From the NCBI RefSeq assembly GCF_015277855.1, contig NZ_CP063812.1, positions 1,860,001 through 1,924,000 on the forward strand: DNA of 64,000 bases. Direction: 5' to 3'. Shown here in pieces: positions 1-64,000 of the stretch (its first letter is position 1; every line of letters begins with the position of its first letter). Under the pieces are notes generated by a model that saw only the letters and a program-made list of their open reading frames with translations, had not been told where the DNA came from and ran no database searches. Origin of the DNA: Microbacterium cremeum. Its GTDB lineage: Bacteria; Actinomycetota; Actinomycetes; Actinomycetales; Microbacteriaceae. A program made the translations under genes and the position numbers.

Positions 1-1786
1 CCTGCTCTTCGCGGTCGGCATCTCGATCGGCATGGCGAACAAGTCCGACGGCACCTCGGCACTGGCCGGTCTCGTGTCGTGGCTCGTCGTCACGACGCTG
101 CTCAAGCCCGAGACCGTGATGCTCTTCACGGGCGTCGGCGATGTCAATGAGGTCGACCCGGCGTTCCTCCGGGTGCAGAACGTGTTCGTCGGCATCATCT
201 GCGGCCTGATCGGAGCGTGGTGCTACAACAGGTTCAAAGACACCAAGCTGCCCGACGCGCTGTCGTTCTTCTCGGGCAAGCGCTCGGTCGCGATCGTCAC
301 GGCGGGCTTCTCGCTCGTGCTGGCGATCATCCTGTTCTTCGTCTGGCCCTTCGTGTACACCGCTCTCGTCGGCTTCGGCGAATGGATCGTCACGCTCGGC
401 GCCTTCGGAACCGGCATTTACGGCTTCCTCAACCGGCTGCTGATCCCGGTCGGCCTGCACCACGCACTCAACTCGGTGTTCTGGTTCGATGTCGCCGGCA
501 TCAACGACCTCAACAACTTCCTCGACGGAACGGGCACGTACGGAGTCACGGGCCAGTACATGACGGGCTTCTTCCCGATCATGATGTTCGGCCTGCCGGG
601 CGCCGCTCTGGCGATGTATCTGACGGCCAGGACGACGCGCAAGAAGCTGGCGTACGGAATCCTCCTCGGAGGCGCCATCTCGTCGTTCTTCGTGGGAGTC
701 ACCGAGCCGCTCGAGTTCGCCTTCATGTTCCTCGCGCCGGTGCTGTACCTGGTGCACGCGGTCTTCACGGGCATCTCGATGGCGATCAGTCAGATACTTC
801 CCGTGCGGATGGGCTTCGGGTTCTCGGGCGGTTTCGTCGACCTCGTGCTGGGCTGGATGAATCCGATGGCCCAGAATCCCTGGCTGATCCCGGTGATGGG
901 CCTCTTCTGGTTCGGCATCTACTTCGTCGTCTTCTACTTCTTCATCAAGCGGTTCAACCTGAAGACGCCAGGACGCGAGGACGACGACATCCTCGCCGAG
1001 GGCACCGAGTTCGACACCAGCTCCGTCGACGAGAAGTACCTCGTGACCGCGGACCGCTTCATCGACGGCCTCGGCGGCAAAGACAACATCCTCGAACTCG
1101 ACAACTGCGCGACACGATTGCGCATGGAGGTCGCCGACGTGTCGAAGGTCGACGACACCGCGCTCAAGCGAGCGGGCGCTGCGGGCACGATGAAGCCGGG
1201 AGGAAAGTCCGTCCAGGTGGTCTACGGCCTCAACGTGCAGTTCGTGAAGGACGCGATGGAGAAGGTCATGGCCGGTGAGGCGACCGTGCCCGCGGGGGCG
1301 ACGCCCGAGGTCGCCTCGTCGTCGGCCGCCGCCTCCGCCGATGCCGGCGGCGCGGGCGTGCGCACCGCCCCGGCCACCTCCACGACGGTCAGGATGCGTC
1401 AGCCGCTCGCCGGCAGGGTCGTTCCGCTGTCGGAGGTGCCCGACCCGACGTTCGGTGAGGGGATCATGGGCCCGGGAGTGGCGATCGAGCCGGCCGGCGA
1501 CACCGTGAGGGCTCCCGCGGACGCGACGGTGGGCGCCACGTTCGAGAGCAGCCACGCGGTGGCCCTCGTCCTCGGCGACGGCACCGAACTGCTCATCCAC
1601 GTCGGCATCGACACGGTCGGGATGAAGGGCGACGGCTTCGAGACGCTCGTCGAGAAGGGCCAGTCCGTGCGTGAGGGCACGCCGCTGCTGCGCTTCGACC
1701 TCGCCCGGATCCGTGCGGCGGGTCATCCTGCGATCACCCCGGTGATCGTCCTCAACAACGAGAACGCGAAGATCGAGTTCGTCTAG
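1..1786 (+). CDS. PTS transporter EIICBA, GlcNAc/glucose family (5' end outside window)
   Basis: Sugar phosphotransferase permease that imports and phosphorylates its sugar using phosphate passed from HPr. The reading frame is already open at base 2, so the N-terminus lies to the left. The visible part holds the last EIIC membrane segments, including the GLHHALNSVFWFD stretch typical of the NagE branch and GVTEPLEFAFMF. It then has an EIIB domain with the phospho-cysteine in LDNCATRLRMEV, a linker rich in Ala and Pro, and a C-terminal EIIA domain with the phospho-histidine in ELLIHVGIDTV. The order C-B-A in one chain matches NagE and actinobacterial PtsG. The membrane signature favours N-acetylglucosamine, but glucose cannot be excluded. 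It converges on the DUF262 gene with a shared hairpin between them. Confidence 0.85.
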   Translation, partial: LLFAVGISIGMANKSDGTSALAGLVSWLVVTTLLKPETVMLFTGVGDVNEVDPAFLRVQNVFVGIICGLIGAWCYNRFKDTKLPDALSFFSGKRSVAIVTAGFSLVLAIILFFVWPFVYTALVGFGEWIVTLGAFGTGIYGFLNRLLIPVGLHHALNSVFWFDVAGINDLNNFLDGTGTYGVTGQYMTGFFPIMMFGLPGAALAMYLTARTTRKKLAYGILLGGAISSFFVGVTEPLEFAFMFLAPVLYLVHAVFTGISMAISQILPVRMGFGFSGGFVDLVLGWMNPMAQNPWLIPVMGLFWFGIYFVVFYFFIKRFNLKTPGREDDDILAEGTEFDTSSVDEKYLVTADRFIDGLGGKDNILELDNCATRLRMEVADVSKVDDTALKRAGAAGTMKPGGKSVQVVYGLNVQFVKDAMEKVMAGEATVPAGATPEVASSSAAASADAGGAGVRTAPATSTTVRMRQPLAGRVVPLSEVPDPTFGEGIMGPGVAIEPAGDTVRAPADATVGATFESSHAVALVLGDGTELLIHVGIDTVGMKGDGFETLVEKGQSVREGTPLLRFDLARIRAAGHPAITPVIVLNNENAKIEFV

Positions 1787-1794
1787 CAGGTGAC

Positions 1795-1833
1795 AAGGCG
1801 GTGACGGATGCCTCGGCATCCGTCACCGCCTTT
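1795..1833. terminator. bidirectional hairpin terminator
   Basis: A perfect 16-bp inverted repeat (GGCGGTGACGGATGCC and its complement) with a two-base loop is followed by TTT on the plus strand and AAGG on the other side. It sits between the stop codons of the convergent PTS and DUF262 genes and probably ends both transcripts. Confidence 0.8.
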
Positions 1834-3839
1834 CACATGGCGTTGCCGATGTAGGAGTACTTGACGAACACCTCAGGAGCAAGACCCGCCTCTTCGAGGA
1901 CGCCCTGCGCGGCGCTGAGCATGTAGCTCGAGTCCCACCCCATGTACAGCGAGTGATCGTCGTCGAGCCGGTCCCACTGCCCGTTCCACGACTGCGCGGT
2001 GTAGACCGGCCCGCCGCGGCGGGCGCTGTACGAGACGACCGCGTCGCGCGCGTCGGCCCACAGCCGCTTGAACACGCGGTTGAAGAGGTGCTTGACGTCG
2101 TACACCTCCCAGTGCTCACCGCAGTACTCGACATACGACCACTCGCGGTGCCAGCCGAGCGGCCAGCCGCGCCGGCGCACCGCATCGAGGACGGGGGTGA
2201 GGCCGTCATCGTCGATCGCGGGGCCACCGGGACGACGCCACACCTGTACGAACCGCTCGGTGAGGCGCGCCGAGCGCTCGGCGATCGCCGCGGTTCCCCA
2301 CGCCGGGAGCTGCGCGAGCTCGGCCGTCGCCGCGACGGCACTGCGCGCATAGAGGCTCTTCTTCTCGGGGAACGGGCGGTCGAAGGCGCGAACGGCGAGG
2401 TCTTCCTCGAGTACGGTCAGGTTGCCGATCGTCTGTGCGAGCGCGCGGTGGCTGTTCTGCTCGTCCTCGGTGTACGCCGACCACTCGCGCACACCGTCGC
2501 CCGTCCACGAGTCGGCCGGTGCGAGCGGGAAGATGTGCTCGAGGTCGAGTGCTTCCGCGCCGTCGACACCCGCGATCCGAGTGAGGACGTAGGTCGCGTA
2601 GGGCAGCTCGGAGTACTTCAGCGCGACGGCGATCCGCTCGTCCGACGGGGTGATGCGCGACACCGCCGCGATGAACGCGTCGCGGCCGTCCTCGCGTGCA
2701 CGGCACAGCCGCGCGACCAACCGCTCGATGCCGGTGCCGACGACGCAGCGGCGCATCAGCAGCGACTGCACCATCTCGAGCGTGTCGAGCAGTTCCACAC
2801 GATCGATCCGGCCCTGCTCGAGATCGCGGTAGGCGCGCATGACGAGGGGGTACATGCCCGAGCCGAACGTGTTGAGATGCCGCAACTGACGGGCGATGTC
2901 GGCATCCGGAGCCTGCGCGGGATCCAGCAGGGTGCGGTACACCCGCGCGAGCGCCCGCCACTCCTCGGCGTGCGCGAGCAGGTCGGCGAACTCCAGCCGC
3001 GGGAACTCGTGACGGAACGCGTCGTACACGCCGCGGCCGCCGACGACGGTCACCTCGCGGCCCGTCCGCATCGTGAGGTACTGACGCCAGAAGTCGGCGA
3101 TGTGCTCGCCGGTGTCGCGCTCGATCGGCTGCCAGAAGTCGGATTCGATCTGGCGCTGCTCGACGTGGTTGAGGCCCATGAGCACGTAGTTGTGGATGAG
3201 CTCGTGATCGCGCAGCGGTTCGCCCGTGGAGTTGAGGCTCTCGAAGATCTGCTGGGCGTTGGCCCCGGCCCCCAGCGTGATCGCGACGTGCTCGAGCTTC
3301 TGGAGTCCGCGCCAGATGTGGGGCGCCTCGTCGAGACTGATCTGGCTGCGGAAGAACGCGTAGTTGTCGTCGAAGCGCGAGTCGCGCTGCTCGCCGGGTG
3401 ACGGTGACAGGTCCAGGACGACACGCTCGAACACCGACGCCCAGGCCGGGTGCGGACGCAGTTTCGTCCGCGAAGGGTCCTCAGAGTGCACAAGGACCCG
3501 CTGCAGCTGATCGGCGAGCTCGGGGTGGGCCTCGCGCACGGTGTGCTGCAGCGCCGCCACGAGGAGCATCAGCGTGGTGGTGCGCTGCTGACCGTCGATC
3601 AGGACGAGCTCGGTGTCGCCAGATCCGCCGCTGGCGGACGAGAGGATCGAGCCGATGAAGTGCATGTGACGATCGTCGAGGTCTGCCACCGCGCGGATGT
3701 CGGCGAGGAGCTGCTCGCAGCCGCCGATATCCCACCGGTACTGCCGCTGGTAGACGGGGACGACGATGGTCCAGTCCGCGGCGGACAGCCACCCGATCGT
3801 GTTGACGGCAGTCGCGTCGACATTCGTGGCAGTGACCAT
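1833..3839 (-). CDS. DUF262/DUF1524 (GmrSD-like) protein, putative modified-DNA restriction nuclease
   Basis: The 668-aa protein starts with a DUF262 (ParB-like fold) domain carrying YQRQYRW near residue 30 and the nucleotide-binding motif LIDGQQRTTTL near residue 80. A DUF1524 HNH-type region follows, with LEHIFPL near residue 435 and IGNLTVLEEDLA further on. The remaining C-terminal 110 residues are rich in Trp and Tyr and I do not recognise them. GmrSD and BrxU, which share this two-domain plan, cut DNA carrying modified cytosines, so an antiphage role is likely by family. The start is the ATG before VTATNVD. It is a single gene with no modification or toxin partner nearby, flanked by core genes, which fits independent acquisition. 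Substrate and activity are untested. Confidence 0.75.
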   Translation of the reverse strand: MVTATNVDATAVNTIGWLSAADWTIVVPVYQRQYRWDIGGCEQLLADIRAVADLDDRHMHFIGSILSSASGGSGDTELVLIDGQQRTTTLMLLVAALQHTVREAHPELADQLQRVLVHSEDPSRTKLRPHPAWASVFERVVLDLSPSPGEQRDSRFDDNYAFFRSQISLDEAPHIWRGLQKLEHVAITLGAGANAQQIFESLNSTGEPLRDHELIHNYVLMGLNHVEQRQIESDFWQPIERDTGEHIADFWRQYLTMRTGREVTVVGGRGVYDAFRHEFPRLEFADLLAHAEEWRALARVYRTLLDPAQAPDADIARQLRHLNTFGSGMYPLVMRAYRDLEQGRIDRVELLDTLEMVQSLLMRRCVVGTGIERLVARLCRAREDGRDAFIAAVSRITPSDERIAVALKYSELPYATYVLTRIAGVDGAEALDLEHIFPLAPADSWTGDGVREWSAYTEDEQNSHRALAQTIGNLTVLEEDLAVRAFDRPFPEKKSLYARSAVAATAELAQLPAWGTAAIAERSARLTERFVQVWRRPGGPAIDDDGLTPVLDAVRRRGWPLGWHREWSYVEYCGEHWEVYDVKHLFNRVFKRLWADARDAVVSYSARRGGPVYTAQSWNGQWDRLDDDHSLYMGWDSSYMLSAAQGVLEEAGLAPEVFVKYSYIGNAM

Positions 3840-3917
3840 GGCCCGTCCAGTCTATGGGGGGCGGCTCCGGTCCCGGCGGCGCCGGGCCGCGCTGCCGGGG
3901 CCTGCCGGGACGCCGAG

Positions 3918-3936
3918 GTAGGCTTGCCTAAGTTGA
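3918..3936 (+). promoter_or_regulatory. candidate DtxR/IdeR-type iron box
   Basis: A TAGGC-TT-GCCTA dyad is embedded in a 19-bp stretch that matches about 13 of 19 positions of the actinobacterial DtxR/IdeR consensus. It lies 46 bp upstream of the ATG of a probable iron-dependent oxygenase, so repression under iron-replete conditions is plausible. This is a pattern match only. Confidence 0.45.
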
Positions 3937-3982
3937 GCCTGTAAAAACGTGCTGGCTCACTGACCGAAAGGCATGATTCGTC

Positions 3983-4756
3983 ATGGGTTACATCAAGTCC
4001 GCCGCTCTCGATGAGACCGGCTTCGTGGTGCTCGACTCCTACAACGAGGAGATCGACCCTCAGGAATGGCTGTCCATCGAGTACGTCGACTGGAAGTCCT
4101 CGGGTGACACCCGCTTCGCGCCGCTGGCCTCGGCCAAGGGCGAGATCGAGTGCAACGGCTTCTGGAACCACACGCCGCCGCGCACCGACAAGGACGGCGT
4201 CTGGATCCCGTCGCAGGTCGAGAAGGCCCCGACCCTCACCCGCCGTGCTCAGGAGCCCGGCGCGAACGTCGGCCGCTGCCGCATCATCGAGCTGCAGCCC
4301 AACAGCTACGCCGACGCGCTGTACAACCTCCACCAGGACGACAACAACCGCCTCAACCCCGACGGCACCGGGTGGGTCGTGCGTGGGTTCTTCAACCTCA
4401 CCGACGACAAGAACAGTTACTTCGTGCTGCGCGAGAACCGCACCGACCCCAGCATCGAGTACCGCGTCGCGCTGCCCGCGGGCGCGCAGCTGATCGTCGA
4501 CACGCAGCGCCTGTGGCACGCCGTGCACCACGACGGCGACGAGCCCCGCTACTGCCTCATCACGTCGTGGGAGTCGGGCCCCGAGCTCGATGCCTATATC
4601 GAGAAGTACCACGGCAAGCCGACGACCGACCAGTTCGAAGTCGCGCAGGACGTGCTCGACGCCGGCCAGGCCGAGCAGGCTCGCCGCGACGCCGCCCGCG
4701 CCGCCTACTACGCGGCCAAGGGCAAGGCCGAGGTCCAGGCGATGAGCGAGGCCTGA
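3983..4756 (+). CDS. probable non-haem Fe(II)/2-oxoglutarate-dependent oxygenase-like protein
   Basis: This 257-aa soluble protein is not one I can name with certainty. It has the spacing of a 2OG-Fe(II) oxygenase facial triad: H117-x-D119 in NLHQDDNN, a distal histidine in LWHAVHH (H179, or H182/H183), and Arg189 in EPRYCLITS where the 2-oxoglutarate-binding Arg would sit. The intervening strand VVRGFFNLTDD fits a double-stranded beta-helix. The C-terminal 50 residues are Ala/Glu-rich and probably helical. The gene stands alone between an iron-box-like dyad and a strong hairpin. An iron-linked role would fit, but the substrate is unknown and the family call rests on motif spacing only. Confidence 0.5.
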   Translation: MGYIKSAALDETGFVVLDSYNEEIDPQEWLSIEYVDWKSSGDTRFAPLASAKGEIECNGFWNHTPPRTDKDGVWIPSQVEKAPTLTRRAQEPGANVGRCRIIELQPNSYADALYNLHQDDNNRLNPDGTGWVVRGFFNLTDDKNSYFVLRENRTDPSIEYRVALPAGAQLIVDTQRLWHAVHHDGDEPRYCLITSWESGPELDAYIEKYHGKPTTDQFEVAQDVLDAGQAEQARRDAARAAYYAAKGKAEVQAMSEA

Positions 4757-4781
4757 GCCGAGCCGGTCCGAGACCACGCCG

Positions 4782-4821
4782 GAGGGCGGTCGAATCACAC
4801 TCTTGTGATTCGACCGCCCTC
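4782..4821 (+). terminator. hairpin terminator
   Basis: A perfect 18-bp stem, GAGGGCGGTCGAATCACA and its complement around CTCT, lies 25 bp after the oxygenase-like gene. There is no clear T tract, as is common in high-GC actinobacteria. Confidence 0.7.
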
Positions 4822-4912
4822 TCGGCGATAATGGCCGCAGCACAACCGAACAGCATCGCCGTGAACCGGTCTCAGGTCGTAGGGGAAGACGCACCTGACG
4901 AACGGAGAGAAC

Positions 4913-5416
4913 ATGGCGACACCACAGGCGCGTGGGGTGATCTACATCCACTCCGCGCCAAGAGCGTTGTGCCCCCACCTCGAGTGGGCGGTGGGGCGCG
5001 CCCTCGGGCGTGCCGTCAGCTTCGACTGGGCAGACCAGCCCGTACTCGCCGGCAGTCGTCGGAGCGAGTTCTACTGGGAGGGCGCCGCAGGCACCGGCGC
5101 GGCACTCGCGACCGCCATACGTGGGTGGGAGCATCTGCGGTTCGAGGTGACGGAGGATCCCACGCCCCGCAGCGACGGCGGCCGGTGGCTGCACACGCCG
5201 GGGCTCGGCATCCACTACGCCCAGACCGATTCCGCCGGCAACGTCGTCATCGGCGAGGACCGCATCCGCTACGCCATGGAGATCGCCGGCGGCGACGCGC
5301 TGGAGCTGCAGCGTGAGCTCCAGGTCGCGCTGGGCGCCGCCTGGGATCAGGAGCTCGAGCCGTTCCGCCACGCGAGCGACGACGCGCCGGTGGTGTGGCT
5401 GCACAAGGTGGGGTGA
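4913..5416 (+). CDS. DUF3145 domain-containing protein
   Basis: The 167-aa soluble protein begins MATPQARGVIYIHSAPRALC and contains RSEFYWEGAAGTGAAL and the ending APVVWLHKVG. These features match the actinobacterial DUF3145 family, which has no assigned function and is usually found near the fatty acid synthesis genes, as it is here. The ATG is preceded by GGAGAGAAC as a ribosome site. It converges on fabF across a 174-bp gap with a hairpin. There are no membrane segments or obvious catalytic motif. Confidence 0.8.
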   Translation: MATPQARGVIYIHSAPRALCPHLEWAVGRALGRAVSFDWADQPVLAGSRRSEFYWEGAAGTGAALATAIRGWEHLRFEVTEDPTPRSDGGRWLHTPGLGIHYAQTDSAGNVVIGEDRIRYAMEIAGGDALELQRELQVALGAAWDQELEPFRHASDDAPVVWLHKVG

Positions 5417-5517
5417 GGTCGAGAGACACGGGCGGGGCGAGGCGCGACTACCGGATGCCGGTGAGAAGAGTCCTGGCGCTGGGAAGGCGAATCGCCACCG
5501 CCCGTCTTTCGACGCGA

Positions 5518-5562
5518 CGCCCCCGGTTCGATCCCTGAGCGTGTCGAAGGGTGCCGGGGGCG
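5518..5562. terminator. hairpin with CCCTGAGC/TCGAAGGG repeat core
   Basis: An outer stem CGCCCCCGG/CCGGGGGCG encloses an inner dyad at 5533-5551 that starts CCCTGAGC and ends TCGAAGGG. It lies between the convergent DUF3145 and fabF genes, so it can terminate both. The core belongs to the same family as the repeats near 33.6 kb and 42.8 kb. Confidence 0.6.
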
Positions 5563-5590
5563 CCGCGAGGAGCCTGCGTCGTGCGCGGTG

Positions 5591-6829
5591 TCAGACCGAG
5601 GCGAATGCAGCGACGGCGTTGTGCCCGCCGAAGCCGAACGAGTTGCTGATCGCGAGCTGCGAACCGTCGCCGAGTGGCGCCGTCTCGCCCGAGATGCGGA
5701 ACGGCACCTCGGGATCCTGCGTCGTGATGTTGATCGTGGGCGGTGCCACGCGGTCGCGGATCGCCAGAACCGTGAAGATCGCTTCGAGCGCGCCGGTGCC
5801 GCCGAGCAGGTGACCCGTCGAGGCCTTCGTCGCCGAGACCGGGATGTCGTCGATGCGCGAACCGAACACCGTCTTGAGGGCGGTGTACTCGTTCGGGTCA
5901 CCGACCGGCGTCGATGTCGCGTGCGCGTTGATGTGCGTCACGTCGTCGGGCGAGGCATCCGCCATCTCGAGTGCCATGCGCACCGCCCGCGAGGCGCCGA
6001 GCCCCTCGGGGTCGTTCGCCGTGATGTGGTACGAATCCGCCGTGACGCCGCCGCCGACGACGGCGGCGTAGATCTTGGCACCGCGGGCGCGCGCGTGCTC
6101 CTCGGTCTCGAGGATGAGCACTCCCGCGCCCTCTCCCATGACGAAGCCGTCGCGATCGACGCTGCAGGGGCGCGACGCGGTGGCCGGGTCGTCATTGCGA
6201 CGCGACAGCGCCTGCATGGACGAGAACGCTGCGATCGTGATCGGGTGGATGGTCGATTCGGTGCCGCCCGCGATCACGACATCGGCGAGCCCGGCACGCA
6301 GGTGCTCGACCGCGTTGACGATCGATTCGGTGCTCGAGGCGCAGGCACTGGCGACCGTGCGCGCGTACGCCCGTGCGTTGAAGTGGAGCGAGAGGTTTCC
6401 GGCCGCCGCGTTGGGCATGAGCATCGGGACCGTCATCGGCAGCACGCGACGCGGACCCTTTTCGCGCAGGGTGTCCCACGCGTCCAGGAGCGTCCACAGA
6501 CCGCCGATGCCGGTGGCGAAGTCGACGCCGAGCCGTTCGGGCTCGACCTCGGGGCTCCCGGCATCCGCCCACGCCTCCATGGCCGCCACCAGCGCGAACT
6601 GCGAGGACGGGTCGAGGCGCTTCGCGACAGGTCGCTCGAGAACGGTGTCGGGGCGAACCTTGGCCTGGGCGGCGAACGTGACGGGCAGCTGATACTGCTC
6701 GACCCAGTCGTACTCGAGGGTGCTGGCGCCCGAGGCGCCGTCCAGGAGTGCGGCCCAGCTCTCGGGTGCGGTGCCCCCGAGCGGAGACGACGCGCCGATG
6801 CCGGTGACGACGATGCGGGAGGTGCTCAT
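5591..6829 (-). CDS. fabF: beta-ketoacyl-ACP synthase II
   Basis: FabF condenses malonyl-ACP with acyl-ACP in each elongation round of type II fatty acid synthesis. At 412 aa it has the usual length. The Cys-His-His triad is visible in VASACASSTES, HINAHATSTPVGD and KASTGHLLGGTG, and the nucleotide-like start IVVTGIGASSPLGG is typical. It is the last gene of the minus-strand run fabD-fabH-acpP-fabF, 57 bp after acpP. It ends at a hairpin shared with DUF3145. Confidence 0.96.
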   Translation of the reverse strand: MSTSRIVVTGIGASSPLGGTAPESWAALLDGASGASTLEYDWVEQYQLPVTFAAQAKVRPDTVLERPVAKRLDPSSQFALVAAMEAWADAGSPEVEPERLGVDFATGIGGLWTLLDAWDTLREKGPRRVLPMTVPMLMPNAAAGNLSLHFNARAYARTVASACASSTESIVNAVEHLRAGLADVVIAGGTESTIHPITIAAFSSMQALSRRNDDPATASRPCSVDRDGFVMGEGAGVLILETEEHARARGAKIYAAVVGGGVTADSYHITANDPEGLGASRAVRMALEMADASPDDVTHINAHATSTPVGDPNEYTALKTVFGSRIDDIPVSATKASTGHLLGGTGALEAIFTVLAIRDRVAPPTINITTQDPEVPFRISGETAPLGDGSQLAISNSFGFGGHNAVAAFASV

Positions 6830-6886
6830 GTGCAGTGGAAGTCCTCGTGGGTGTGCCGGTGGGGGCCGCAGCCCCCACCGGGGGGA

Positions 6887-7135
6887 TTACGCCTGGTTGG
6901 ACGCGATGTAGCTGACGGCGTCGCCGACGGTCTTCAGGTTCTTGACCTCGTCGTCGGGGATGGTGACGCCGAACTTCTCTTCGGCGTTGACGACGATCGT
7001 CATCATCGAGATCGAGTCGATGTCGAGGTCGTCGGTGAACGACTTCTCGAGGGCGACCTCGTCGGCCGAGATGCCGGTCTCGTCGGTGATGAGCTCGGCG
7101 AGTCCGGCGAGAACCTCGTCGTTGGTGAATGCCAT
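6887..7135 (-). CDS. acpP: acyl carrier protein
   Basis: This 82-aa acidic protein carries the growing acyl chain on a phosphopantetheine arm attached to the Ser of DLDIDSISMM. It has the four-helix ACP length and charge. AACAGGAGAAAACCC precedes the ATG and is a strong ribosome site. A TAGACT -10 box in the fabH-acpP gap suggests extra transcription for this highly expressed protein. Neighbours fabH and fabF are its enzymes. Confidence 0.96.
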   Translation of the reverse strand: MAFTNDEVLAGLAELITDETGISADEVALEKSFTDDLDIDSISMMTIVVNAEEKFGVTIPDDEVKNLKTVGDAVSYIASNQA

Positions 7136-7183
7136 GGGTTTTCTCCTGTTTCTTAGGGGTCACGAGCCCGGGGGCCGGGTCTC

Positions 7184-7189
7184 AGTCTA
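7184..7189 (-). promoter_or_regulatory. -10 box of an internal acpP promoter
   Basis: TAGACT on the minus strand lies between the fabH stop and the acpP start. It is the same hexamer found before tRNA-Val, rnpB and dxs in this window. No good -35 is visible. Confidence 0.45.
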
Positions 7190-7207
7190 GAGTCGGGGCT
7201 TGCGCCC

Positions 7208-8209
7208 TCAGGGGAGGACGACCACCTGGGCGCCGAAGACCAGGCCGGCACCGAAGCCGATCTGGAGCGCCAGGCCGCCGCTGAGCTCGGGGTGCTCGGC
7301 GAGGAGCCGGTGGGTCGCCAGCGGGATCGAGGCCGCCGACGTGTTGCCGGTCGTCTCGATGTCGCGGCCGACGAGGACGGTGTCGGGGAGCCCGAGCTGC
7401 TTGGCGAACTCGTCGATGATGCGCATGTTGGCCTGGTGCGGCACGAACGCGGCGAGATCGGATGCCTCGATCCCGGCGGCCTCGAGAGCCTGCCGCGCGA
7501 CCTTCACCATCTCCCACACCGCCCAGCGGAACACCGTGGGGCCCTCCTGCCGCAGCGTCGGCCAGGGGGCCTTTCCGTCGCGGAAGTCGGTGAGCGTGTG
7601 GTTCATACCGACGGCGTCGGCCTTCGAGCCGTCCGAGCCCCACACGGTGGGACCGATGCCGGGCGTGTCGCTCGGGCCGACCAGCGCGGCGCCGGCGCCG
7701 TCGCCGAGCAGGAACGAGATGCTGCGGTCGGTCGGGTCGACGACGTCGCTGAGCTTCTCGGCGCCGATCACGAGCGCGTAGTTCGCGGCGCCCGCGCGGA
7801 TGAGCGCATCGGCCTGGGCGATCCCGTAGGCGAAGCCGGCGCATGCCGCGTTGACGTCGTAGGCGGCCGCGGGGTTGGCGCCGACCCGGTCGGCCACGAT
7901 CGCCGAGACCGACGGCGTCTGCTTGGGGTTGCTGACGGTCGCCACGATCACGGCGTCCACCAGGGACGCGTCGACCCCGGAGCGCTCGATGGCCTCACGG
8001 GCAGCATCCGTCGCGAGATCGATCGCATCGGTCTCGGCGACCGCGCGCATGCGCGTCACGATTCCGGTGCGCTGGCGGATCCACTCGTCGCTCGAGTCGA
8101 TCGGGCCGACGAGGTCGTCGTTGGGGACGGCGATCTCGCCGCGCGCGGCGCCGTACGAGTAGATGCGGGTGTGCGCGGGCCCGGTGGGCTGCACGATCGA
8201 GCGGATCAT
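7208..8209 (-). CDS. fabH: beta-ketoacyl-ACP synthase III
   Basis: FabH starts fatty acid synthesis by condensing an acyl-CoA primer with malonyl-ACP; in this lineage the primers are expected to be branched-chain. The protein is 333 aa. The triad is seen as Cys in VNAACAGFAYG, His in FVPHQANMRII and Asn in ETTGNTSAASIP. I chose the ATG of MIRSIVQPTG because upstream in-frame sequence is low-complexity Arg-rich and belongs to the fabD region. The gene follows fabD by 14 bp. Confidence 0.95.
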   Translation of the reverse strand: MIRSIVQPTGPAHTRIYSYGAARGEIAVPNDDLVGPIDSSDEWIRQRTGIVTRMRAVAETDAIDLATDAAREAIERSGVDASLVDAVIVATVSNPKQTPSVSAIVADRVGANPAAAYDVNAACAGFAYGIAQADALIRAGAANYALVIGAEKLSDVVDPTDRSISFLLGDGAGAALVGPSDTPGIGPTVWGSDGSKADAVGMNHTLTDFRDGKAPWPTLRQEGPTVFRWAVWEMVKVARQALEAAGIEASDLAAFVPHQANMRIIDEFAKQLGLPDTVLVGRDIETTGNTSAASIPLATHRLLAEHPELSGGLALQIGFGAGLVFGAQVVVLP

Positions 8210-8223
8210 CGGGATCTCTCCGG

Positions 8224-9135
8224 TCAGGCGTCGGCGGCCAGCAGGGTCGCGGCCGCGTCCAGGTCGGCAGGGGTCTTGACGGCGACGGCCGGCACGCCGC
8301 GCAGCGCGCGCTTGGCGAGCCCCGTGAGCGTGCCCGCGGGCGAGAACTCGACGAGGCCCGTGACGCCGGCGTCGGCGAAGGACGTCATGCAGAGGTCCCA
8401 GCGGACCGGAGAGGCGACCTGGTCGACGAGCAGGTCGACGAAGGCGGGACCGCCCTCGACCGCGCGCCCGTCGCGGTTGCTCCACACCGTGACGGCGGGG
8501 TCGGATGCCGCGACCTCGGCCGCCGCCGCGCGGAGCGTCTCGACGGCTGGGGCCATGTAGCGGGTGTGGAAGGCGCCGGCGACCTGGAGCGGGATGACCC
8601 GGGTACCGGCGACCGGCTCGGCGGCAAGTTCCTGGAGCGCGTGGATCGCACCGGCGACCACGAGCTGTCCGCCGCCGTTGTAGTTCGCGGGCGTGAGGCC
8701 GAGCTGATCGAGCCGCGACAGGACGGCCGCCTCGTCACCGCCGATCACGGCGCTCATGCCGGTCTCGGCCGCGGCAGCGGCCTCCGCCATCGCGCGGCCG
8801 CGGATGCCGACGAGCGTGAGCGCCGCCTGCTCGCTGAGGATGCCCGCGGCCGCCGCGGCGGCGAACTCGCCGACCGAGTGGCCGGCGACACCGCCCACGC
8901 GGTCGCGGTCGGGGAGCGCGTTCCACGAGAGCAGACTCGCGGCGACGATGAGCGGCTGTGCCACCTGGGTGTCGCGGATGCGGTCGACATCCCATTCGGT
9001 GCCGGCGGCGATGAGGTCGACGCCGGACCACTCGGAGTACTGCGCGAGTCGATCGCGAGTGCCGTCGACGTCGAGCCAGGGGGCAAGGAAGCCGGGGGAC
9101 TGCGAACCCTGCCCGGGGAAGACCGCGATTCTCAC
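8224..9135 (-). CDS. fabD: malonyl-CoA:ACP malonyltransferase
   Basis: FabD loads malonyl groups onto ACP. The 303-aa protein starts at a GTG (MRIAVFPGQGSQSPG), has the oxyanion motif GQGSQ and the nucleophile Ser in GHSVGEFAAAAAA. The catalytic His is in GAFHTRYM. It is the first fab gene and lies 104 bp after fasR, a gap that holds a candidate operator dyad. Confidence 0.95.
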   Translation of the reverse strand: MRIAVFPGQGSQSPGFLAPWLDVDGTRDRLAQYSEWSGVDLIAAGTEWDVDRIRDTQVAQPLIVAASLLSWNALPDRDRVGGVAGHSVGEFAAAAAAGILSEQAALTLVGIRGRAMAEAAAAAETGMSAVIGGDEAAVLSRLDQLGLTPANYNGGGQLVVAGAIHALQELAAEPVAGTRVIPLQVAGAFHTRYMAPAVETLRAAAAEVAASDPAVTVWSNRDGRAVEGGPAFVDLLVDQVASPVRWDLCMTSFADAGVTGLVEFSPAGTLTGLAKRALRGVPAVAVKTPADLDAAATLLAADA

Positions 9136-9202
9136 CGTTCCATCCTGCCAACGATCGAGGAGCGGGTTCTGGCGACACCGTCACAAGAATCGCAAAGGGC
9201 TT

Positions 9203-9219
9203 TGTGTGCGTCCCACACA
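9203..9219. promoter_or_regulatory. candidate FasR operator upstream of fabD
   Basis: TGTGTG-N5-CACACA is a perfect dyad in the 104-bp gap between fasR and fabD, about 70 bp before the fabD GTG. FasR of Streptomyces activates the same operon from this gap, so the dyad is the obvious candidate site. Binding is inferred. Confidence 0.4.
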
Positions 9220-9239
9220 GTCATGGTGCGTCCTTCGGG

Positions 9240-10460
9240 TCAGACCTGGCTGCGGCGAATGTTCTGCGGCCGGCGTCGAGTGGCATCGGTGCCGATCGAA
9301 CCGAGGACCAGCGCCGTCTGGAGGATGAGGGCCTCCCGCGGCCCGGTCGCGTCCCAGCCGATCACCTCGGAGACGCGCTTGAGGCGATAGCGCACCGTGT
9401 TGGGGTGCACGAACAGCTCCCGTGCGGTGGCCTCGAGGGACCGGCCGTTGTCGAGGTAGGCCCACAGCGTGGCGACGAGGTCGGTGCTGTGCGTCTGCAG
9501 CGGGCGGTAGATGCGCTCGACGAGCGTCTGCTTCGCCAGGGGATCGCCCGCGAGCGCCCGCTCGGGCAGGAGGTCGTCGGCCTCGACCGGACGCGGCGCA
9601 TGGCGCCAGGCCCGCGCGACGGCGAACCCCGCGAGCGCGGCGCGGGCGCTCTGGCTCGCGTCGACCAGAGCGGGGACGGTGGGCCCGAGAACGAGGTGTC
9701 CGGTGCCGAATCCCGGCTCCAGCCGCTTCGCGATCTCGCCGAACGGCAGCTCGCCGGTCGCCTCGTCGGCGCGCGCGGACGGCTCGGCGCGGCCGAGCAC
9801 GAGGACCAGCCGCGAGCCCTGCACGCCGATCAGAACGTCCACGCCGAGTTTGCGGGCTGTGCGGCGCAGCTGATCGACGTCGAACTGCGGGGGCGTGGTG
9901 CCCACCAGCACGGCGACCTCGCCGTGGCCGTGCCAGCCGAGGGCGGCGATGCGGCTGGGAAGCTCTTCGTCGGCCTCTCCGGTGAGGATGGAGTCGACGA
10001 CGAGCGCCTCGAGCCGGGCATCCCACAGGCCACGTGCCTCGGCGGCGCGTGCGTACACGTCGGCCGCCGCGAAGGCCACCTCGCGCGAGTAGAGCAGGAT
10101 CGCCTCACGCAGGTGCTCGCCCTTGCCGGCGACCCGCTCCTCGGTGACCTCGACGGTCACGCGGATCAGCTGCAGCGTCTGCTGCAGGCTCACGCTGCGC
10201 AGCAGCTCGCGGGGGGCCACCGCGAAGATGTCCGAGGCGATCCATGGGGTCGAGCCGGGGTCGTCGTACCACTGGATGAACGACGTGATTCCCGCCTGAG
10301 CCACCAGCCCGACGGCGGAGCGTCGGGCCGGCGGCATCTCGGCATACCACGGGAGGGTGTCTTCGAGCCGTTTGATGGTGACGGTGGCGAGGTCGCCCGA
10401 GATGCGCCGCAGCCATGCCAGCGTCTCGGTCTTGCCCATCACCTCGGTCGGTTCGGCCAT
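9240..10460 (-). CDS. fasR: PucR-type transcriptional regulator FasR
   Basis: The 406-aa protein ends in a PucR-type helix-turn-helix (RSLEATARELFVHPNTVRYRLKRVSEVIGWD, near residue 350). The upstream region is the GGDEF-like fold seen in this family. In Streptomyces coelicolor the orthologue directly upstream of fabD activates the fabD-fabH-acpP-fabF operon, and the gene order here is the same. It starts 8 bp after the aceE stop, so it may be partly co-transcribed with aceE. A later ATG (MGKTETLAW, seven codons in) is an alternative start. Confidence 0.85.
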   Translation of the reverse strand: MAEPTEVMGKTETLAWLRRISGDLATVTIKRLEDTLPWYAEMPPARRSAVGLVAQAGITSFIQWYDDPGSTPWIASDIFAVAPRELLRSVSLQQTLQLIRVTVEVTEERVAGKGEHLREAILLYSREVAFAAADVYARAAEARGLWDARLEALVVDSILTGEADEELPSRIAALGWHGHGEVAVLVGTTPPQFDVDQLRRTARKLGVDVLIGVQGSRLVLVLGRAEPSARADEATGELPFGEIAKRLEPGFGTGHLVLGPTVPALVDASQSARAALAGFAVARAWRHAPRPVEADDLLPERALAGDPLAKQTLVERIYRPLQTHSTDLVATLWAYLDNGRSLEATARELFVHPNTVRYRLKRVSEVIGWDATGPREALILQTALVLGSIGTDATRRRPQNIRRSQV

Positions 10461-10467
10461 CAAGGCG

Positions 10468-13197
10468 TCAGCTCTCGCCGCCCGCGTTCCCGCTCGTGCC
10501 CGCGGTGACGTCGTGCAGGCGGTACCGTTCGATCGCCTGCGCGGCGAGGCCCTGGTCCACCGCGCCCTCGGCCGCGAGGGCCTGGAGCGCGCGGACCACG
10601 ATCGACGGGCCGTCGATCTTGAAGAAGCGGCGGGCAGCGGGACGCGTGTCCGAGAAGCCGAAGCCGTCGGCGCCCAGCGTGACGAACCGGTTCGGCACCC
10701 ACGGGCGGATCTGGTCCTGCACGGCATGCATGAAGTCGCTCACAGCAACGACCGGTCCTGCGGCGTCGCGCAGCTTCTCGGTGACGTACGCCGTGCGCGG
10801 CTCCTCCTGCGGGTGCAGGAAGTTGTGCTCGTCGGCGGCGAGGCCGTCGCGGCGCAGCTCGGTCCACGAGGTCACCGACCACACGTCGGCCTGCACGCCC
10901 CAGTCGTCACGAAGCAGCTGCTGCGCCTCGAGCGCCCACGGCACTCCGACGCCCGACGCCAGGATCTGCGTGCGGGGTCCGTCGCCCTCGGGCGAGGAGA
11001 TCCGATGGATGCCGCGCACGATGCCGTCGACGTCCACGCCCTCCGGCTCGGCGGGCTGCACGAGAGGCTCGTTGTAGACCGTGAGGTAGTACATGACGTT
11101 CGGGTCGGGATGGTTGCCGCCGTACATGCGCTCGATGCCCGAACGCACGATGTGGGCGATCTCGTACCCGTACGCCGGGTCGTACGAGACCGTGGCGGGG
11201 TTCGTCGAGGCCAGCAGCTGCGAGTGGCCGTCGGCGTGCTGGAGTCCCTCGCCGGTGAGCGTGGTGCGGCCTGCGGTGGCGCCGATGATGAAGCCGCGTG
11301 CCATCTGGTCACCGGCGGCCCACTGGGCGTCGCCGGTGCGCTGGAACCCGAACATCGAGTAGAAGACGTACACCGGGATGAGCGGCTCACCGTGCGTCGA
11401 GTACGAGGTGCCGGTCGCCGTGAACGCGGCCACCGCGCCGGCCTCGTTGATGCCGACGTGCATGATCTGCCCCTGCGGGCTCTCCTTGTAGGCCAGGAGC
11501 AGCTCGCGGTCGACCGAGGTGTAGTTCTGGCCGTGCGGGTTGTAGATCTTCGCCGTCGGGAAGTACGCGTCCATACCGAACGTGCGTGCTTCATCGGGGA
11601 TGATCGGCACGATGCGGTGGCCGAAGTCCTTCGCCCGGAGGAGGTCCTTCAGCAGGCGCACGAACGCCATCGTCGTGGCGATCTCCTGCGTGCCCGACCC
11701 CTTCTTGGGCAGGGCGTACGCCTCGTCGCCGGGCAGCTGCAGGCCGACGTGGTGCGAGCGGCGCTCGGGCAGGAATCCGCCCAGAGCGCGGCGGCGCTCC
11801 AGCATGTACTGGATCGTCTCCTCCTGCGCGCCCGGGTTGTAGTACGGGGGTAGGTACGGGTTCTCTTCGAGCTGAGCGTCGGAGATCGGGATGCGCATCG
11901 AGTCGCGGAAGTACTTCAGGTCCTGCAGCGTCATCTTCTTCATCTGGTGGGTCGCGTTGCGGCCCTCGAAGTGATGCCCGAGGCCGTAGCCCTTGATGGT
12001 CTTGGCGAGGATGACCGTCGGCTGGCCCTTGTGCTCGGTGGCGGCCTTGTACGCGGCGTAGACCTTGCGGTAGTCCAGTCCGCCGCGGCGCAGCTTGCCC
12101 CAGATGTCCTCGTCGGACCAGTCCTTCACCAGCGCGGCGGTGCGCTCGTCGCGACCGAAGAAGTGCTCACGGATGAATGCGCCGTCCTCGGCGCGGTAGG
12201 TCTGGAAGTCGCCGTCCGGCGTCGTGTTCATCAGGTGCACCAGGGCGCCGTCCACGTCCTGGGACAGCAGCTCGTCCCAGCCCGAGCCCCACACGACCTT
12301 GATGACGTTCCACCCGGCGCCGCGGAAGAAGCTCTCGAGCTCCTGGATGATCTTGCCATTGCCGCGCACCGGGCCGTCGAGCCGCTGGAGGTTGCAGTTG
12401 ACGACGAAGGTCAGGTTGTCGAGGCCCTCGTTCGCCGCGACCTGCAGCTGACCACGGCTCTCGACCTCGTCCATCTCGCCGTCGCCGAGGAAGGCCCACA
12501 CGCGCGAGTCCGAGAGGTCCTTGACGCCGCGGTTGGTGAGGTACTTGTTGGTCATCGCCTGGTAGATGGCGTTGATCGGACCGAGGCCCATCGAGACCGT
12601 GGGGAACTGCCAGTAGTCAGGCATGAGCCGCGGGTGCGGGTACGACGGCAGGCCTTCCGGCGCCTTGGACTTCTCCTGACGGAATCCGTCGAGCTGCGTC
12701 TCGCTGAGGCGGCCCTCGAGGAACGAGCGGGCGTAGATGCCGGGGGAGGCGTGACCCTGGATGAAGATCTGGTCGCCACCGCCCTGGGCGTCGAGCCCGC
12801 GGAAGAAGTGGTTGAAGCCGACTTCGTAGAGCGAGGCGGACGACGCGTACGTCGAGATGTGGCCGCCCACGCCGATGCCGGGGCGCTGCGCACGGTGCAC
12901 CGTGATGGCCGCGTTCCAGCGGATCCAGCGGCGGTAGCGCCGCTCGAGCTCTTCGTCGCCGGGGAACTCGGGCTCGTTGTCGGGGGCGATCGTGTTGATG
13001 TAGTCCGTGGTCGGAACCTGCGGCACGTTCAGCTGCAGCTCGTGTGAGGTCTGCAGAAGACTCAGCATGATCTCCCGGCCACGACCGTGGCCCTTGGCCT
13101 GCACGAGCTGCTGCAGGGACTCCTGCCACTCGGCGGTCTCGTCGGGATCGCTGTCGAGGGGGTCCTGCGAGTACGGATCCTGATCGTTGACAGTCAC
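10468..13197 (-). CDS. aceE: pyruvate dehydrogenase E1, homodimeric type
   Basis: Thiamine-diphosphate-dependent E1 that decarboxylates pyruvate and passes the acetyl group to lipoyl-E2. At 909 aa it is the long single-chain form. The ThDP motif starts at GDGEMDE and ends in [11 protein letters not shown], and the region [21 protein letters not shown] is conserved in AceE. The start is the GTG giving [10 protein letters not shown], seven bases after GAAAGG. In actinobacteria it works with the E2 and E3 encoded around 29-32 kb. A TAGGCT -10 box lies about 90 bp upstream on the minus strand. Confidence 0.95.
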
Positions 13198-13324
13198 AGA
13201 AGACCTTTCGTCGTCTGGCAGATCGTGCCAGGGAATCACTGCCGGAGCGCTGCGGGCTTTGTCAGCCTCGCACAACGCACCATCTGCCAGCCTAGCGAGT
13301 TCGAGCCGGTACGGACGCACCTCG

Positions 13325-13330
13325 TAGACT
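13325..13330 (+). promoter_or_regulatory. -10 box of tRNA-Val
   Basis: TAGACT ends 8 bases before the first base of the mature tRNA. The same hexamer serves rnpB and dxs. The -35 region is not recognisable. Confidence 0.5.
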
Positions 13331-13338
13331 GGCGGCGC

Positions 13339-13411
13339 GGGCCTTTAGCTCAGCTGGTAGAGCGCCACGTTTACACCGTGGATGTCGTCGGTTCGATCCC
13401 GGCAGGGCCCA
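13339..13411 (+). tRNA. tRNA-Val (anticodon UAC)
   Basis: The 73-nt cloverleaf has acceptor arms GGGCCTT/AGGGCCC, a D-arm TAGCTCAGCTGGTAGAGC, an anticodon arm CCACG-TTTACAC-CGTGG with anticodon TAC, and a T-arm with GTTCGATC. CCA is not encoded. It stands between the divergent aceE gene and the persulfide operon, and tRNA 3' ends are common integration sites. I found no copy of its 3' end on the far side of that operon. Confidence 0.95.
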
Positions 13412-13520
13412 CAGGACGCGACGCGTCGTGATTCCTTCCGATGAGATCGGCGACTGTCGTGTCGAGTGCGTGCACGATGCCGAGTGAGGGTCTGTCCACT
13501 GCCCTTCCCGGCCCTCCGGG

Positions 13521-13536
13521 ATACCCTGGGGGGTAT
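13521..13536. promoter_or_regulatory. CstR-type operator
   Basis: ATACCC-TGGG-GGGTAT has the ATACCC-N4-GGGTAT form of CstR operators in persulfide-responsive operons. It overlaps the -10 box of the thioredoxin gene, so a bound repressor would block RNA polymerase. The matching repressor is encoded at 15670-15945. Confidence 0.7.
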
Positions 13537-13539
13537 ACT
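13534..13539 (+). promoter_or_regulatory. -10 box of the leaderless persulfide operon
   Basis: TATACT lies 6 bases before the ATG of the thioredoxin gene. Transcription would therefore start at or next to the A of the start codon, giving a leaderless mRNA. There is no ribosome site upstream of that ATG, which supports this reading. Confidence 0.55.
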
Positions 13540-13545
13540 GGTACT

Positions 13546-13929
13546 ATGACTACCCGCGAGATCACCCTCGACAACCTCGAACCCACCATCACCGGGAACG
13601 ACATCGTGCTCCTGGACTTCTGGGCGGAATGGTGCGGCCCGTGCCGCGCGTTCGCGCCCGTATTCGAGCAGGCATCCGCAGCCTACCCCGACGTGGTGTT
13701 CGGCAAGATCGACACCGAGGCGCAGCAGCAGCTCGCGGCAGGGTTCCGGATCACCTCGATCCCGACCCTGATGGCTTTCCGCGAGAACATCCTGGTGTTC
13801 GCCCAGCCGGGCGCTCTCGCACCCGCGCAACTGGAACAGGTGATCGCCGCCGTGCGCGACCTGGACATGGACCAGGTCCGCGCGCAGCTCGCCGCTCAGG
13901 CACATCAGGAGCAGGAGGCGACGCGATGA
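13546..13929 (+). CDS. thioredoxin
   Basis: Small 127-aa cytosolic disulfide reductase with the redox site FWAEWCGPC near residue 30 and the cis-proline loop TSIPTLMAF. I chose the ATG at 13546, giving MTTREITLDN, because it sits just after the TATACT box and in-frame sequence upstream runs through the operator. It overlaps the next gene by ATGA. In a persulfide operon it would release sulfane sulfur from protein persulfides as sulfide. It is a dedicated copy, unlikely to be the housekeeping thioredoxin. Confidence 0.88.
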   Translation: MTTREITLDNLEPTITGNDIVLLDFWAEWCGPCRAFAPVFEQASAAYPDVVFGKIDTEAQQQLAAGFRITSIPTLMAFRENILVFAQPGALAPAQLEQVIAAVRDLDMDQVRAQLAAQAHQEQEATR

Positions 13930-15617
13930 GGATCGTCGTCGTCGGAGGCGTCGCCGGCGGCATGAGCTGCGCCGCCCGCGCCCGGCGCCTGGACGAGTCC
14001 GCCGAGATCATCGTGATCGAACGCGGCGAGTATGTCTCCTACGCGAACTGCGGGCTGCCCTACTTCGTCGGCGGGGAGATCGCCGACCCCGCGAAGCTGC
14101 TCGTGCAGACCCCGCAGTCGCTGCGTGCCGCTCTCGACCTGGACGTGCGTACCCGTCACGAGGTCACCGGACTCGACCCTCGGGAGCGGGTCCTGACCGT
14201 GCACACCCCCGAGGGTATCGAGCGGATCAGCTACGACGCCCTGGTGCTCGCACCGGGCGCCCAGGCCGCACGACCGCCGATCCCGGGCCTGGACTCTCCG
14301 CGAGTGCGCAGTCTCCGCACCGTCGACGACGCCCTTGCCCTGCGCGAGCAGGTCGAGGAGGGAGCGCGGCGCGCGGTCGTCCTCGGTGCCGGGTTCATCG
14401 GCATCGAAGCCGCCGAGGCACTCGCCCGCCAAGGGCTGGACGTGACCGTGGTCGAGCTCGCCGACCATGTCCTGCCTCCGCTGGAACGGGAGCTCGCCGC
14501 CCTGGTGTCGGACGAGCTGCACGCGCTCGGCATCGACACCCGCATCGGGATCGCCGCCACCGGCATCCAGCCGGGCGCCGGGCACGACCTGGTCGCCCTC
14601 GGTGATGGCACGCAGCTGCCCGCAGAGCTGATCGTGCTCTCGGTCGGCGTGCGACCCGACACCACTGCGTTCGAGGCCGCAGGGGTGAGGTGCGAGCGGA
14701 GCGCGATCGTGGTGGACGAGCACGGCCGCACCTCCGTTCCCGGCATCTGGGCCGTGGGCGATGCGACGGTGAGCACCGACGCCGTCACCGGAGACCGCCG
14801 CCCCGTCGCCCTGGCGGGACCAGCGAACCGTGCGGGGCGGCTCGTGGCCGACGACATCCTCCGACCCGGCACCGCCCGGCCGATCCCGCACCCGGTGGGC
14901 ACCGCGATCGTGCGCATCGGCTCGTTGACGGCTGCGCTCACGGGTGCGAACCGCGCTGCGCTCGATGCCGCCGGCAGCGTCTACCGGACGATCCATCTGC
15001 ACCCGAACCAGCACGCCGGGTACTTCCCCGGAGCGAGCCAGCTCCACCTGATCGTCCACTTCCGCGAATCGGACGGGCTGCTGCTCGGCGCACAGGCGGT
15101 CGGTGCGCAAGGGGTGGACAAGCGCATCGACGTGCTCGCCACCGCCATTCGCGCAGGAATGACCGTAGAAGACCTGATCGATCTGGATCTGGCCTATTCG
15201 CCGCCCTACGGACAGGCCAAGGACCCGGTGAACCTCGCCGGGATGCTCGGGGAGAACGTCCGCACCGGAACGCTCGCACTCTGGTACGCGCAGGACGTGG
15301 ACCGGATCCTCGCGGAAGCGTTCGTCCTCGACACGCGCAGCCGGGCGGAGTTCGCCACCGGGCATCTGCCCGGCGCGCTGAACATCCCTCATACCGAGCT
15401 GCGCGAACGTCTCGGCGAGGTCCGCACCGCGTCCGAAGGGCGTCCTGTCCGCGTGATGTGCGCCTCCGGAGTGCGCTCGGCGATCGCGCACCGCGTCCTG
15501 GCACAGGCGGGGTTCGATTCCGCCTCCCTGTCCGGGGGCATCCTCACCCTCCAGGCCGCGCTCGCAGACCGCGCCGCCGAGCTCCTCCGATTCGACGAGG
15601 CGATGCAGCATGCCTGA
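13926..15617 (+). CDS. CoA-disulfide reductase / rhodanese fusion (CoADR-RHD, persulfide reductase)
   Basis: The 563-aa flavoprotein has an FAD-binding start VVVGGVAGGMSCAARAR, the redox cysteine of the CoADR/NADH oxidase family in YANCGLPYFVGG near residue 42, an NAD-binding GAGFIGIEAAE and a dimerisation domain. Its last 100 residues form a rhodanese domain with active-site Cys in VMCASGVRSA. Enzymes of this design reduce CoA persulfide or polysulfide with NAD(P)H. Translation is coupled to the thioredoxin gene by ATGA overlap. The CstR-like regulator and operator support persulfide detoxification more than coenzyme A redox balance. Confidence 0.88.
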   Translation: MRIVVVGGVAGGMSCAARARRLDESAEIIVIERGEYVSYANCGLPYFVGGEIADPAKLLVQTPQSLRAALDLDVRTRHEVTGLDPRERVLTVHTPEGIERISYDALVLAPGAQAARPPIPGLDSPRVRSLRTVDDALALREQVEEGARRAVVLGAGFIGIEAAEALARQGLDVTVVELADHVLPPLERELAALVSDELHALGIDTRIGIAATGIQPGAGHDLVALGDGTQLPAELIVLSVGVRPDTTAFEAAGVRCERSAIVVDEHGRTSVPGIWAVGDATVSTDAVTGDRRPVALAGPANRAGRLVADDILRPGTARPIPHPVGTAIVRIGSLTAALTGANRAALDAAGSVYRTIHLHPNQHAGYFPGASQLHLIVHFRESDGLLLGAQAVGAQGVDKRIDVLATAIRAGMTVEDLIDLDLAYSPPYGQAKDPVNLAGMLGENVRTGTLALWYAQDVDRILAEAFVLDTRSRAEFATGHLPGALNIPHTELRERLGEVRTASEGRPVRVMCASGVRSAIAHRVLAQAGFDSASLSGGILTLQAALADRAAELLRFDEAMQHA

Positions 15618-15669
15618 GCCCCGCCGGCACATCGACATCACCGGACCGTCCCCGACCGAGAGGAACCCC

Positions 15670-15945
15670 ATGCGCACGACCGACCCCGAGGTGCAGCGTC
15701 GCATCGTGCACCGACTGCGCCGCGCCCGCGGCCAGCTCGATGCCGTCATCAACGCGGTCGAGCAGGAGAAGCCCTGTCGTGACATCGTCACCCAGCTCGC
15801 CGCCGTCTCCAGCGCCCTCGACCGCGCCGGCTTCGCGATCGTGTCCACCGCGATGAAGGACTGCCTCAGCGACCCCGACGCCGCCCTCGCCGAAGACGGC
15901 ATCACCACCGAAGAGCTCGAGAAGCTCTTCATGATGCTCGCCTGA
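15670..15945 (+). CDS. CstR-like persulfide-sensing repressor (CsoR/FrmR family)
   Basis: This 91-aa all-helical DNA-binding protein has the family start RRIVHRLRRARGQLDAV. It keeps both sensing cysteines, Cys36 and Cys65 in CsoR numbering, but position 61, a copper-ligand His in CsoR, is Ala. Cys-Cys without the His is the CstR pattern, in which persulfides cross-link the cysteines and release DNA. The ATG at 15670 has AGAGGAA before it; an earlier ATG at 15610 that overlaps the previous stop is possible but adds a Pro/Arg-rich tail. It should act on the operator at 13521, closing an autoregulatory loop. Confidence 0.82.
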   Translation: MRTTDPEVQRRIVHRLRRARGQLDAVINAVEQEKPCRDIVTQLAAVSSALDRAGFAIVSTAMKDCLSDPDAALAEDGITTEELEKLFMMLA

Positions 15946-15980
15946 CCCCGCCCGCAGACAAGACACCGAGGAGAACGCCT

Positions 15981-16103
15981 ATGTGCCAGCAAGTCACCTG
16001 CTCACGCTGCGGCCGACCGACATGGACCGGGTGCGGTCAGCACATCGAGGTCGCACTCGCCGGAGTGCCCGAGGCCGACCGCTGCCACTGCCCGGCCGTC
16101 TGA
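15981..16103 (+). CDS. 40-aa Cys-rich small protein
   Basis: The peptide MCQQVTCSRCGRPTWTGCGQ, continuing to DRCHCPAV, has six cysteines in Cys-x-x-Cys and Cys-x-Cys pairs plus two histidines, so a metal or sulfur-binding knuckle is likely. CCGAGGAGAACGCCT gives a good ribosome site before the ATG. Small actinobacterial proteins with a TCxxCGxxTWxGCGQH core exist, but their role is not known to me. It is the fourth gene of the persulfide operon. A decayed second copy follows. Confidence 0.7.
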   Translation: MCQQVTCSRCGRPTWTGCGQHIEVALAGVPEADRCHCPAV

Positions 16104-16119
16104 CCGTGGGCTCGGCACG

Positions 16120-16215
16120 ACCTGCAAGGCCTGCGCTGGGACCACCTGGACCGGTTTCGGTCAGCACATCGGCCAGGTCGGTCCCCGTCGGCGGGGAGGG
16201 CGATGCGCGGTAGGT
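16120..16215 (+). pseudogene. remnant of a second Cys-rich small protein
   Basis: In the frame starting at 16120 the DNA reads TCKACAGTTWTGFGQHIGQV and stops at a TAG near 16213. This aligns with TCSRCGRPTWTGCGQHIEVA of the intact neighbour, with one core Cys changed to Phe. There is no start codon or ribosome site in this frame. It looks like a tandem duplicate that lost its 5' end. Confidence 0.5.
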
Positions 16216-16222
16216 TGTATCC

Positions 16223-16954
16223 GTGAACGCCAGCCCCGCAGACCAGCGCCGCCTCGTCGAGGTGGCCCAGCTCGACGCCCGGATCCGTCACGCCGACAAC
16301 GCCCGCAAGAACCCGCCGCAGGCGAGCCGCGTTCAGGAGCTGCTGTCCCGCCGTCAGGAGCTGTCGCGCGAGCTGTCGACGCGGCTGGGCGTGCGTGATG
16401 ACCTCCGTGCGGAGCTCGCGCGAATCGAGTCCGACGTCGTCGTGGTCGACGCGCGCGCCGCCCGCGACACCGAGCGCCTCGCCGCGTCGAGCAACTCGAA
16501 GCAGGCTCAAGGCTTCGAGAGCGAGCTCGCGGCTCTCGCCCGGCGCAAGAGCGATCTGGAAGACGCCGAGCTGGCGGTGATGGAGCGCCTGGAGGCTGCC
16601 GATGCCGCGGTGGCGGAGCAGGAGGCGCTGATCGCGGCCACGAACGCCGAGGGATCCGAGCTGAGCGCCGAGGGAAAGCGTGCCGTCGCCGAGGCGACCG
16701 CCGCCTTCGACGCGGCGACGCGTGACCGCGCGGCGATCGCCGGGACCGTGCCCGCCGACCTGCTTGCGCTGTACGAGAGGGTCGCGGCGCGCAGCGCGGG
16801 CGCGGCGCTGCTGCGCCGCCGCACGTGCGAGGGCTGTCACATGGTGCTCTCGGGCACCGACCTCAACGCGCTGCGGCAGACACCCGAGGATGAGGTCGTC
16901 ACGTGCCCCGAGTGCGGCTGCATCCTGGTGCGCGACGAGGAGTCCGGGCTGTGA
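16223..16954 (+). CDS. C4-type zinc ribbon coiled-coil protein
   Basis: The 243-aa protein is mostly a long antiparallel coiled coil, residues about 5-180. A C-terminal zinc ribbon follows, with pairs CEGC and CPEC separated by 30 residues. This is the CT398/DUF164-like family, often found beside RNase H or DNA-processing genes, with unproven function. The start is GTG, 6 bases after TAGGTT, so the mRNA is probably leaderless. The polymerase gene follows after 6 bp. Confidence 0.85.
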   Translation: MNASPADQRRLVEVAQLDARIRHADNARKNPPQASRVQELLSRRQELSRELSTRLGVRDDLRAELARIESDVVVVDARAARDTERLAASSNSKQAQGFESELAALARRKSDLEDAELAVMERLEAADAAVAEQEALIAATNAEGSELSAEGKRAVAEATAAFDAATRDRAAIAGTVPADLLALYERVAARSAGAALLRRRTCEGCHMVLSGTDLNALRQTPEDEVVTCPECGCILVRDEESGL

Positions 16955-16960
16955 CACGAA

Positions 16961-18691
16961 GTGGACTCGGCTGACACGCCGGCCTGGATCGTCCTCGGCC
17001 GGGCGGATGACACCACCGTCGCGGCACTTCTCGACCCGACAGGCCGGGAGTACGCGCGTGAGCAGTTCGCGGCATCCGTCGAGGCCGAGTGGATCGCGCA
17101 GGCGGAAGCGCGGTTCGCGCCGCGCTGGGTGTGGCACGACACGCCCCGGTGGTACCCGTCCCTGCTCGACCGCGGCATCCGCGTGGCGCGCTGCCACGAC
17201 CTGAGGCTCTGTCACGCGATCCTGCGCTCGTCGATGCTCGTCGATCCTGGGGCGGAGGTCCGCCACGCGAGCGGATGGGATGCCGCGCCCGCGGTCGACA
17301 GCGCCGGCACGGCGCCCGCCCTGTTCACTCTGGACGACGCGTCGATCCCGAGCGGGCCGCCTTCCGATGCCGATGCCGCGATCGCGGAGTTCGCGCGGCA
17401 GCGTCAGGCGATCGCCGGCAGCACCGATCACGGCAGGCTCCGTCTGCTCACGGCGGCGGAATCCGCCGGCGCGCTGGTCGCGGCGGAGATGCGTGCGGCC
17501 GGCCTGCCGTGGGATGTCGCCGAGCACGATCGCATCCTGGTCGAGAGCCTCGGCGAGCGCAGCCCGAGCGGTGGGCAGCCTGCGAAGCTCGCCGCGGCGG
17601 CCGCGCGCGTCCGGGACGCGCTCGGAGATCCGGCCGCGAGCCTCGACTCGCAGCCGAAGCTCCTGCGGGCGCTGCACCGGGTCGGTGTGCTGGTGGATTC
17701 CACGAGCCGATGGGAACTGGCTCAGCAGCGGCACCCCGTCGTCGAACCGCTCCTGGAGTACAAGAAGCTCGCGCGGCTGCTGTCGGCGAACGGCTGGTCA
17801 TGGGTCGACGAGTGGGTCACCGGGGGGCGCTTCCGGCCGGTGTACGTGCCCGGGGGCGTCGTGACAGGCCGATGGGCGTCGTCCGGCGGCGGTGCGCTGC
17901 AGCTTCCCCGGCAGCTGCGCGAGGCGGTCCGCGCTGATCCCGGCTGGCGTCTGGTGGTGGCCGACGTCGCGCAACTCGAGCCCCGCGTGCTCGCCGCGAT
18001 GGCGGGCGACCTGTCCCTCGCGGCGGCGGCGCGAGGTCGCGACCTGTACGCCGGCATCGTCGAAAGCGGCACGGTCGCGACACGGTCCGAGGCCAAGATC
18101 GCGATGCTCGGAGCGATGTACGGCGCGACGACGGGGGAGTCCGGCCGGCTCGTGCCGCGTCTGCGCCGCGCCTACCCGAAGGCGATGGGCCTGGTCGACG
18201 ATGCGGCCCGCGTCGGCGAGGATGGCGGGCTGGTCTCGACGTGGCTCGGCCGCACCTCGCCGCCGCCGTCCTCGACCTGGTCGGACGCGCAGTCGCGCGC
18301 GACCGAGGCCGAGGCATCCGGGGCCGACGAGACCCGCGCCCGTCGCTGGGCACGCGACCGCGGCCGGTTCACGCGCAACTTCGTGGTGCAGGGCACCGCC
18401 GCCGAGTGGGCGCTCGCGTGGCTCGCCGACCTGCGCACGCGTCTGTCGGCGATCGCGCCGGTCGCCGCGGAGGCGAGCGCGCCGTCGTCGGGCCCGGCGT
18501 TCGCCCGGCGCCCGCATATCGCGTTCTTCCTGCACGACGAGGTCATCGTCCACACTCCGGTCGAGCACGCCGAGGCCGCCGCCCAGGCGGTGACGGATGC
18601 CGCGAGCACCGCCGGGCGGATCCTCTTCGGCGAGTTCCCGATCGACTTCCCGCTCGACGTGCGCGTCGCCGACACCGCGCTCAAGGACTGA
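16961..18691 (+). CDS. polA-like DNA polymerase (bifunctional 3'-5' exonuclease/DNA polymerase family)
   Basis: The 576-aa family A polymerase has no 5' nuclease domain. Polymerase motif A is VADVAQLEPRVLAAM, motif B is RSEAKIAMLGAMYGATTGES, and motif C is FFLHDEVIVHTP, so the catalytic Asp and Glu are present. The N-terminal 200 residues occupy the place of the 3'-5' exonuclease, but I see no DxE motif I. Only CHDLRLCHAIL resembles motif II, so proofreading may be lost. It is shorter than PolA and is probably an accessory repair polymerase. Start is GTG. Confidence 0.85.
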   Translation: MDSADTPAWIVLGRADDTTVAALLDPTGREYAREQFAASVEAEWIAQAEARFAPRWVWHDTPRWYPSLLDRGIRVARCHDLRLCHAILRSSMLVDPGAEVRHASGWDAAPAVDSAGTAPALFTLDDASIPSGPPSDADAAIAEFARQRQAIAGSTDHGRLRLLTAAESAGALVAAEMRAAGLPWDVAEHDRILVESLGERSPSGGQPAKLAAAAARVRDALGDPAASLDSQPKLLRALHRVGVLVDSTSRWELAQQRHPVVEPLLEYKKLARLLSANGWSWVDEWVTGGRFRPVYVPGGVVTGRWASSGGGALQLPRQLREAVRADPGWRLVVADVAQLEPRVLAAMAGDLSLAAAARGRDLYAGIVESGTVATRSEAKIAMLGAMYGATTGESGRLVPRLRRAYPKAMGLVDDAARVGEDGGLVSTWLGRTSPPPSSTWSDAQSRATEAEASGADETRARRWARDRGRFTRNFVVQGTAAEWALAWLADLRTRLSAIAPVAAEASAPSSGPAFARRPHIAFFLHDEVIVHTPVEHAEAAAQAVTDAASTAGRILFGEFPIDFPLDVRVADTALKD

Positions 18692-18723
18692 GCAGCTCGG
18701 AGGCCGCATCCAGGCCGCGACGA

Positions 18724-18729
18724 TAGACT
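18724..18729 (+). promoter_or_regulatory. -10 box of rnpB
   Basis: TAGACT ends 7 bases before the predicted 5' end of RNase P RNA. Confidence 0.5.
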
Positions 18730-18736
18730 CGCACCC

Positions 18737-19112
18737 GCGAATGGGTCGGCTGGACGGTCGCGTCGCGGGCGGTTCGCCGCCCCGCGCCGAGGAACGTCCG
18801 GGCTCCACAGGGCAGGGCGGTGGGTAACACCCACCCGGAGCGATCCGCGAGACAGTGCCACAGAGAGCAGACCGCCGGGACGCGAGTCCCGGTAAGGGTG
18901 AAAGGGTGGTGTAAGAGACCACCGGGGTCGCGGTGACGCGGCCCGCAAGGTAAACCTCGCCCGGAGCAAGGCCAGACAGGGGATGACGACGCGGCCCGCC
19001 GAGTCCCCGGGTAGGCCGCTGGAGCGGCACGGCAACGTGTCGCCGAGAGAGATGACCGTCCACGGGGCTTCGCCCCCGGACAGAACCCGGCGTACAGGCC
19101 GGCCCATTCGCG
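18737..19112 (+). ncRNA. rnpB: RNase P RNA, bacterial class A
   Basis: The RNA matures tRNA 5' ends. Helix P1 is formed by GCGAATGGGTCGG at the 5' end and CCGGCCCATTCGC at the 3' end. Conserved core pieces are GAGGAACGTCCGGGCTCCAC near the start, CACAGAGAGCAGACCGCC and GGTAAGGGTGAAAGGGTGG in the middle, and ACAGAACCCGGCGTACAGGC near the end. The length of about 376 nt fits an actinobacterial class A molecule. Ends are estimated from P1. Confidence 0.93.
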
Positions 19113-19138
19113 CTCTCGTCGGCCCCGGCGCCGAGGCG

Positions 19139-19903
19139 TCAGTCGCGCGCGAGCGCCGCCGCCCCGATGATGCCGGCATTGTTGCGATGCACCGCCGGCA
19201 CGATCGGAGTCTTGAGATCGAGCAGGTGCAGGAACTGGTCCGAGTGCTTCGACACTCCGCCGCCGACGACGAACAGGTCGGGGCTGAAGAGGAACTCGAT
19301 GTGGCTGTAGTACCACTGCAGGCGCTTGGCCCACTGCTGCCACGTCAGGTCGTCGCGCTCCATGGCCGAGTACGCGGCGTAGGCCTCGGCATCCCTCCCG
19401 TGCTTCGCACGCTGCACGTGCCCGAGCTCGGAGTTGGGCACCAGGACTCCGTTGTACAGCAGTGCCGAGCCGATGCCGGTGCCGAGGGTCGTGAGGATGG
19501 TCAGGCCCGGCTGGCCCTTCGCCGCGCCGTATCGCACCTCGGCGACGCCGGCGACATCGGCGTCGTTGGCGAAGTGGATGTCGCGTCCGAGGCCGTCCTC
19601 GAAGAACTTCTCGGCCTCGAAGTCGATCCAGTCGTCCGAGACGTTCGCCGCAGACAGCGTGCGGCCGTTCTTCACGATCGCCGGGAACGCGACGCCCAGC
19701 GGCACCGACGCGTCGTCCTCGACGCCGAGGGTCGAGAGCACCTCGGTCACGGCGGCGAGCACATCGGGCGGATGTGCACCCGCGGGCGTCGCGACCTTCA
19801 CGCGATCGCTCACGAGCTCGCCGCGCTCGAGGTCCACGATGCCCGCCTTGATGCCGGTTCCGCCGATGTCCACGCCTACCGCGCGCGCTGCCTCAGATGC
19901 CAT
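19139..19903 (-). CDS. ppgK: polyphosphate glucokinase
   Basis: This 254-aa ROK-family kinase phosphorylates glucose using polyphosphate, and often ATP. It has the phosphate-binding start VGVDIGGTGIKAGIVDL, a second phosphate loop TTLGTGIGSALLYNG and the ending FVVGGGVSKHSDQFLHLL. Actinobacterial PpgK proteins near sigA share this pattern. The ATG at 19903 is preferred; a GTG two codons upstream is possible. It runs towards rnpB. Confidence 0.88.
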   Translation of the reverse strand: MASEAARAVGVDIGGTGIKAGIVDLERGELVSDRVKVATPAGAHPPDVLAAVTEVLSTLGVEDDASVPLGVAFPAIVKNGRTLSAANVSDDWIDFEAEKFFEDGLGRDIHFANDADVAGVAEVRYGAAKGQPGLTILTTLGTGIGSALLYNGVLVPNSELGHVQRAKHGRDAEAYAAYSAMERDDLTWQQWAKRLQWYYSHIEFLFSPDLFVVGGGVSKHSDQFLHLLDLKTPIVPAVHRNNAGIIGAAALARD

Positions 19904-20018
19904 GGCCACAGCCTAGCCAGGCGGCCGCACGCGGTCGGAAGCGGGTCGACGCCGACGCGGCGCGGATCAGTAGGATCGTGCTGACGGCGGCGGTGCCCGC
20001 GATCGGGAGGAGTGCAGG

Positions 20019-20243
20019 ATGAGCGGTGACAGCGAGAAGTACTGGTACAACCTCAAGACCGGGGACGTCGAGAAGGGGTACGAATCGCCCTCCGTCGATC
20101 GCGCGGGTCCCTTCGAAACGCCGGAGGAGGCCGCCCGCGCCCCCGAGATCATGCGCGAGCGCTCCCGCGCGTGGGCCGAGGACGAAGCGCGCGACGACTC
20201 GTGGGGGGATGGCGAGTCCGGCAAGTCGACCCGCGACCAGTAG
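20019..20243 (+). CDS. small SPOR-like protein
   Basis: The 74-aa hydrophilic, acidic protein begins MSGDSEKYWYNLKTGDVEKG, the tetrad found in short actinobacterial proteins labelled SPOR domain-containing. Its second half is Arg/Glu-rich with alternating charge. GGGAGGAGTGCAGG is a strong ribosome site and a TAGGAT -10 box lies about 40 bp upstream. It has no signal peptide, so peptidoglycan binding is doubtful. It sits 51 bp before glnA2. Confidence 0.7.
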   Translation: MSGDSEKYWYNLKTGDVEKGYESPSVDRAGPFETPEEAARAPEIMRERSRAWAEDEARDDSWGDGESGKSTRDQ

Positions 20244-20294
20244 TCTGGCATCGGCCGCGATCGGCCCGGCGGTGCAGGCACCGGAGAGGATGCG

Positions 20295-21632
20295 ATGGAC
20301 AAGCAGCGTGACTTCGTTCTGAGGACCATCGAGGAGCGGGGCGTGAAGTTCGTCCGGCTGTGGTTCACCGATGTGATCGGAACGCTCAAGTCGGTCGCCA
20401 TCGCGCCCGCAGAGGTCGAGGGCGCCTTCAGCGAGGGCCTCGGTTTCGACGGATCCGCGATCGAGGGGCTCACGCGCTCGTACGAGTCGGATCTGCTCGC
20501 GCATCCCGACCCCACCACGTTCCAGATCCTGCCCTGGCGCGGCGAGATCGACCCCACGGCCCGCATGTTCTGCGACATCACGACGCCCGACGGTCAGCCG
20601 GCCGTCGCCGACCCGCGGCACGTGCTCAAGCGCACGCTCGCGAAGGCGGCGGACTCCGGGTTCACTTTCTACACGCACCCCGAGATCGAGTTCTACCTGC
20701 TGAAGTCGTCGGCGTTTGGCGCCGAGGGGCCGGAGCCCGTCGATTCCGCCGGCTACTTCGACAACGTGCCGGGAGGCACTGCGCACGACTTCCGCCGCCG
20801 CTCGGTGCGCATGCTCGAAGACCTGGGGATCTCGGTCGAGTTCAGCCACCACGAGGGCGGCCCGGGCCAGAACGAGATCGACCTGCGCTACGCCGATGCA
20901 CTGGCGACCGCCGACAACATCATGACGTTCCGCACCGTCATCAAGGAGGTCGCGATCGAGCAGGGCGTCTACGCGACGTTCATGCCGAAGCCGATGACCG
21001 GCAAGCCCGGCAGCGGCATGCACACGCACATGTCGCTGTTCGAAGGAGACATGAACGCGTTCTACGAGGAGGGCGCCCAGTACCAGCTCTCCAAGGTCGG
21101 GCGCCAGTTCATCGCCGGCCTGCTCCGCCACGCCAACGAGATCTCGGCGGTGACGAACCAGTTCGTCAACTCCTACAAGCGGCTGTGGGGCGGAGACGAG
21201 GCCCCGAGCTTCATCTGCTGGGGTCACAACAATCGCTCCGCGCTCGTGCGAGTGCCGCTGTACAAGCCCAACAAGGGCCAGTCCTCGCGCGTGGAGTACC
21301 GTGCACTGGACTCCGCCGCGAACCCGTACCTGTCGTTCGCTCTCATGCTCGCAGCCGGTCTGAAGGGCATCGAGGGCGAGTACGAGCTGCCCCCCGAGGC
21401 GGAAGACAACGTGTGGTCGCTGACGGATGCCGAGCGTCGCGCGCTCGGCTACGCGCCGCTGCCGGCGAGCCTCGATCACGCGCTGGAGTACATGGAGGAG
21501 TCCGAGCTCGTCGCCGAGACGCTGGGCGAGCAGGTCTTCAACTACGTGCTGCTGAACAAGCGCCGCGAGTGGCAGGAGTACCGATCGCAGGTGACGCACT
21601 TCGAGCTCAAGAGCAACCTCGAGATGCTCTGA
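20295..21632 (+). CDS. glnA2: glutamine synthetase GlnA2
   Basis: Glutamine synthetase condenses glutamate and ammonia using ATP. The 445-aa protein has GPGQNEIDLRYADAL, the ATP loop KPMTGKPGSGMHTHMSL and the late motif EYELPPEAEDNVWSLTDAE. That last motif is the form seen in GlnA2 of mycobacteria, shorter than GlnA1. It lies 13 bp before glnE, as in Mycobacterium. Whether it makes glutamine or, like some GlnA2 relatives, uses other amines cannot be read from sequence. Confidence 0.92.
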   Translation: MDKQRDFVLRTIEERGVKFVRLWFTDVIGTLKSVAIAPAEVEGAFSEGLGFDGSAIEGLTRSYESDLLAHPDPTTFQILPWRGEIDPTARMFCDITTPDGQPAVADPRHVLKRTLAKAADSGFTFYTHPEIEFYLLKSSAFGAEGPEPVDSAGYFDNVPGGTAHDFRRRSVRMLEDLGISVEFSHHEGGPGQNEIDLRYADALATADNIMTFRTVIKEVAIEQGVYATFMPKPMTGKPGSGMHTHMSLFEGDMNAFYEEGAQYQLSKVGRQFIAGLLRHANEISAVTNQFVNSYKRLWGGDEAPSFICWGHNNRSALVRVPLYKPNKGQSSRVEYRALDSAANPYLSFALMLAAGLKGIEGEYELPPEAEDNVWSLTDAERRALGYAPLPASLDHALEYMEESELVAETLGEQVFNYVLLNKRREWQEYRSQVTHFELKSNLEML

Positions 21633-21645
21633 CCTCGTCGCGCGA

Positions 21646-24600
21646 ATGTCTGCGAGCGAACGATCGGGCTCTCTGACGCCGCTGGCGCGGCTGGGGTTCG
21701 GCCGCCTCACCGAGGCCGAGGCGCTCCTGGCTGAGCTGCACGATGCCGCCGGGATCCCGCGGGAGCGGGCTCTGGACGGCGCCGCCGGCGCGGCGGACCC
21801 CGACGAGGCGCTGCACGCGGTCACACGGCTCGCGCGCCGCGACGCCGGGGCCGTCCGGCAGGCCGCCGGGCACGATCGCGCGTGGCGCGTGCTGTGGGCG
21901 CTGCTGGGCGCGTCGACGGGCTTCGGCGAGTTCTTCCTGCGGCATCCCGCCGAGCTCGCAGAGCTCGCCGATGCGGGGGACGTGCTGCCGACGGATGCCG
22001 AGATGCGCGCATCGCTGCTGGATGCCGTCGGTGCCGTCGAGGGATTCGCCGACGACGGCGGTGAGACGGCATGGGTGGCGCTTCGTGCCCGCTATCGCCG
22101 GATCCTCGCCCGCATCGCCGCCTACGACCTGCTGAGCGCGTCTCCGGTGGACGAGATCGCGGCCGTCTCGGCCGCCCTCGCTGATGCCGCGGGCGCCGCG
22201 CTGGAGGCCTCCCTCGCCGTCGCCCGCACCCGTGTCTCGCGCGGCGCCGCCGGAGCCGGCCTGTTCCCGCGGGAGGACGTGGCGCGCACCCGGCTCGCGA
22301 TCATCGGCATGGGCAAGACCGGCGCGCGTGAGCTGAACTACGTCAGCGACGTGGACGTGATCTACGTCGCCGGAGCCGACGATGCCGTGATCGACGAGCT
22401 GGGGGAGAGCCGCGTCGTCGACATCGCCACCCGGCTCGCCGTCCAGACGATGCGCGGCATCTCCGAGATCGAGGTCGAGCCGCCGCTGTGGGAGGTCGAC
22501 GCGAACCTGCGCCCCGAGGGCAAGCAGGGCGCCCTGGTGCGCACCCTCGACTCGCACCTGGCGTACTACGAGCGGTGGGCGAAGAGCTGGGAGTTCCAGG
22601 CTCTGCTCAAGGCACGCCCGATCGCAGGCGACCCCGCGCTCGCGCAGGCCTATCTCGACGCGGTGCAGCCGAAGGTGTGGACCAGCGCGGCGCGCGAGAA
22701 CTTCGTCGACAGCGTGCAGCGGATGCGGGAACGCGTCACCGAGCACATCCCCGCGGACGACGTGCCGTACCAGATCAAGCTCGGCCCGGGCGGGATCCGC
22801 GACATCGAGTTCACCGTGCAGCTGCTCCAGCTCGTGCACGGACTCACCGACGACCGCATCCGGCAGCGGGGAACGCTCGAGGCTCTGGACGCGCTCGTCG
22901 ACCAGGGGTACATCGGCCGTGCCGAGGCATCCGCATTCTCGCGCGACTACCGTGTGCTGCGTCTGCTCGAGCATCGCGTGCAGCTGCGTCGCCTGCGTCG
23001 CACGCACCTCATGCCGGCGCGCCCCGAAGACCTGCGCGTGCTCGCGCGGGCTTCCGGACTCGCCGACACCGGCGACGGTGTGTGGCAGCTGTGGGAGTCC
23101 GTCAAACGCGAGGTGCGCGACATCCATGTGCGGCTCTTCTACCGGCCGCTGCTGTCGGCGGTGGCGGCGCTTCCGGCCGACGAACGACTGCTCTCGCCTC
23201 AGCAGGCGCATGACCGGCTGGCCGCGATCGGCTTCGCCGACCCCGCCGGCGCGCTGCGGCACATCGCGGCGCTCACCAGCGGGCTGAGCCGGAAGGCGAC
23301 GATCCAGCGGCATCTGATGCCGGTCATGATCCGGTGGTTCGCCGACGGCGTCGATCCGGACTACGGTCTCATCGCGTTCCGGCGGCTGAGTGAGCGCCTC
23401 GGCGACACGCACTGGTTCCTGCGGATGCTGCGCGACTCGTCCGGCGCCGCCGAGAGCCTCTCGCGCGTGCTCGCCGGATCGCGGTACGTGGGCGAGCTGA
23501 TGGAGTGGATCCCCGAGTCCGCCGCGTGGCTCGACGATCCCGACCTGCTGCGGCCGCGCTCCGGCGTGGCGCTGCAGGACGAGGCGCGCGCCATCCAGAC
23601 CCGCCATGACACCACGATCGACGCGATGCGCGCGGTGCGAGCACTTCGTCGGCGCGAACAGCTGCGCATCGCGATGGCTGCCATCCTCGGCTCGGTCACG
23701 ATCGAGGAGATCGCCGAGGCGCTGACCACCATCACCGACGTCACGATCCAGGCCACGCTGCGGGCGGTGCGGCGCGAGATCGTGCCGGCCGAGGACTCCG
23801 CCCTCGATTTCTCGGTGATCGCGATGGGCCGCTTCGGCGGAGCCGAGCTGGGTTTCGGGTCGGACGCCGACGTCATGTACGTGTATCGCCCCAACGGCGT
23901 GGATCCGCAGCGTGCACACGAGCTCGCCCTCAAGCTCGTCTCGGCGCTGCGCACCCACTCCGAGGATCAGCGCGTGCCGCTCGAGCTGGACGCCGACCTG
24001 CGGCCGGAGGGCCGCAACGGGCCCATGGCGCGCTCGCTCGACGCGTACGCCGAGTACTACCGGCGGTGGGCGCTCCCCTGGGAGGCGCAGGCCCTTCTGC
24101 GCGCGCGCGGCGTCGCCGGCAGCGTCAAGCTGATCGGCGATTTCATCGCCCTCGCCGACCAGGTTCGCTACCCGAGCGCGGTCGAGCCGAACGCCGTGCG
24201 CGAGATCAAGCGCATCAAGGCCCGTGTCGAGAGCGAGCGGCTGCCGCAGGGGGTGGACCCGTCGCGGCACCTCAAACTCGGCCCTGGCTCGCTCAGCGAC
24301 GTGGAGTGGCTCGTGCAGCTGCTGCAGCTGCAGCACGCGCATGCCGTACCCGGGCTGCGCACGACGTCGACGCTCGGCGCGCTCCGCGCCGCCGCGGACG
24401 CCGGGCTGGTGCCCGCCAACGCGGCCGGCCGCCTCGCCGAGGCGTGGCGGCTCGCGAGCCGCCTGCGGTCGGCCAACACGCTGCTCTCGGGGCAGACGAG
24501 CGACGTCCTGCCCGTGGACCGCAAGAAGCTCGACGGGATCGGCCGCCTCCTCGAGTACCCCCCGCGCTCGGCGACGCAGGTCGAGGAGGACTACCTCGGC

Positions 24601-24648
24601 ACCACGCGTCGCGCGCGCCGCGTGTTCGAGAAGCTCTTCTACGGCTAG
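21646..24648 (+). CDS. glnE: bifunctional glutamine synthetase adenylyltransferase/adenylyl-removing enzyme
   Basis: The 1000-aa protein adds AMP to, and removes it from, the regulatory Tyr of glutamine synthetase. Both nucleotidyltransferase domains are complete: GMGKTGARELNYVSDVDVIY near residue 225 and AMGRFGGAELGFGSDADVMY near residue 727, each with GxxG and SDxD. Each is followed by a helical GlnD-type domain with LGPGGIRDIEF or LGPGSLSDVEW. Its target is most probably GlnA1, convergent downstream. It ends at a strong hairpin. Confidence 0.95.
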   Translation: MSASERSGSLTPLARLGFGRLTEAEALLAELHDAAGIPRERALDGAAGAADPDEALHAVTRLARRDAGAVRQAAGHDRAWRVLWALLGASTGFGEFFLRHPAELAELADAGDVLPTDAEMRASLLDAVGAVEGFADDGGETAWVALRARYRRILARIAAYDLLSASPVDEIAAVSAALADAAGAALEASLAVARTRVSRGAAGAGLFPREDVARTRLAIIGMGKTGARELNYVSDVDVIYVAGADDAVIDELGESRVVDIATRLAVQTMRGISEIEVEPPLWEVDANLRPEGKQGALVRTLDSHLAYYERWAKSWEFQALLKARPIAGDPALAQAYLDAVQPKVWTSAARENFVDSVQRMRERVTEHIPADDVPYQIKLGPGGIRDIEFTVQLLQLVHGLTDDRIRQRGTLEALDALVDQGYIGRAEASAFSRDYRVLRLLEHRVQLRRLRRTHLMPARPEDLRVLARASGLADTGDGVWQLWESVKREVRDIHVRLFYRPLLSAVAALPADERLLSPQQAHDRLAAIGFADPAGALRHIAALTSGLSRKATIQRHLMPVMIRWFADGVDPDYGLIAFRRLSERLGDTHWFLRMLRDSSGAAESLSRVLAGSRYVGELMEWIPESAAWLDDPDLLRPRSGVALQDEARAIQTRHDTTIDAMRAVRALRRREQLRIAMAAILGSVTIEEIAEALTTITDVTIQATLRAVRREIVPAEDSALDFSVIAMGRFGGAELGFGSDADVMYVYRPNGVDPQRAHELALKLVSALRTHSEDQRVPLELDADLRPEGRNGPMARSLDAYAEYYRRWALPWEAQALLRARGVAGSVKLIGDFIALADQVRYPSAVEPNAVREIKRIKARVESERLPQGVDPSRHLKLGPGSLSDVEWLVQLLQLQHAHAVPGLRTTSTLGALRAAADAGLVPANAAGRLAEAWRLASRLRSANTLLSGQTSDVLPVDRKKLDGIGRLLEYPPRSATQVEEDYLGTTRRARRVFEKLFYG

Positions 24649-24703
24649 CGACGGATGCCGCGCCGCGGCGTCGTGCGGCGGGCCGCGGCATCCGTCGGCG
24701 AAC

Positions 24704-24741
24704 GCGAAGGGGCCCCGGGTCGAAACCCGGGGCCCCTTCGC
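24704..24741. terminator. bidirectional terminator between glnE and glnA1
   Basis: GCGAAGGGGCCCCGGGT pairs perfectly over 17 bp with its complement across a CGAA tetraloop. A weaker GACGGATGCCGCG hairpin precedes it. It separates the convergent glnE and glnA1 genes. Confidence 0.85.
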
Positions 24742-24753
24742 TGCCGGAAACCG

Positions 24754-26178
24754 TCAGACGCCGAAGTACAGCTCGTACTCGAACGGGTGCGGACGTGCGT
24801 TGATCGGCTGGATCTCGTTCTCGATCTTGTACTCGATCCAAGTCTCGATCAGCTCGGGCGTGAACACGTTGCCGCGCGTCAGGAACTCCTGGTCGGCGCG
24901 GAGCGCCTCGAGCGAGTCGAGCAGCGAGTTCGGCACCTGCGGGATGTTCTTCGCCTCCTCGGGGGGAAGCTCGTAAAGGTCCTTGTCAACGGGCTCGTGC
25001 GGCTCGATGCGGTTGATGATGCCGTCGATGCCGGCCATCAGCTGGGCGGCGAACGCGAGATACGGGTTGCCCGAGGAGTCCGGCGCACGGAACTCGATGC
25101 GCTTGGCCTTCGGGTTGGATCCGGTGATCGGGATGCGGATCGCCGCGGAGCGGTTGCCGGCCGAGTACACGAGGTTGACCGGAGCCTCGTAGCCCTTCAC
25201 CAGGCGCTTGTACGAGTTGAGCGTGGGGTTGGTGAACGCCAGGACCGCCGGCGCGTGCGCCAGCAGCCCGCCGATGTACCAGCGGGCGGTGTCGGAGAGC
25301 TGCGCGTAGCCCTTCTCGTCGAAGAACAGCGGCTTGCCGTCCAGCCACAGCGACTGGTGCGTGTGCATGCCCGAGCCGTTGTCGCCGAACAGCGGCTTCG
25401 GCATGAAGGTCGCGACCTTGCCCCACTCGTTGGCGACGTTCTTGACGATGTACTTGAACTTCAGGATGTCGTCGGCCGCGTGCACCATCGTGTCGAAGCG
25501 GTAGTTGATCTCCTGCTGGCCGCCGGTGCCCACCTCATGGTGCGCGCGCTCGAGGTGCAGCCCCGACTCGATGAGCCGCAAGCTGATGTCGTCACGCAGG
25601 TCGGCGGTCTTGTCGACCGGCGACACCGGGAAGTAGCCGCCCTTGTACGGCGTCTTGTTGGCGAGGTTGCCGCCGTCCTCGACGCGACCCGAGTTCCAGG
25701 CGCCCTCCTCGGAGTCCACGGAGTAGAAGCTCGAGTTCTGCTTCACCTCGTAGCGGACGTCGTCGAAGATGTAGAACTCGGCCTCGGGGGCGAAGAACGC
25801 GGTGTCGGCGATGCCCGTGGAGGCGAGGTACTTCTCGGCCTTCTTCGCGACCTGGCGCGGGTCCTTGTGGTAGATCTCACCGGTGCGCGGGTTGTAGATG
25901 TCGAAGACCATGACGAGGGTCTTCGCCTCGCGGAACGGGTCGAGGAACCCCGTCGACACATCCGGGATCAGCTGCATGTCCGATTCGTGGATGTTCGCGA
26001 ATCCCCGGATCGAGGAGCCGTCGAACAGCTGGCCGACCGTGAAGAACTCCTCATCGACGGTGGAGGCCGGGATGTTGAAGTGCTGCTGCACGCCAGGAAG
26101 GTCCGTGAACCGGATGTCGAGGAACTTGACGTCCTCGTCCTTGATGAACTTCAGCACCTCGGATGAATCTTTGAACAT
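24754..26178 (-). CDS. glnA: glutamine synthetase type I (GlnA1)
   Basis: This is the main ammonium-assimilating enzyme; 474 aa is the full GSI-beta length. It shows [19 protein letters not shown], the ATP loop [30 protein letters not shown] and the adenylylation site [14 protein letters not shown] with its Tyr. It should therefore be controlled by GlnE next door. A GlnR-type box lies 74-111 bp upstream of its ATG. Confidence 0.95.
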
Positions 26179-26251
26179 GAAGACTCCAGAGGTAGGGCAT
26201 TCGGGAACGCCCGCGCACGGCGCGGACTTGCTGGCACGCTATCGGCAGGGG

Positions 26252-26289
26252 ATTGCCCGGCAGTGTCACCTATGTTTCCGGCATGTTAC
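26252..26289 (-). promoter_or_regulatory. GlnR box upstream of glnA1
   Basis: Read on the minus strand the sequence is GTAAC-N6-GAAAC-N6-GACAC-N6-GCAAT. The first pair is a perfect match to the actinobacterial GlnR motif GTnAC-N6-GAAAC, and the second pair is partial. It lies 74-111 bp before glnA1 and 25 bp before the divergent RDD gene. Confidence 0.65.
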
Positions 26290-26313
26290 GGGCGGCTGGA
26301 TACGCTGGAGCGT

Positions 26314-26706
26314 GTGACACAGAGCGCACAGGACTATCCGGGCGAGCGCCTCGGGCTGCCCCGCGAGGGCAGCGGATCCATCGGACGACTCGGCCGCCGC
26401 GTGGGCGCGCTGTTCGTCGACTACGGAGCGGCGTACCTCATCTCGGGTTTCTTCGCCTGGGACGCACTGGCGATCCTCGCGATCTTCGCGGCGATCCAGC
26501 TGGTGTTCCTCCCGACACTTCAGGGCAGCCCGGGCCACCGACTGTTCGGACTGCGCCTCGTCCGCCTCGACGGTGCGTGGGTGGGGCTGTGGCGGCCGAT
26601 CATCCGCACGGCACTGCTCATCGTGGTGATCCCGGCGGTCATCTGGGACCCCGACCAGCGCGGGCTGCACGACAAGGCCGCGGGGACCGTTCTCGTCCGG
26701 GCGTGA
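26314..26706 (+). CDS. RDD family membrane protein
   Basis: The 130-aa protein has the Arg-Asp start of the family in GRLGRRVGALFVDYG. Membrane segments lie at about residues 27-45, 47-65 and 90-108, with the conserved GSPGHRLFGLRLV loop between. It starts at a GTG 7 bases after TACGCT, so the mRNA may be nearly leaderless, though GGAG at 26307 could serve as a ribosome site. RDD proteins have no firm common function. It is divergent from glnA1 across the GlnR box. Confidence 0.8.
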   Translation: MTQSAQDYPGERLGLPREGSGSIGRLGRRVGALFVDYGAAYLISGFFAWDALAILAIFAAIQLVFLPTLQGSPGHRLFGLRLVRLDGAWVGLWRPIIRTALLIVVIPAVIWDPDQRGLHDKAAGTVLVRA

Positions 26707-26711
26707 CGACG

Positions 26712-26739
26712 GATGCCGCGGCGAGATCGCCGCGGCATC
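26712..26739. terminator. bidirectional hairpin terminator
   Basis: GATGCCGCGGCGA and its 13-nt complement with a two-base loop lie between the convergent RDD and DUF4191 genes. Confidence 0.75.
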
Positions 26740-26754
26740 AGACCCGGGACCCGC

Positions 26755-27465
26755 TCAGCGGGGCCGGGGCGCGCGGACCTTGGTGGGGTCGATGCCCTTC
26801 GGGATCGGCAGCGACGTCAGCGACTGCGACACCGAGTCGATCCGCTTGATCACCGCGGCCATGGTGGCGCGGTCGATCTTCTTCGGGAGCGCCTTGATGG
26901 TGGGCGCCAGCTTTGCGATCGGCACCTCGTCGTCGCCGTGACCGACGTACAGCACCGTGACGGGAACGCCCGATGCCACACGCTGCACCTTGGAGCGCTC
27001 GTCGTTCACGAGTCGCGTGAGCCGCCCGCGGGCGCCCTCGCCGACGATCACGACGCCGCCGCGCCCGACCGCGCGGTACACGGCCTCCTGCGTCTTGGGG
27101 TTGATGCCGACCGGCATCTCGCTGGCCTGCCAGCGCCGGCCGAGCGAGGTCGAGAGCACGTGGCCCGTGGCCCCCGGCATCCCGTCGATCTTCTTGTACA
27201 TCGCACGGGTCGACAGCCGGGTCATGGTCATGAGGCACGCGAGGATGCCGAGCATGAGGCCGGTGACGCCCCACAGGACGACGCTCCAGGGCGCGACCGG
27301 GGGGATGGCGAAGCCGATTCCCACGCCGATGGCGATGCCGGCCAGCACGATGCCGACCAGCAGGAACGGCAGCCAGCGGAATTCCTTCTGGGTGAACGTG
27401 TAGAGCGTCCGGATCTGGGAGAAGAACCCGGGCCTCTTCTCGGGAGCAGTACTGCGCGCGGCCAT
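26755..27465 (-). CDS. DUF4191 domain-containing membrane protein
   Basis: The 236-aa protein has two membrane segments, at about residues 30-50 (LPFLLVGIVLAGIAIGVGIG) and 58-80. A cytoplasmic domain with VYRAVGRGGVVIVGEGARGR follows. This is the actinobacterial DUF4191 family of unknown role, usually near lipoyl metabolism genes, as here. The ATG giving MAARSTAPEKRPG is chosen because upstream in-frame sequence is not conserved-looking. Confidence 0.82.
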   Translation of the reverse strand: MAARSTAPEKRPGFFSQIRTLYTFTQKEFRWLPFLLVGIVLAGIAIGVGIGFAIPPVAPWSVVLWGVTGLMLGILACLMTMTRLSTRAMYKKIDGMPGATGHVLSTSLGRRWQASEMPVGINPKTQEAVYRAVGRGGVVIVGEGARGRLTRLVNDERSKVQRVASGVPVTVLYVGHGDDEVPIAKLAPTIKALPKKIDRATMAAVIKRIDSVSQSLTSLPIPKGIDPTKVRAPRPR

Positions 27466-27589
27466 GCGCTCCAGCCTACCTTTCGCGGGAACCCTCGTCG
27501 GCTCCTCCCCAGGCAGGACCGCGGCGGCTCCGTCCACAGAAGCCGCGCCGTGCCCGTCCGGCCGCCGCGGTCGGTTCGACACTGGGCGG

Positions 27590-28894
27590 GTGACCCGTGA
27601 TGAGAGTGCCCTTCGCTCGCCGTTCCACGAGATCCGGGCGGTGCGAGAACGGGAGGACGGCCCCTGGCCGGGCGTGCTGGTGCGCCTGTCGTCGGGCTCT
27701 GTCCGCGTCCTCGTGGATGCGCGGGTGCTCGGGCCCGACTGGCGCGGATGGGATGCCGCGCCGGACGGACACGTGCTGACGCCCGTCGATCTCGTGAGGA
27801 AGGCCGGCGGTCACGACGTGCTCCTGCCCGTGTGCACGGAGCGCCTGGAGGACTTCGTCCGCCGCCGCAGCGCCCGGTCCGCGCTTCCGCCGGGAGAAGC
27901 CGTCACGCTCGGCGTGAGCATTCTGCGAGGATGCGTCCAGATCCTGGACGAGCCCCACGTCACGGGGGAGTGGTGGCTCGACGACGCCGGCCGACCCCTG
28001 CTGGCGACAGAAGCATCCGCGCAGTCCGGGCTCGCCGCTGCGGCGGCCGTGCTCGGCGCCGCGGTCGTCGATCCGGGGTTGCGGCGGGCGTGGGACACCG
28101 CGGTCGACGCGGTGTCGGCGGATCGCGTCACGGCGCGCGACCTCGTCGACGCCGAGGAGCTGCTCTTCGCCGCCGCGGCTCCCGAGCCGCTGAGCACGAT
28201 CAGCCTCAGTCCTCGCCGGGCCGTCGAGGTCGCGCCGGAGCCGCGGGTGCCGGCGCTTCGGACGGACGACGCCGCGCCACGGCCGCTGTGGCAGTCGCTC
28301 ATCGGGAGCGTCGACGCCGATCTCGCCGACACGGTGTCGCGCGCGACGACGGCGGTGTGGCGGCGCGTGCGCACACCGTCGCGCTCCCGTCGCGCGCCGC
28401 TGCTCGTCGGGGGCGCCGTCGCAGCGGCAGTCCTCGCCGGCGGTGCGCTGTGGCCGGCAGCGGGCGGCGTGGCGAGTGCCGATGACCCACCCGCCGCGGA
28501 CGCTCCGGCAGGCGCCGACGCGACGGCAGCTGCGGGCGAGCCGGCGGCCGACTCACCGGTGGACGGGGCGACCGCGACGCCGGTGCCCTCCGCACCGGCG
28601 TCCGGCGATCCGGCGACGGCGACGGTGGCGCTCCTCGAGGCGCGCACGACCTGCGCGGGAGAGGCCGGTTGCCTCGATGGCGTCGTCGCGGATCCCACCA
28701 CGCCGTTCGCTGCGGGCGTGATCGACGTGCCGCACGCGGAGCGCGCTGTCACACTGCTGGACGACTTCGGCGACGTCGCAGTGCTCCGCGTCGACGCCGT
28801 CGACGGTTCGCTGCCCGCGCAGCTCGTGGTGGTCGCGCGCCACGACGGAAAATGGCTGCTGCGCGACGTCCATGACGTCGCGCAGCAGCCGTAG
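27590..28894 (+). CDS. unrecognised single-pass membrane protein
   Basis: I do not recognise this 434-aa protein. Residues 1-280 are a cytoplasmic Ala/Asp/Leu-rich domain. One membrane helix follows (PLLVGGAVAAAVLAGGALWP), then an Ala/Pro/Asp-rich linker of about 55 residues and an exported C-terminal domain with CAGEAGCLDG, which could form a disulfide, ending in WLLRDVHDVAQQP. The N-terminal part loosely resembles pseudokinase-type regulatory proteins in layout, but no kinase motif is seen. The start is a GTG after GGGCGG. A terminator hairpin lies inside its last codons. Confidence 0.65.
   Translation: MTRDESALRSPFHEIRAVREREDGPWPGVLVRLSSGSVRVLVDARVLGPDWRGWDAAPDGHVLTPVDLVRKAGGHDVLLPVCTERLEDFVRRRSARSALPPGEAVTLGVSILRGCVQILDEPHVTGEWWLDDAGRPLLATEASAQSGLAAAAAVLGAAVVDPGLRRAWDTAVDAVSADRVTARDLVDAEELLFAAAAPEPLSTISLSPRRAVEVAPEPRVPALRTDDAAPRPLWQSLIGSVDADLADTVSRATTAVWRRVRTPSRSRRAPLLVGGAVAAAVLAGGALWPAAGGVASADDPPAADAPAGADATAAAGEPAADSPVDGATATPVPSAPASGDPATATVALLEARTTCAGEAGCLDGVVADPTTPFAAGVIDVPHAERAVTLLDDFGDVAVLRVDAVDGSLPAQLVVVARHDGKWLLRDVHDVAQQP
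28854..28890. terminator. hairpin embedded in the 3' end of the coding sequence
   Basis: GGCTGCTGCGCGACG pairs with its 15-nt complement across seven bases. The hairpin encodes the last residues of the upstream protein, and it also faces the end of sucB, 26 bp away. Confidence 0.65.
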
Positions 28895-28915
28895 AACCGC
28901 TCCGTCGGGATCGGG

Positions 28916-30668
28916 TCAGATGCCGAGCTGGCCCTCGAAGGCCGCCGCCTCGAGACGGGTCTTCACCGCGCCCAGGAAGCGCGCCGCGTCGGCTCCGTCG
29001 ATCACGCGGTGGTCGTACGAGAGCGCGAGATACACGTACGAGCGCACCGAGATGGCGTCCTTGCCGTCGACCGTCACGATGCCGGGGCGCTTGACGACGA
29101 CACCCGTGCCGAGGATGGCAGTCTGGGGGAGGAACACGACCGGCGTGTCGAACAGGGCGCCGCGCGATCCCGTGTTCGTCAGCGTGAACGTGCCGCCGGC
29201 CAGCTCGTCGGGCTTGAGCTTGTTGTCGCGGGTGCGAGCCGCGAGATCGGCGATCTCATGGGCGATCTGCGCGAGGTTCTTGCCCGCGGCGTCGCGCAGC
29301 ACCGGCGTGAGCAGGCCGCGCTCGGTGTCGACGGCGATCGAGAGGTTCTCTGTCGCCGGGTACACGATCTGGTCGCCGTCCACCGTGGAGTTGACGACCG
29401 GGTAGGCCTGCAGCGCCTCGGCGGCAGCCAGCGCGAAGAACGGCAGGAACGACAGCTTGTCGCCCGTCTTGGCCTGGAAGTCGCCCTTCACCTTGTCGCG
29501 GAACGCGGCGAGCTTCGTGACGTCGACCTCGACCACGGTGGTCAGCTGAGCCGTCGACTGCATCGAGGCGACCGCGCGCTCGGCGAGCACCTTGCGCAGA
29601 CGCGACATCGGCTGGGTCGTGCCGCGCAGCGGCGAGACCTCGAGCGGTGCCGGCGCGGCGGCCGCCGGAGCGGCCGGTGCGGTGGCGGCCTCGGCCGCCT
29701 TGAGCACGTCCTCCTTGCGGATGCGTCCTCCGACGCCGGTGCCCTTGACGCTGGAGAGGTCGACGCCCTGCTGCTGCGCGAGACGGCGGACGAGCGGCGT
29801 GACGTAGGCCACACCGTCGCCATCGTCGCTCGCAGCGGCCACCGGGGCAGCCGCAGCCGGTGCTGCGGGTGCCGGAGCCTCCGCAGCCGTGTGCTGCGGG
29901 AGCCGGTGCTGCGGGAGCCGGCGCAGCAGGCGCTGCTTCGGCCGGTGCCGGGGCGGCTGCCGGTGCCGGAGCCTCCGCGGCGGCCGGCGCGGCACCGCCC
30001 TCGCCGATGCGGGCGAGCGGCGAGCCGACGGCGACGGTCTCGTCCTCCGCGACCAGGATCTCCTGCAGCACGCCGGCGAACGGCGACGGGATCTCGGTGT
30101 CGACCTTGTCGGTCGAGATCTCGAGCAGCGGCTCGTCGACGGCGACGTCGTCGCCCACCTGCTTGAGCCAGCGGGTGACGGTTCCCTCGGTCACGCTCTC
30201 GCCGAGTTCGGGAAGGACCACGTCCTTGCCCCCGGCAGCGGCGGCCGGAGCCGCAGAGGCCTGCGCGGCCGGAGCGGCAGCAGGAGCAGGAGCAGGGGTC
30301 TCAGCGGCGGGTGCCTCGGCGGCGGGTGCCTCAGGGGCGGGGGCCTCGGCCGCGGGGGCTTCAGCGGCGGGTGCCTCGGCGGCGGGGGCCTCGGCGGCGT
30401 CCTGCGGCGCGGGCGACTGCGCCGCGGCGCTGCCGTCGCCGATCTTCGCGAGGATCGCGCCGACCTCGACCGTCTCGTCCTCCTGGACCAGGATCTCTTC
30501 GATCACACCACTGACCGGCGAAGGGATCTCCGTGTCCACCTTGTCCGTGGAGATCTCGAGCAGGCCCTCGTCCGCCTGGACCGTGTCGCCGACCTTCTTG
30601 AGCCAGCGGGTGACCGTTCCCTCTGTGACGCTCTCACCGAGAGCGGGGAGGACCACGGAAGTGCTCAT
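28916..30668 (-). CDS. sucB: dihydrolipoamide acyltransferase E2 (SucB type), frameshifted in this sequence
   Basis: E2 of the 2-oxoglutarate/pyruvate dehydrogenase complex. Corrected, it is 583 aa. It has two lipoyl domains (each with [14 protein letters not shown]), Ala/Pro linkers, a peripheral-subunit-binding domain ([20 protein letters not shown]), and an acyltransferase core with the catalytic HRVIDG of [16 protein letters not shown]. The frame breaks in the second linker near 29890, where one extra T on the plus strand shifts the downstream half. Both halves are otherwise intact. The gene follows lpdA by 61 bp. Confidence 0.88.
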
Positions 30669-30729
30669 GACGATGTCTCCTTCGGAATGGATATCGGATC
30701 TAGCTTAGTGATCGTGGGCTGCCTGAGCG

Positions 30730-32103
30730 TCAGAGCGCGTGCAGCGGCTTGCCCGCAAGTGCGAGGAACGCCTCGCCGAGCGCTTCGCTCTGCGTGGGGT
30801 GGGCGTGGACGAACGGCGCGATGTCCTCGGGGTGCGCCTCCCACCCCACGGCGAGCTGACCCTCGGTGATGAGCTCGCCGACGCGGTCGCCGACGAGGTG
30901 GACGCCGAGGACCGGGCCCGACTTCGCCCGCACGACCTTCACGAGACCGCCGGTGCCGATGATCTCGCTCTTGCCGTTGCCCGCGAGGTTGTACTCGTAC
31001 GCGACCACGCCGTCGGCGCCGTGCGCCTCGGTCGCCTGCGCCTCGGTGAGGCCCACCGACGCGACCTCGGGGTGGCTGTAGGTGACCTTGGGGATCTGCG
31101 CGTCGGGGATCACGACCGGGTCGAGGCCCGCGATCTCCTCGGCGACGAAGATGCCCTGCTGGAACCCGCGGTGGGCGAGCTGGAGGCCCGGGACGATGTC
31201 GCCGACGGCCCAGACGTGGTCCACTCCGGTGCGGAGACGGTCGTCGGTGATGACGAACCCACGGTCGATCGTGACGCCCGACTCCTCGAACCCGAGTCCC
31301 GCGGTCGCGGGGCCTCGCCCGACGGCGACGAGCAGGTAGTCGGCCTCGAAGGTCTTCCCGTCCTCGAGCGTCACCGTCACGGCGTCGGCGGTCTGCTTCA
31401 CGCCCTGGAATCGGACTCCGAGCGAGTACTGGATACCACGGCGCCGGAACGCGCGCTCGAGCGCCTTGCTCAACGCGACGTCCTCGTTGGGCACCAGATG
31501 GTCGAGGGCCTCGACGATGGTGACCTCCGCGCCGAAGGACCGCCAGACGCTGGCGAACTCGACGCCGATGACTCCGCCGCCCAGGATGACGACGCGCCCG
31601 GGAACCTCGTCGAGCTCGAGCGCGTGCTCGCTCGTGAGGATGCGGCCGCCGATCTCGAGGCCGGGGAGCGTGCGGCTGTAGGAGCCGGTCGCCAGCACCA
31701 CGTCCGTGCCGCGATACAGGTCGTCGCCGACGCGGACGGCCGGTCCGGACTCCAGGCGCCCTTCGCCGGGGACCACGGTGATGCCGCGCGCTTTCACGAG
31801 GCCTTCGAGGCCCTTGTACTTCTTCGCGACGATGCCCTCTCGGTAGGCGCGCACGCCGACCGGGTCGATGCCTTCGAACGACGCGCGGATGCCGATGGCC
31901 GAGGCATCCCGTGCCGTGTCGGCCACCTCGGCCGCGTGCAGGAGCGCCTTGGTCGGGATGCAGCCGCGGTGCAGGCACGTGCCGCCGACCTTGTCCTTCT
32001 CGATGAGGGCGACGGACTTGCCGAGCTCGGCGGCGCGCAGCGCTGCGGCGTACCCGCCGCTGCCGCCGCCCAGGACGACGAGGTCGAAGGTGTGATCGGT
32101 CAT
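30730..32103 (-). CDS. lpdA: dihydrolipoyl dehydrogenase E3
   Basis: E3 reoxidises the lipoyl arms of E2 and makes NADH. The 457-aa flavoprotein has FDLVVLGGGSGGYAAALRAA, the redox disulfide GGTCLHRGCIPTKA, the NAD fold VVILGGGVIGVEFAS and the C-terminal His-Glu dyad in HAHPTQSEALGEAFL. Its ATG overlaps the pepA stop by ATGA, so translation is coupled. With sucB it forms the E3-E2 part of the complex. Confidence 0.95.
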   Translation of the reverse strand: MTDHTFDLVVLGGGSGGYAAALRAAELGKSVALIEKDKVGGTCLHRGCIPTKALLHAAEVADTARDASAIGIRASFEGIDPVGVRAYREGIVAKKYKGLEGLVKARGITVVPGEGRLESGPAVRVGDDLYRGTDVVLATGSYSRTLPGLEIGGRILTSEHALELDEVPGRVVILGGGVIGVEFASVWRSFGAEVTIVEALDHLVPNEDVALSKALERAFRRRGIQYSLGVRFQGVKQTADAVTVTLEDGKTFEADYLLVAVGRGPATAGLGFEESGVTIDRGFVITDDRLRTGVDHVWAVGDIVPGLQLAHRGFQQGIFVAEEIAGLDPVVIPDAQIPKVTYSHPEVASVGLTEAQATEAHGADGVVAYEYNLAGNGKSEIIGTGGLVKVVRAKSGPVLGVHLVGDRVGELITEGQLAVGWEAHPEDIAPFVHAHPTQSEALGEAFLALAGKPLHAL

Positions 32104-33575
32104 CGTGACTCCTCTGTCATGACGAAGCGGACGAGGCTGCGGACGGTCGCCGCGGTGGGCCCCTTGTCGGTGAAGCCGTATGCGCTCTTGGTGTTGCCGG
32201 CACCCGCGATGTCGAGGTGCACCCACGGGATGCGCGGGGCGTCGGCGTCCTCGCCGGTGCGACCCACGAAGTGGCGCAGGAAGAGCCCGGCGAAGAGGGA
32301 TCCCCCCGCAGGATCGCCGATCTTGGCGTTCTGCAGATCGGCGATGGGGGAGTCGAGCTCCTCGACCATGTGATCGGGCAGCGGCAGTCGCCACGCGAGC
32401 TCGCCGGCCTCGTCGGCCGCAGCGAGATAGGCGGCGGTCGCGGCGTCGTCGCCCATGACGCCGACGTGCCGCGTGCCGAGGGCGATCGTGATGGCGCCGG
32501 TGAGGGTGGCGACGTCGACGATCACGTCCGGGTGCTCGCGGCTCGCGGCGGCGATCCCGTCGGCGAGCACGAGTCGTCCCTCGGCGTCGGTGTTGAGCAC
32601 CTCGACGGTCGTGCCGTCGAGCATGCGCAACACGTCACCGGGTCGCGTGGCGCGTCCGGACGGCATGTTGTCGGCGATGCACAGCCACGCCGTGATCTTC
32701 ACCCGCGCGCCGATGGATGCCGCCGCCTGCAGCACGCCGAGCACGGTCGCGGCGCCGGCCATGTCGTACTTCATGCCGACCATGGACGCCGCGGGCTTGA
32801 GCGAGAGGCCGCCCGTGTCGAAGGTGATGCCCTTGCCGACGAGCGCCACATGCCGGGATGCTCCCGCGGGTGCGTACTCGAGGCGGACCAGCCGCGGCGG
32901 GCGATCCGAGCCGACGCCGACTCCGAGGATCCCCCCGTAGCCCTGCTCCGCCAGCGCGGTCTCATCGAGGATCTCGACCGTCACCGGAAGCTCGCTGACG
33001 GCTTCGGCGGCGCGCTCAGCGAAATCGGCGGGTCCGAGCCATTCGGCGGGCGTCGAGACGAGATCCTTGACGAGTGCCACCGCGGACGCCGTGGCACTGA
33101 TGGCGCGCAGGGCGTCCTCGTCGGAATCGGCGGTCCCGTGCACGATCACGCGCGCGGCCCGGGAAGGCGGGGCGTCGGACTTGTACCCGTCGAATCGGTA
33201 GCCCCCGAGCGCGGCACCCTCCGCGAGGGCGGTCCACTCCGCCGGGTCCGCGTACGGTGCGGCCACGGCCACGGTCTCGAACCCGGTGAGGGCACGGATG
33301 GCGGCTCCGATGGCGCTGCGCAGGGTGCCGGCATTCGGTGCCGCCCCCGTTCCCACGACCGCGAGCGGGTGCGTCGTCGCCTCGGGTGCATGCACGCGCA
33401 CGAGCGATCCGGCCCCACCACTGAACCCCACCGCGATCAGCGCATCCCGCAATCCCGGCCAGTCGGCGAGATCGGGGGCATCGTCGGCTTCGAGCGGGGG
33501 AAGCGCGAGGAGAATCGCGTCTGCGTCGGACTCTCGGACAGGGGTGGTGCGGTACTCGAGGTCGGGGAGCGACAT
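32100..33575 (-). CDS. pepA: leucyl aminopeptidase
   Basis: M17 aminopeptidase with two metals in the active site; 491 aa. The metal motifs are VGKGITFDTGGLSLKP and NTDAEGRLVLADG, with Lys and Arg of the catalytic pair in place. I chose the ATG giving MSLPDLEYRT. The frame stays open upstream only because it crosses four 42-bp repeats, which are not part of the enzyme. Its product may process leaderless or truncated peptides. lpdA and sucB follow in the same direction. Confidence 0.92.
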   Translation of the reverse strand: MSLPDLEYRTTPVRESDADAILLALPPLEADDAPDLADWPGLRDALIAVGFSGGAGSLVRVHAPEATTHPLAVVGTGAAPNAGTLRSAIGAAIRALTGFETVAVAAPYADPAEWTALAEGAALGGYRFDGYKSDAPPSRAARVIVHGTADSDEDALRAISATASAVALVKDLVSTPAEWLGPADFAERAAEAVSELPVTVEILDETALAEQGYGGILGVGVGSDRPPRLVRLEYAPAGASRHVALVGKGITFDTGGLSLKPAASMVGMKYDMAGAATVLGVLQAAASIGARVKITAWLCIADNMPSGRATRPGDVLRMLDGTTVEVLNTDAEGRLVLADGIAAASREHPDVIVDVATLTGAITIALGTRHVGVMGDDAATAAYLAAADEAGELAWRLPLPDHMVEELDSPIADLQNAKIGDPAGGSLFAGLFLRHFVGRTGEDADAPRIPWVHLDIAGAGNTKSAYGFTDKGPTAATVRSLVRFVMTEESR

Positions 33576-33588
33576 GGACTCCATCCTA

Positions 33589-33751
33589 GGTTTCGATACG
33601 TGCTCCTTCGTCGCACCACTCAACCCGGCGGGTTTCGATACGTGCTCCTTCGTCGCACCACTCAACCCGGCGGGTTTCGATACGTGCTCCTTCGTCGCAC
33701 CACTCAACCCGGCGGGTTTCGATACGTGCTCCTTCGTCGCACCACTCAACC
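33589..33751. repeat. 42-bp tandem repeat, 3.9 copies
   Basis: Units begin at 33589, 33631, 33673 and 33715. Each runs from GGTTTCGATACG through TGCTCCTTCGTCGCACCAC to CTCAACCCGGCG. Three are identical, and the fourth breaks off after CTCAACC. Since 42 is a multiple of 3, reading frames stay open on both strands across the array. It lies just before pepA and 74 bp before the PAC2 gene. There are no unique spacers, so it is not CRISPR. Confidence 0.9.
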
Positions 33752-33812
33752 TTGCGACCCGGCTGTTCGCTCTGAGCGCGATGGCCGCGACCCGGCGCGT
33801 GCGTCCGGCTCG

Positions 33813-33818
33813 TAGCAT
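33813..33818 (+). promoter_or_regulatory. -10 box of leaderless PAC2 gene
   Basis: TAGCAT ends 6 bases before the PAC2 ATG, and no ribosome site is visible, so a leaderless transcript is likely. Confidence 0.4.
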
Positions 33819-33824
33819 TGAGCC

Positions 33825-34745
33825 ATGCCCTTTCCCGGCCCGCTGTACGAGCGTGCGGCCTCCGCGCCGCCGGTCCCGCGCGGACTGCCGCTCGTGATCG
33901 CTCTCACCGGCTTCACCGACGCGGGCAGCGCGGTGAGCCGTCTGATCGAGTACTTCCGCGATGAGCTGTCGACGTCGCCGCTCGCGGTGTACTCGAACGA
34001 CTCCCTGCTGGACTACCGCGCGCGCCGGCCGATCGTGTCGTTCGAGAAGGACCACCTGACGGACTACCGCCCGCAGCGGCTCGAGCTCTCGTTCGCTCAC
34101 GATTCACTCGGTCAGCCGTTCCTCCTCCTCGCGGGGTACGAGCCCGACTTCGGATGGGACGCGTTCGCGGCATCCGTCGTCGCCTTCGCGGAGTCGTACG
34201 GCGTGTCGACGGTCACCTGGGTCCACGCCATCCCCATGCCCGTGCCGCACACCCGCCCGATCGGCACGACGGTCAGCGGAACCCGCTCCGAGCTCACCGA
34301 GGCCCACTCGGTGTGGCAGCCACACACGCAGGTCCCCGCGACCGCCGGTCACCTCCTCGAGTTCCGCCTGGCCGAAGCGGGGGCCCGGATCGCGGGCTTC
34401 GTGCTGCTGATTCCGCACTACCTGGGCGACACCGAGTATCCGGCGGCCGCGCTGGCGGCCCTGGACAGCCTCACCGCCGCGACGGGACTCGTCTTCGCCG
34501 GTGACGAGCTGCGCGACGAGAACCGCGCCTACCTCGAGAAAGTGTCGGAGCAGATCGCGGGCAGCGAGGAGCTCGCACGCATGGTGCAGGGGCTGGAAGA
34601 GCGTTATGACGCGTACATGGCCGGGTCCACCCTCGCCACGCCGATGATCCACACCGGCGATCTGCCGAGCGCGGACGAGCTCGCCGCCGAGCTCGAGCGC
34701 TTCCTGGCATCGCGTCCGGGCGACGACGACAAGCGCGGCGCCTGA
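33825..34745 (+). CDS. PAC2 family protein
   Basis: The 306-aa protein carries the PAC2 fold seen in archaeal and eukaryotic proteasome assembly chaperones and in actinobacterial relatives. Recognisable parts are LPLVIALTGFTDAGSAVSRL at residues 20-40, LLLAGYEPDFGWDAF and the C-terminal helical LARMVQGLEERYDAYM. Its place beside sigA is conserved in actinobacteria. The biochemical role is unknown. It has no membrane segment. Confidence 0.82.
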   Translation: MPFPGPLYERAASAPPVPRGLPLVIALTGFTDAGSAVSRLIEYFRDELSTSPLAVYSNDSLLDYRARRPIVSFEKDHLTDYRPQRLELSFAHDSLGQPFLLLAGYEPDFGWDAFAASVVAFAESYGVSTVTWVHAIPMPVPHTRPIGTTVSGTRSELTEAHSVWQPHTQVPATAGHLLEFRLAEAGARIAGFVLLIPHYLGDTEYPAAALAALDSLTAATGLVFAGDELRDENRAYLEKVSEQIAGSEELARMVQGLEERYDAYMAGSTLATPMIHTGDLPSADELAAELERFLASRPGDDDKRGA

Positions 34746-34986
34746 CGGCATCCGCCCGCGGCGGAATGATGCGCCCACCCGGTGCGTTGTCTTCACCGAC
34801 GGAGACGCGCCGACCGTGGTGGGGCGATGCTGGCGGCGCGCGGCAAGTGTGAGATACTGGATGCTCTGACCCGTTGTCAACCGTCTTCGCGGGGTTTCTC
34901 TGCGAGACGCGGACTTGACAAGGGTCTTACTAGTGTCCGAAACCGACCGGAGCGTGCGCGGCACGTCGACCGGTGAAAGGCGAAAC

Positions 34987-36344
<1,358 letters not shown>

Positions 36345-36348
<4 letters not shown>

Positions 36349-37709
36349 GCGAGGCGGACGCCCCGGCCCCGCGTCGGCCGGGCCTGCGGTACGTCGTGCC
36401 CGTCCTCGCCGGCAAGCTCGCGCGCTTCGCGACGCGCCTGCGCGGCGGCGGGTCGGCGTTCCCGGGATACCTGACCAACCGGATGGCACCGACGCTGCTG
36501 CCGACGCTCGCCGATCAGTTCGGCCACGGCGTCGTGTTCGTGCTCGGGTCGAACGGCAAGACGACGACGACGCACATGATCAGCGAGGTGCTGCGCGCCC
36601 ACGGCCTGAACGTGTTCACGAACCCCACCGGGGCGAACCTGCCGCAGGGTGTCACCAGCGCGATGCTCGCCGAGGCCACGCTCACCGGCCGCGTGAAGGC
36701 CGATGTCGCCGTGCTCGAGGTCGACGAGGGCTTCGCCGCGGATCTGGCCGACCTGCTGTCGCCTTCGGTCATCGTGTCGCTGAACGTGCAGGTCGATCAG
36801 CTCTACAGATTCTTCGAGACCGAGCGCGTCGCAGACATGATGCTGGATGCCTCGACGCGCGCGTCCGCGCACGTCATCGTCAACCGTGACGATCCCTACC
36901 TGTCGAAGATCGACGAGAGCGCGATGCGCGCCCCGGTCTCCTACTTCGGCGTCGCCCCCGAGCTCGTCGCCGCCTCGGCGCACGGCCTGGCGAACGCCGC
37001 CGATCTGCGCAGCGGCGAGTCCGGTGCCGCGCACCCGACGCTTTCGCCTTTCGCCGAGGTGACGGCCGTCACGGGCCGCGACGTCACCGTCACTGTCGGT
37101 GACGAGCGGTTCGGCATCCGGATCCCGGCTCGCGGTATGCACTACGCCGCCGATGCCGCAGCGGCGATCGCGGTCGCCGCGCGCATGCTCGGCGACGACT
37201 TCCGCTCCGGCGATGCCGCGTCCGGATTCGCGCGGATGGCGCCGGCGTACGGCCGCGGCGAGGTCGTCCCGCTGAACGGCGATCCGGCCGGCGAACAGGT
37301 CGAGTTCGTGATGTTCAAGAACGGCCCGAGTCTGCAGATGAATCTCGATGCGCTCGACGGGTCACCGGAACGGTTGCTCATGGCGATCGACGAGGGCACG
37401 CCCGACGTCTCGTGGCTCTATGACGTCGACCTCGACGCCATCGGGCACGTGGACGTCGTCGCCGGCGAGAAGGCCTACCAGCTCGCTCTGCGGCTGGAGC
37501 ACGCCGGAATCCCGATCGATATGGTCGAGCCCGACATGGAGAAGGCGGTCGCGCACATGCGGAGCCTTCCGCCCACCGCGGCTGGTCGCCAGACCTGGTT
37601 CGTCAACTATGAGCTCATGTTCGTGGGTCGCCGCCTGCTCGGGCACGGCGACCAGGAGGTCGCGCGCCGCGCGGCGCGCCGAGACACCGCGGATCGAGGG
37701 TCCCGATGA
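36345..37709 (+). CDS. MurT-like Mur ligase without the zinc ribbon
   Basis: MurT with GatD normally amidates the alpha-carboxyl of D-Glu in lipid II, through an acyl phosphate. This 454-aa protein keeps the P-loop GSNGKTTT (68-75), VLEVDEG, NRDDPYL and the C-terminal DUF1727 motif [11 protein letters not shown], with the catalytic Asp near 360. It has no cysteine at all, so the four-Cys zinc ribbon of typical MurT is missing. The ATP-dependent activation chemistry therefore looks intact while the standard architecture has changed. Start GTG overlaps the sigA stop, and its own stop overlaps the gatD-like ATG. I read it as a ligase diverted to another amine (inference). Confidence 0.85.
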
Positions 37710-38461
37710 GCCAGACGCTTCGCATCGCACAGCTCTACGCCGACGAGCTCGGAGTCACCGGCGATCGCGGCAACGTGCTCGCCCTCCAAGCGCGCTGGGA
37801 GCGGTTCGGCGGGGACGCCGTCCGCGTGCTCGTCGGCCGGGGTGACGAGATCCCCGCCGACACCGACATCGTCGTGATCGGCAATGGCCCCCTGTCGGCC
37901 ATGCGCCTGGTGCTGTCCGACCTGCGAGAGAAGGCCGGGTCACTCGAGACGCTCGTGGCCCAGGGCGCGCCCCTCCTCGCCGTCGGCGGCGGGGCCGAGC
38001 TGCTCGGCGAGAGCGTCGAGACGCTCGAGGGCGAGACGCTCACCGGCGTCGGCCTGTTCCCGTTCCGGGTGCACCGGGTCCGCGACCGTCGCGTGGGCTA
38101 CGTCGTCGCCGACACCGAGCACGGGCGCCTCGTCGGCTTCGAGGACCACGCATCGGACTGGACGCTCGGCGACGGTGCCGTCGAGTACGGTGTCGTCACG
38201 GCCGGCAAGGGATCGTTCGCGCGCACCCAGGGTCGCGGCGAGGGCGTGCGGCGCGGCGACGCGTACGCCTTGAACGTCCAGGGCCCGGTGCTGCCCCTCA
38301 ACCCGCAGCTGACCGACGTGCTCCTGAGCGCCGCCGCCTCGCGCCGCGGCGTCGAGTACCGCACCGGCGAGGCGCACGCCGAGATCGACCGCCTCGCAGC
38401 CGGCGCCCGCGAGGCGATCCTGGCTCGCGCGGGCAAGGTGTTCAACTCGATGGGCGTATGA
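37706..38461 (+). CDS. GatD-like protein lacking the glutaminase catalytic residues
   Basis: GatD is the class I amidotransferase that feeds ammonia to MurT. This 251-aa protein keeps the fold: RIAQLYADELGVTGDRGNVL, IVVIGNGPLS, LVGFEDHA and VQGPVLPLNP. The nucleophile Cys of the usual AxCGG is Gly94 in LAVGGGAELLG, and the His of the usual HGPLLP is Gln192. With both gone it cannot hydrolyse glutamine by the known mechanism. It may be a structural partner or amine-substrate adaptor for the MurT-like ligase. It is coupled to that gene by ATGA. Confidence 0.85.
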   Translation: MSQTLRIAQLYADELGVTGDRGNVLALQARWERFGGDAVRVLVGRGDEIPADTDIVVIGNGPLSAMRLVLSDLREKAGSLETLVAQGAPLLAVGGGAELLGESVETLEGETLTGVGLFPFRVHRVRDRRVGYVVADTEHGRLVGFEDHASDWTLGDGAVEYGVVTAGKGSFARTQGRGEGVRRGDAYALNVQGPVLPLNPQLTDVLLSAAASRRGVEYRTGEAHAEIDRLAAGAREAILARAGKVFNSMGV

Positions 38462-38504
38462 CGCCTCCGCGGACTCCCGGCACTGCCGACCTAGGCTGGG
38501 ACGC

Positions 38505-39164
38505 ATGATCGTGGCCGAGCCGCGCGCGAGCGCGCCCCTCGTGCGCGTGTCGCGCGCCGCCGTCGTGGCGAACGTCCGCGCCGCGCTGCGGGAGCACCCC
38601 TCAGCCGCCGTCGACGTGCGACGGGACGCATGCGGACACGGCGCCCGGCTCGTCGCCGACGCCGCACTCGAGGCGGGAGCCGCGTACGTCCTGTCCGACG
38701 CCGACTCTGCTGCGGACCGGCATGGCCGCGATGTCCTCGCCCTCGAGGCCGTCTTCGGACTCGAGGGGCGCGGTACGCCGGCGCTCGCGCTCACCGGTCC
38801 GGTCCTCTCGATCAAGCCGCTGTTCGCGGGAGAGGGAGTCTCGTACGGCTATCTCCATCGCGCCGAGCGGGACACCCGTGTCGCGCTCGTCTCCGGCGGC
38901 TATGCCCACGGCGTGGCACGCGCGATCGGCGGTCGCGCGATGGTGCGCATCGGCGGAGCCGAGCTGCCCATCATCGGTCGTGTGGCGATGGACGTCTGCG
39001 TGGTCGACCTCGAGGACGCAGACGTCGCGCCGGGAGATCGAGCCGTCTTCCTGGGTCCGGACCACCCCGATGCCGCGGCGACGTGGGCGCGGGCGACCGG
39101 GCTCACCGAGCTCGAGCTCGTGGCCGCGGTCGGCCTGCACACCGCTCGTGAGGTGACCGCATGA
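38505..39164 (+). CDS. short alanine-racemase-like protein with C-domain Tyr, no PLP lysine
   Basis: The 219-aa protein is an Alr reduced to a vestigial N-terminus plus the C-terminal beta domain. VDVRRDACGHG at 36-46 aligns with the PLP-lysine motif of Alr, but Arg39 stands where Lys39 should be. The C-domain is well kept: AGEGVSYGYL, GGYAHG with the catalytic Tyr133, and GRVAMDVCVV. On its own it cannot bind PLP as an internal aldimine. It overlaps the next gene by ATGA. A TAGGCT box 7 bases before the ATG suggests its own leaderless promoter in addition to read-through from gatD, 43 bp away. Confidence 0.85.
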   Translation: MIVAEPRASAPLVRVSRAAVVANVRAALREHPSAAVDVRRDACGHGARLVADAALEAGAAYVLSDADSAADRHGRDVLALEAVFGLEGRGTPALALTGPVLSIKPLFAGEGVSYGYLHRAERDTRVALVSGGYAHGVARAIGGRAMVRIGGAELPIIGRVAMDVCVVDLEDADVAPGDRAVFLGPDHPDAAATWARATGLTELELVAAVGLHTAREVTA

Positions 39165-40201
39165 CCGCGGAGCTGCGGGTCGACCTCGACCGCTTCCGGC
39201 GCAACGTCCGCGTCGTCCGGGCGCGCATGGCACCGGCCGAGGTGCTCGTGGTCGTGAAAGACGACGCGTATGCGCTCGGGGTCGACGCGATCGTGACGGC
39301 GGCCCTCGAGGCCGGCGCGACGTGGTTCGGCGCACTGGATCCTGCGAGCGCCCTGCGCGCCAAGCAGATCGCAGGGGAGCGGGCGCGTGTCTTCGTCTGG
39401 CTCACCCTCGGCGCCGACGAGACCGAGGAGGCGCTGCGGGCCGGTCTGGAGCTCGGGATCGGCGACGCGACGTACCTGGAGCGTGTCTCGACGGCGTCGT
39501 CCGTCATCGGGCTGCCCGCGACGGTGCATCTGAAGGTCGACACCGGGCTGCATCGCAACGGCGTGCGCCCCGAGGACTGGCCCGAAGTCGTGGCGCGGGC
39601 TGTCGAGTTGCAGCGGGCCGGACGGATCCGCGTCGCCGGGATCTGGAGCCACATCGCCGAGGCCAGCGACGCCGAGGACGACACCTCACGCGCCGTGTTC
39701 GACGCGGCCGTGGACCGCGCGCGCGCTGCCGGGCTCGACCCCGATGTCCGGCACCTCGCTGCCAGTGCCGCGGCCTGGCATCGACCGGAATTCCGGTACG
39801 ACCTCGTGCGAGTCGGAGCGTTCTGCTACGGCGTCCGCTCTGCGGAGGGTCCGGAGCTGGCGGGGATCGAGCCGATCGCGACGCTGGCCGCGCGAGTCGT
39901 GGGCGTGAGCCCGGGCCGGGCGACGATCGACGTCGGCGCGGCGGACGGCGTGCTCTCCACGCTCGCCGGCCGCGTTCAGGTCGCGACCCCCGCCGGGCCG
40001 CGCCTCCTGCTGCGCGTCGGGCCGTTCGATGCCGACGTCGAGGCGTGGGACGGCGCTCACGTCGGCGACGACGTGATGATCTTCGGCGCGCCCGGCGAGG
40101 GCGTGCCGAGTACCACTGATCTCGGCGAAGCAGCGGGCACTGTCGGCGAGGAGCCGCTGCTGCGCGTGTCTCCGCTGATCCCGCGCGTCTATTCGGGCTG
40201 A
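39161..40201 (+). CDS. long alanine-racemase-like protein with PLP lysine, C-domain Tyr lost
   Basis: The 346-aa protein has a full Alr barrel: PLP lysine K33 in VLVVVKDDAYALG, HLKVDTGLHRNGV, WSHIAEASD and RVGAFCYGV. Its C-domain is shortened; GVSYG is missing, and VGYADG has become VGAADG, so the catalytic Tyr is Ala260. CMDQ is also absent. Alr dimers place Tyr from one chain next to Lys of the other, so this chain and its 219-aa neighbour are complementary. The substrate may be alanine or a diamino acid. A hairpin follows. Confidence 0.85.
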   Translation: MTAELRVDLDRFRRNVRVVRARMAPAEVLVVVKDDAYALGVDAIVTAALEAGATWFGALDPASALRAKQIAGERARVFVWLTLGADETEEALRAGLELGIGDATYLERVSTASSVIGLPATVHLKVDTGLHRNGVRPEDWPEVVARAVELQRAGRIRVAGIWSHIAEASDAEDDTSRAVFDAAVDRARAAGLDPDVRHLAASAAAWHRPEFRYDLVRVGAFCYGVRSAEGPELAGIEPIATLAARVVGVSPGRATIDVGAADGVLSTLAGRVQVATPAGPRLLLRVGPFDADVEAWDGAHVGDDVMIFGAPGEGVPSTTDLGEAAGTVGEEPLLRVSPLIPRVYSG

Positions 40202-40210
40202 CAACGAGAA

Positions 40211-40242
40211 CGGCGCCCACCGGATGATCCGGATGGGCGCCG
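40211..40242. terminator. bidirectional hairpin terminator
   Basis: CGGCGCCCACCGGAT pairs with ATCCGG-A-TGGGCGCCG, with one bulged A, between the convergent alr-like and DUF7455 genes. Confidence 0.75.
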
Positions 40243-40255
40243 CCACGGCCTGCGG

Positions 40256-40474
40256 TCAGGCCTGAAGTCGCTCGGTCTCGTCGTGCCACGACGTGGCGAT
40301 GGTACGCAGCTTCTCTTCGTATTTGCGGCCGTGGTGGGCGCAGAACAGCAGTTCGCTGCCATTGACCTCGGCCGCGATATAGGCCTGAGCCCCGCACGAG
40401 TCGCACCGGTCCATCGCCGTGAGGCGGTACTCGAGGACGGCGGCGTTCTCCGTGGGTGTCGAAAGCGTGGTCAT
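40256..40474 (-). CDS. DUF7455 small zinc-ribbon-like protein
   Basis: The 72-aa protein has CDSCGAQAYIAAEV followed by LLFCAHHGRKYEE, giving Cys-x-x-Cys and Cys-x-His-His ligands for one metal. Actinobacterial homologues of this length are common near parE and have no known role. GAGGAGGGAACGAG before the ATG (MTTLSTPTEN) fixes this start over a longer frame. It is divergent from parE. Confidence 0.82.
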   Translation of the reverse strand: MTTLSTPTENAAVLEYRLTAMDRCDSCGAQAYIAAEVNGSELLFCAHHGRKYEEKLRTIATSWHDETERLQA

Positions 40475-40643
40475 CTCGTTCCCTCCTCGTATGCGTAGAA
40501 CTCCATTGCGGTCATGAAATACAACCACGGCCACGATGCGAGAATGCCGCGAACCGAGCACATTTCGCTGAGCGCGTACGCCCCGGGTCCTCGGGAGCGT
40601 GTCGACCCTGCGCCGGGCAGGCTCGCGATTACGATGGGAGATT

Positions 40644-42731
40644 GTGACCGCCGAGTATTCCGCCCATCATCTCCAGGTGCTCGAGGGCCTCGAGGCGGTC
40701 CGCAAGCGGCCTGGAATGTACATCGGCTCGACCGACTCCCGCGGCCTCATGCACTGCCTCTGGGAGATCATCGACAACTCCGTCGACGAGGCGCTCGGGG
40801 GCCACGGCAGCCGCATCGACATCGTGCTGCACACCGACGGCAGCGTCGAGGTCCGCGACCGTGCGCGCGGCATCCCCGTCGACATCGAACCCCGCACCGG
40901 GCTCTCGGGCGTGGAGGTCGTGTTCACCAAACTGCACGCGGGCGGCAAGTTCGGCGGCGGCTCGTATGCCGCGTCCGGCGGCCTGCATGGTGTCGGCGCA
41001 TCCGTCGTCAACGCTCTCTCGGAGCGCCTCGACGTCGAAGTCGATCGCGGCGGCAAGACGTGGGCGATGTCGTTCCATCGCGGCGAGCCGGGCGTGTTCT
41101 CCAACGGAAGCCCCGACTCCGCCTTCACGCCGTTCGAGGATCGCAGCGAGCTGCGCGTCGTGGGTCGCGCTCCGAAGGGCGTGTCCGGCACACGTATCCG
41201 GTACTGGGCGGACCGCCAGATCTTCACGAAGGACGCCGCGTTCAACCTCCAGGAACTCGAGCAGCGCGCGCGGCAGACCGCCTTCCTCGTGCCTGGACTC
41301 GAGATCGTGATCCGCGATGAGCGCCCGGCGTCGACCGCCGAGACCGGCGCCCCGGTCGAGACGAGCTACCGCTTCGACGGCGGCATCTCGGAGTTCGCGG
41401 AGTTCCTCGCTCCCGATGCCGCCGTGACCGACACGTGGCGCCTCACCGGCTCGGGGACGTTCACCGAGACGGTGCCCGTGCTGCAGCCGACCGGTGCGAT
41501 GATCCCCACCGAGGTCGAGCGCGAGTGTCATGTCGATGTCGCCGTGCGCTGGGGGACCGGCTACGAGACGGTGTCGCGGTCGTTCGTCAACATCATCGCC
41601 ACCCCCAAGGGCGGGACGCACCAGCAGGGCTTCGAACAGGCGCTCATGAAGGTGCTCCGCACGCAGATCGAGCAGAACGCGCGCCGTCTCAAGGTCGGCA
41701 ACGACAAGCTCGAGAAGGACGACATCCTCGCGGGCCTGACCGCCGTCCTGACCGTGCGACTGGCCGAGCCTCAGTTCGAGGGGCAGACGAAGGAGATCCT
41801 CGGCACTCCGGCGGTTCGACAGATCGTCGCCAACGTCGTCACGCGCGAGCTGACGGCGCGGTTCACCTCCACCAAGCGCGACGACAAGGCGCACACGTCG
41901 CTGCTGCTCGACAAGGTCGTCTCCGAGATGAAGGCGCGCATCTCGGCGCGGACGCACAAAGAGACGCAGCGGCGCAAGAACGCCCTCGAGTCGTCGTCGC
42001 TGCCGGCCAAGCTCGCCGACTGCCGATCGAACGACGTCGCCGAGTCCGAGCTGTTCATCGTCGAGGGCGATTCGGCGCTCGGCACCGCCAAGCTCGCGCG
42101 CAACAGCGAGTTCCAGGCACTGCTGCCGATCCGGGGCAAGATCCTCAACGTGCAGAAGGCGTCGATCAGCGACATGCTCTCGAACGCCGAATGCGCCGCG
42201 ATCATCCAGGTCATCGGTGCCGGCTCTGGCCGGTCGTTCGACCTCGACACCGCCCGATACGGCAAGATCATCCTGATGAGCGATGCCGACGTGGACGGCG
42301 CGCACATCCGCACGCTGCTGCTCACGCTCTTCTTCCGCTACATGCGCCCGCTCATCGAGGACGGCCGCGTATTCGCCGCCGTCCCGCCGCTGCACCGGGT
42401 TGTCGTCATGAACCCCGGCTCCAAGCCGAACGAGACGATCTACACGTACTCCGAGCAGGAGCTGCACGGTCTTCTGGCCAAGCTGACCAAGGCCGGCAAG
42501 CGGTGGCAGGAACCGATCCAGCGCTACAAGGGCCTCGGCGAGATGGACGCGGATCAGCTGGCGACGACGACGATGGATCGCGCCGGCCGCACGCTGCGCC
42601 GCGTGCGGATGACGGATGCCGAGGCTGCGGCATCCGTCTTCGAACTGCTCATGGGCAACGACGTCGCCCCGCGCAAGGAGTTCATCATCGACTCCAGCGA
42701 CCGCCTCGGACGCGAGCGCATCGACGCTTGA
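40644..42731 (+). CDS. parE: DNA topoisomerase IV subunit B (GyrB/ParE type)
   Basis: The 695-aa ATPase subunit of a type IIA topoisomerase has the GHKL motifs RKRPGMYIGSTDSRGLMHCLWEIIDNSVDEAL and GGLHGVGASVVNAL. The Toprim domain has EGDSALGTAKLARNSEFQALLPIRGKILNV and MSDADVDGAHI. The location after sigA, facing a separate A subunit, matches actinobacterial topoisomerase IV and not the gyrBA pair at the origin. The start is a GTG with GGGAG upstream. Confidence 0.9.
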   Translation: MTAEYSAHHLQVLEGLEAVRKRPGMYIGSTDSRGLMHCLWEIIDNSVDEALGGHGSRIDIVLHTDGSVEVRDRARGIPVDIEPRTGLSGVEVVFTKLHAGGKFGGGSYAASGGLHGVGASVVNALSERLDVEVDRGGKTWAMSFHRGEPGVFSNGSPDSAFTPFEDRSELRVVGRAPKGVSGTRIRYWADRQIFTKDAAFNLQELEQRARQTAFLVPGLEIVIRDERPASTAETGAPVETSYRFDGGISEFAEFLAPDAAVTDTWRLTGSGTFTETVPVLQPTGAMIPTEVERECHVDVAVRWGTGYETVSRSFVNIIATPKGGTHQQGFEQALMKVLRTQIEQNARRLKVGNDKLEKDDILAGLTAVLTVRLAEPQFEGQTKEILGTPAVRQIVANVVTRELTARFTSTKRDDKAHTSLLLDKVVSEMKARISARTHKETQRRKNALESSSLPAKLADCRSNDVAESELFIVEGDSALGTAKLARNSEFQALLPIRGKILNVQKASISDMLSNAECAAIIQVIGAGSGRSFDLDTARYGKIILMSDADVDGAHIRTLLLTLFFRYMRPLIEDGRVFAAVPPLHRVVVMNPGSKPNETIYTYSEQELHGLLAKLTKAGKRWQEPIQRYKGLGEMDADQLATTTMDRAGRTLRRVRMTDAEAAASVFELLMGNDVAPRKEFIIDSSDRLGRERIDA

Positions 42732-42778
42732 GTCGGTGCGGGTCAATGCGACGAAGGAGCGTTGACGCGCACCGGCTC
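42730..42778. terminator. imperfect hairpin after parE
   Basis: A 20-nt arm starting at the parE stop (GAGTCGGTGCGGGTCAATGC) pairs at 17 of 20 positions with the arm ending at 42778, around a 9-base loop. Confidence 0.6.
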
Positions 42779-42780
42779 AA

Positions 42781-42808
42781 GGTTGAGCGAGCGGAGCGAG
42801 TCGAAACC
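42781..42808. repeat. dispersed GGTTGAGC...TCGAAACC element
   Basis: This 28-bp element begins GGTTGAGCGAGCGGAG and ends CGAGTCGAAACC. Its reverse complement has the same frame, GGTTTCGA to CTCAACC, as the 42-bp repeats at 33.6 kb, and its inner TCGA/CTGAGC-like core recurs at 5533. It lies between convergent parE and parC. Confidence 0.6.
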
Positions 42809-42845
42809 TAGCCGACGCGAGTCCCACGCGTTTCGTCTCGCTGCG

Positions 42846-45323
42846 TCAGCGCACGCCGGTGCCGACCGAGCCGATCACGCCGTCCAGCGCTGCGCCCGAC
42901 GCGTCGCGCTTGGCACCGGAGGCGGGAAGCGCGCGAACGGACCCGTCCGTGCCGACCGCACGCGGCTCGGTGCCCACCCAGGCGACCGTCACGGCGTCCT
43001 CGCCCTTCAAGAAGCGCTGCGCCCGCACCCCGCCGGTCGCGCGGCCCTTCGCCGGGAACTCGCTGAAGAGCGACACCTTGGCGCTGCCGGCGTCGGTGCC
43101 GGCGAGCGCGGTCGTTGAGCCGGCCACGGTCACCACGACCGCGTCGAACTCCGAGGGCCCGACGACGTCGAACGAGACGACGTGCGCCCCGTCGCTCAGC
43201 CGGATGCCGGCCATGCCGCCCGCCGAACGCCCCTGCGGGCGCACCGACGACGCGTCGAAGCGCAGCAGTTGCGCGTCACTGGCGACGAACACCAGCTCGG
43301 CGCCGTCCGAAGCGGGGGCGGCGCCCACCACGCGATCGCCGTCCTTCAGCGCGATGATCTCGATGTCGTGCTTGGTCCCGAGCTCAGTCGCCGCGACGCG
43401 CTTGACGATGCCCTGCAGCGTTCCGATCGCGACGGGCGGGGCATCCGTCAGCGGCACCAGTGCCACGACGTGTTCACCGCCGCTCAGGCCCAGGTACTGG
43501 TCGGCGCGCGTACCGGCCGCGAGCTGGACGGAGTTGCCGGGCACGGAGGGAAGGTCGACGGGGGAGAACCGCACCAGGCGCCCCGCGCTGGTGATGGCGC
43601 CGAGATCGCCTCGGGTCGTCGCATCCACGGCCGACCGGATGGCGTCGTGCTTGGAGCGTCGCGCCGGCGGCACGATGCCACCGCCGGGATCCTCGGAACC
43701 CGACTCCTGCGCCGGCCGAAGGGCGGCACGGACCATGCGCCCGGTCGCCGAGAGGAACACCCGGCACGGTTCGTCCGCGATCTGCAGGTCTGCGGCCGCA
43801 GCGGCCGCCCGCGATCGGGGCACGACCGGTCCGCCGTTCAGCAGCAGCGTGCGCCGGGGGGTTCCGAACGCCTCGGCCGCCGCGTCGAGCTCGCGTGCCA
43901 CCTGCGCACGCAGCAGCACGTCGCTCGCCAGCAGCTCTTCGAGCTGGGCGATCTCGGCTTTGAGGTTGTCGCGCTCGGTCTCGAGCTCGATGCGCGAGAA
44001 CTTCGTGAGGCGCCGCAGCCGCAGTTCGAGGATGTACTCGGCTTGGGCCTCCGAGAGGTCGAACACGTCGATGAGTCGCCCACGCGCCTGCTCGCCGTCG
44101 TCGGAGGCGCGGATGACCTGGATGACCTCGTCGATGTCGAGGATGGCGATGAGGAGGCCCTCGACCAGGTGCAGACGCTCTTTGCGCCGGTTGAGCCGGT
44201 GCCGGCTGCGCCGGGTGACGACGCTGATGCGGTGGTCGAGGTAGACGCGCAGCAGCTCGCGGAGTCCGAGCGTCTGCGGCTGCCCCTCGACGAGGGCGAC
44301 GTTGTTGATGCTGAACGAGTCCTCGAGGGGGGTCAGCCGGTAGAGGTGGTCGAGGACGGCCTGCGGGTCGAACCCGGTCTTGATCCCGATGACCAGGCGC
44401 AATCCGTTGTGACGGTCTGTGAGATCGGTGACGTCCGAGATCCCCTGGAGCTTCTTCGCGTTGACCGCGTCCTTGATCTTCTCGATCACGCGCTCCGGGC
44501 CGACCAGGTACGGCAGCTCGGTGACGACGAGGCCGGTGCGGCGCGGGCCCAGCGACTCGATCGAGACTTTCGCGCGGGTGCGGAAGCTGCCGCGGCCGGT
44601 CGTATAGGCGTCCTTGATGCCGTCGACGCCGACGATGATCCCGCCGCCGGGCAGGTCGGGGCCGGGCACGAACTCCATGAGGTCTTCGACGGTGGCTTCG
44701 GGGTTCTCGAGCAGGTGGGTCGCGGCCCCGACGACCTCGATGAGGTTGTGCGGTGCCATGTTCGTGGCCATGCCGACCGCGATTCCCGTCGTGCCGTTGA
44801 CCAGCAGGTTCGGGAACGCCGCCGGCAGCACCTCCGGCTGCTGGAACTGTCCGTCGTAGTTCGGGATGAAGTCCACGACGTCTTCGTCGAGGTTCTCGGT
44901 GAGCGCGAGCGCGGCGGCGGCGAGCCGGGCCTCGGTGTACCGGGGAGCGGCGGGACCGTCGTCGAGTGAGCCGAAGTTGCCGTGGCCGTCGACGAGCGGG
45001 ACGCGCAGCGAGAACGGCTGCGCGAGGCGCACGAGCGCGTCGTAGATGGGTGCATCGCCGTGCGGGTGGAGCTTGCCCATGACCTCGCCGACGACGCGGG
45101 CGCTCTTGACGTGGCCGCGGTCGGGCCGCAGGCCCATGTCGGACATCTGGAACAGGATGCGCCGCTGCACGGGCTTCAGACCGTCGCGCGCATCGGGCAG
45201 CGCACGGGAGTAGATGACCGAGTACGCGTACTCGAGGAACGACGTCTGCATCTCGGACGAGACGTCGACGTCCTCGATACGGCCGTGGTCGGCGGATGCG
45301 GAGTCGGTGCGGGAAGCGGGCAT
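42846..45323 (-). CDS. parC: DNA topoisomerase IV subunit A (GyrA/ParC type)
   Basis: The 825-aa breakage-reunion subunit has [19 protein letters not shown], the active Tyr in [12 protein letters not shown] and the region [21 protein letters not shown], in which quinolone-resistance substitutions occur in this family. The C-terminal pinwheel has GyrA-like repeats but no clear GyrA-box, which favours ParC. It converges on parE, so the pair is not an operon here. Confidence 0.9.
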
Positions 45324-45390
45324 AGACGTGTGAAGCCTCGGGTGACGGCGGAGCGGAGAGGCCGTTCAGCGGTGTGCGAGACTGGCCCCG

Positions 45391-46506
45391 ATGTCCTTCA
45401 GCCTACCCGTGGACCCGCCCCGCGCCCGGAGCCTGGCCCGTGTCGTGCCCGAGATGTCGGCGGCGCTCGACGGTCGCTCGGACTGGCTCGCACCGGCGAC
45501 GAGTGCGATCGTGTGGGTGCTGGACGGCCTGGGAGCGCACAACCTGTCTGCGCGGGCGGGGCATGCGCGCTTCCTCGCGGACGCGCGCACGAAGAAGGAC
45601 GCCGCTCGCACGGTCTTCCCGTCGACGACGGCCGCGGCGCTCACGAGCCTGCTCACCGGCACCATGCCCGGTCAGCACGGCATCGTCGGCTACCGTGCGC
45701 GGGTTCCGGGCACCGATGCGGTGGTCAACCAGCTCCGCGGCTGGGAGACCGACGGCCTGCCGCGGACGTTCCAGCGCGCACAGCCCCTGTCCGCCACGCT
45801 CGGCAGGCCGTTCTTCACGGTGTCGCGCCGGGAGTACGAGGGCACGGGATTCACCGCGGTGACTCTCGGCGAGGCCGAGTTCCACGGCTCCGACGACCTC
45901 GATGAACGCGTGCGCATCGCCGCCGACCTCGCGGCGCGGCATCCGGGATCCCTCACGTACCTCTACGCCCCCGATCTCGACAGCATCGGGCACAAGCGCG
46001 GCTGGGAGTCGGACGACTGGGTCGCGATGCTGGAACGGGTGGATGCCGCGGCCCGCAGCCTCTCGTCGGCCCTCGCACCCGGGACCGGCGTCCTCGTGAC
46101 CAGCGACCACGGCATGATCGACGTCCCCCGCCATCGACACGTTCTGCTCGCCGACGGGGATCCGCTCCTGGACGGCGTGCACCTCCTCGGCGGTGAGCCG
46201 CGGATGCTGCATCTCTACACCGAACCGGGCGCCGCCGATGCGGTGCTCGCGCGGTGGCGGGACGCCGAGGGGGCGCGCTCGTGGGTGCTCTCGCGCCGTG
46301 AGATCGCGGAGTCCGGGCTGATGGGGGTCGTCCATCCGGAGGTCGCCGAGCGGATCGGCGACGTGGTGGTCGCACCGCGGGCCGGGATCGCGTACTACGA
46401 CGACCGGCTGAGCGACAAGGCTCCGCAGAAGATGGTCGGGCAGCACGGCTCGCTCACCGACGAGGAGCGCATCGTCCCGCTGATCCGCCTCGGGGCGTTC
46501 GCCTGA
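45391..46506 (+). CDS. alkaline phosphatase superfamily phosphodiesterase/nucleotide pyrophosphatase
   Basis: The 371-aa protein belongs to the type I phosphodiesterase/NPP family. VWVLDGLGAHNL supplies the first metal Asp and TVFPSTTAAALTSLLTG the nucleophile Thr. YLYAPDLDSIGHKRG and TSDHGMIDVP supply further metal ligands, and MVGQHGSLTDEE the last His. There is no signal peptide, so it is probably cytoplasmic. The substrate is unknown. It is divergent from parC. Confidence 0.85.
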   Translation: MSFSLPVDPPRARSLARVVPEMSAALDGRSDWLAPATSAIVWVLDGLGAHNLSARAGHARFLADARTKKDAARTVFPSTTAAALTSLLTGTMPGQHGIVGYRARVPGTDAVVNQLRGWETDGLPRTFQRAQPLSATLGRPFFTVSRREYEGTGFTAVTLGEAEFHGSDDLDERVRIAADLAARHPGSLTYLYAPDLDSIGHKRGWESDDWVAMLERVDAAARSLSSALAPGTGVLVTSDHGMIDVPRHRHVLLADGDPLLDGVHLLGGEPRMLHLYTEPGAADAVLARWRDAEGARSWVLSRREIAESGLMGVVHPEVAERIGDVVVAPRAGIAYYDDRLSDKAPQKMVGQHGSLTDEERIVPLIRLGAFA

Positions 46507-46528
46507 TCCGTCGGGCTGGTCGCCGCGG

Positions 46529-47569
46529 TCAGTCGTCGGTGCGCGCCCCGAAGACGATCTCGTCCCACGACGGCATCGAGGTGCGCCCCTTGCGGCGACC
46601 CGCCTCCGCGACCGCCGGCGCCGACGGCTGGTAGTCGGCCGGCTCGGGCTGCGGCTCCTCGGCCGGTGCGTCGTCGTACCCGGGCTCGAGAGCGTCGAAG
46701 AGCGCGACGGGAGCCGAGCCGCGCGCCGGTGCGGCGGTCTCGTCGGCGCCCGGCAGCGGCTCGCGCTGCCCTCGCCGGCGTCGCAGCGCTTCGAGCAGGT
46801 CGGCGGTCTCAGCCGACGTCACGATCGGCTCGTCGGCGCGCTTGATCGCGGCCTGCTGCACCGCCGGCGCAGCAGGCGCCGGCAGGTCGGGGGACTCGAG
46901 GTCGGCGTCGGGGAGATGACGGGGCCCGAAGGCGCCGCTGTCGAAGCGGGAGTCGTCCTTGGCAGGCACCACCTCGAGCGCGCGGAGCCGGGGGATGAGC
47001 CCTTCCGGCAGGGAGCCCTGACGCGAGAGCTGGACGGCGTCGTTGTTCAGCGGCGAGAGCGTCGAGCGGCGCGGGTCGAAGCCCCACCGCGCGTCGTGGT
47101 CGACGTCGTTGGCAGCGAACTCGAGCTTGATGATCCAGCCCGTCGGCTCCTTCCAGCTCGTCCACCGTTCGCCGATGGCTCCCGCTTCGGCGAGCTTCGC
47201 GCGCACGGCGGAGCCGAACGTCGCGTGCCCGTCGCCGTCGAACTCGCCGCCGAGCAGCACGGGCACCGCGAGTGCCTGTCCGACGATGTGCTCGCGCTCG
47301 GCGAGGACCGGGCCCTCGAAGCGGACGACGTCCTCGACGCGGGCGCCCAGGAGCTCGGCGACCTCCTGCGCCGACAGGCCGGCACGGATGTGCGACTGGA
47401 TCTCTCGGGGACTCGGCCGCGGGCCCTGCGCGTCGCCGTCGCGGTCGCGGCGCGCCTTGCGAAGCTCGGCACGCAGCACGTCGTCGACGTCGAGCGCGAA
47501 TCTGTCTCCGGACTCGGTCGCCAGGATGAGCTTGTCGTCCTCGGTGCCGATGACCTTGAGCTGTTCCAT
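46529..47569 (-). CDS. sepH: septation protein SepH
   Basis: SepH is an actinobacterial FtsZ-binding protein that stabilises Z-ring filaments. The 346-aa protein has the DUF3071 N-terminus MEQLKVIGTEDDKLILATES, a helix-turn-helix-like stretch SAQEVAELLGARVEDVVRFEGPV and a long disordered acidic C-terminus, ending in a short conserved tail MPSWDEIVFGAR. The ATG before EQLKVIG is chosen over a longer frame because that is where conservation begins. Confidence 0.88.
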   Translation of the reverse strand: MEQLKVIGTEDDKLILATESGDRFALDVDDVLRAELRKARRDRDGDAQGPRPSPREIQSHIRAGLSAQEVAELLGARVEDVVRFEGPVLAEREHIVGQALAVPVLLGGEFDGDGHATFGSAVRAKLAEAGAIGERWTSWKEPTGWIIKLEFAANDVDHDARWGFDPRRSTLSPLNNDAVQLSRQGSLPEGLIPRLRALEVVPAKDDSRFDSGAFGPRHLPDADLESPDLPAPAAPAVQQAAIKRADEPIVTSAETADLLEALRRRRGQREPLPGADETAAPARGSAPVALFDALEPGYDDAPAEEPQPEPADYQPSAPAVAEAGRRKGRTSMPSWDEIVFGARTDD

Positions 47570-47831
47570 GCGAACGCCTCCGCTTTTCCAGCCCGGCACA
47601 TGGCTGCGTGGGTCCCGCCGGGCTCATGGCTGTCGATCCTGCCTGTGCGCCCCATGGTGTCACAGCGGATCGCGTGCGCCGGGAATATCCGGCGCGTGCC
47701 GCGAGTTTCACGGGAACGCACGCCGCGGCCCGTCCAGATCGCATTTGCCAAAAGGGATGCGGTCGTGCAAACTATCGCCGCCCGCAAGGGCGAGCGCATC
47801 CCGCGATACCCGGAAGTTGAGATCTTCACGA

Positions 47832-48125
47832 ATGGCCACCGATTACGACGCCCCCCGTAAGACCGAGGACGACAGCGAGTCGATCGAGGCTCTCAAGGAG
47901 CGCGTTCCCGACAAGCTCTCGGGCTCGGTCGATGTGGAGGACGCCGACAACCCGTCCGGCTTCGAGCTGCCGGGAGCCGACCTGTCGGACCTCGAGCTCG
48001 ACGTCGTCGTGCTGCCGCCTCAGGAGGATGAGTTCACCTGTTCGAACTGCTTCCTCGTGAAGCACCGTTCGCAGCTCGACCACGACACCGCCGACGGGCC
48101 TATCTGCTCGGAGTGCTCCGCGTAG
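47832..48125 (+). CDS. DUF4193 domain-containing protein
   Basis: The 97-aa acidic protein starts MATDYDAPRKTEDDSESIEA and ends with a zinc site, CSNCFLVKHRSQLDHD then ICSECSA. It is a conserved small actinobacterial protein of unknown role, always near dut and sigA. Its last 26 bp overlap the end of the DUF3093 gene on the other strand. Confidence 0.88.
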   Translation: MATDYDAPRKTEDDSESIEALKERVPDKLSGSVDVEDADNPSGFELPGADLSDLELDVVVLPPQEDEFTCSNCFLVKHRSQLDHDTADGPICSECSA

Positions 48126-48603
48126 CCTGAGCCTGCCGCACCGCGGCAGCGAGCCGGTCCGGCGTCCGCGAGGAGATCACCCACGCGGTCGTCGGATCGT
48201 CCGGGTCGGTCAGCGGGATCACGACCACTCCGTCGATCCCTCCCCGGATGAGATGCCACGAACGCGGGTCCAGCCCGGCTCCTCGCGCGTGCCGCGCGTC
48301 ATCGCCCACGTGGACCTGCGGGTCGCCGAGATGGCGGACGTCGATGTGAGCGCGTCCGGCCCGCAGCTCACCGTCACGGACGGCGACGACGGGCGCCGCG
48401 GCGACCAGCAGCGCGATCGCGAGGACGCCGACGGCTCCGCCGACGAGCAGCGCGGCGGTCGCGTCGACGGGGGTGAACACGAGAGCCGCCATCGGGGCGG
48501 CGACGGCGGCCGCGACGAGGATCCACAGGGAGGGCCCGAGCCGCTCTCGATAGCCGGGTGTCCGGGCGTTCGCCGCCCTGGTACTGCGCGCTGTCTTCTG
48601 CAT
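48100..48603 (-). CDS. DUF3093 domain-containing membrane protein
   Basis: The 167-aa protein begins with a basic tail followed by RERLGPSLWILVAAAVAAPM and a second hydrophobic segment (residues about 45-70). A cytosolic domain with DPRSWHLIRGGIDGVVVIPLTDPDDPTTAWVISSR follows. This is the conserved actinobacterial DUF3093 family of unknown role. It is divergent from dut with only 12 bp between start codons, so their promoters must overlap the coding ends. Confidence 0.85.
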   Translation of the reverse strand: MQKTARSTRAANARTPGYRERLGPSLWILVAAAVAAPMAALVFTPVDATAALLVGGAVGVLAIALLVAAAPVVAVRDGELRAGRAHIDVRHLGDPQVHVGDDARHARGAGLDPRSWHLIRGGIDGVVVIPLTDPDDPTTAWVISSRTPDRLAAAVRQAQATRSTPSR

Positions 48604-48615
48604 TACCCTCGTTGG

Positions 48616-49077
48616 GTGACTGAAACGGTGGACGTCCCCATTATCTCCCCCGACGTTCCGGTGTACGCGCACCCCGGGGACGCCGGCGCCGACCTCGTCG
48701 CCGCGGAGGCGGTGCGCCTGGAGCCCGGCCGTCGCGCGATGGTGGGCACCGGCGTGCGGATCGCACTGCCCGACGGCTACGTCGCTTTCGTGGTCCCGCG
48801 CAGCGGCCTGGCCGCCAAGCACGGCATCACCGTGGTGAACGCCCCCGGCACCGTCGACGCCGGCTACCGCGGCGAGATCAAGGTCATCCTCCTGAACACC
48901 GACCCCGAGCATGCGCATGACATCGCCGTCGGGGACCGCATCGCCCAGCTCATCGTCATGCCGGTGCCGCGTGCCCGCTTCATCCCCGTGGAGGCGCTCC
49001 CCGACAGCGCCCGGGGCGAGGGCGGCTTCGGCTCGACCGGCTACCAGAAGCACGACAAGGACGGAATCCTCGCATGA
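48616..49077 (+). CDS. dut: dUTP diphosphatase
   Basis: Trimeric dUTPase that removes dUTP and makes dUMP. The 153-aa chain shows all five motifs: AGADLVAAE, PRSGLAAKHGI, NAPGTVDAGYRGEIKV, GDRIAQLIV and RGEGGFGSTG. The GTG start lies 6 bases after TACCCT, suggesting a leaderless mRNA. It overlaps the DUF3710 gene by ATGA. Confidence 0.95.
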   Translation: MTETVDVPIISPDVPVYAHPGDAGADLVAAEAVRLEPGRRAMVGTGVRIALPDGYVAFVVPRSGLAAKHGITVVNAPGTVDAGYRGEIKVILLNTDPEHAHDIAVGDRIAQLIVMPVPRARFIPVEALPDSARGEGGFGSTGYQKHDKDGILA

Positions 49078-49673
49078 CCGACCCCACCTCCGCAGACGGG
49101 CCGCGCAAGGTCGCGCCCCTCGACCGCGAGACCGACGGACCCTTCGACGAATCCGAGGCGAACCCGGTCCGGCCCTACATCGACCTCGGCGGCATCAAGA
49201 TCCTGCCTCGCGAGGGACTCAACCTGCGCCTCGAGGTGGAGGAGCAGACCAAGCGCATCGTCGCGGTGGGTCTCGACTACGCCGGCTCGACGCTGCAGGT
49301 GCAGCCGTTCGCGGCGCCGCGCTCGGCGGGCCTGTGGGACGAGACGCGCGAGCAGATCCGCCAGCAGGTCCGCCAGCAGGGCGGGCGCGTCGAGGAGCGC
49401 GAGGGTCCGCTCGGTCCCGAGCTGCTCGCCGAGGTGCCTGTCGTCGCCGGGCCCGAAGGCACGGCGGGGAAGCGGCTCGCCCGCTTCGTCGGGGTCGACG
49501 GACCCCGCTGGTTCCTCCGCGGCGTGATCGGCGGTGCCGCGACGAGCGACGTCGAGGCCGCCGCGAAGGTCGAGGAGCTGTTCCGCTCGATCGTGGTGGT
49601 GCGCGGAGGCTCGCCGATGCCTCCGCGCGACCTCATCCCGCTGCGCATGCCCGCGACTCCCGGCGTCGCATGA
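49074..49673 (+). CDS. DUF3710 domain-containing protein
   Basis: The 199-aa soluble protein has the family core YIDLGGIKILPREGLNLRLE and GPRWFLRGVIGGAATSD. Its function is unknown, but it nearly always follows dut in actinobacteria. It overlaps dut and DUF3159 by ATGA on both sides, so the three are translated as a unit. Confidence 0.88.
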   Translation: MTDPTSADGPRKVAPLDRETDGPFDESEANPVRPYIDLGGIKILPREGLNLRLEVEEQTKRIVAVGLDYAGSTLQVQPFAAPRSAGLWDETREQIRQQVRQQGGRVEEREGPLGPELLAEVPVVAGPEGTAGKRLARFVGVDGPRWFLRGVIGGAATSDVEAAAKVEELFRSIVVVRGGSPMPPRDLIPLRMPATPGVA

Positions 49674-50437
49674 GCGACGACGCCCGACCCGGCGGGGCCG
49701 AGAACGGGGCGGATGCCTCGGACGCGGCATCCGCCCCGCTCACGCCGCCTGCGGCCGAGCCCAGCGCGCCGGACGTCCTGGGCGCGGCGCTGGGCAGCGC
49801 CGCCCGCCGTGCGGGACTGGACCCGGCCGAGGGGAAGAGCACGAGGCACGTCGTGTGGTCCGCGATGGGCGGCTGGCGCGGCATCCTCGAATCCGTCCTC
49901 CCGAGCCTCGCGTTCGTGCTCCTGTTCACGTTCACCCGTGAGCTGGTGCTCTCGCTCGGCGTCTCGGTGGGTCTCGCCGCGGTATTCACGATCGTGCGCC
50001 TCGTGCAGCGGCAGCCCGTCAGCGCGGCTCTCGGCGGGCTGATCGCGACCGTCGCCGCCGCCGCACTCGCGCTGTGGACGGGACGTGCCGAAGACAACTT
50101 CGTCTGGGGCTTCCTCACCAACGGCGTCTACGGCACCGCCTTCCTGGTCTCGGCGCTGGTCGGCTGGCCGTTGATCGGGCTCGCCGTCGGCTTCCTGATG
50201 GGGGAGGGGACGCGCTGGCGCACCGACAAGCGCAAGCGCCGGGCGTTCTTCTGGCTGTCGATCGCGTGGGCCGGGCTGTTCGCCGCTCGGCTCCTCGTGC
50301 AGCTGCCGCTGTACTTCGCGGGTGACGTGACCGCCCTCGGCACGCTCAAGCTCGTAATGGGTCTCCCGCTGTTCGCGCCGCTCGTCGCGGTCACGTGGCT
50401 CGCCGTGCGTGCGCTCTATCCTGCGCCGCAGAAGTGA
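49670..50437 (+). CDS. DUF3159 domain-containing membrane protein
   Basis: After a 60-residue charged tail, the 255-aa protein has about five to six membrane segments beginning ILESVLPSLAFVLLFTFTR, with KRKRRAFFWLSIAWAGLFAARLLVQLPLYF later. These match DUF3159, a conserved actinobacterial membrane family of unknown role downstream of dut. It is the last gene of the dut unit; an AT-rich palindrome follows at once. Confidence 0.85.
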   Translation: MSDDARPGGAENGADASDAASAPLTPPAAEPSAPDVLGAALGSAARRAGLDPAEGKSTRHVVWSAMGGWRGILESVLPSLAFVLLFTFTRELVLSLGVSVGLAAVFTIVRLVQRQPVSAALGGLIATVAAAALALWTGRAEDNFVWGFLTNGVYGTAFLVSALVGWPLIGLAVGFLMGEGTRWRTDKRKRRAFFWLSIAWAGLFAARLLVQLPLYFAGDVTALGTLKLVMGLPLFAPLVAVTWLAVRALYPAPQK

Positions 50438-50440
50438 TAC

Positions 50441-50464
50441 ATTTATCTTGATATCGAGATAAAT
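50441..50464. promoter_or_regulatory. AT-rich palindrome upstream of acnA
   Basis: A 24-bp near-perfect palindrome has arms ATTTATCT and AGATAAAT around TGATATCG. It stands out from the high-GC surroundings and lies 109 bp before the acnA GTG, so it is probably an operator. The binding protein is not identifiable. Confidence 0.55.
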
Positions 50465-50478
50465 TCTCCCTGCTGCGA

Positions 50479-50497
50479 TTAGGTTGGCCTCACTAGC
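50479..50497 (+). promoter_or_regulatory. weak iron-box-like sequence before acnA
   Basis: TTAGGTTGGCCTCACTAGC matches about 13 of 19 DtxR/IdeR consensus positions, with the left half perfect and the right half poor. Aconitase is an iron-sulfur enzyme, so iron control would make sense. Half-site quality keeps confidence low. Confidence 0.3.
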
Positions 50498-50572
50498 CGA
50501 GGGCCCCGGAGCGGGGGAAGATGGGGATGCCGGGCTCCCGGCCCGCTCCCGCCGCCGACGAAGGAGACAGAC

Positions 50573-53425
50573 GTGTCCACGGTTGACAGCTTCGGTGCCA
50601 AGAGCACCCTGACGGTCGGCAGCACCGACTACGAGATCTTCCGCATCGACACCGTCGAAGGCTACGAGAAGCTTCCGTTCAGCCTGAAGGTGCTGCTCGA
50701 GAACCTGCTTCGCACCGAGGACGGCGCGAACGTGACGAAGGAGCAGATCCAGGCGCTCGGCTCGTGGGATCCGGATGCCCAGCCCGACACCGAGATCCAG
50801 TTCACGCCCGCGCGCGTCGTGATGCAGGACTTCACCGGCGTGCCCTGCATCGTCGACCTCGCGACGATGCGCGAGGCGGTCACCGCGCTCGGCGGCGACC
50901 CGAACCGCATCAACCCGCTCTCGCCCGCCGAGATGGTCATCGACCACTCCGTCATCGCCGACCTGTTCGGCCGCGAGGACGCCCTCGAGCGCAACGTCGA
51001 GATCGAATACGAGCGCAACGGCGAGCGGTACCAGTTCCTCCGCTGGGGCCAGACCGCCTTCAACGACTTCAAGGTCGTGCCCCCGGGCACCGGAATCGTG
51101 CACCAGGTGAACATCGAGCACCTGGCCAAGGTGGTCTACGACCGGGTCTCGACCAGCCCGGCCACCGGCGAGAGCGTGCTGCGCGCCTACCCCGACACGT
51201 GCGTCGGCACCGACTCGCACACCACCATGGTCAACGGCCTCGGCGTGCTCGGGTGGGGCGTCGGCGGCATCGAGGCCGAGGCGGCCATGCTCGGCCAGCC
51301 GGTCTCGATGCTCATCCCGCGCGTCGTGGGCTTCAAGCTCACCGGCGAGATCCCGGCCGGCGTGACCGCGACCGACGTCGTGCTCACGATCACCGACATG
51401 CTGCGCCAGCACGGCGTCGTCGGCAAGTTCGTCGAGTTCTACGGCGAGGGCGTCGCGTCGGTCCCGCTGGCGAACCGGGCGACGATCGGCAACATGAGCC
51501 CCGAGTTCGGCTCGACCGCCGCGATCTTCCCCATCGACGACGTCACCATCGCCTACCTCCGTCTGACGGGCCGGAGCGAGCAGAGCCTCGCCCTCGTCGA
51601 GGCGTACGCGAAGGAACAGCGCCTGTGGCACGACCCCGCGGTCGAGCCGGTGTTCAGCGAGTACATGGAGCTGGATCTGTCGACCGTCGTGCCCTCCATC
51701 GCCGGTCCGAAGCGCCCGCAGGACCGGATCCGGCTGTCCGATGCCAAGTCGCAGTTCGAGCAGGACATCCTCAACTACGCCAACGCCACCGAGTCCACCT
51801 CGATCGTCGACCTGGAGTCGAAGCACTCCTTCCCGGCGTCGGACCCGGGCGCGGTTCCCGGTGAGGAGGAGCCCGTCACCCGCACGGTGCACATCGCCAG
51901 CGGCGGACCTGCCGCAGCGTCCAAGCCCGTCACGGTCACGCCGGAGGACGGCAGCCCGTACACCATCGACAACGGCGCCGTCACGATCGCGGCGATCACG
52001 TCGTGCACGAACACCTCCAACCCGTCCGTGATGCTGGCGGCCGGACTTCTCGCCCGCAACGCGGTGAAGAAGGGGCTCAAGGCGAAGCCGTGGGTGAAGA
52101 CCACGCTCGCACCGGGATCCAAGGTCGTCACCGACTACTACGAGCGGGCCGGGCTGACCAAGGATCTCGAGGATCTCGGGTTCTACACCGTGGGCTACGG
52201 CTGCACGACCTGCATCGGCAACTCGGGCCCGCTGATCGAGGAGGTCTCTGCCGCCGTGCAGCAGAACGACCTCGCCGTCACGGCGGTCCTCTCGGGCAAT
52301 CGCAACTTCGAGGGGCGCATCAACCCCGACGTGAAGATGAACTACCTCGCGAGCCCGCCGCTGGTGATCGCGTACTCGCTCGCCGGCTCGATGCACTTCG
52401 ACTTCGAGACCGACCCGCTGGGCCAGGACCAGGACGGCAACGACGTCTTCTTGAAGGACATCTGGCCCGACGCGGCGGAGGTCCAGGCCACCATCGACTC
52501 GTCGATCAGCGAGGACATGTTCACCAAGCAGTACGCCACCGTGTTCGAGGGTGACGAGCGCTGGAAGAACCTGCCGACGCCGACCGGTCCCGTCTTCGAG
52601 TGGGATGACCACTCGACCTACGTGCGCAAGGCACCGTACTTCGACGGCATGACCATGGAGCTGACTCCGGTCCAGGACATCACCGGCGCGCGCGTGATGG
52701 CGACGCTGGGCGACTCGGTCACCACCGACCACATCTCGCCCGCCGGCAACATCAAGGCGGGAACCCCCGCCGCGCAGTACCTCACCGAGCACGGCGTCGC
52801 GCAGAAGGACTTCAACTCCTACGGCTCCCGCCGCGGCAACCACGAGGTCATGATCCGCGGTACGTTCGCGAACATCCGCCTGAAGAACGAGCTCGTGGCG
52901 GCCGTCAACGACGGCCAGATCGTCGAGGGCGGCTACACGCGGGACTTCACGCAGGAGGGCGGCCCGCAGTCGTACATCTACGACGCGAGCATGAACTACC
53001 AGGCGCAGGGCACCCCGCTCGTCGTCTTCGGCGGCAAGGAGTACGGTTCGGGCTCGTCGCGCGACTGGGCCGCCAAGGGCACGAGCCTCCTGGGCGTCAA
53101 GGCGGTCATCACCGAGAGCTTCGAGCGCATCCACCGGTCGAACCTCATCGGCATGGGCGTCGTGCCGCTGCAGTTCCCCGCCGGTCAGAGCTGGAAGTCC
53201 CTCGGCCTCGACGGCACCGAGATCGTCTCGATCGAGGGGCTCGAGCAGCTGAACGAGGGCGTCACGCCCAAGACCGTGCGGGTCACCGCGGAGCCCAGCG
53301 AGTTCTCGTCGGCGGGCAAGCAGACCGTCGTCTTCGACGCGGTCGTCCGCATCGACACGCCCGGTGAGGCCGACTACTACCGCAACGGCGGCATCCTGCA
53401 GTACGTGCTGCGCTCGCTGGTCTGA
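50573..53425 (+). CDS. acnA: aconitate hydratase A
   Basis: TCA-cycle aconitase with a 4Fe-4S cluster; 950 aa is the full AcnA/IRP-type length. Cluster cysteines are in [13 protein letters not shown] and [13 protein letters not shown]. The mobile swivel domain has [27 protein letters not shown]. The GTG follows AAGGAGACAGAC, a strong ribosome site. Regulation is probably complex, with two upstream operator-like sites. It ends at a 30-bp perfect palindrome. Confidence 0.96.
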
Positions 53426-53437
53426 CAGCGGATTCAC

Positions 53438-53467
53438 GGGGACCGGATGCCGCGGCATCCGGTCCCC
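53438..53467. terminator. terminator after acnA
   Basis: A perfect 30-bp palindrome, GGGGACCGGATGCC-GC-GGCATCCGGTCCCC, lies 13 bp after the acnA stop and carries the GGATGCC core typical of this genome. Confidence 0.85.
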
Positions 53468-53482
53468 TCTCCGTGGCCCGGG

Positions 53483-53488
53483 TAGACT
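53483..53488 (+). promoter_or_regulatory. -10 box of dxs
   Basis: TAGACT lies 35 bp upstream of the dxs ATG. It is the same -10 hexamer used by tRNA-Val and rnpB. Confidence 0.45.
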
Positions 53489-53523
53489 GGCTAGGCCCTC
53501 CCGGGGGCCGGAAAGGAGCGGGG

Positions 53524-55482
53524 ATGTCGCTGCTGTCGTCGATCACCGGACCCCGCGATCTCGACTCCCTCAGCGTCGAACAGCTCGAGGGGCTCGCCGA
53601 CGAGATCCGCGGATTCCTGGTCGAGAACGTGGCCCGTACCGGTGGTCATCTCGGCCCGAACCTCGGAGTCGTCGAGCTCACGATCGCGCTGCATCGGGTC
53701 TTCGACTCGCCGTCCGACCCCTTCATCTTCGACACCGGGCACCAGTCGTACGTGCACAAGCTCCTGACGGGGCGGCAGGACTTCGCGCGGCTGCGGCAGC
53801 GAGGCGGCCTGGCCGGCTACCCCCAGCGATCCGAGAGCCCGCACGACGTCGTCGAGTCCTCGCACGCCTCGAGCTCGCTCAGCTGGGCGGACGGCGTCTC
53901 GCGCGCGCTCACGCGCACCGGCCGGAAGGACCGGCACGTGGTCGCCGTCGTCGGCGACGGGGCGCTGACCGGCGGCATGACGTGGGAGGCCCTCAACAAC
54001 ATCTCGGACGACAACGACCGCAATCTGATCATCGTCGTCAACGACAACGGGCGTTCCTACGCGCCGACCATCGGCGGCATGGCCCGCTATCTCAATCGCG
54101 TGCGCACCGCGGATTCGTACCGCACGCTGCATCGCAGCTCCGACACGCTGTTCCGCAAGCTCGGACCCGCCGCGCGCGCGGTGTATCGCGGCGTCCGCGG
54201 CGGCACGCACGGATTCCTGTCGCGCTTCACGAACAACGCGGCCCTGTACTCCAACCTCGACATCAAGTACCTGGGCCCGGTGGACGGGCACGATCTGCCC
54301 GTTCTCATCGAGACGCTGGAGCTCGCGAAAGCATATGGCGCCCCGGTGATCGTCCACGCCATCACCGAGAAGGGCCGCGGCTATGCGCCGGCTCTCGAGG
54401 ACGAGGCCGACCAGTTCCACGCCGTCGGGAAGATCGATCCGGTCACCGGCGAAGCACTCGCGAGCGGCGGCGACACCACCTGGACCGACGTGTTCGCCGA
54501 CGAGCTCGTCGCGGTGGGCGAGGAGCACGGCGACGTGATCGCGATGACGGCCGCGATGCTGCGCCCGACCGGACTGCTCCCCTTCGCGCAGCGCTTCCCC
54601 GATCGGGTGTACGACGTGGGCATCGCCGAGCAGCACGCGGTCGCGTCCGCGGCCGGGCTGGCCTTCGGCGGCCTGCACCCGGTGGTCGCGATCTATGCGA
54701 CGTTCATGAACCGCGCGTTCGATCAGGTGCTCATGGATGTCGCGCTCCACCGCGCGGGAGTGACCTTCGTGCTGGACCGTGCCGGGGTGACAGGGCCCGA
54801 CGGCCCGAGCCACCACGGCATCTGGGATCTCGCGATGCTGCAGCTCGTGCCGAACATCCGCATCGCCGTCCCGCGCGACGAACCGCGCCTGCGGGAGGAA
54901 TTGCGCGAGGCCGTGTCCGTCGACGACGGCCCGACCGTGATCCGCTTCCCGAAGAACGGCGTCAGCGCGGAGCTTCCCGCTCTCGAGCGACTCGACGACG
55001 GGGTCGACGTGCTGCTGCGCTCGGACGCGCAGGACGTGCTGCTCGTCGGCATCGGTCCGATGGCGCACATCGCCGTCGATGTGGCCGGCCGCCTGCGTGC
55101 CCAGGGGATCGGCGCGACCGTCGTCGACCCGCGGTGGGTCGTGCCGGTGCGGCCGTCGATCGTCGAGCTCGCGGCATCCCACCGTCTCGTCATCACCATC
55201 GAGGACGGCATCCGCGTCGGCGGCATCGGCACGCGCGTGCGTCAGGTGCTGCGCGAAGCCGGTGTCGACACGGCCGTCGACGAGCTCGGGCTTCCCGACG
55301 AGTTCATCGATCACGCGAGCCGCGAGCAGATCCTCGAAGACGCCGGGCTCACCCCGGCCAAGATCGCTCAGGACGTCGTCGCCCAGGTGCTCGGCACCCG
55401 CATCCCGGTCGCGCGGGGAGCGCAGACGACCGAGATCCCGACGCTCCCGGACCTCGCCCGCGCGCGAGACGAGCGACGCTAG
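53524..55482 (+). CDS. dxs: 1-deoxy-D-xylulose-5-phosphate synthase
   Basis: First enzyme of the MEP isoprenoid pathway; it joins pyruvate and glyceraldehyde 3-phosphate with ThDP. The 652-aa chain has DTGHQSYVHKLLTGR, the ThDP motif GDGALTGGMTWEALNNI, GPVDGHD and the glutamate motif AEQHAVASAAGLAF. GAAAGGAGCGGGG precedes the ATG. Its stop overlaps the convergent membrane-protein gene by 4 bp. Confidence 0.95.
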   Translation: MSLLSSITGPRDLDSLSVEQLEGLADEIRGFLVENVARTGGHLGPNLGVVELTIALHRVFDSPSDPFIFDTGHQSYVHKLLTGRQDFARLRQRGGLAGYPQRSESPHDVVESSHASSSLSWADGVSRALTRTGRKDRHVVAVVGDGALTGGMTWEALNNISDDNDRNLIIVVNDNGRSYAPTIGGMARYLNRVRTADSYRTLHRSSDTLFRKLGPAARAVYRGVRGGTHGFLSRFTNNAALYSNLDIKYLGPVDGHDLPVLIETLELAKAYGAPVIVHAITEKGRGYAPALEDEADQFHAVGKIDPVTGEALASGGDTTWTDVFADELVAVGEEHGDVIAMTAAMLRPTGLLPFAQRFPDRVYDVGIAEQHAVASAAGLAFGGLHPVVAIYATFMNRAFDQVLMDVALHRAGVTFVLDRAGVTGPDGPSHHGIWDLAMLQLVPNIRIAVPRDEPRLREELREAVSVDDGPTVIRFPKNGVSAELPALERLDDGVDVLLRSDAQDVLLVGIGPMAHIAVDVAGRLRAQGIGATVVDPRWVVPVRPSIVELAASHRLVITIEDGIRVGGIGTRVRQVLREAGVDTAVDELGLPDEFIDHASREQILEDAGLTPAKIAQDVVAQVLGTRIPVARGAQTTEIPTLPDLARARDERR

Positions 55483-56027
55483 AGCGCGTCCTCCGCCGCC
55501 GCGTCGCGGTCGATGCGGGCTTTCCGCGTGCGTCCCGCCTCGACGCGTATGGAGTGGCGTACGGTCCACCCCCATCCGAGGGCGACAGCTGCTGCGGAGC
55601 ACGCTTGGACGATGACGGCGAGCCAGTGGGTCGGATCCCACGGACTCTGCACCGCGAGCTGGTAGACCGTCACGACGAGAGCACCGATCGCCGCACCGAG
55701 CAGCGCATAGCAGACGGCGTGCAGGACGAGCGAACGACGACGCCGCAGCATCCGCCCGAGGGCCCACGCAGCTCCGCAGCACAGCAGCGTGACAATGCCT
55801 GACACGATCAGCGCCACCGGGACCGCGTACAGGAGCACCACGAAGACGCCCGACCACCACGAGCCCCATATCGGCGACTGCGTCAGGGCCTGCAGGATCC
55901 CGAACGCCGCCGCGAAGAGCACATTGAACCAGAGCCACGCGGCGACCATTCCCCGAAGGAACTCGTCGGCGGTGAATGCCATGGGCTCAGCGTCGGTGCG
56001 GGGCGACGCCTCGTCGCCGCCGCTCAT
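55479..56027 (-). CDS. unrecognised four-helix membrane protein
   Basis: This 182-aa protein is unknown to me. It has four to five membrane segments, at about residues 27-48, 58-88, 100-125 and 132-155, separated by short loops, with an Arg-rich cluster RMLRRRR in the middle. Its ATG overlaps the stop of the TetR gene by 4 bp, so the regulator and membrane protein are translated together. It may be a regulated envelope or export component. Confidence 0.65.
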   Translation of the reverse strand: MSGGDEASPRTDAEPMAFTADEFLRGMVAAWLWFNVLFAAAFGILQALTQSPIWGSWWSGVFVVLLYAVPVALIVSGIVTLLCCGAAWALGRMLRRRRSLVLHAVCYALLGAAIGALVVTVYQLAVQSPWDPTHWLAVIVQACSAAAVALGWGWTVRHSIRVEAGRTRKARIDRDAAAEDAL

Positions 56028-56716
56028 GCCTTCACCTCCGCGAGGAGCTGCAGCAGCTCGCGGAGCGGTCCCCGCAGTCCGGGCACGCGCGACAGCGGCA
56101 GGGCGAGCCGCAGCAGCCGCAGGCCGCGATCGAGCAGCATCCTCGTGCGCCGCTGCCCGGGTGTGCGGTCGTAGACCCAGAACAGGGCGAGCAGCAGGTG
56201 GCCGAGCACGAGCGCGTGGGGGAGCAGCGTGCGGAACTCGTCGGGCAGTTGCGCCCCCGACGCACCCTCCACGGCCTCACGGAAGAGTCCTTCGACGATC
56301 TCGAGTGCCGGCGCGGACTCCTCGGCGAGCGGATTGATCGGCGATCGCGGCGACATCGCCGCCGACAGGAACTCCGGCGCCGACGCATGGAACGGCGTGA
56401 GCTGGTCGAGTCCCGTGGCGTAGACGACGCCGATCCGCTCGATGAGATCCGTGGCTGCCTCGAGCCGGGGCTCTGCCGCGGCTCGATGGCGCTCCTGCAC
56501 GTCGAGGTAGAGCTCCTGCACCAGGTGGTTCTTCGATGCGAAGTGGTAGTTCGTCGTGCCGACCGAGACGCCGGCCTCCTGGGCGATGAGCCGGATCGTG
56601 GTGGCGTCGTACCCGCGCTCCCGGAACGACCGGAGCGCGATGGTGCGCAGCTGCGCGCGGGTGCGCTCGCTCTTCGTGGGAGTGCGGCCGGGAATCGGAG
56701 CGTCCGAACTGAACAT
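56024..56716 (-). CDS. TetR family transcriptional regulator
   Basis: The 230-aa repressor has the TetR helix-turn-helix in RTIALRSFRERGYDATTIRL and IAQEAGVSVGTTNYHFASKN (residues about 23-62). The ligand domain is helical. A perfect 14-bp palindrome covers its start codon, which suggests autoregulation. Downstream it is coupled to a membrane protein. Upstream lie fadB/fadA-type genes, separated by a terminator, so control of beta-oxidation is possible but not shown. Confidence 0.85.
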   Translation of the reverse strand: MFSSDAPIPGRTPTKSERTRAQLRTIALRSFRERGYDATTIRLIAQEAGVSVGTTNYHFASKNHLVQELYLDVQERHRAAAEPRLEAATDLIERIGVVYATGLDQLTPFHASAPEFLSAAMSPRSPINPLAEESAPALEIVEGLFREAVEGASGAQLPDEFRTLLPHALVLGHLLLALFWVYDRTPGQRRTRMLLDRGLRLLRLALPLSRVPGLRGPLRELLQLLAEVKA

Positions 56717-56723
56717 GTTCAGA
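56710..56723. promoter_or_regulatory. perfect palindrome over the tetR start codon
   Basis: CTGAACATGTTCAG is a perfect 14-bp palindrome whose central CAT is the start codon on the minus strand. Binding by the TetR product would block its own translation start region. I found no second copy before the fad genes. Confidence 0.5.
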
Positions 56724-56742
56724 GCATAGCCGGATCCTACGA

Positions 56743-56777
56743 CGAAGGGCACGTCCTCCGGGAGGACGTGCCCTTCG
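56743..56777. terminator. terminator after the fadB-like gene
   Basis: CGAAGGGCACGTCCTC pairs perfectly over 16 bp with its complement across CGG, between the fadB-like stop and the tetR start. It isolates the two units. Confidence 0.8.
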
Positions 56778-56796
56778 CGACGGCGTCGCCGCCTCG

Positions 56797-58941
56797 CTAT
56801 GAGCCGATGCCGCGGATCGTCGGGTGGTGGAACGTGTCGCCGAAGACCCGCTCGGACGCGCCCTCGCGGTCGAGGTAGGGCGATGCCCCGCCGTCGATGA
56901 AGGGCCAGCCGGCGCCCAGGATGAGGCACAGGTCGATGTCCTGCACCTCGGGGACCACGCCCTCGTCGAGCATGATCTTGATCTCCTGCGCGAGCCCGTC
57001 CTGCACGCGGCGGAGGATCTCGTCGGCCGACGCGGGAGTGGAGGCCACGGCGGGCTTCAGCACCTTCTCGGCGGCCTTGGTCCAGCCGGTCACGCGGCCG
57101 CCCTTGTCTTTCTCGACGACCTCGGGAAGCTCCGCGAGCGCGTGGAAGTTCTCGTTCGCGTAGAAGCGGTCCGGGAAGGCGCGCACCATCGTGTCCTGCA
57201 CGTGGGCCGCGACCTTCCAGCCGACCAGGTCGATCAGCTGGAACGGCCCCATCGGCAGGCCCAGCGGCGCGAACGCCTTCTCGACCGCCGCCACCGGCGT
57301 GCCCTCGTACACCGCGCGCGCGGCCTCGCCCATGACCTTCGCGAGCAGGCGATTGACCACGAAACCCGGCGCGTCGGCGGTGAGGACCGCGTTCTTGCCG
57401 AGGTTCTTCGCCACGACGAACGCCGTCGAGAGCGCGGCATCCGCGGTGCGCGGCGTCTTGACGATCTCGATCAGGGGCATGACGGCCACCGGATTGAAGA
57501 AGTGGAAGCCGACGAGCCGCTCGGGGTGGGCGAGCTTCGCGCCGATCTCTTCCACCGACAGCGACGACGTGTTGGTGGCGAGGATCGCGTCCTCCGCGAC
57601 GATCTGCTCGATCTCGCCGAAGACCTGCTGCTTGACGCCGACCTCTTCGAAGACCGCCTCGATGACGAAGTCGCAGTCCGCGTAGCGGCTCTTGTCGGTC
57701 GTACCGGTGACGAGGGCACGCAGCTTGTTGGCGGTGTCGCCGTCGAGGCGTCCCTTCGCCTCGAGCTTCGCGATCTCGTCGTGGATGTACGCGATGCCCT
57801 TGTCGACCCGGTCCTGGTCGAGGTCGGTGATGAGCACCGGCACCTGCAGCTTGCGCACGAACAGCAGCGCGAACTGGCTGGCCATGAGGCCGGCGCCGAT
57901 GATGCCGACCTTGGTGACCTTCTTGGCGAGCTCCTTGTCGGGTGCGCCGACGGGACGCTTCGCGCGCTTCTGCACCAGATCGAACGCGTACATGGATGCC
58001 GCGAACTGGTCGCCCGCGACGAGGTCGGCGAGGGCCTCGTCCTCGCGTGCGAAACCCTCGGCCCTGGTGCCGCTCTTCGCCTTCTCGAGCAGTTCGAGCG
58101 CGGCGTAGGGCGACTTCGGCACGGTGCCGATCTTCGACTCGAGCATCCCGCGCGCCATCTTGATCGCGACCGGCCACTTGACGGCCCGCTCGATCTTGCC
58201 CGGCTCGTTCTTGCGCTCGACCTTGACCTTGCCGGTGAGCACCCCGTCCGCCCACGCGAGCGAGTTCTCGAGGTAGTTCGCGGCGGGGAAGATCGCATCG
58301 ACGATGCCGTAGTCGAACGCCTGCTGCGGCTTGAGCATCCGGTTCTGCTTGAGCGGGTTCGAGATGACGACCTCGAGCGCGTTCTCGATGCCGATGAGGT
58401 TCGGCAGGAGGTAGGCGCCGCCCCAGCCCGGGATGATGCCGAGGAAGACCTCGGGCAGCGCGATCGCCGCGGCCGAGGCATCCACCGTGCGGTACGTGCT
58501 GTTGAGCGCGATCTCGAGGCCGCCGCCGAGCGCGAGCCCGTTGACGAAGGCGAACGAGGGCGCACCGAGCTCCGAGAGCTTGCCGAGCACGTGGTGGCCG
58601 AGCTGCGCGATGAGGCGGGCGTTGTCTTTCGAGCCGACGCGCGAGATGTCGGACAGGTCGGCGCCGGCGGCCAGGATGTACTGCTTGCCGGTGATGCCGA
58701 CGGCCTGGATCTCGCCTGCCGAGACCCGCGCGCGGAGTGCGTCGAGGGTCTCGCCGAGCTCGGTGAGCGTCCCGGGCCCGAGCGTGTTGGGCCGCGTGTG
58801 GTCACGGCCGTTGTCGAGAGTGATGAGGGCGAGCACCTTGCCCGACGGAAGACGGATGTCGCGCACGCGCGAATGCGTCACCACCTCGTCGTCGGCGAGG
58901 CCCTGAATGGGGGAGAAGTCGATGTTCTCGTAGTTCGTCAT
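56797..58941 (-). CDS. FadB-like enoyl-CoA hydratase / 3-hydroxyacyl-CoA dehydrogenase
   Basis: The 714-aa bifunctional beta-oxidation enzyme has an N-terminal crotonase domain with oxyanion loops KQYILAAGADLSDI and VNGLALGGGLEIAL. An NAD-binding domain follows with KVGIIGAGLMASQFALLFV near residue 345; the usual Gly after GxM is Ala. The HAD C-terminal domains end in TFHHPTIRGIGS. It starts at MTNYENIDFS. The thiolase gene lies 13 bp upstream, giving a classic fadA-fadB unit. Confidence 0.92.
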   Translation of the reverse strand: MTNYENIDFSPIQGLADDEVVTHSRVRDIRLPSGKVLALITLDNGRDHTRPNTLGPGTLTELGETLDALRARVSAGEIQAVGITGKQYILAAGADLSDISRVGSKDNARLIAQLGHHVLGKLSELGAPSFAFVNGLALGGGLEIALNSTYRTVDASAAAIALPEVFLGIIPGWGGAYLLPNLIGIENALEVVISNPLKQNRMLKPQQAFDYGIVDAIFPAANYLENSLAWADGVLTGKVKVERKNEPGKIERAVKWPVAIKMARGMLESKIGTVPKSPYAALELLEKAKSGTRAEGFAREDEALADLVAGDQFAASMYAFDLVQKRAKRPVGAPDKELAKKVTKVGIIGAGLMASQFALLFVRKLQVPVLITDLDQDRVDKGIAYIHDEIAKLEAKGRLDGDTANKLRALVTGTTDKSRYADCDFVIEAVFEEVGVKQQVFGEIEQIVAEDAILATNTSSLSVEEIGAKLAHPERLVGFHFFNPVAVMPLIEIVKTPRTADAALSTAFVVAKNLGKNAVLTADAPGFVVNRLLAKVMGEAARAVYEGTPVAAVEKAFAPLGLPMGPFQLIDLVGWKVAAHVQDTMVRAFPDRFYANENFHALAELPEVVEKDKGGRVTGWTKAAEKVLKPAVASTPASADEILRRVQDGLAQEIKIMLDEGVVPEVQDIDLCLILGAGWPFIDGGASPYLDREGASERVFGDTFHHPTIRGIGS

Positions 58942-58954
58942 TCCTGCCGTGCCC

Positions 58955-60160
58955 TTACTTGCGCTTCTTGCCGTCGTAGTGCGGGTTCTCCCAGATGACC
59001 GAGCCGCCCTGACCGAGGCCCACGCACATCGCGGTGAGGCCGTAGCGGACATCGGGGCGCTCGGCGAAGTGGGCCGCCAGCTGGATCATGAGACGCACGC
59101 CCGACGCGGCGAGCGGGTGCCCGAACGCGATCGCGCCGCCCCACGGGTTCACCCGCGGGTCGTCGTCGGCGATGCCGAAGTGGTCGAGGAGCGAGATCAC
59201 CTGGATGGCGAACGCCTCGTTGAGCTCGAACAGGCCGATGTCGTCGATCGAAAGACCGGCCTTCTTGAGGGCCTTCTCGGTCGACGGGATCGGGCCGATG
59301 CCCATGATCTCGGGCTGCACGCCGGCGAATGCGAACGAGACGAGTCGCATCTTCGGCTGGAGGCCGAGCTCCTTGACGGCGCCGCCGCCCGCGAGCAGCG
59401 ACATCGTCGCGCCGTCGGTGAGGGGCGACGAGGTGCCCGCGGTCACGCGCCCGTGCGGGCGGAACGGCGTCTTGAGGTTCGCGAGGTCTTCCATCGTGGT
59501 CTGGGGGCGGCGACCCTCGTCCTCGGTGGCCAGGCCCCACGACCCGTCGGCGTCCTTGATCGCGACGGGCACGAGATCGGGCTGGATCCGGCCGGCGTCG
59601 TACGCGGCCTGCACCTTCTGCTGGCTCAGCATGCCGTAGCGATCCGAGCGTTCCTTCGTCAGGTGGGGGAATCGGTCGAAGATCCGCTCCGCGGTCACGC
59701 CCATGTTCAGCGCGCCGGGGTCGACCATCTTCTCGGCGACGAAACGCGGGTTCGGGTCGGCGTTCCCGCCGATCGGGTGGTGGCCCATGTGCTCGACGCC
59801 GCCGGCGAGCGCGATGTCGTACATGCCGACACCGATCGAGCCCGCCATCGTGGTGACGCTCGTCATCGCACCGGCGCACATGCGGTCGATCGCGAAGCCC
59901 GGCACCGTCTGAGGGAGGCCCGCGAGGATCGCCACGCTGCGGCCGAGGGTCAGTCCCTGGTCGCCCGTCTGACTCGTCGCCGCGATGGCGACATCGTCGA
60001 CGCGATCCTTGGGAACACCTGGGTTGCGCTCCATGAGCCCGATCGTCGCCTTGACGGCGAGGTCGTCCGCGCGGGTGTTCCAGTACATGCCCTTTTCGCC
60101 GGCGCGCCCGAAGGGCGTACGCATTCCATCGACGAAGAAGACGTCCGAGATCTCGGCCAC
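58955..60160 (-). CDS. acetyl-CoA C-acyltransferase (thiolase)
   Basis: Thiolase cleaves 3-ketoacyl-CoA in the last step of beta-oxidation. The 401-aa chain has the acylated Cys in DRMCAGAMTSVTTMAG, NPWGGAIAFGHPLAASG with the catalytic His, and the second Cys in TAMCVGLGQGGSV. The GTG start is preceded by GGAGG with 6-base spacing, and a TAGGCT box lies about 28 bp upstream. It is translated just ahead of the FadB-like gene. Confidence 0.92.
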   Translation of the reverse strand: MAEISDVFFVDGMRTPFGRAGEKGMYWNTRADDLAVKATIGLMERNPGVPKDRVDDVAIAATSQTGDQGLTLGRSVAILAGLPQTVPGFAIDRMCAGAMTSVTTMAGSIGVGMYDIALAGGVEHMGHHPIGGNADPNPRFVAEKMVDPGALNMGVTAERIFDRFPHLTKERSDRYGMLSQQKVQAAYDAGRIQPDLVPVAIKDADGSWGLATEDEGRRPQTTMEDLANLKTPFRPHGRVTAGTSSPLTDGATMSLLAGGGAVKELGLQPKMRLVSFAFAGVQPEIMGIGPIPSTEKALKKAGLSIDDIGLFELNEAFAIQVISLLDHFGIADDDPRVNPWGGAIAFGHPLAASGVRLMIQLAAHFAERPDVRYGLTAMCVGLGQGGSVIWENPHYDGKKRK

Positions 60161-60232
60161 TCTGCCTCCAAAAGTTGGGATGCCGCCAGCCTAGGAGCGG
60201 CGACAGACCGCGGAGAATCGAGTGGGGGAAAC

Positions 60233-61432
60233 CTACGAAGCCGTTTCGGACCCCTGCAAGACCCCTTGCACGGAACCCACAAAGGCATCAGCGATCCCCT
60301 GTGCGGTCTGCTCAACCTGCCAGGCTCGCGCTCCAAGGGCCAACAGGGCCTCGCGGACCGATGCCGCGGTCACCGGATCGGGCGGCGACCACGCCACGCG
60401 CCGCAGCAGGTCGGGGGTGAGCAGGTTCTCCGTGGGCATGCGCAGCTCTTCGGCGCGGCGCTCCACCACCGGCCGGGCAGCCTTCAGCCGCGCGTCGGCC
60501 TCGGGATTGCGATCGGCCCAGGCGCGCGGCGGCGGCAGCGTGTCGCCGCCGCTCGTCCTCTCCAACGGCAGCTGCGTCGCGGCGCGACCGGCCTCGATGG
60601 CGGCCCACCACCGGTCCAGCTGGGACCGGCTCGCCCGCCCGGTGAACTCCTTGACCGCGGCCAGGGCGCTCTTGGACTTCGGGTCGGCGAGCACGGCGGC
60701 GACGATCGCCCGGTCGGGCACCAGGCGGCCGGGCGCGACATCCTGCTCGCGTGCGAACTCCTCGCGTGCCGTCCACAGCTCGCGCGCGACGGCGAGCGCC
60801 TTGCGGCCGCGCACGGTGTGCAGGCCCGACAGCCGCCGCCACGGCTCCTCGCGGGGCGCCTTCGGCTCGCGCTCGAGGACCGCACGGAACTCCTGTGCCG
60901 CGAACTCTGTCTTGCCCTGCTCCTCGAGCTCGGCGAAGAGCTTGTCGCGCACGTCGACGAGATGCTCGACGTCGAGCGCGGCGTATTCGAGCCAGGACTG
61001 GGGGAGCGGTCTCGTCGACCAGTCCGACGCGGAGTGCGCTTTCGCCAGGGCGATGCCGAGGGTGTCCTCCACGACGGCGCCGAGTCCGACGCGCTCGTGA
61101 CCGAGCAGGCGCGCGGCGAGTTCGGTGTCGAAGATGCTCGCGGGCTCGAGGCTCAGCTCCCGCAGCGACGGGAGGTCCTGGCTCGCAGCGTGCAGCACCC
61201 ACTCCTCACGGCCGATCGCCTCCTGGAGCGCGGCGAAGTCGCCGATGGGCGGCGGATCGAACAGGAAGAGCCCGGCGCCGCGCCGGAACACCTGCACGAG
61301 GTACGCGCGCTGCGAGTACCGGAAGCCCGAGGCGCGCTCGACGTCCACCGCGACCGGGCCGCTGCCTTCCGCGAGCACGCGCGCAGCATCGACGGCGCCT
61401 GCGGCATCCTCGATGACGACGTACTCAGCCAC
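60233..61432 (-). CDS. rnd: ribonuclease D-like protein with HRDC domain
   Basis: This 3'-5' exoribonuclease matures tRNA and other RNA 3' ends. The 399-aa chain has the DEDD residues in PVAVDVERASGFRYSQRAYLV, IFDTELAARLLGHERVGLGAV and WLEYAALDVEHLVDV. An HRDC domain follows at about residues 205-285. The GTG start lies inside the DUF3000 coding end (8-bp overlap). The DUF3000-rnd pair is conserved in actinobacteria. Confidence 0.88.
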   Translation of the reverse strand: MAEYVVIEDAAGAVDAARVLAEGSGPVAVDVERASGFRYSQRAYLVQVFRRGAGLFLFDPPPIGDFAALQEAIGREEWVLHAASQDLPSLRELSLEPASIFDTELAARLLGHERVGLGAVVEDTLGIALAKAHSASDWSTRPLPQSWLEYAALDVEHLVDVRDKLFAELEEQGKTEFAAQEFRAVLEREPKAPREEPWRRLSGLHTVRGRKALAVARELWTAREEFAREQDVAPGRLVPDRAIVAAVLADPKSKSALAAVKEFTGRASRSQLDRWWAAIEAGRAATQLPLERTSGGDTLPPPRAWADRNPEADARLKAARPVVERRAEELRMPTENLLTPDLLRRVAWSPPDPVTAASVREALLALGARAWQVEQTAQGIADAFVGSVQGVLQGSETAS

Positions 61433-62015
61433 GCGTCGACCTGCGCGAATCCAGCATCGCGATCCCTTCCGAGCCCGGCGGGAGTCCCGCCAGCATGCAT
61501 ACCAACTCTGCCCATGCTTCCACGTGCGGAGCGATCGCGCCCTCCGGGGACCACGACGCCCGCAGCTCGATCTGCGCGCCGTCGCCTTCATCGGCCAGCG
61601 TTCCGAAGCCCTTGGAGAGCGTCTTGGTCGCCGTGCCGGAGGCCGAATGGAACCCCGCGTGCCGCGACTGCAGCGCGTCGGTCAGCCACGCCCACGCGAC
61701 ATCTGCGAGCAGGGGATCGGTGCCGATCTCGGGTTCGAGGGGCGCCTGGGCGAAGCACACGATGCGCCACGGGCCGTTCCACGGCGCAGGTTCGTCCGGG
61801 TCGTGGAGCAGGACGAGTCGCCCGGTGCCGTACGGCGAGTCCTCGCCCTCCGCTTCGGCCCGCACGTCGCCGGCGATCGCCAGCGCATTCGGCGCGAGCC
61901 CTTGTGGTGCTGGAATCTCTCGCACCGCCAGGTCGGCGCGGAACTCCATCGCTCGCACCGCCTCCGCCGCCTGCTCGAACGAAGTCGGTGCTGCTGGAGG
62001 ACGATGCTCAGCCAC
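61425..62015 (-). CDS. DUF3000 domain-containing protein
   Basis: The 196-aa soluble protein has the family core FEQAAEAVRAMEFRADLAVREIPAP and WRIVCFAQAPLEPEIGTDPLLADVAWAWL. Its function is unknown; it is regularly placed before rnd in actinobacteria. The start is GTG, 6 bases after a minus-strand TAGTCT box, so the mRNA is probably leaderless. Confidence 0.85.
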   Translation of the reverse strand: MAEHRPPAAPTSFEQAAEAVRAMEFRADLAVREIPAPQGLAPNALAIAGDVRAEAEGEDSPYGTGRLVLLHDPDEPAPWNGPWRIVCFAQAPLEPEIGTDPLLADVAWAWLTDALQSRHAGFHSASGTATKTLSKGFGTLADEGDGAQIELRASWSPEGAIAPHVEAWAELVCMLAGLPPGSEGIAMLDSRRSTRG

Positions 62016-62021
62016 GCGGAC

Positions 62022-62031
62022 AGACTAGAGT
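62022..62031. promoter_or_regulatory. overlapping divergent -10 boxes
   Basis: TAGTCT on the minus strand (62027-62022) and TAGAGT on the plus strand (62026-62031) share two bases. They sit 6 and 9 bases before the DUF3000 and hydrolase start codons. The whole intergenic gap is 25 bp. Confidence 0.5.
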
Positions 62032-62040
62032 GAGGCCTCG

Positions 62041-63276
62041 ATGGTCGACTCCAGGCGCGCCGCGATGCGCGGCGCCAACCGCCCCGCAGACACCCGGCCG
62101 ACGCCTCCTGCTCTCGTCGCCGGAATCCGCGCAGCGGTCACGGTCCTGAGCCTCGCGCTCGCGGCCGTGCTCGGCATGCTCGCCGCCGGGTCGCTGCGCA
62201 TGGCACGGCGCGTCGTGACGCCCGCGCGCCGTGTGCCCGACACGCGCATCCTCGCGCTGGACACGGCGGCCCAGACGATCACGCTCGAACGGACGCCCGA
62301 CACAGAGCTGCCCGGCAGGTACGGCCTGTTCACGACGGGGACCTCGGCGTACATCAAGCTCGGGTCCGTGCTCTCGGAAGACGAGACGAGCGTCAAGCGC
62401 AAACTTCTCACGCACGTGGGCACCGATGCCCGTCTCTCTCCCGAGGCGGCGTTCTCGGGCTGGTACTACGAGCGGCCGGAAGAGCTCCACCTCGACTTCA
62501 CCCCCGAACTGATCGGGTCCACCGTCGGACCCTGTCCGGCGTGGCTCTTCCCCGCCGGAGACGGCGAGACGTGGGTGATCCAGGTGCACGGCCGCGGCAC
62601 CAATCGTGCGGAGTGCCTCCGGGCGGTGCCGGTGTTCCACTCTCTCGGCATCACGTCGCTGGTCGTGTCGTACCGCAACGACGGCGAGGCTCCGCGCAGT
62701 CGCACCGGCACCTACACCCTCGGCGCGACCGAGTGGCGCGACGTCGATGCCGCCGTCGGCTTCGCGCGTCGCCGGGGCGCACGGCGCGTCATCGTCATGG
62801 GCTGGTCGATGGGTGGCGCGATCGCCCTGCAGCTGGCGCTCAACTCCGCCCACGCCGACGTGGTCGCGGGGCTCGTGCTGGAGTCGCCGGTGATCGACTG
62901 GCGGGTCGTGCTGGACTACCAGGCGAGACTGCAGAAGGTGCCCAACGCGGTCAGCGGGCTGGCGATCGGCGCCCTGCAGGCCGAGTGGGCCGCACCGCTC
63001 ACGCGGTCCGGCGGCGCGATCCGCTTCGACGAGCTCGACGTCGTGGCTCGCGCCGGCGAGCTGCGGCATCCCATACTCATCCTGCACAGCGACGACGACG
63101 GATTCGTGCCGTCGGACGCTTCGCACGATCTCGTCCTCGCCCGCCCGGACCTCGTGCAGATGCAGGTGTTCGACGTCGCACGGCACACCAAGCTGTGGAA
63201 CTACGACCAGGCGCGCTGGAGCGAGACGATCCGCTCCTGGCTCACCGCGCAGGGCCTGGCCGCACCCGAGGCGTGA
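62041..63276 (+). CDS. membrane-anchored alpha/beta hydrolase
   Basis: The 411-aa serine hydrolase has one N-terminal membrane helix (VAGIRAAVTVLSLALAAVLG, residues about 25-45), probably leaving the enzyme outside the cell. The nucleophile Ser lies in VMGWSMGGAIAL, the acid Asp in ILHSDDDGFVPSD and the His in DVARHTKLWN. VIQVHGRGTNR precedes as the oxyanion strand. The substrate is unknown. It converges on sufE with a one-base gap. Confidence 0.85.
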   Translation: MVDSRRAAMRGANRPADTRPTPPALVAGIRAAVTVLSLALAAVLGMLAAGSLRMARRVVTPARRVPDTRILALDTAAQTITLERTPDTELPGRYGLFTTGTSAYIKLGSVLSEDETSVKRKLLTHVGTDARLSPEAAFSGWYYERPEELHLDFTPELIGSTVGPCPAWLFPAGDGETWVIQVHGRGTNRAECLRAVPVFHSLGITSLVVSYRNDGEAPRSRTGTYTLGATEWRDVDAAVGFARRRGARRVIVMGWSMGGAIALQLALNSAHADVVAGLVLESPVIDWRVVLDYQARLQKVPNAVSGLAIGALQAEWAAPLTRSGGAIRFDELDVVARAGELRHPILILHSDDDGFVPSDASHDLVLARPDLVQMQVFDVARHTKLWNYDQARWSETIRSWLTAQGLAAPEA

Positions 63277-63277
63277 C

Positions 63278-63724
63278 TCAGGCCGGGGCCTTCTCGCGCA
63301 CCTGGCGCTGCGCCCGCAGGAGCATGCCCGTCATGCCGGCCAGACGCAGTGGTGACACCGCGCGCGTGAGACCGAGGGTCTGCGGATAGTCCGCCGGCAC
63401 GGCGAGCACCTCGTCGGCGGCGAGTCCGGTCAGTCCCTGCGCGAGGATGCTCGCGAAGCCGCGCGTCGTGGGGGCCTCGGGCGGTGCGGTGGCGTGCATC
63501 GCGACGGTGCCGTCGGCGTCGACATCGAGAACGATGTACACCGGCGACTGGCATTCCAGCACCCGCTCGCAGAGCTCCGGATGCCCGTCGTACTCGGCGG
63601 GGATCGGCGGGAGCTCCTGGGAGTACTCCAGCAGCAGCTGCAGTCGCTCGGGCTCGGGCAGCTCCAGGAACTCATCGCGGATCTCGGCGAGACGCGCAGG
63701 CAGCACGGCGTTCATCCCCTCCAT
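63278..63724 (-). CDS. sufE: SufE family sulfur-acceptor protein
   Basis: SufE takes sulfur from a cysteine desulfurase for Fe-S cluster assembly. The 148-aa chain has LLLEYSQELPPIPAEYDGHPELCERVLECQSPVYIVLDV; the acceptor Cys is in the VLECQSP loop. Two ATGs three codons apart are possible starts. It lies 33 bp after the sulfurtransferase gene, giving a small sulfur-transfer unit. Confidence 0.88.
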   Translation of the reverse strand: MEGMNAVLPARLAEIRDEFLELPEPERLQLLLEYSQELPPIPAEYDGHPELCERVLECQSPVYIVLDVDADGTVAMHATAPPEAPTTRGFASILAQGLTGLAADEVLAVPADYPQTLGLTRAVSPLRLAGMTGMLLRAQRQVREKAPA

Positions 63725-63757
63725 CGTCCCATGCCGCGGATGCCTCGGGCGTGCCGC

Positions 63758-64000
63758 TCAGAGGTCTCCCGGTTCCGCGCCCGTCGCGATCGGAACGCGC
63801 ACGGCGCTGCCCCACTCGGTCCAGGACCCGTCGTAGTTGCGCACGTCGCCGAAGCCCAGGAGGTGCTTGAGCACGAACCACGTGTGGCTCGACCGCTCGC
63901 CGATGCGGCAGTACGCCACGATGCTGTCGTCGTCCTGGAGCCCGACCTCGCCGCGGTAGAGGGCGTCGAGTTCGGCTCGCGACTTGAAGCCGCCGTCGTC
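63758..64000 (-). CDS. thiosulfate/3-mercaptopyruvate sulfurtransferase, C-terminal part
   Basis: Only the last 80 codons are in the window; the rest lies to the right. The visible part has the rhodanese active-site loop [15 protein letters not shown] with its Cys, followed by [19 protein letters not shown]. This is the ending of two-domain sulfurtransferases of the SseA/CysA type. Pairing with sufE suggests sulfur delivery. Confidence 0.85.

Follow-up and report, generated by a model that had tools for sequence, protein, structure and literature searches.

What is made by a cluster in which a MurT-like ligase, a GatD-like partner and two racemase-like chains are encoded directly behind the principal sigma factor? 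In the window, by which we mean the whole stretch of 64,000 nucleotides from Microbacterium cremeum that was analysed, the gene order is sigA–murT–gatD–(43 bp)–alrC–alrN, all on the forward strand, with 4-bp overlaps at every junction other than the 43-bp gap. The slot starts at the stop codon of sigA (34915..36348), which is overlapped by 4 bp by the GTG start of murT. The ORF calls thus bear out the earlier note, which had described a four-gene cluster arranged and attached to sigA in this way. Upstream of sigA lies a gene on the forward strand (33825..34745) that we take to be PAC2-like, with a match in 59/59 Microbacterium genomes; it is positioned outside the proposed machinery and served as the neighbour marker for the scan of named loci and for the tree. 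The end of the slot is marked by a small conserved ORF on the reverse strand (40256..40561, presumably DUF7455), and its downstream boundary is a topoisomerase B subunit gene on the forward strand (40599..42731), presumably gyrB/parE-like; similarity to each of them is found in 17 of the 20 fetched Microbacterium loci.

We consider it reasonably probable, at roughly 60%, that the sigA–parE interval is a modular locus building the group B cross-bridge, as in the scheme for the MurT-like, GatD-like, AlrC and AlrN proteins presented below. This reading is based on gene content, residue states, fold similarity, the exclusion of one module by another and their repeated exchange, all of which were observed.

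The MurT-like ligase and its GatD-like partner

The product of murT (36345..37709, forward strand) is a Mur ligase of 454 residues with the domains Mur_ligase_M (PF08245) and MurT_C (PF08353), both above cut-off; its P-loop is kept and the four cysteines of the zinc ribbon are absent. The gatD gene (37706..38461, forward strand) encodes a protein of 251 residues consisting of a GATase_3 domain (PF07685). In the alignment to 5n9m and 6gs2, Gly94 (37985-37987) occupies the position of the nucleophile Cys94 of the solved S. aureus GatD, and Gln192 (38279-38281) the position of His189, which confirms the earlier description of this partner as glutaminase-dead. The pair shares with the lipid II isoglutaminyl synthase MurT/GatD of S. 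aureus, S. pneumoniae and M. tuberculosis the gene order, the MurT ligase domains with their P-loop, and GATase_3. It differs in that the catalytic Cys of GatD, and here the His as well, is gone, the zinc-ribbon cysteines are missing, and the scores are far below the NCBIfam equivalog cut-offs (109.8 against 800 bits for the MurT-like protein, 87.5 against 450 and 74.4 against 400 bits for the GatD-like one). A second canonical murT/gatD pair, which the earlier note had named as evidence against its proposal, was looked for in the window's genome, where a single MurT match and no second MurT was found.

The samples comprised 120 genomes of the family, 198 of the order and 59 of Microbacterium. 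The Cys is absent from 85/85 GatDs adjoining sigA in the window's family, as well as from 47/47 GatD ORFs called in 56 named Microbacteriaceae murT loci (8 of them common to the family set), whereas it is kept in 63/63 GatDs that were read in the order outside this family. The latter came from 63 of 66 matching genomes, the weak matches G120, G207 and G129 (E about 1e-4) being left out, and four of the 63 end before the His; a family row found in the order scan (L064 from G303, with Gly and His) was excluded from the comparison. The contrast in Cys gives a Fisher p of 1e-14, a statistic that ignores shared ancestry. The loss of the GatD Cys is a family trait, and the comparison of the family with other families rules out both an alignment accident and an order-wide trait. 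Of the two residue losses for which a survey across actinobacteria had been proposed, that of Cys is general beside sigA in the family, but that of His is not, as 52/85 family GatDs beside sigA keep it. In 11 family genomes the only GatD is of the Cys type and is located away from sigA. A variant with His in place of Cys94, in the motif FTHNALEVLG, is present in 7/85 family rows and 5/47 named ones; murT with this form of GatD may represent a third module.

Among the MurTs of the Cys-less class, 80/81 keep the P-loop and 79/81 lack the zinc-ribbon cysteines. Judged by cysteine pattern, the ribbon is also absent in 9/12 Cys-type MurTs of the family, so this loss is unspecific.

MurT phosphorylates the α-carboxyl of D-Glu in the stem peptide, and in group B walls that carboxyl is already occupied by the bridge. 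In the scheme that we infer for the reactions, the acceptor and the amine, the MurT-like protein would phosphorylate the same carboxyl in a lipid-linked (or nucleotide-linked) stem peptide. Since its glutaminase nucleophile is lost, the GatD-like protein would make no ammonia and would act as a structural partner or an amine-binding subunit, and the pair would let the acyl phosphate be attacked by an amino acid instead of ammonia, most probably by a D-diamino acid, which here would be D-ornithine. Alternatively, the pair could still amidate D-Glu with free ammonia in place of glutamine, with the GatD-like protein as a scaffold and the racemase chains as unrelated neighbours. It is chemically plausible for a synthetase to depend on ammonia while paired with a dead glutaminase, and the ligase domains, including the P-loop in nearly all members of the class, are kept; we nevertheless regard this alternative as very unlikely, as the carboxyl to be amidated is the one taken by the bridge, and the contents of the same slot in relatives, described next, also argue against it.

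Two ligase modules are mutually exclusive and repeatedly exchanged

A murT match is absent in 48/59 Microbacterium genomes and in 21/120 genomes of the family (G110 being assigned to these 21 by exclusion). In 19/19 murT-less Microbacterium loci that were read, sigA is followed instead by a CofE-like gene, with ATP-grasp ligases nearby in 16/19. A CofE-like gene is also found in 15/20 named loci without murT, and a strong one in 15/120 family genomes, all among the 21 that lack murT; of the 19 Microbacterium loci counted with the CofE-like profile, 15 had themselves gone into making it. The 85 family sigA loci were chosen by their murT/gatD hits and are thus uninformative on the frequency of the CofE-like gene. 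The murT-less genomes, together with the CofE-like genes in the same slot, rule out the complete set of four genes as the defining feature of group B walls. The initial proposal for bridge machinery is supported insofar as a Cys-less GatD with MurT beside sigA is concerned (85/85), but its extension to group B walls in general is not.

In a fold search, the CofE-like protein resembles CofE (2phn; E 7.6e-9, TMq 0.61, model pLDDT 84.6), and PF01996 is above cut-off over its first 80-odd positions. The F420_cofE scores, 23.1 and 30.1 bits, are far below the cut-off of 180.65 bits. The ATP-grasp gene belongs to PF14397. A sequence search of solved structures yielded no relative for either protein. 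Unlike CofE (coenzyme F420-0:L-glutamate ligase), with which it has the fold in common, the CofE-like gene adjoins sigA and is in most cases accompanied by ATP-grasp genes, frequently also by the racemase halves. Because of the CofE fold on the one hand and PF14397 on the other, the alternatives found in the slot all resemble enzymes that join amino acids through peptide or amide bonds, which argues against amidation with free ammonia and is consistent with an unrelated CofE-like/ATP-grasp ligase module that fills this slot with an equivalent function.

The 76 named sigA loci include 56 with murT, 15 with the CofE-like gene, none with both and five with neither; in two of these five (L218, L266) the sequence stops at sigA or within it, and the other three genomes have murT elsewhere. 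In the 71 loci that have either gene, it starts within about 180 bp of the end of sigA. On the PAC2 tree there are 13 module changes, at least 7 of them forced by starred branches; PAC2 adjoins the locus, and its tree may share the recombination of the locus. The window's genome, although of the murT type, falls among CofE-type relatives on this tree, and such natural swaps between close relatives provide an internal control. The ATP-grasp gene is not strictly coupled to the CofE module, because it is also present in eight murT loci and 3/19 CofE-type Microbacterium loci have none. In G049 and G112, both modules are present in divergent forms.

The cluster could also make a product other than the bridge, such as a cofactor or a peptide carried by another polymer, with adjacency to sigA reflecting synteny. 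Relatives of CofE normally act on coenzyme F420, weak as the F420 hits are here, and in 6/120 family genomes both a murT match and a strong CofE-like gene are missing. The similarity to MurT points to the D-Glu of the stem peptide instead, and the module subtype, together with the presence of the racemase, follows published differences in diamino acid within Microbacterium, for the few names available. A product unrelated to the wall thus appears quite unlikely.

Complementary racemase chains

The two remaining genes, alrC (38505..39164) and alrN (39161..40201), both on the forward strand, encode chains of 219 and 346 residues related to alanine racemase, the former with most of the barrel missing and the latter with a full barrel. 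The alanine-racemase fold is assigned to AlrN by sequence and to AlrC by sequence as well as by a model. AlrC contains Ala_racemase_C alone; AlrN contains Ala_racemase_N (PF01168), its C domain scoring 22.7 bits, just under the 25-bit cut-off. Against TIGR00492 (NCBIfam, cut-off 168 bits) they reach 88.5 and 113.7 bits, respectively; both are at present labelled alanine racemase in databases. As aligned with solved alanine racemases, AlrN keeps the PLP lysine (Lys33, 39257-39259, in VVKDDAY), and its Tyr265 segment is absent. AlrC has Arg39 (38619-38621) at the lysine position and keeps the catalytic tyrosine in SYGY (Tyr114, equivalent to Tyr265; 38844-38846) and the MD motif (Met162-Asp163, equivalent to Met312-Asp313).

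The same partition, free of overlap, is found in 44/44 AlrN (40 distinct) and 43/43 AlrC (39 distinct), four pairs of this first set occurring twice as two listings of one locus, and in 29 further pairs with duplicates removed; 120/120 of the best AlrC homologues keep Tyr, Met and Asp and lack the Lys. The pattern is beyond chance, because dozens of genomes agree on which residues have gone and which remain, and the earlier notion of two complementary halves holds well outside the window. AlrC frames exceed 320 codons in 6/43 cases, so that the missing barrel is usual and not universal. The halves occur in two gene orientations, which, with the constancy of split and residues, rules out an alr gene broken by a frameshift or in decay. 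In Clavibacter, the tandem racemases are both complete (L308) and do not represent the same split.

Compared with homodimeric fold-type III alanine racemase, the fold of AlrC and the catalytic residues summed over both chains are alike, but these residues are divided between two adjacent genes, and Lys39 and Tyr265 never stand together in one chain. From these residues, AlrC and AlrN are predicted to act as an obligate heterodimer in which a single active site replaces the two of the homodimer. AlrN would supply the PLP lysine and AlrC the equivalents of Tyr265, Met312 and Asp313, and the heterodimer would make a D-diamino acid; that it is D-ornithine is again what we infer. If true, the pair would illustrate cleanly how a homodimeric enzyme degenerates complementarily into an obligate heterodimer. 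Nothing related to a heterodimeric alanine racemase was found in the open-access literature, as judged by titles and the openings of abstracts.

A heterodimer making D-Ala or another D-amino acid, redundantly with other racemases, or a dead pair with a regulatory role, would also fit the similarity of both chains to alanine racemases, which are their nearest relatives in sequence and, for AlrC, also in fold. The window's genome has three further full-length homologues, so the pair may be a spare. In the pairs examined, the two chains together nonetheless retain every catalytic residue, and the pair, which is found with either ligase module, is accompanied by one of them in 18/18 named sigA loci that have it. 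Moreover, 11/59 Microbacterium genomes lack AlrC, and the sigA loci of those 11 yielded neither half; the 48/59 with AlrC were counted from frame length and position, with residues checked in 29 loci (L275-L303, 27 of them new). Such a redundant or regulatory role is on balance unlikely, and the supply of a D-diamino acid to the bridge is preferred.

Bridge amino acids and the content of the locus

The walls of M. lacticum, M. flavum and M. laevaniformans are taken to contain L-Lys. These three species, together with M. telephonicum, are among the racemase-less genomes that share one clade of ATP-grasp. In the proposed scheme, the bridge of Microbacterium lineages that lack the racemase would be made with an L-amino acid, namely L-Lys. 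In PMC10757982, as read here, species of the M. lacticum clade are placed in a cluster unlisted among those with two diamino acids. The ATP-grasp clade of most racemase-bearing genomes includes M. barkeri, M. betulae, M. hydrocarbonoxydans, M. terricola and M. schleiferi. Ornithine is given for M. betulae in PMC11319209, and for M. schleiferi in one table row of PMC10978784 as it is read here; Microbacteriaceae are described as having group B peptidoglycan in the latter source. The racemase-bearing genome G359 does not fit this picture of two clades.

MurT-like and GatD-like genes are present in genomes of Clavibacter, Rathayibacter and Subtercola, and the racemase pair was not found in those searched (two, two and one, respectively). 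Diaminobutyric acid is reported for Clavibacter and Subtercola (PMC5358740, PMC5945732).

The D-Asp ligase of the ATP-grasp type and the Fem-type enzymes of group A walls likewise add bridge amino acids to peptidoglycan, but they act on the side-chain amine of position 3 and not on the α-carboxyl of D-Glu. No paper naming enzymes of the group B cross-bridge was found in the open-access literature, to which the search was confined, nor was anything relevant on MurT/GatD in Microbacteriaceae. The locus offers concrete candidate enzymes for building this bridge, and the content of modules and racemase would allow the wall type to be predicted chemically from the genotype.

We lean slightly towards describing the interval as a locus that switches wall chemistry. 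Two unrelated modules would have been swapped many times for the ligation of the bridge residue to the α-carboxyl of D-Glu, and a duplicated racemase would have degenerated into a heterodimer for D-ornithine that is missing where L-Lys is used. Five racemase-less genomes carry tandem ATP-grasps of another clade.

The locus behind sigA and the residues of GatD

In the window, sigA (34915–36348) is followed by murT (36345–37709; Pfam domains Mur_ligase_M and MurT_C), gatD (37706–38461; GATase_3) and, after a 43-bp gap, by alrC (38505–39164; Ala_racemase_C alone) and alrN (39161–40201; Ala_racemase_N, with the C domain slightly below the cut-off). These ORFs and domains bear out the four-gene arrangement described in the earlier note. 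A small reverse ORF and then a parE/gyrB-like gene lie 3' of alrN. The genome carries one MurT, as well as three further full-length alanine racemases. A perfect tandem array (33589–33751; 42-bp unit, 3.9 copies, 100% matches) is located immediately upstream of the PAC2-like gene that marks the upstream side of the locus.

The earlier note proposed the cluster as machinery for group B peptidoglycan bridges, and sequence comparison supports this in part. The preferred reading is a putative group B bridge locus to which the cluster contributes one of two ligase modules that can replace each other, together with a predicted heterodimeric racemase; it is preferred over a machinery common to group B walls at large.

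Alignment with the solved GatD of S. aureus places Gly94 at the position of the nucleophile Cys94 and Gln192 at that of His189. Among 101 GatD rows from the family Microbacteriaceae, 85 have sigA in the same stretch and 16 have no sigA nearby. Cys is present in none of the 85 (57 Gly, 15 Ala, 7 His, 3 Ser, 2 Asn, 1 Thr), with His kept in 52 and both residues gone in 33, and 13 of the 16 have both Cys and His. The 56 named murT loci of the family yielded 47 GatD ORFs, 8 of them common to both sets, and every one is without Cys, as are the best 120 homologues of the window's GatD. The named proteins among these 120 are nearly all from Microbacterium, which makes this genus the most probable source of the window. 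Since Cys is absent from 85/85 beside sigA and present in 63/63 read from the other families of the order, its loss accompanies the sigA slot, and this sample shows no such loss in any other family; the Fisher value of 1e-14 for the association ignores kinship. In 11 family genomes the sole GatD is of the Cys type and distant from sigA, which counts against the bridge-locus reading.

The MurT partners of Cys-less GatDs have a P-loop in 80/81 cases and lack the zinc-ribbon cysteines in 79/81; the ribbon is also absent from 9/12 Cys-type MurTs of the family, so that its loss is non-specific. A third class of GatD, in which His takes the place of Cys94 (motif FTHNALEVLG), was found at the family loci L152, L155, L156, L158, L160, L161, and L162 (MurT zinc ribbon retained in 6/7) and at the named loci L196, L208, L226, L237, and L259; ATP-grasp genes adjoin several of these. 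Within the family, Cys-type murT/gatD pairs with no sigA nearby are present at L098, L100, L101, L103, L104, L106, L109, L114, L116, L119, L140, L146, and L147, and genomes G060 and G050 contain both a Cys-type and a Cys-less pair.

Two candidate ligase modules in one slot

The PAC2-like upstream gene is conserved in all 59 Microbacterium genomes, and murT is present in 11 of them. In 19/19 murT-negative Microbacterium loci read, 15 of which served to derive the search profile, a CofE-like protein of ~232 residues directly follows sigA, with one or two ATP-grasp proteins nearby in 16. The CofE-like protein matches PF01996 weakly, above the cut-off, and the best fold for its model (pLDDT 84.6) is Archaeoglobus CofE (2phn, E 7.6e-9); the ATP-grasp proteins match PF14397 strongly. 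The 76 named sigA loci comprise 56 with murT, 15 with the CofE-like gene, none with both, and five with neither. A strong CofE-like match occurs in 15 of the 120 family genomes, all within the 21 that are murT-negative, leaving six with neither. Each of four genera (g7, g9, g54, and g55) includes genomes of both types. Eight loci in which murT and an ATP-grasp gene occur together count against the bridge-locus reading. At L153 (genome G112) and L154 (G049), a divergent CofE-like gene (E ~1e-45) adjoins a divergent murT-like gene; these are the only genomes of the 120 with forms of both modules.

The PAC2 tree (100 rows: 61 murT, 34 CofE-like, 5 neither) shows 13 module changes, at least seven of them forced by starred branches, with 28 expected from shuffling; as the PAC2 gene adjoins the locus, this tree is not wholly independent of it. 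The window's genome is placed among CofE-type relatives. The six genomes nearest by PAC2 (88–91% identical) all lack murT, and in the three that were read the slot contains the CofE-like gene, ATP-grasp, and both racemase halves. Because unrelated genes repeatedly swapped at one place would most simply share a job, the two modules probably perform the same one.

The racemase halves AlrC and AlrN

An ordinary alanine racemase builds one site from two subunits, one contributing Lys39 and the other Tyr265. In 44/44 AlrN rows (40 distinct) the equivalents of Lys39, Arg136, His166, Arg219, and Gly221 are kept and Tyr265 is missing, whereas 43/43 AlrC rows (39 distinct) retain Tyr265 and Met312 and have either another residue, mostly Arg, or no residue at the position of Lys39. 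The same pattern is found in 29 more pairs (27 from Microbacterium, one from M. schleiferi, and a second Agreia pair), and a database search for proteins similar to AlrC gave the Tyr, Met, and Asp in each of the best 120 and the Lys in none. The barrel is largely gone in most of the 43 rows. In the AF2 model of AlrC (pLDDT 93.1), 210/219 residues superpose at 2.1 Å on the alanine racemase of M. tuberculosis, over chain residues 12–382; as modeled, AlrC is an alanine racemase with most of its barrel removed. Since Lys39 and Tyr265 of one site come from different subunits, AlrN and AlrC together can, as predicted from their residues, make one complete site, and neither alone can. Searches among a set of open-access papers found none on such a split alanine racemase. 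At L306 (Agreia sp. Leaf283) a second pair, with AlrN preceding AlrC, lies elsewhere in the genome, and L308 (Clavibacter michiganensis) has two tandem complete racemases with all checked catalytic residues in both.

Racemase presence and wall chemistry

Racemase pairs accompany murT in 14 named loci, the CofE-like gene in four, and neither in none. Judged by position and frame length, AlrC is present in 48/59 Microbacterium genomes; in the sigA loci of the other 11, neither half was found. Searches of Clavibacter, Rathayibacter, and Subtercola genomes found no pair, which counts against the bridge-locus reading. A starred clade unites the ATP-grasps of five racemase-less genomes with those of M. 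lacticum (its clade presumably having L-Lys), M. flavum, M. laevaniformans, and M. telephonicum, that of L315 being identical to the M. flavum protein; five others have tandem ATP-grasps from another clade. Most ATP-grasps of racemase-bearing genomes group with those of M. barkeri, M. betulae, M. hydrocarbonoxydans, M. terricola, and M. schleiferi (support 88), and racemase-bearing G359 has two, one each of two further kinds. A racemase required for D-Orn and dispensable for L-Lys would fit this pattern, which covers few named species. Ornithine is reported for M. betulae (PMC11319209) and, as we took the table row, for M. schleiferi (PMC10978784), and D-Orn, L-Lys or Dab for the genus (PMC10757982).

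Among named loci, murT occupies the slot in genera such as Clavibacter, Subtercola, and Cryobacterium, for which Dab of type B2-gamma is reported, as well as Frigoribacterium (D-Lys, B2-beta), Glaciihabitans (Dab), and Agreia (L-Dab linked to D-Orn) (PMC5358740, PMC5945732, PMC7033078). The CofE type is found, among others, in 5/7 loci named Salinibacterium that show sigA, in Cryobacterium strain BB307, and in one Lacisediminihabitans MAG; PMC7033078 gives Lys/Orn for the genus Salinibacterium and B1-alpha for the Lacisediminihabitans type species. We can only conjecture, on the usual type definitions, that MurT/GatD would attach a D-diamino acid directly to D-Glu, and that the CofE-like and ATP-grasp proteins would make a glycine-first two-residue bridge; the presence of both module types in Salinibacterium and in Cryobacterium is a reason for caution here. 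The strongly reduced 0.9-Mb genome G013 (L128) retains sigA-murT-gatD together with a convergent racemase pair, which suggests that these genes matter.
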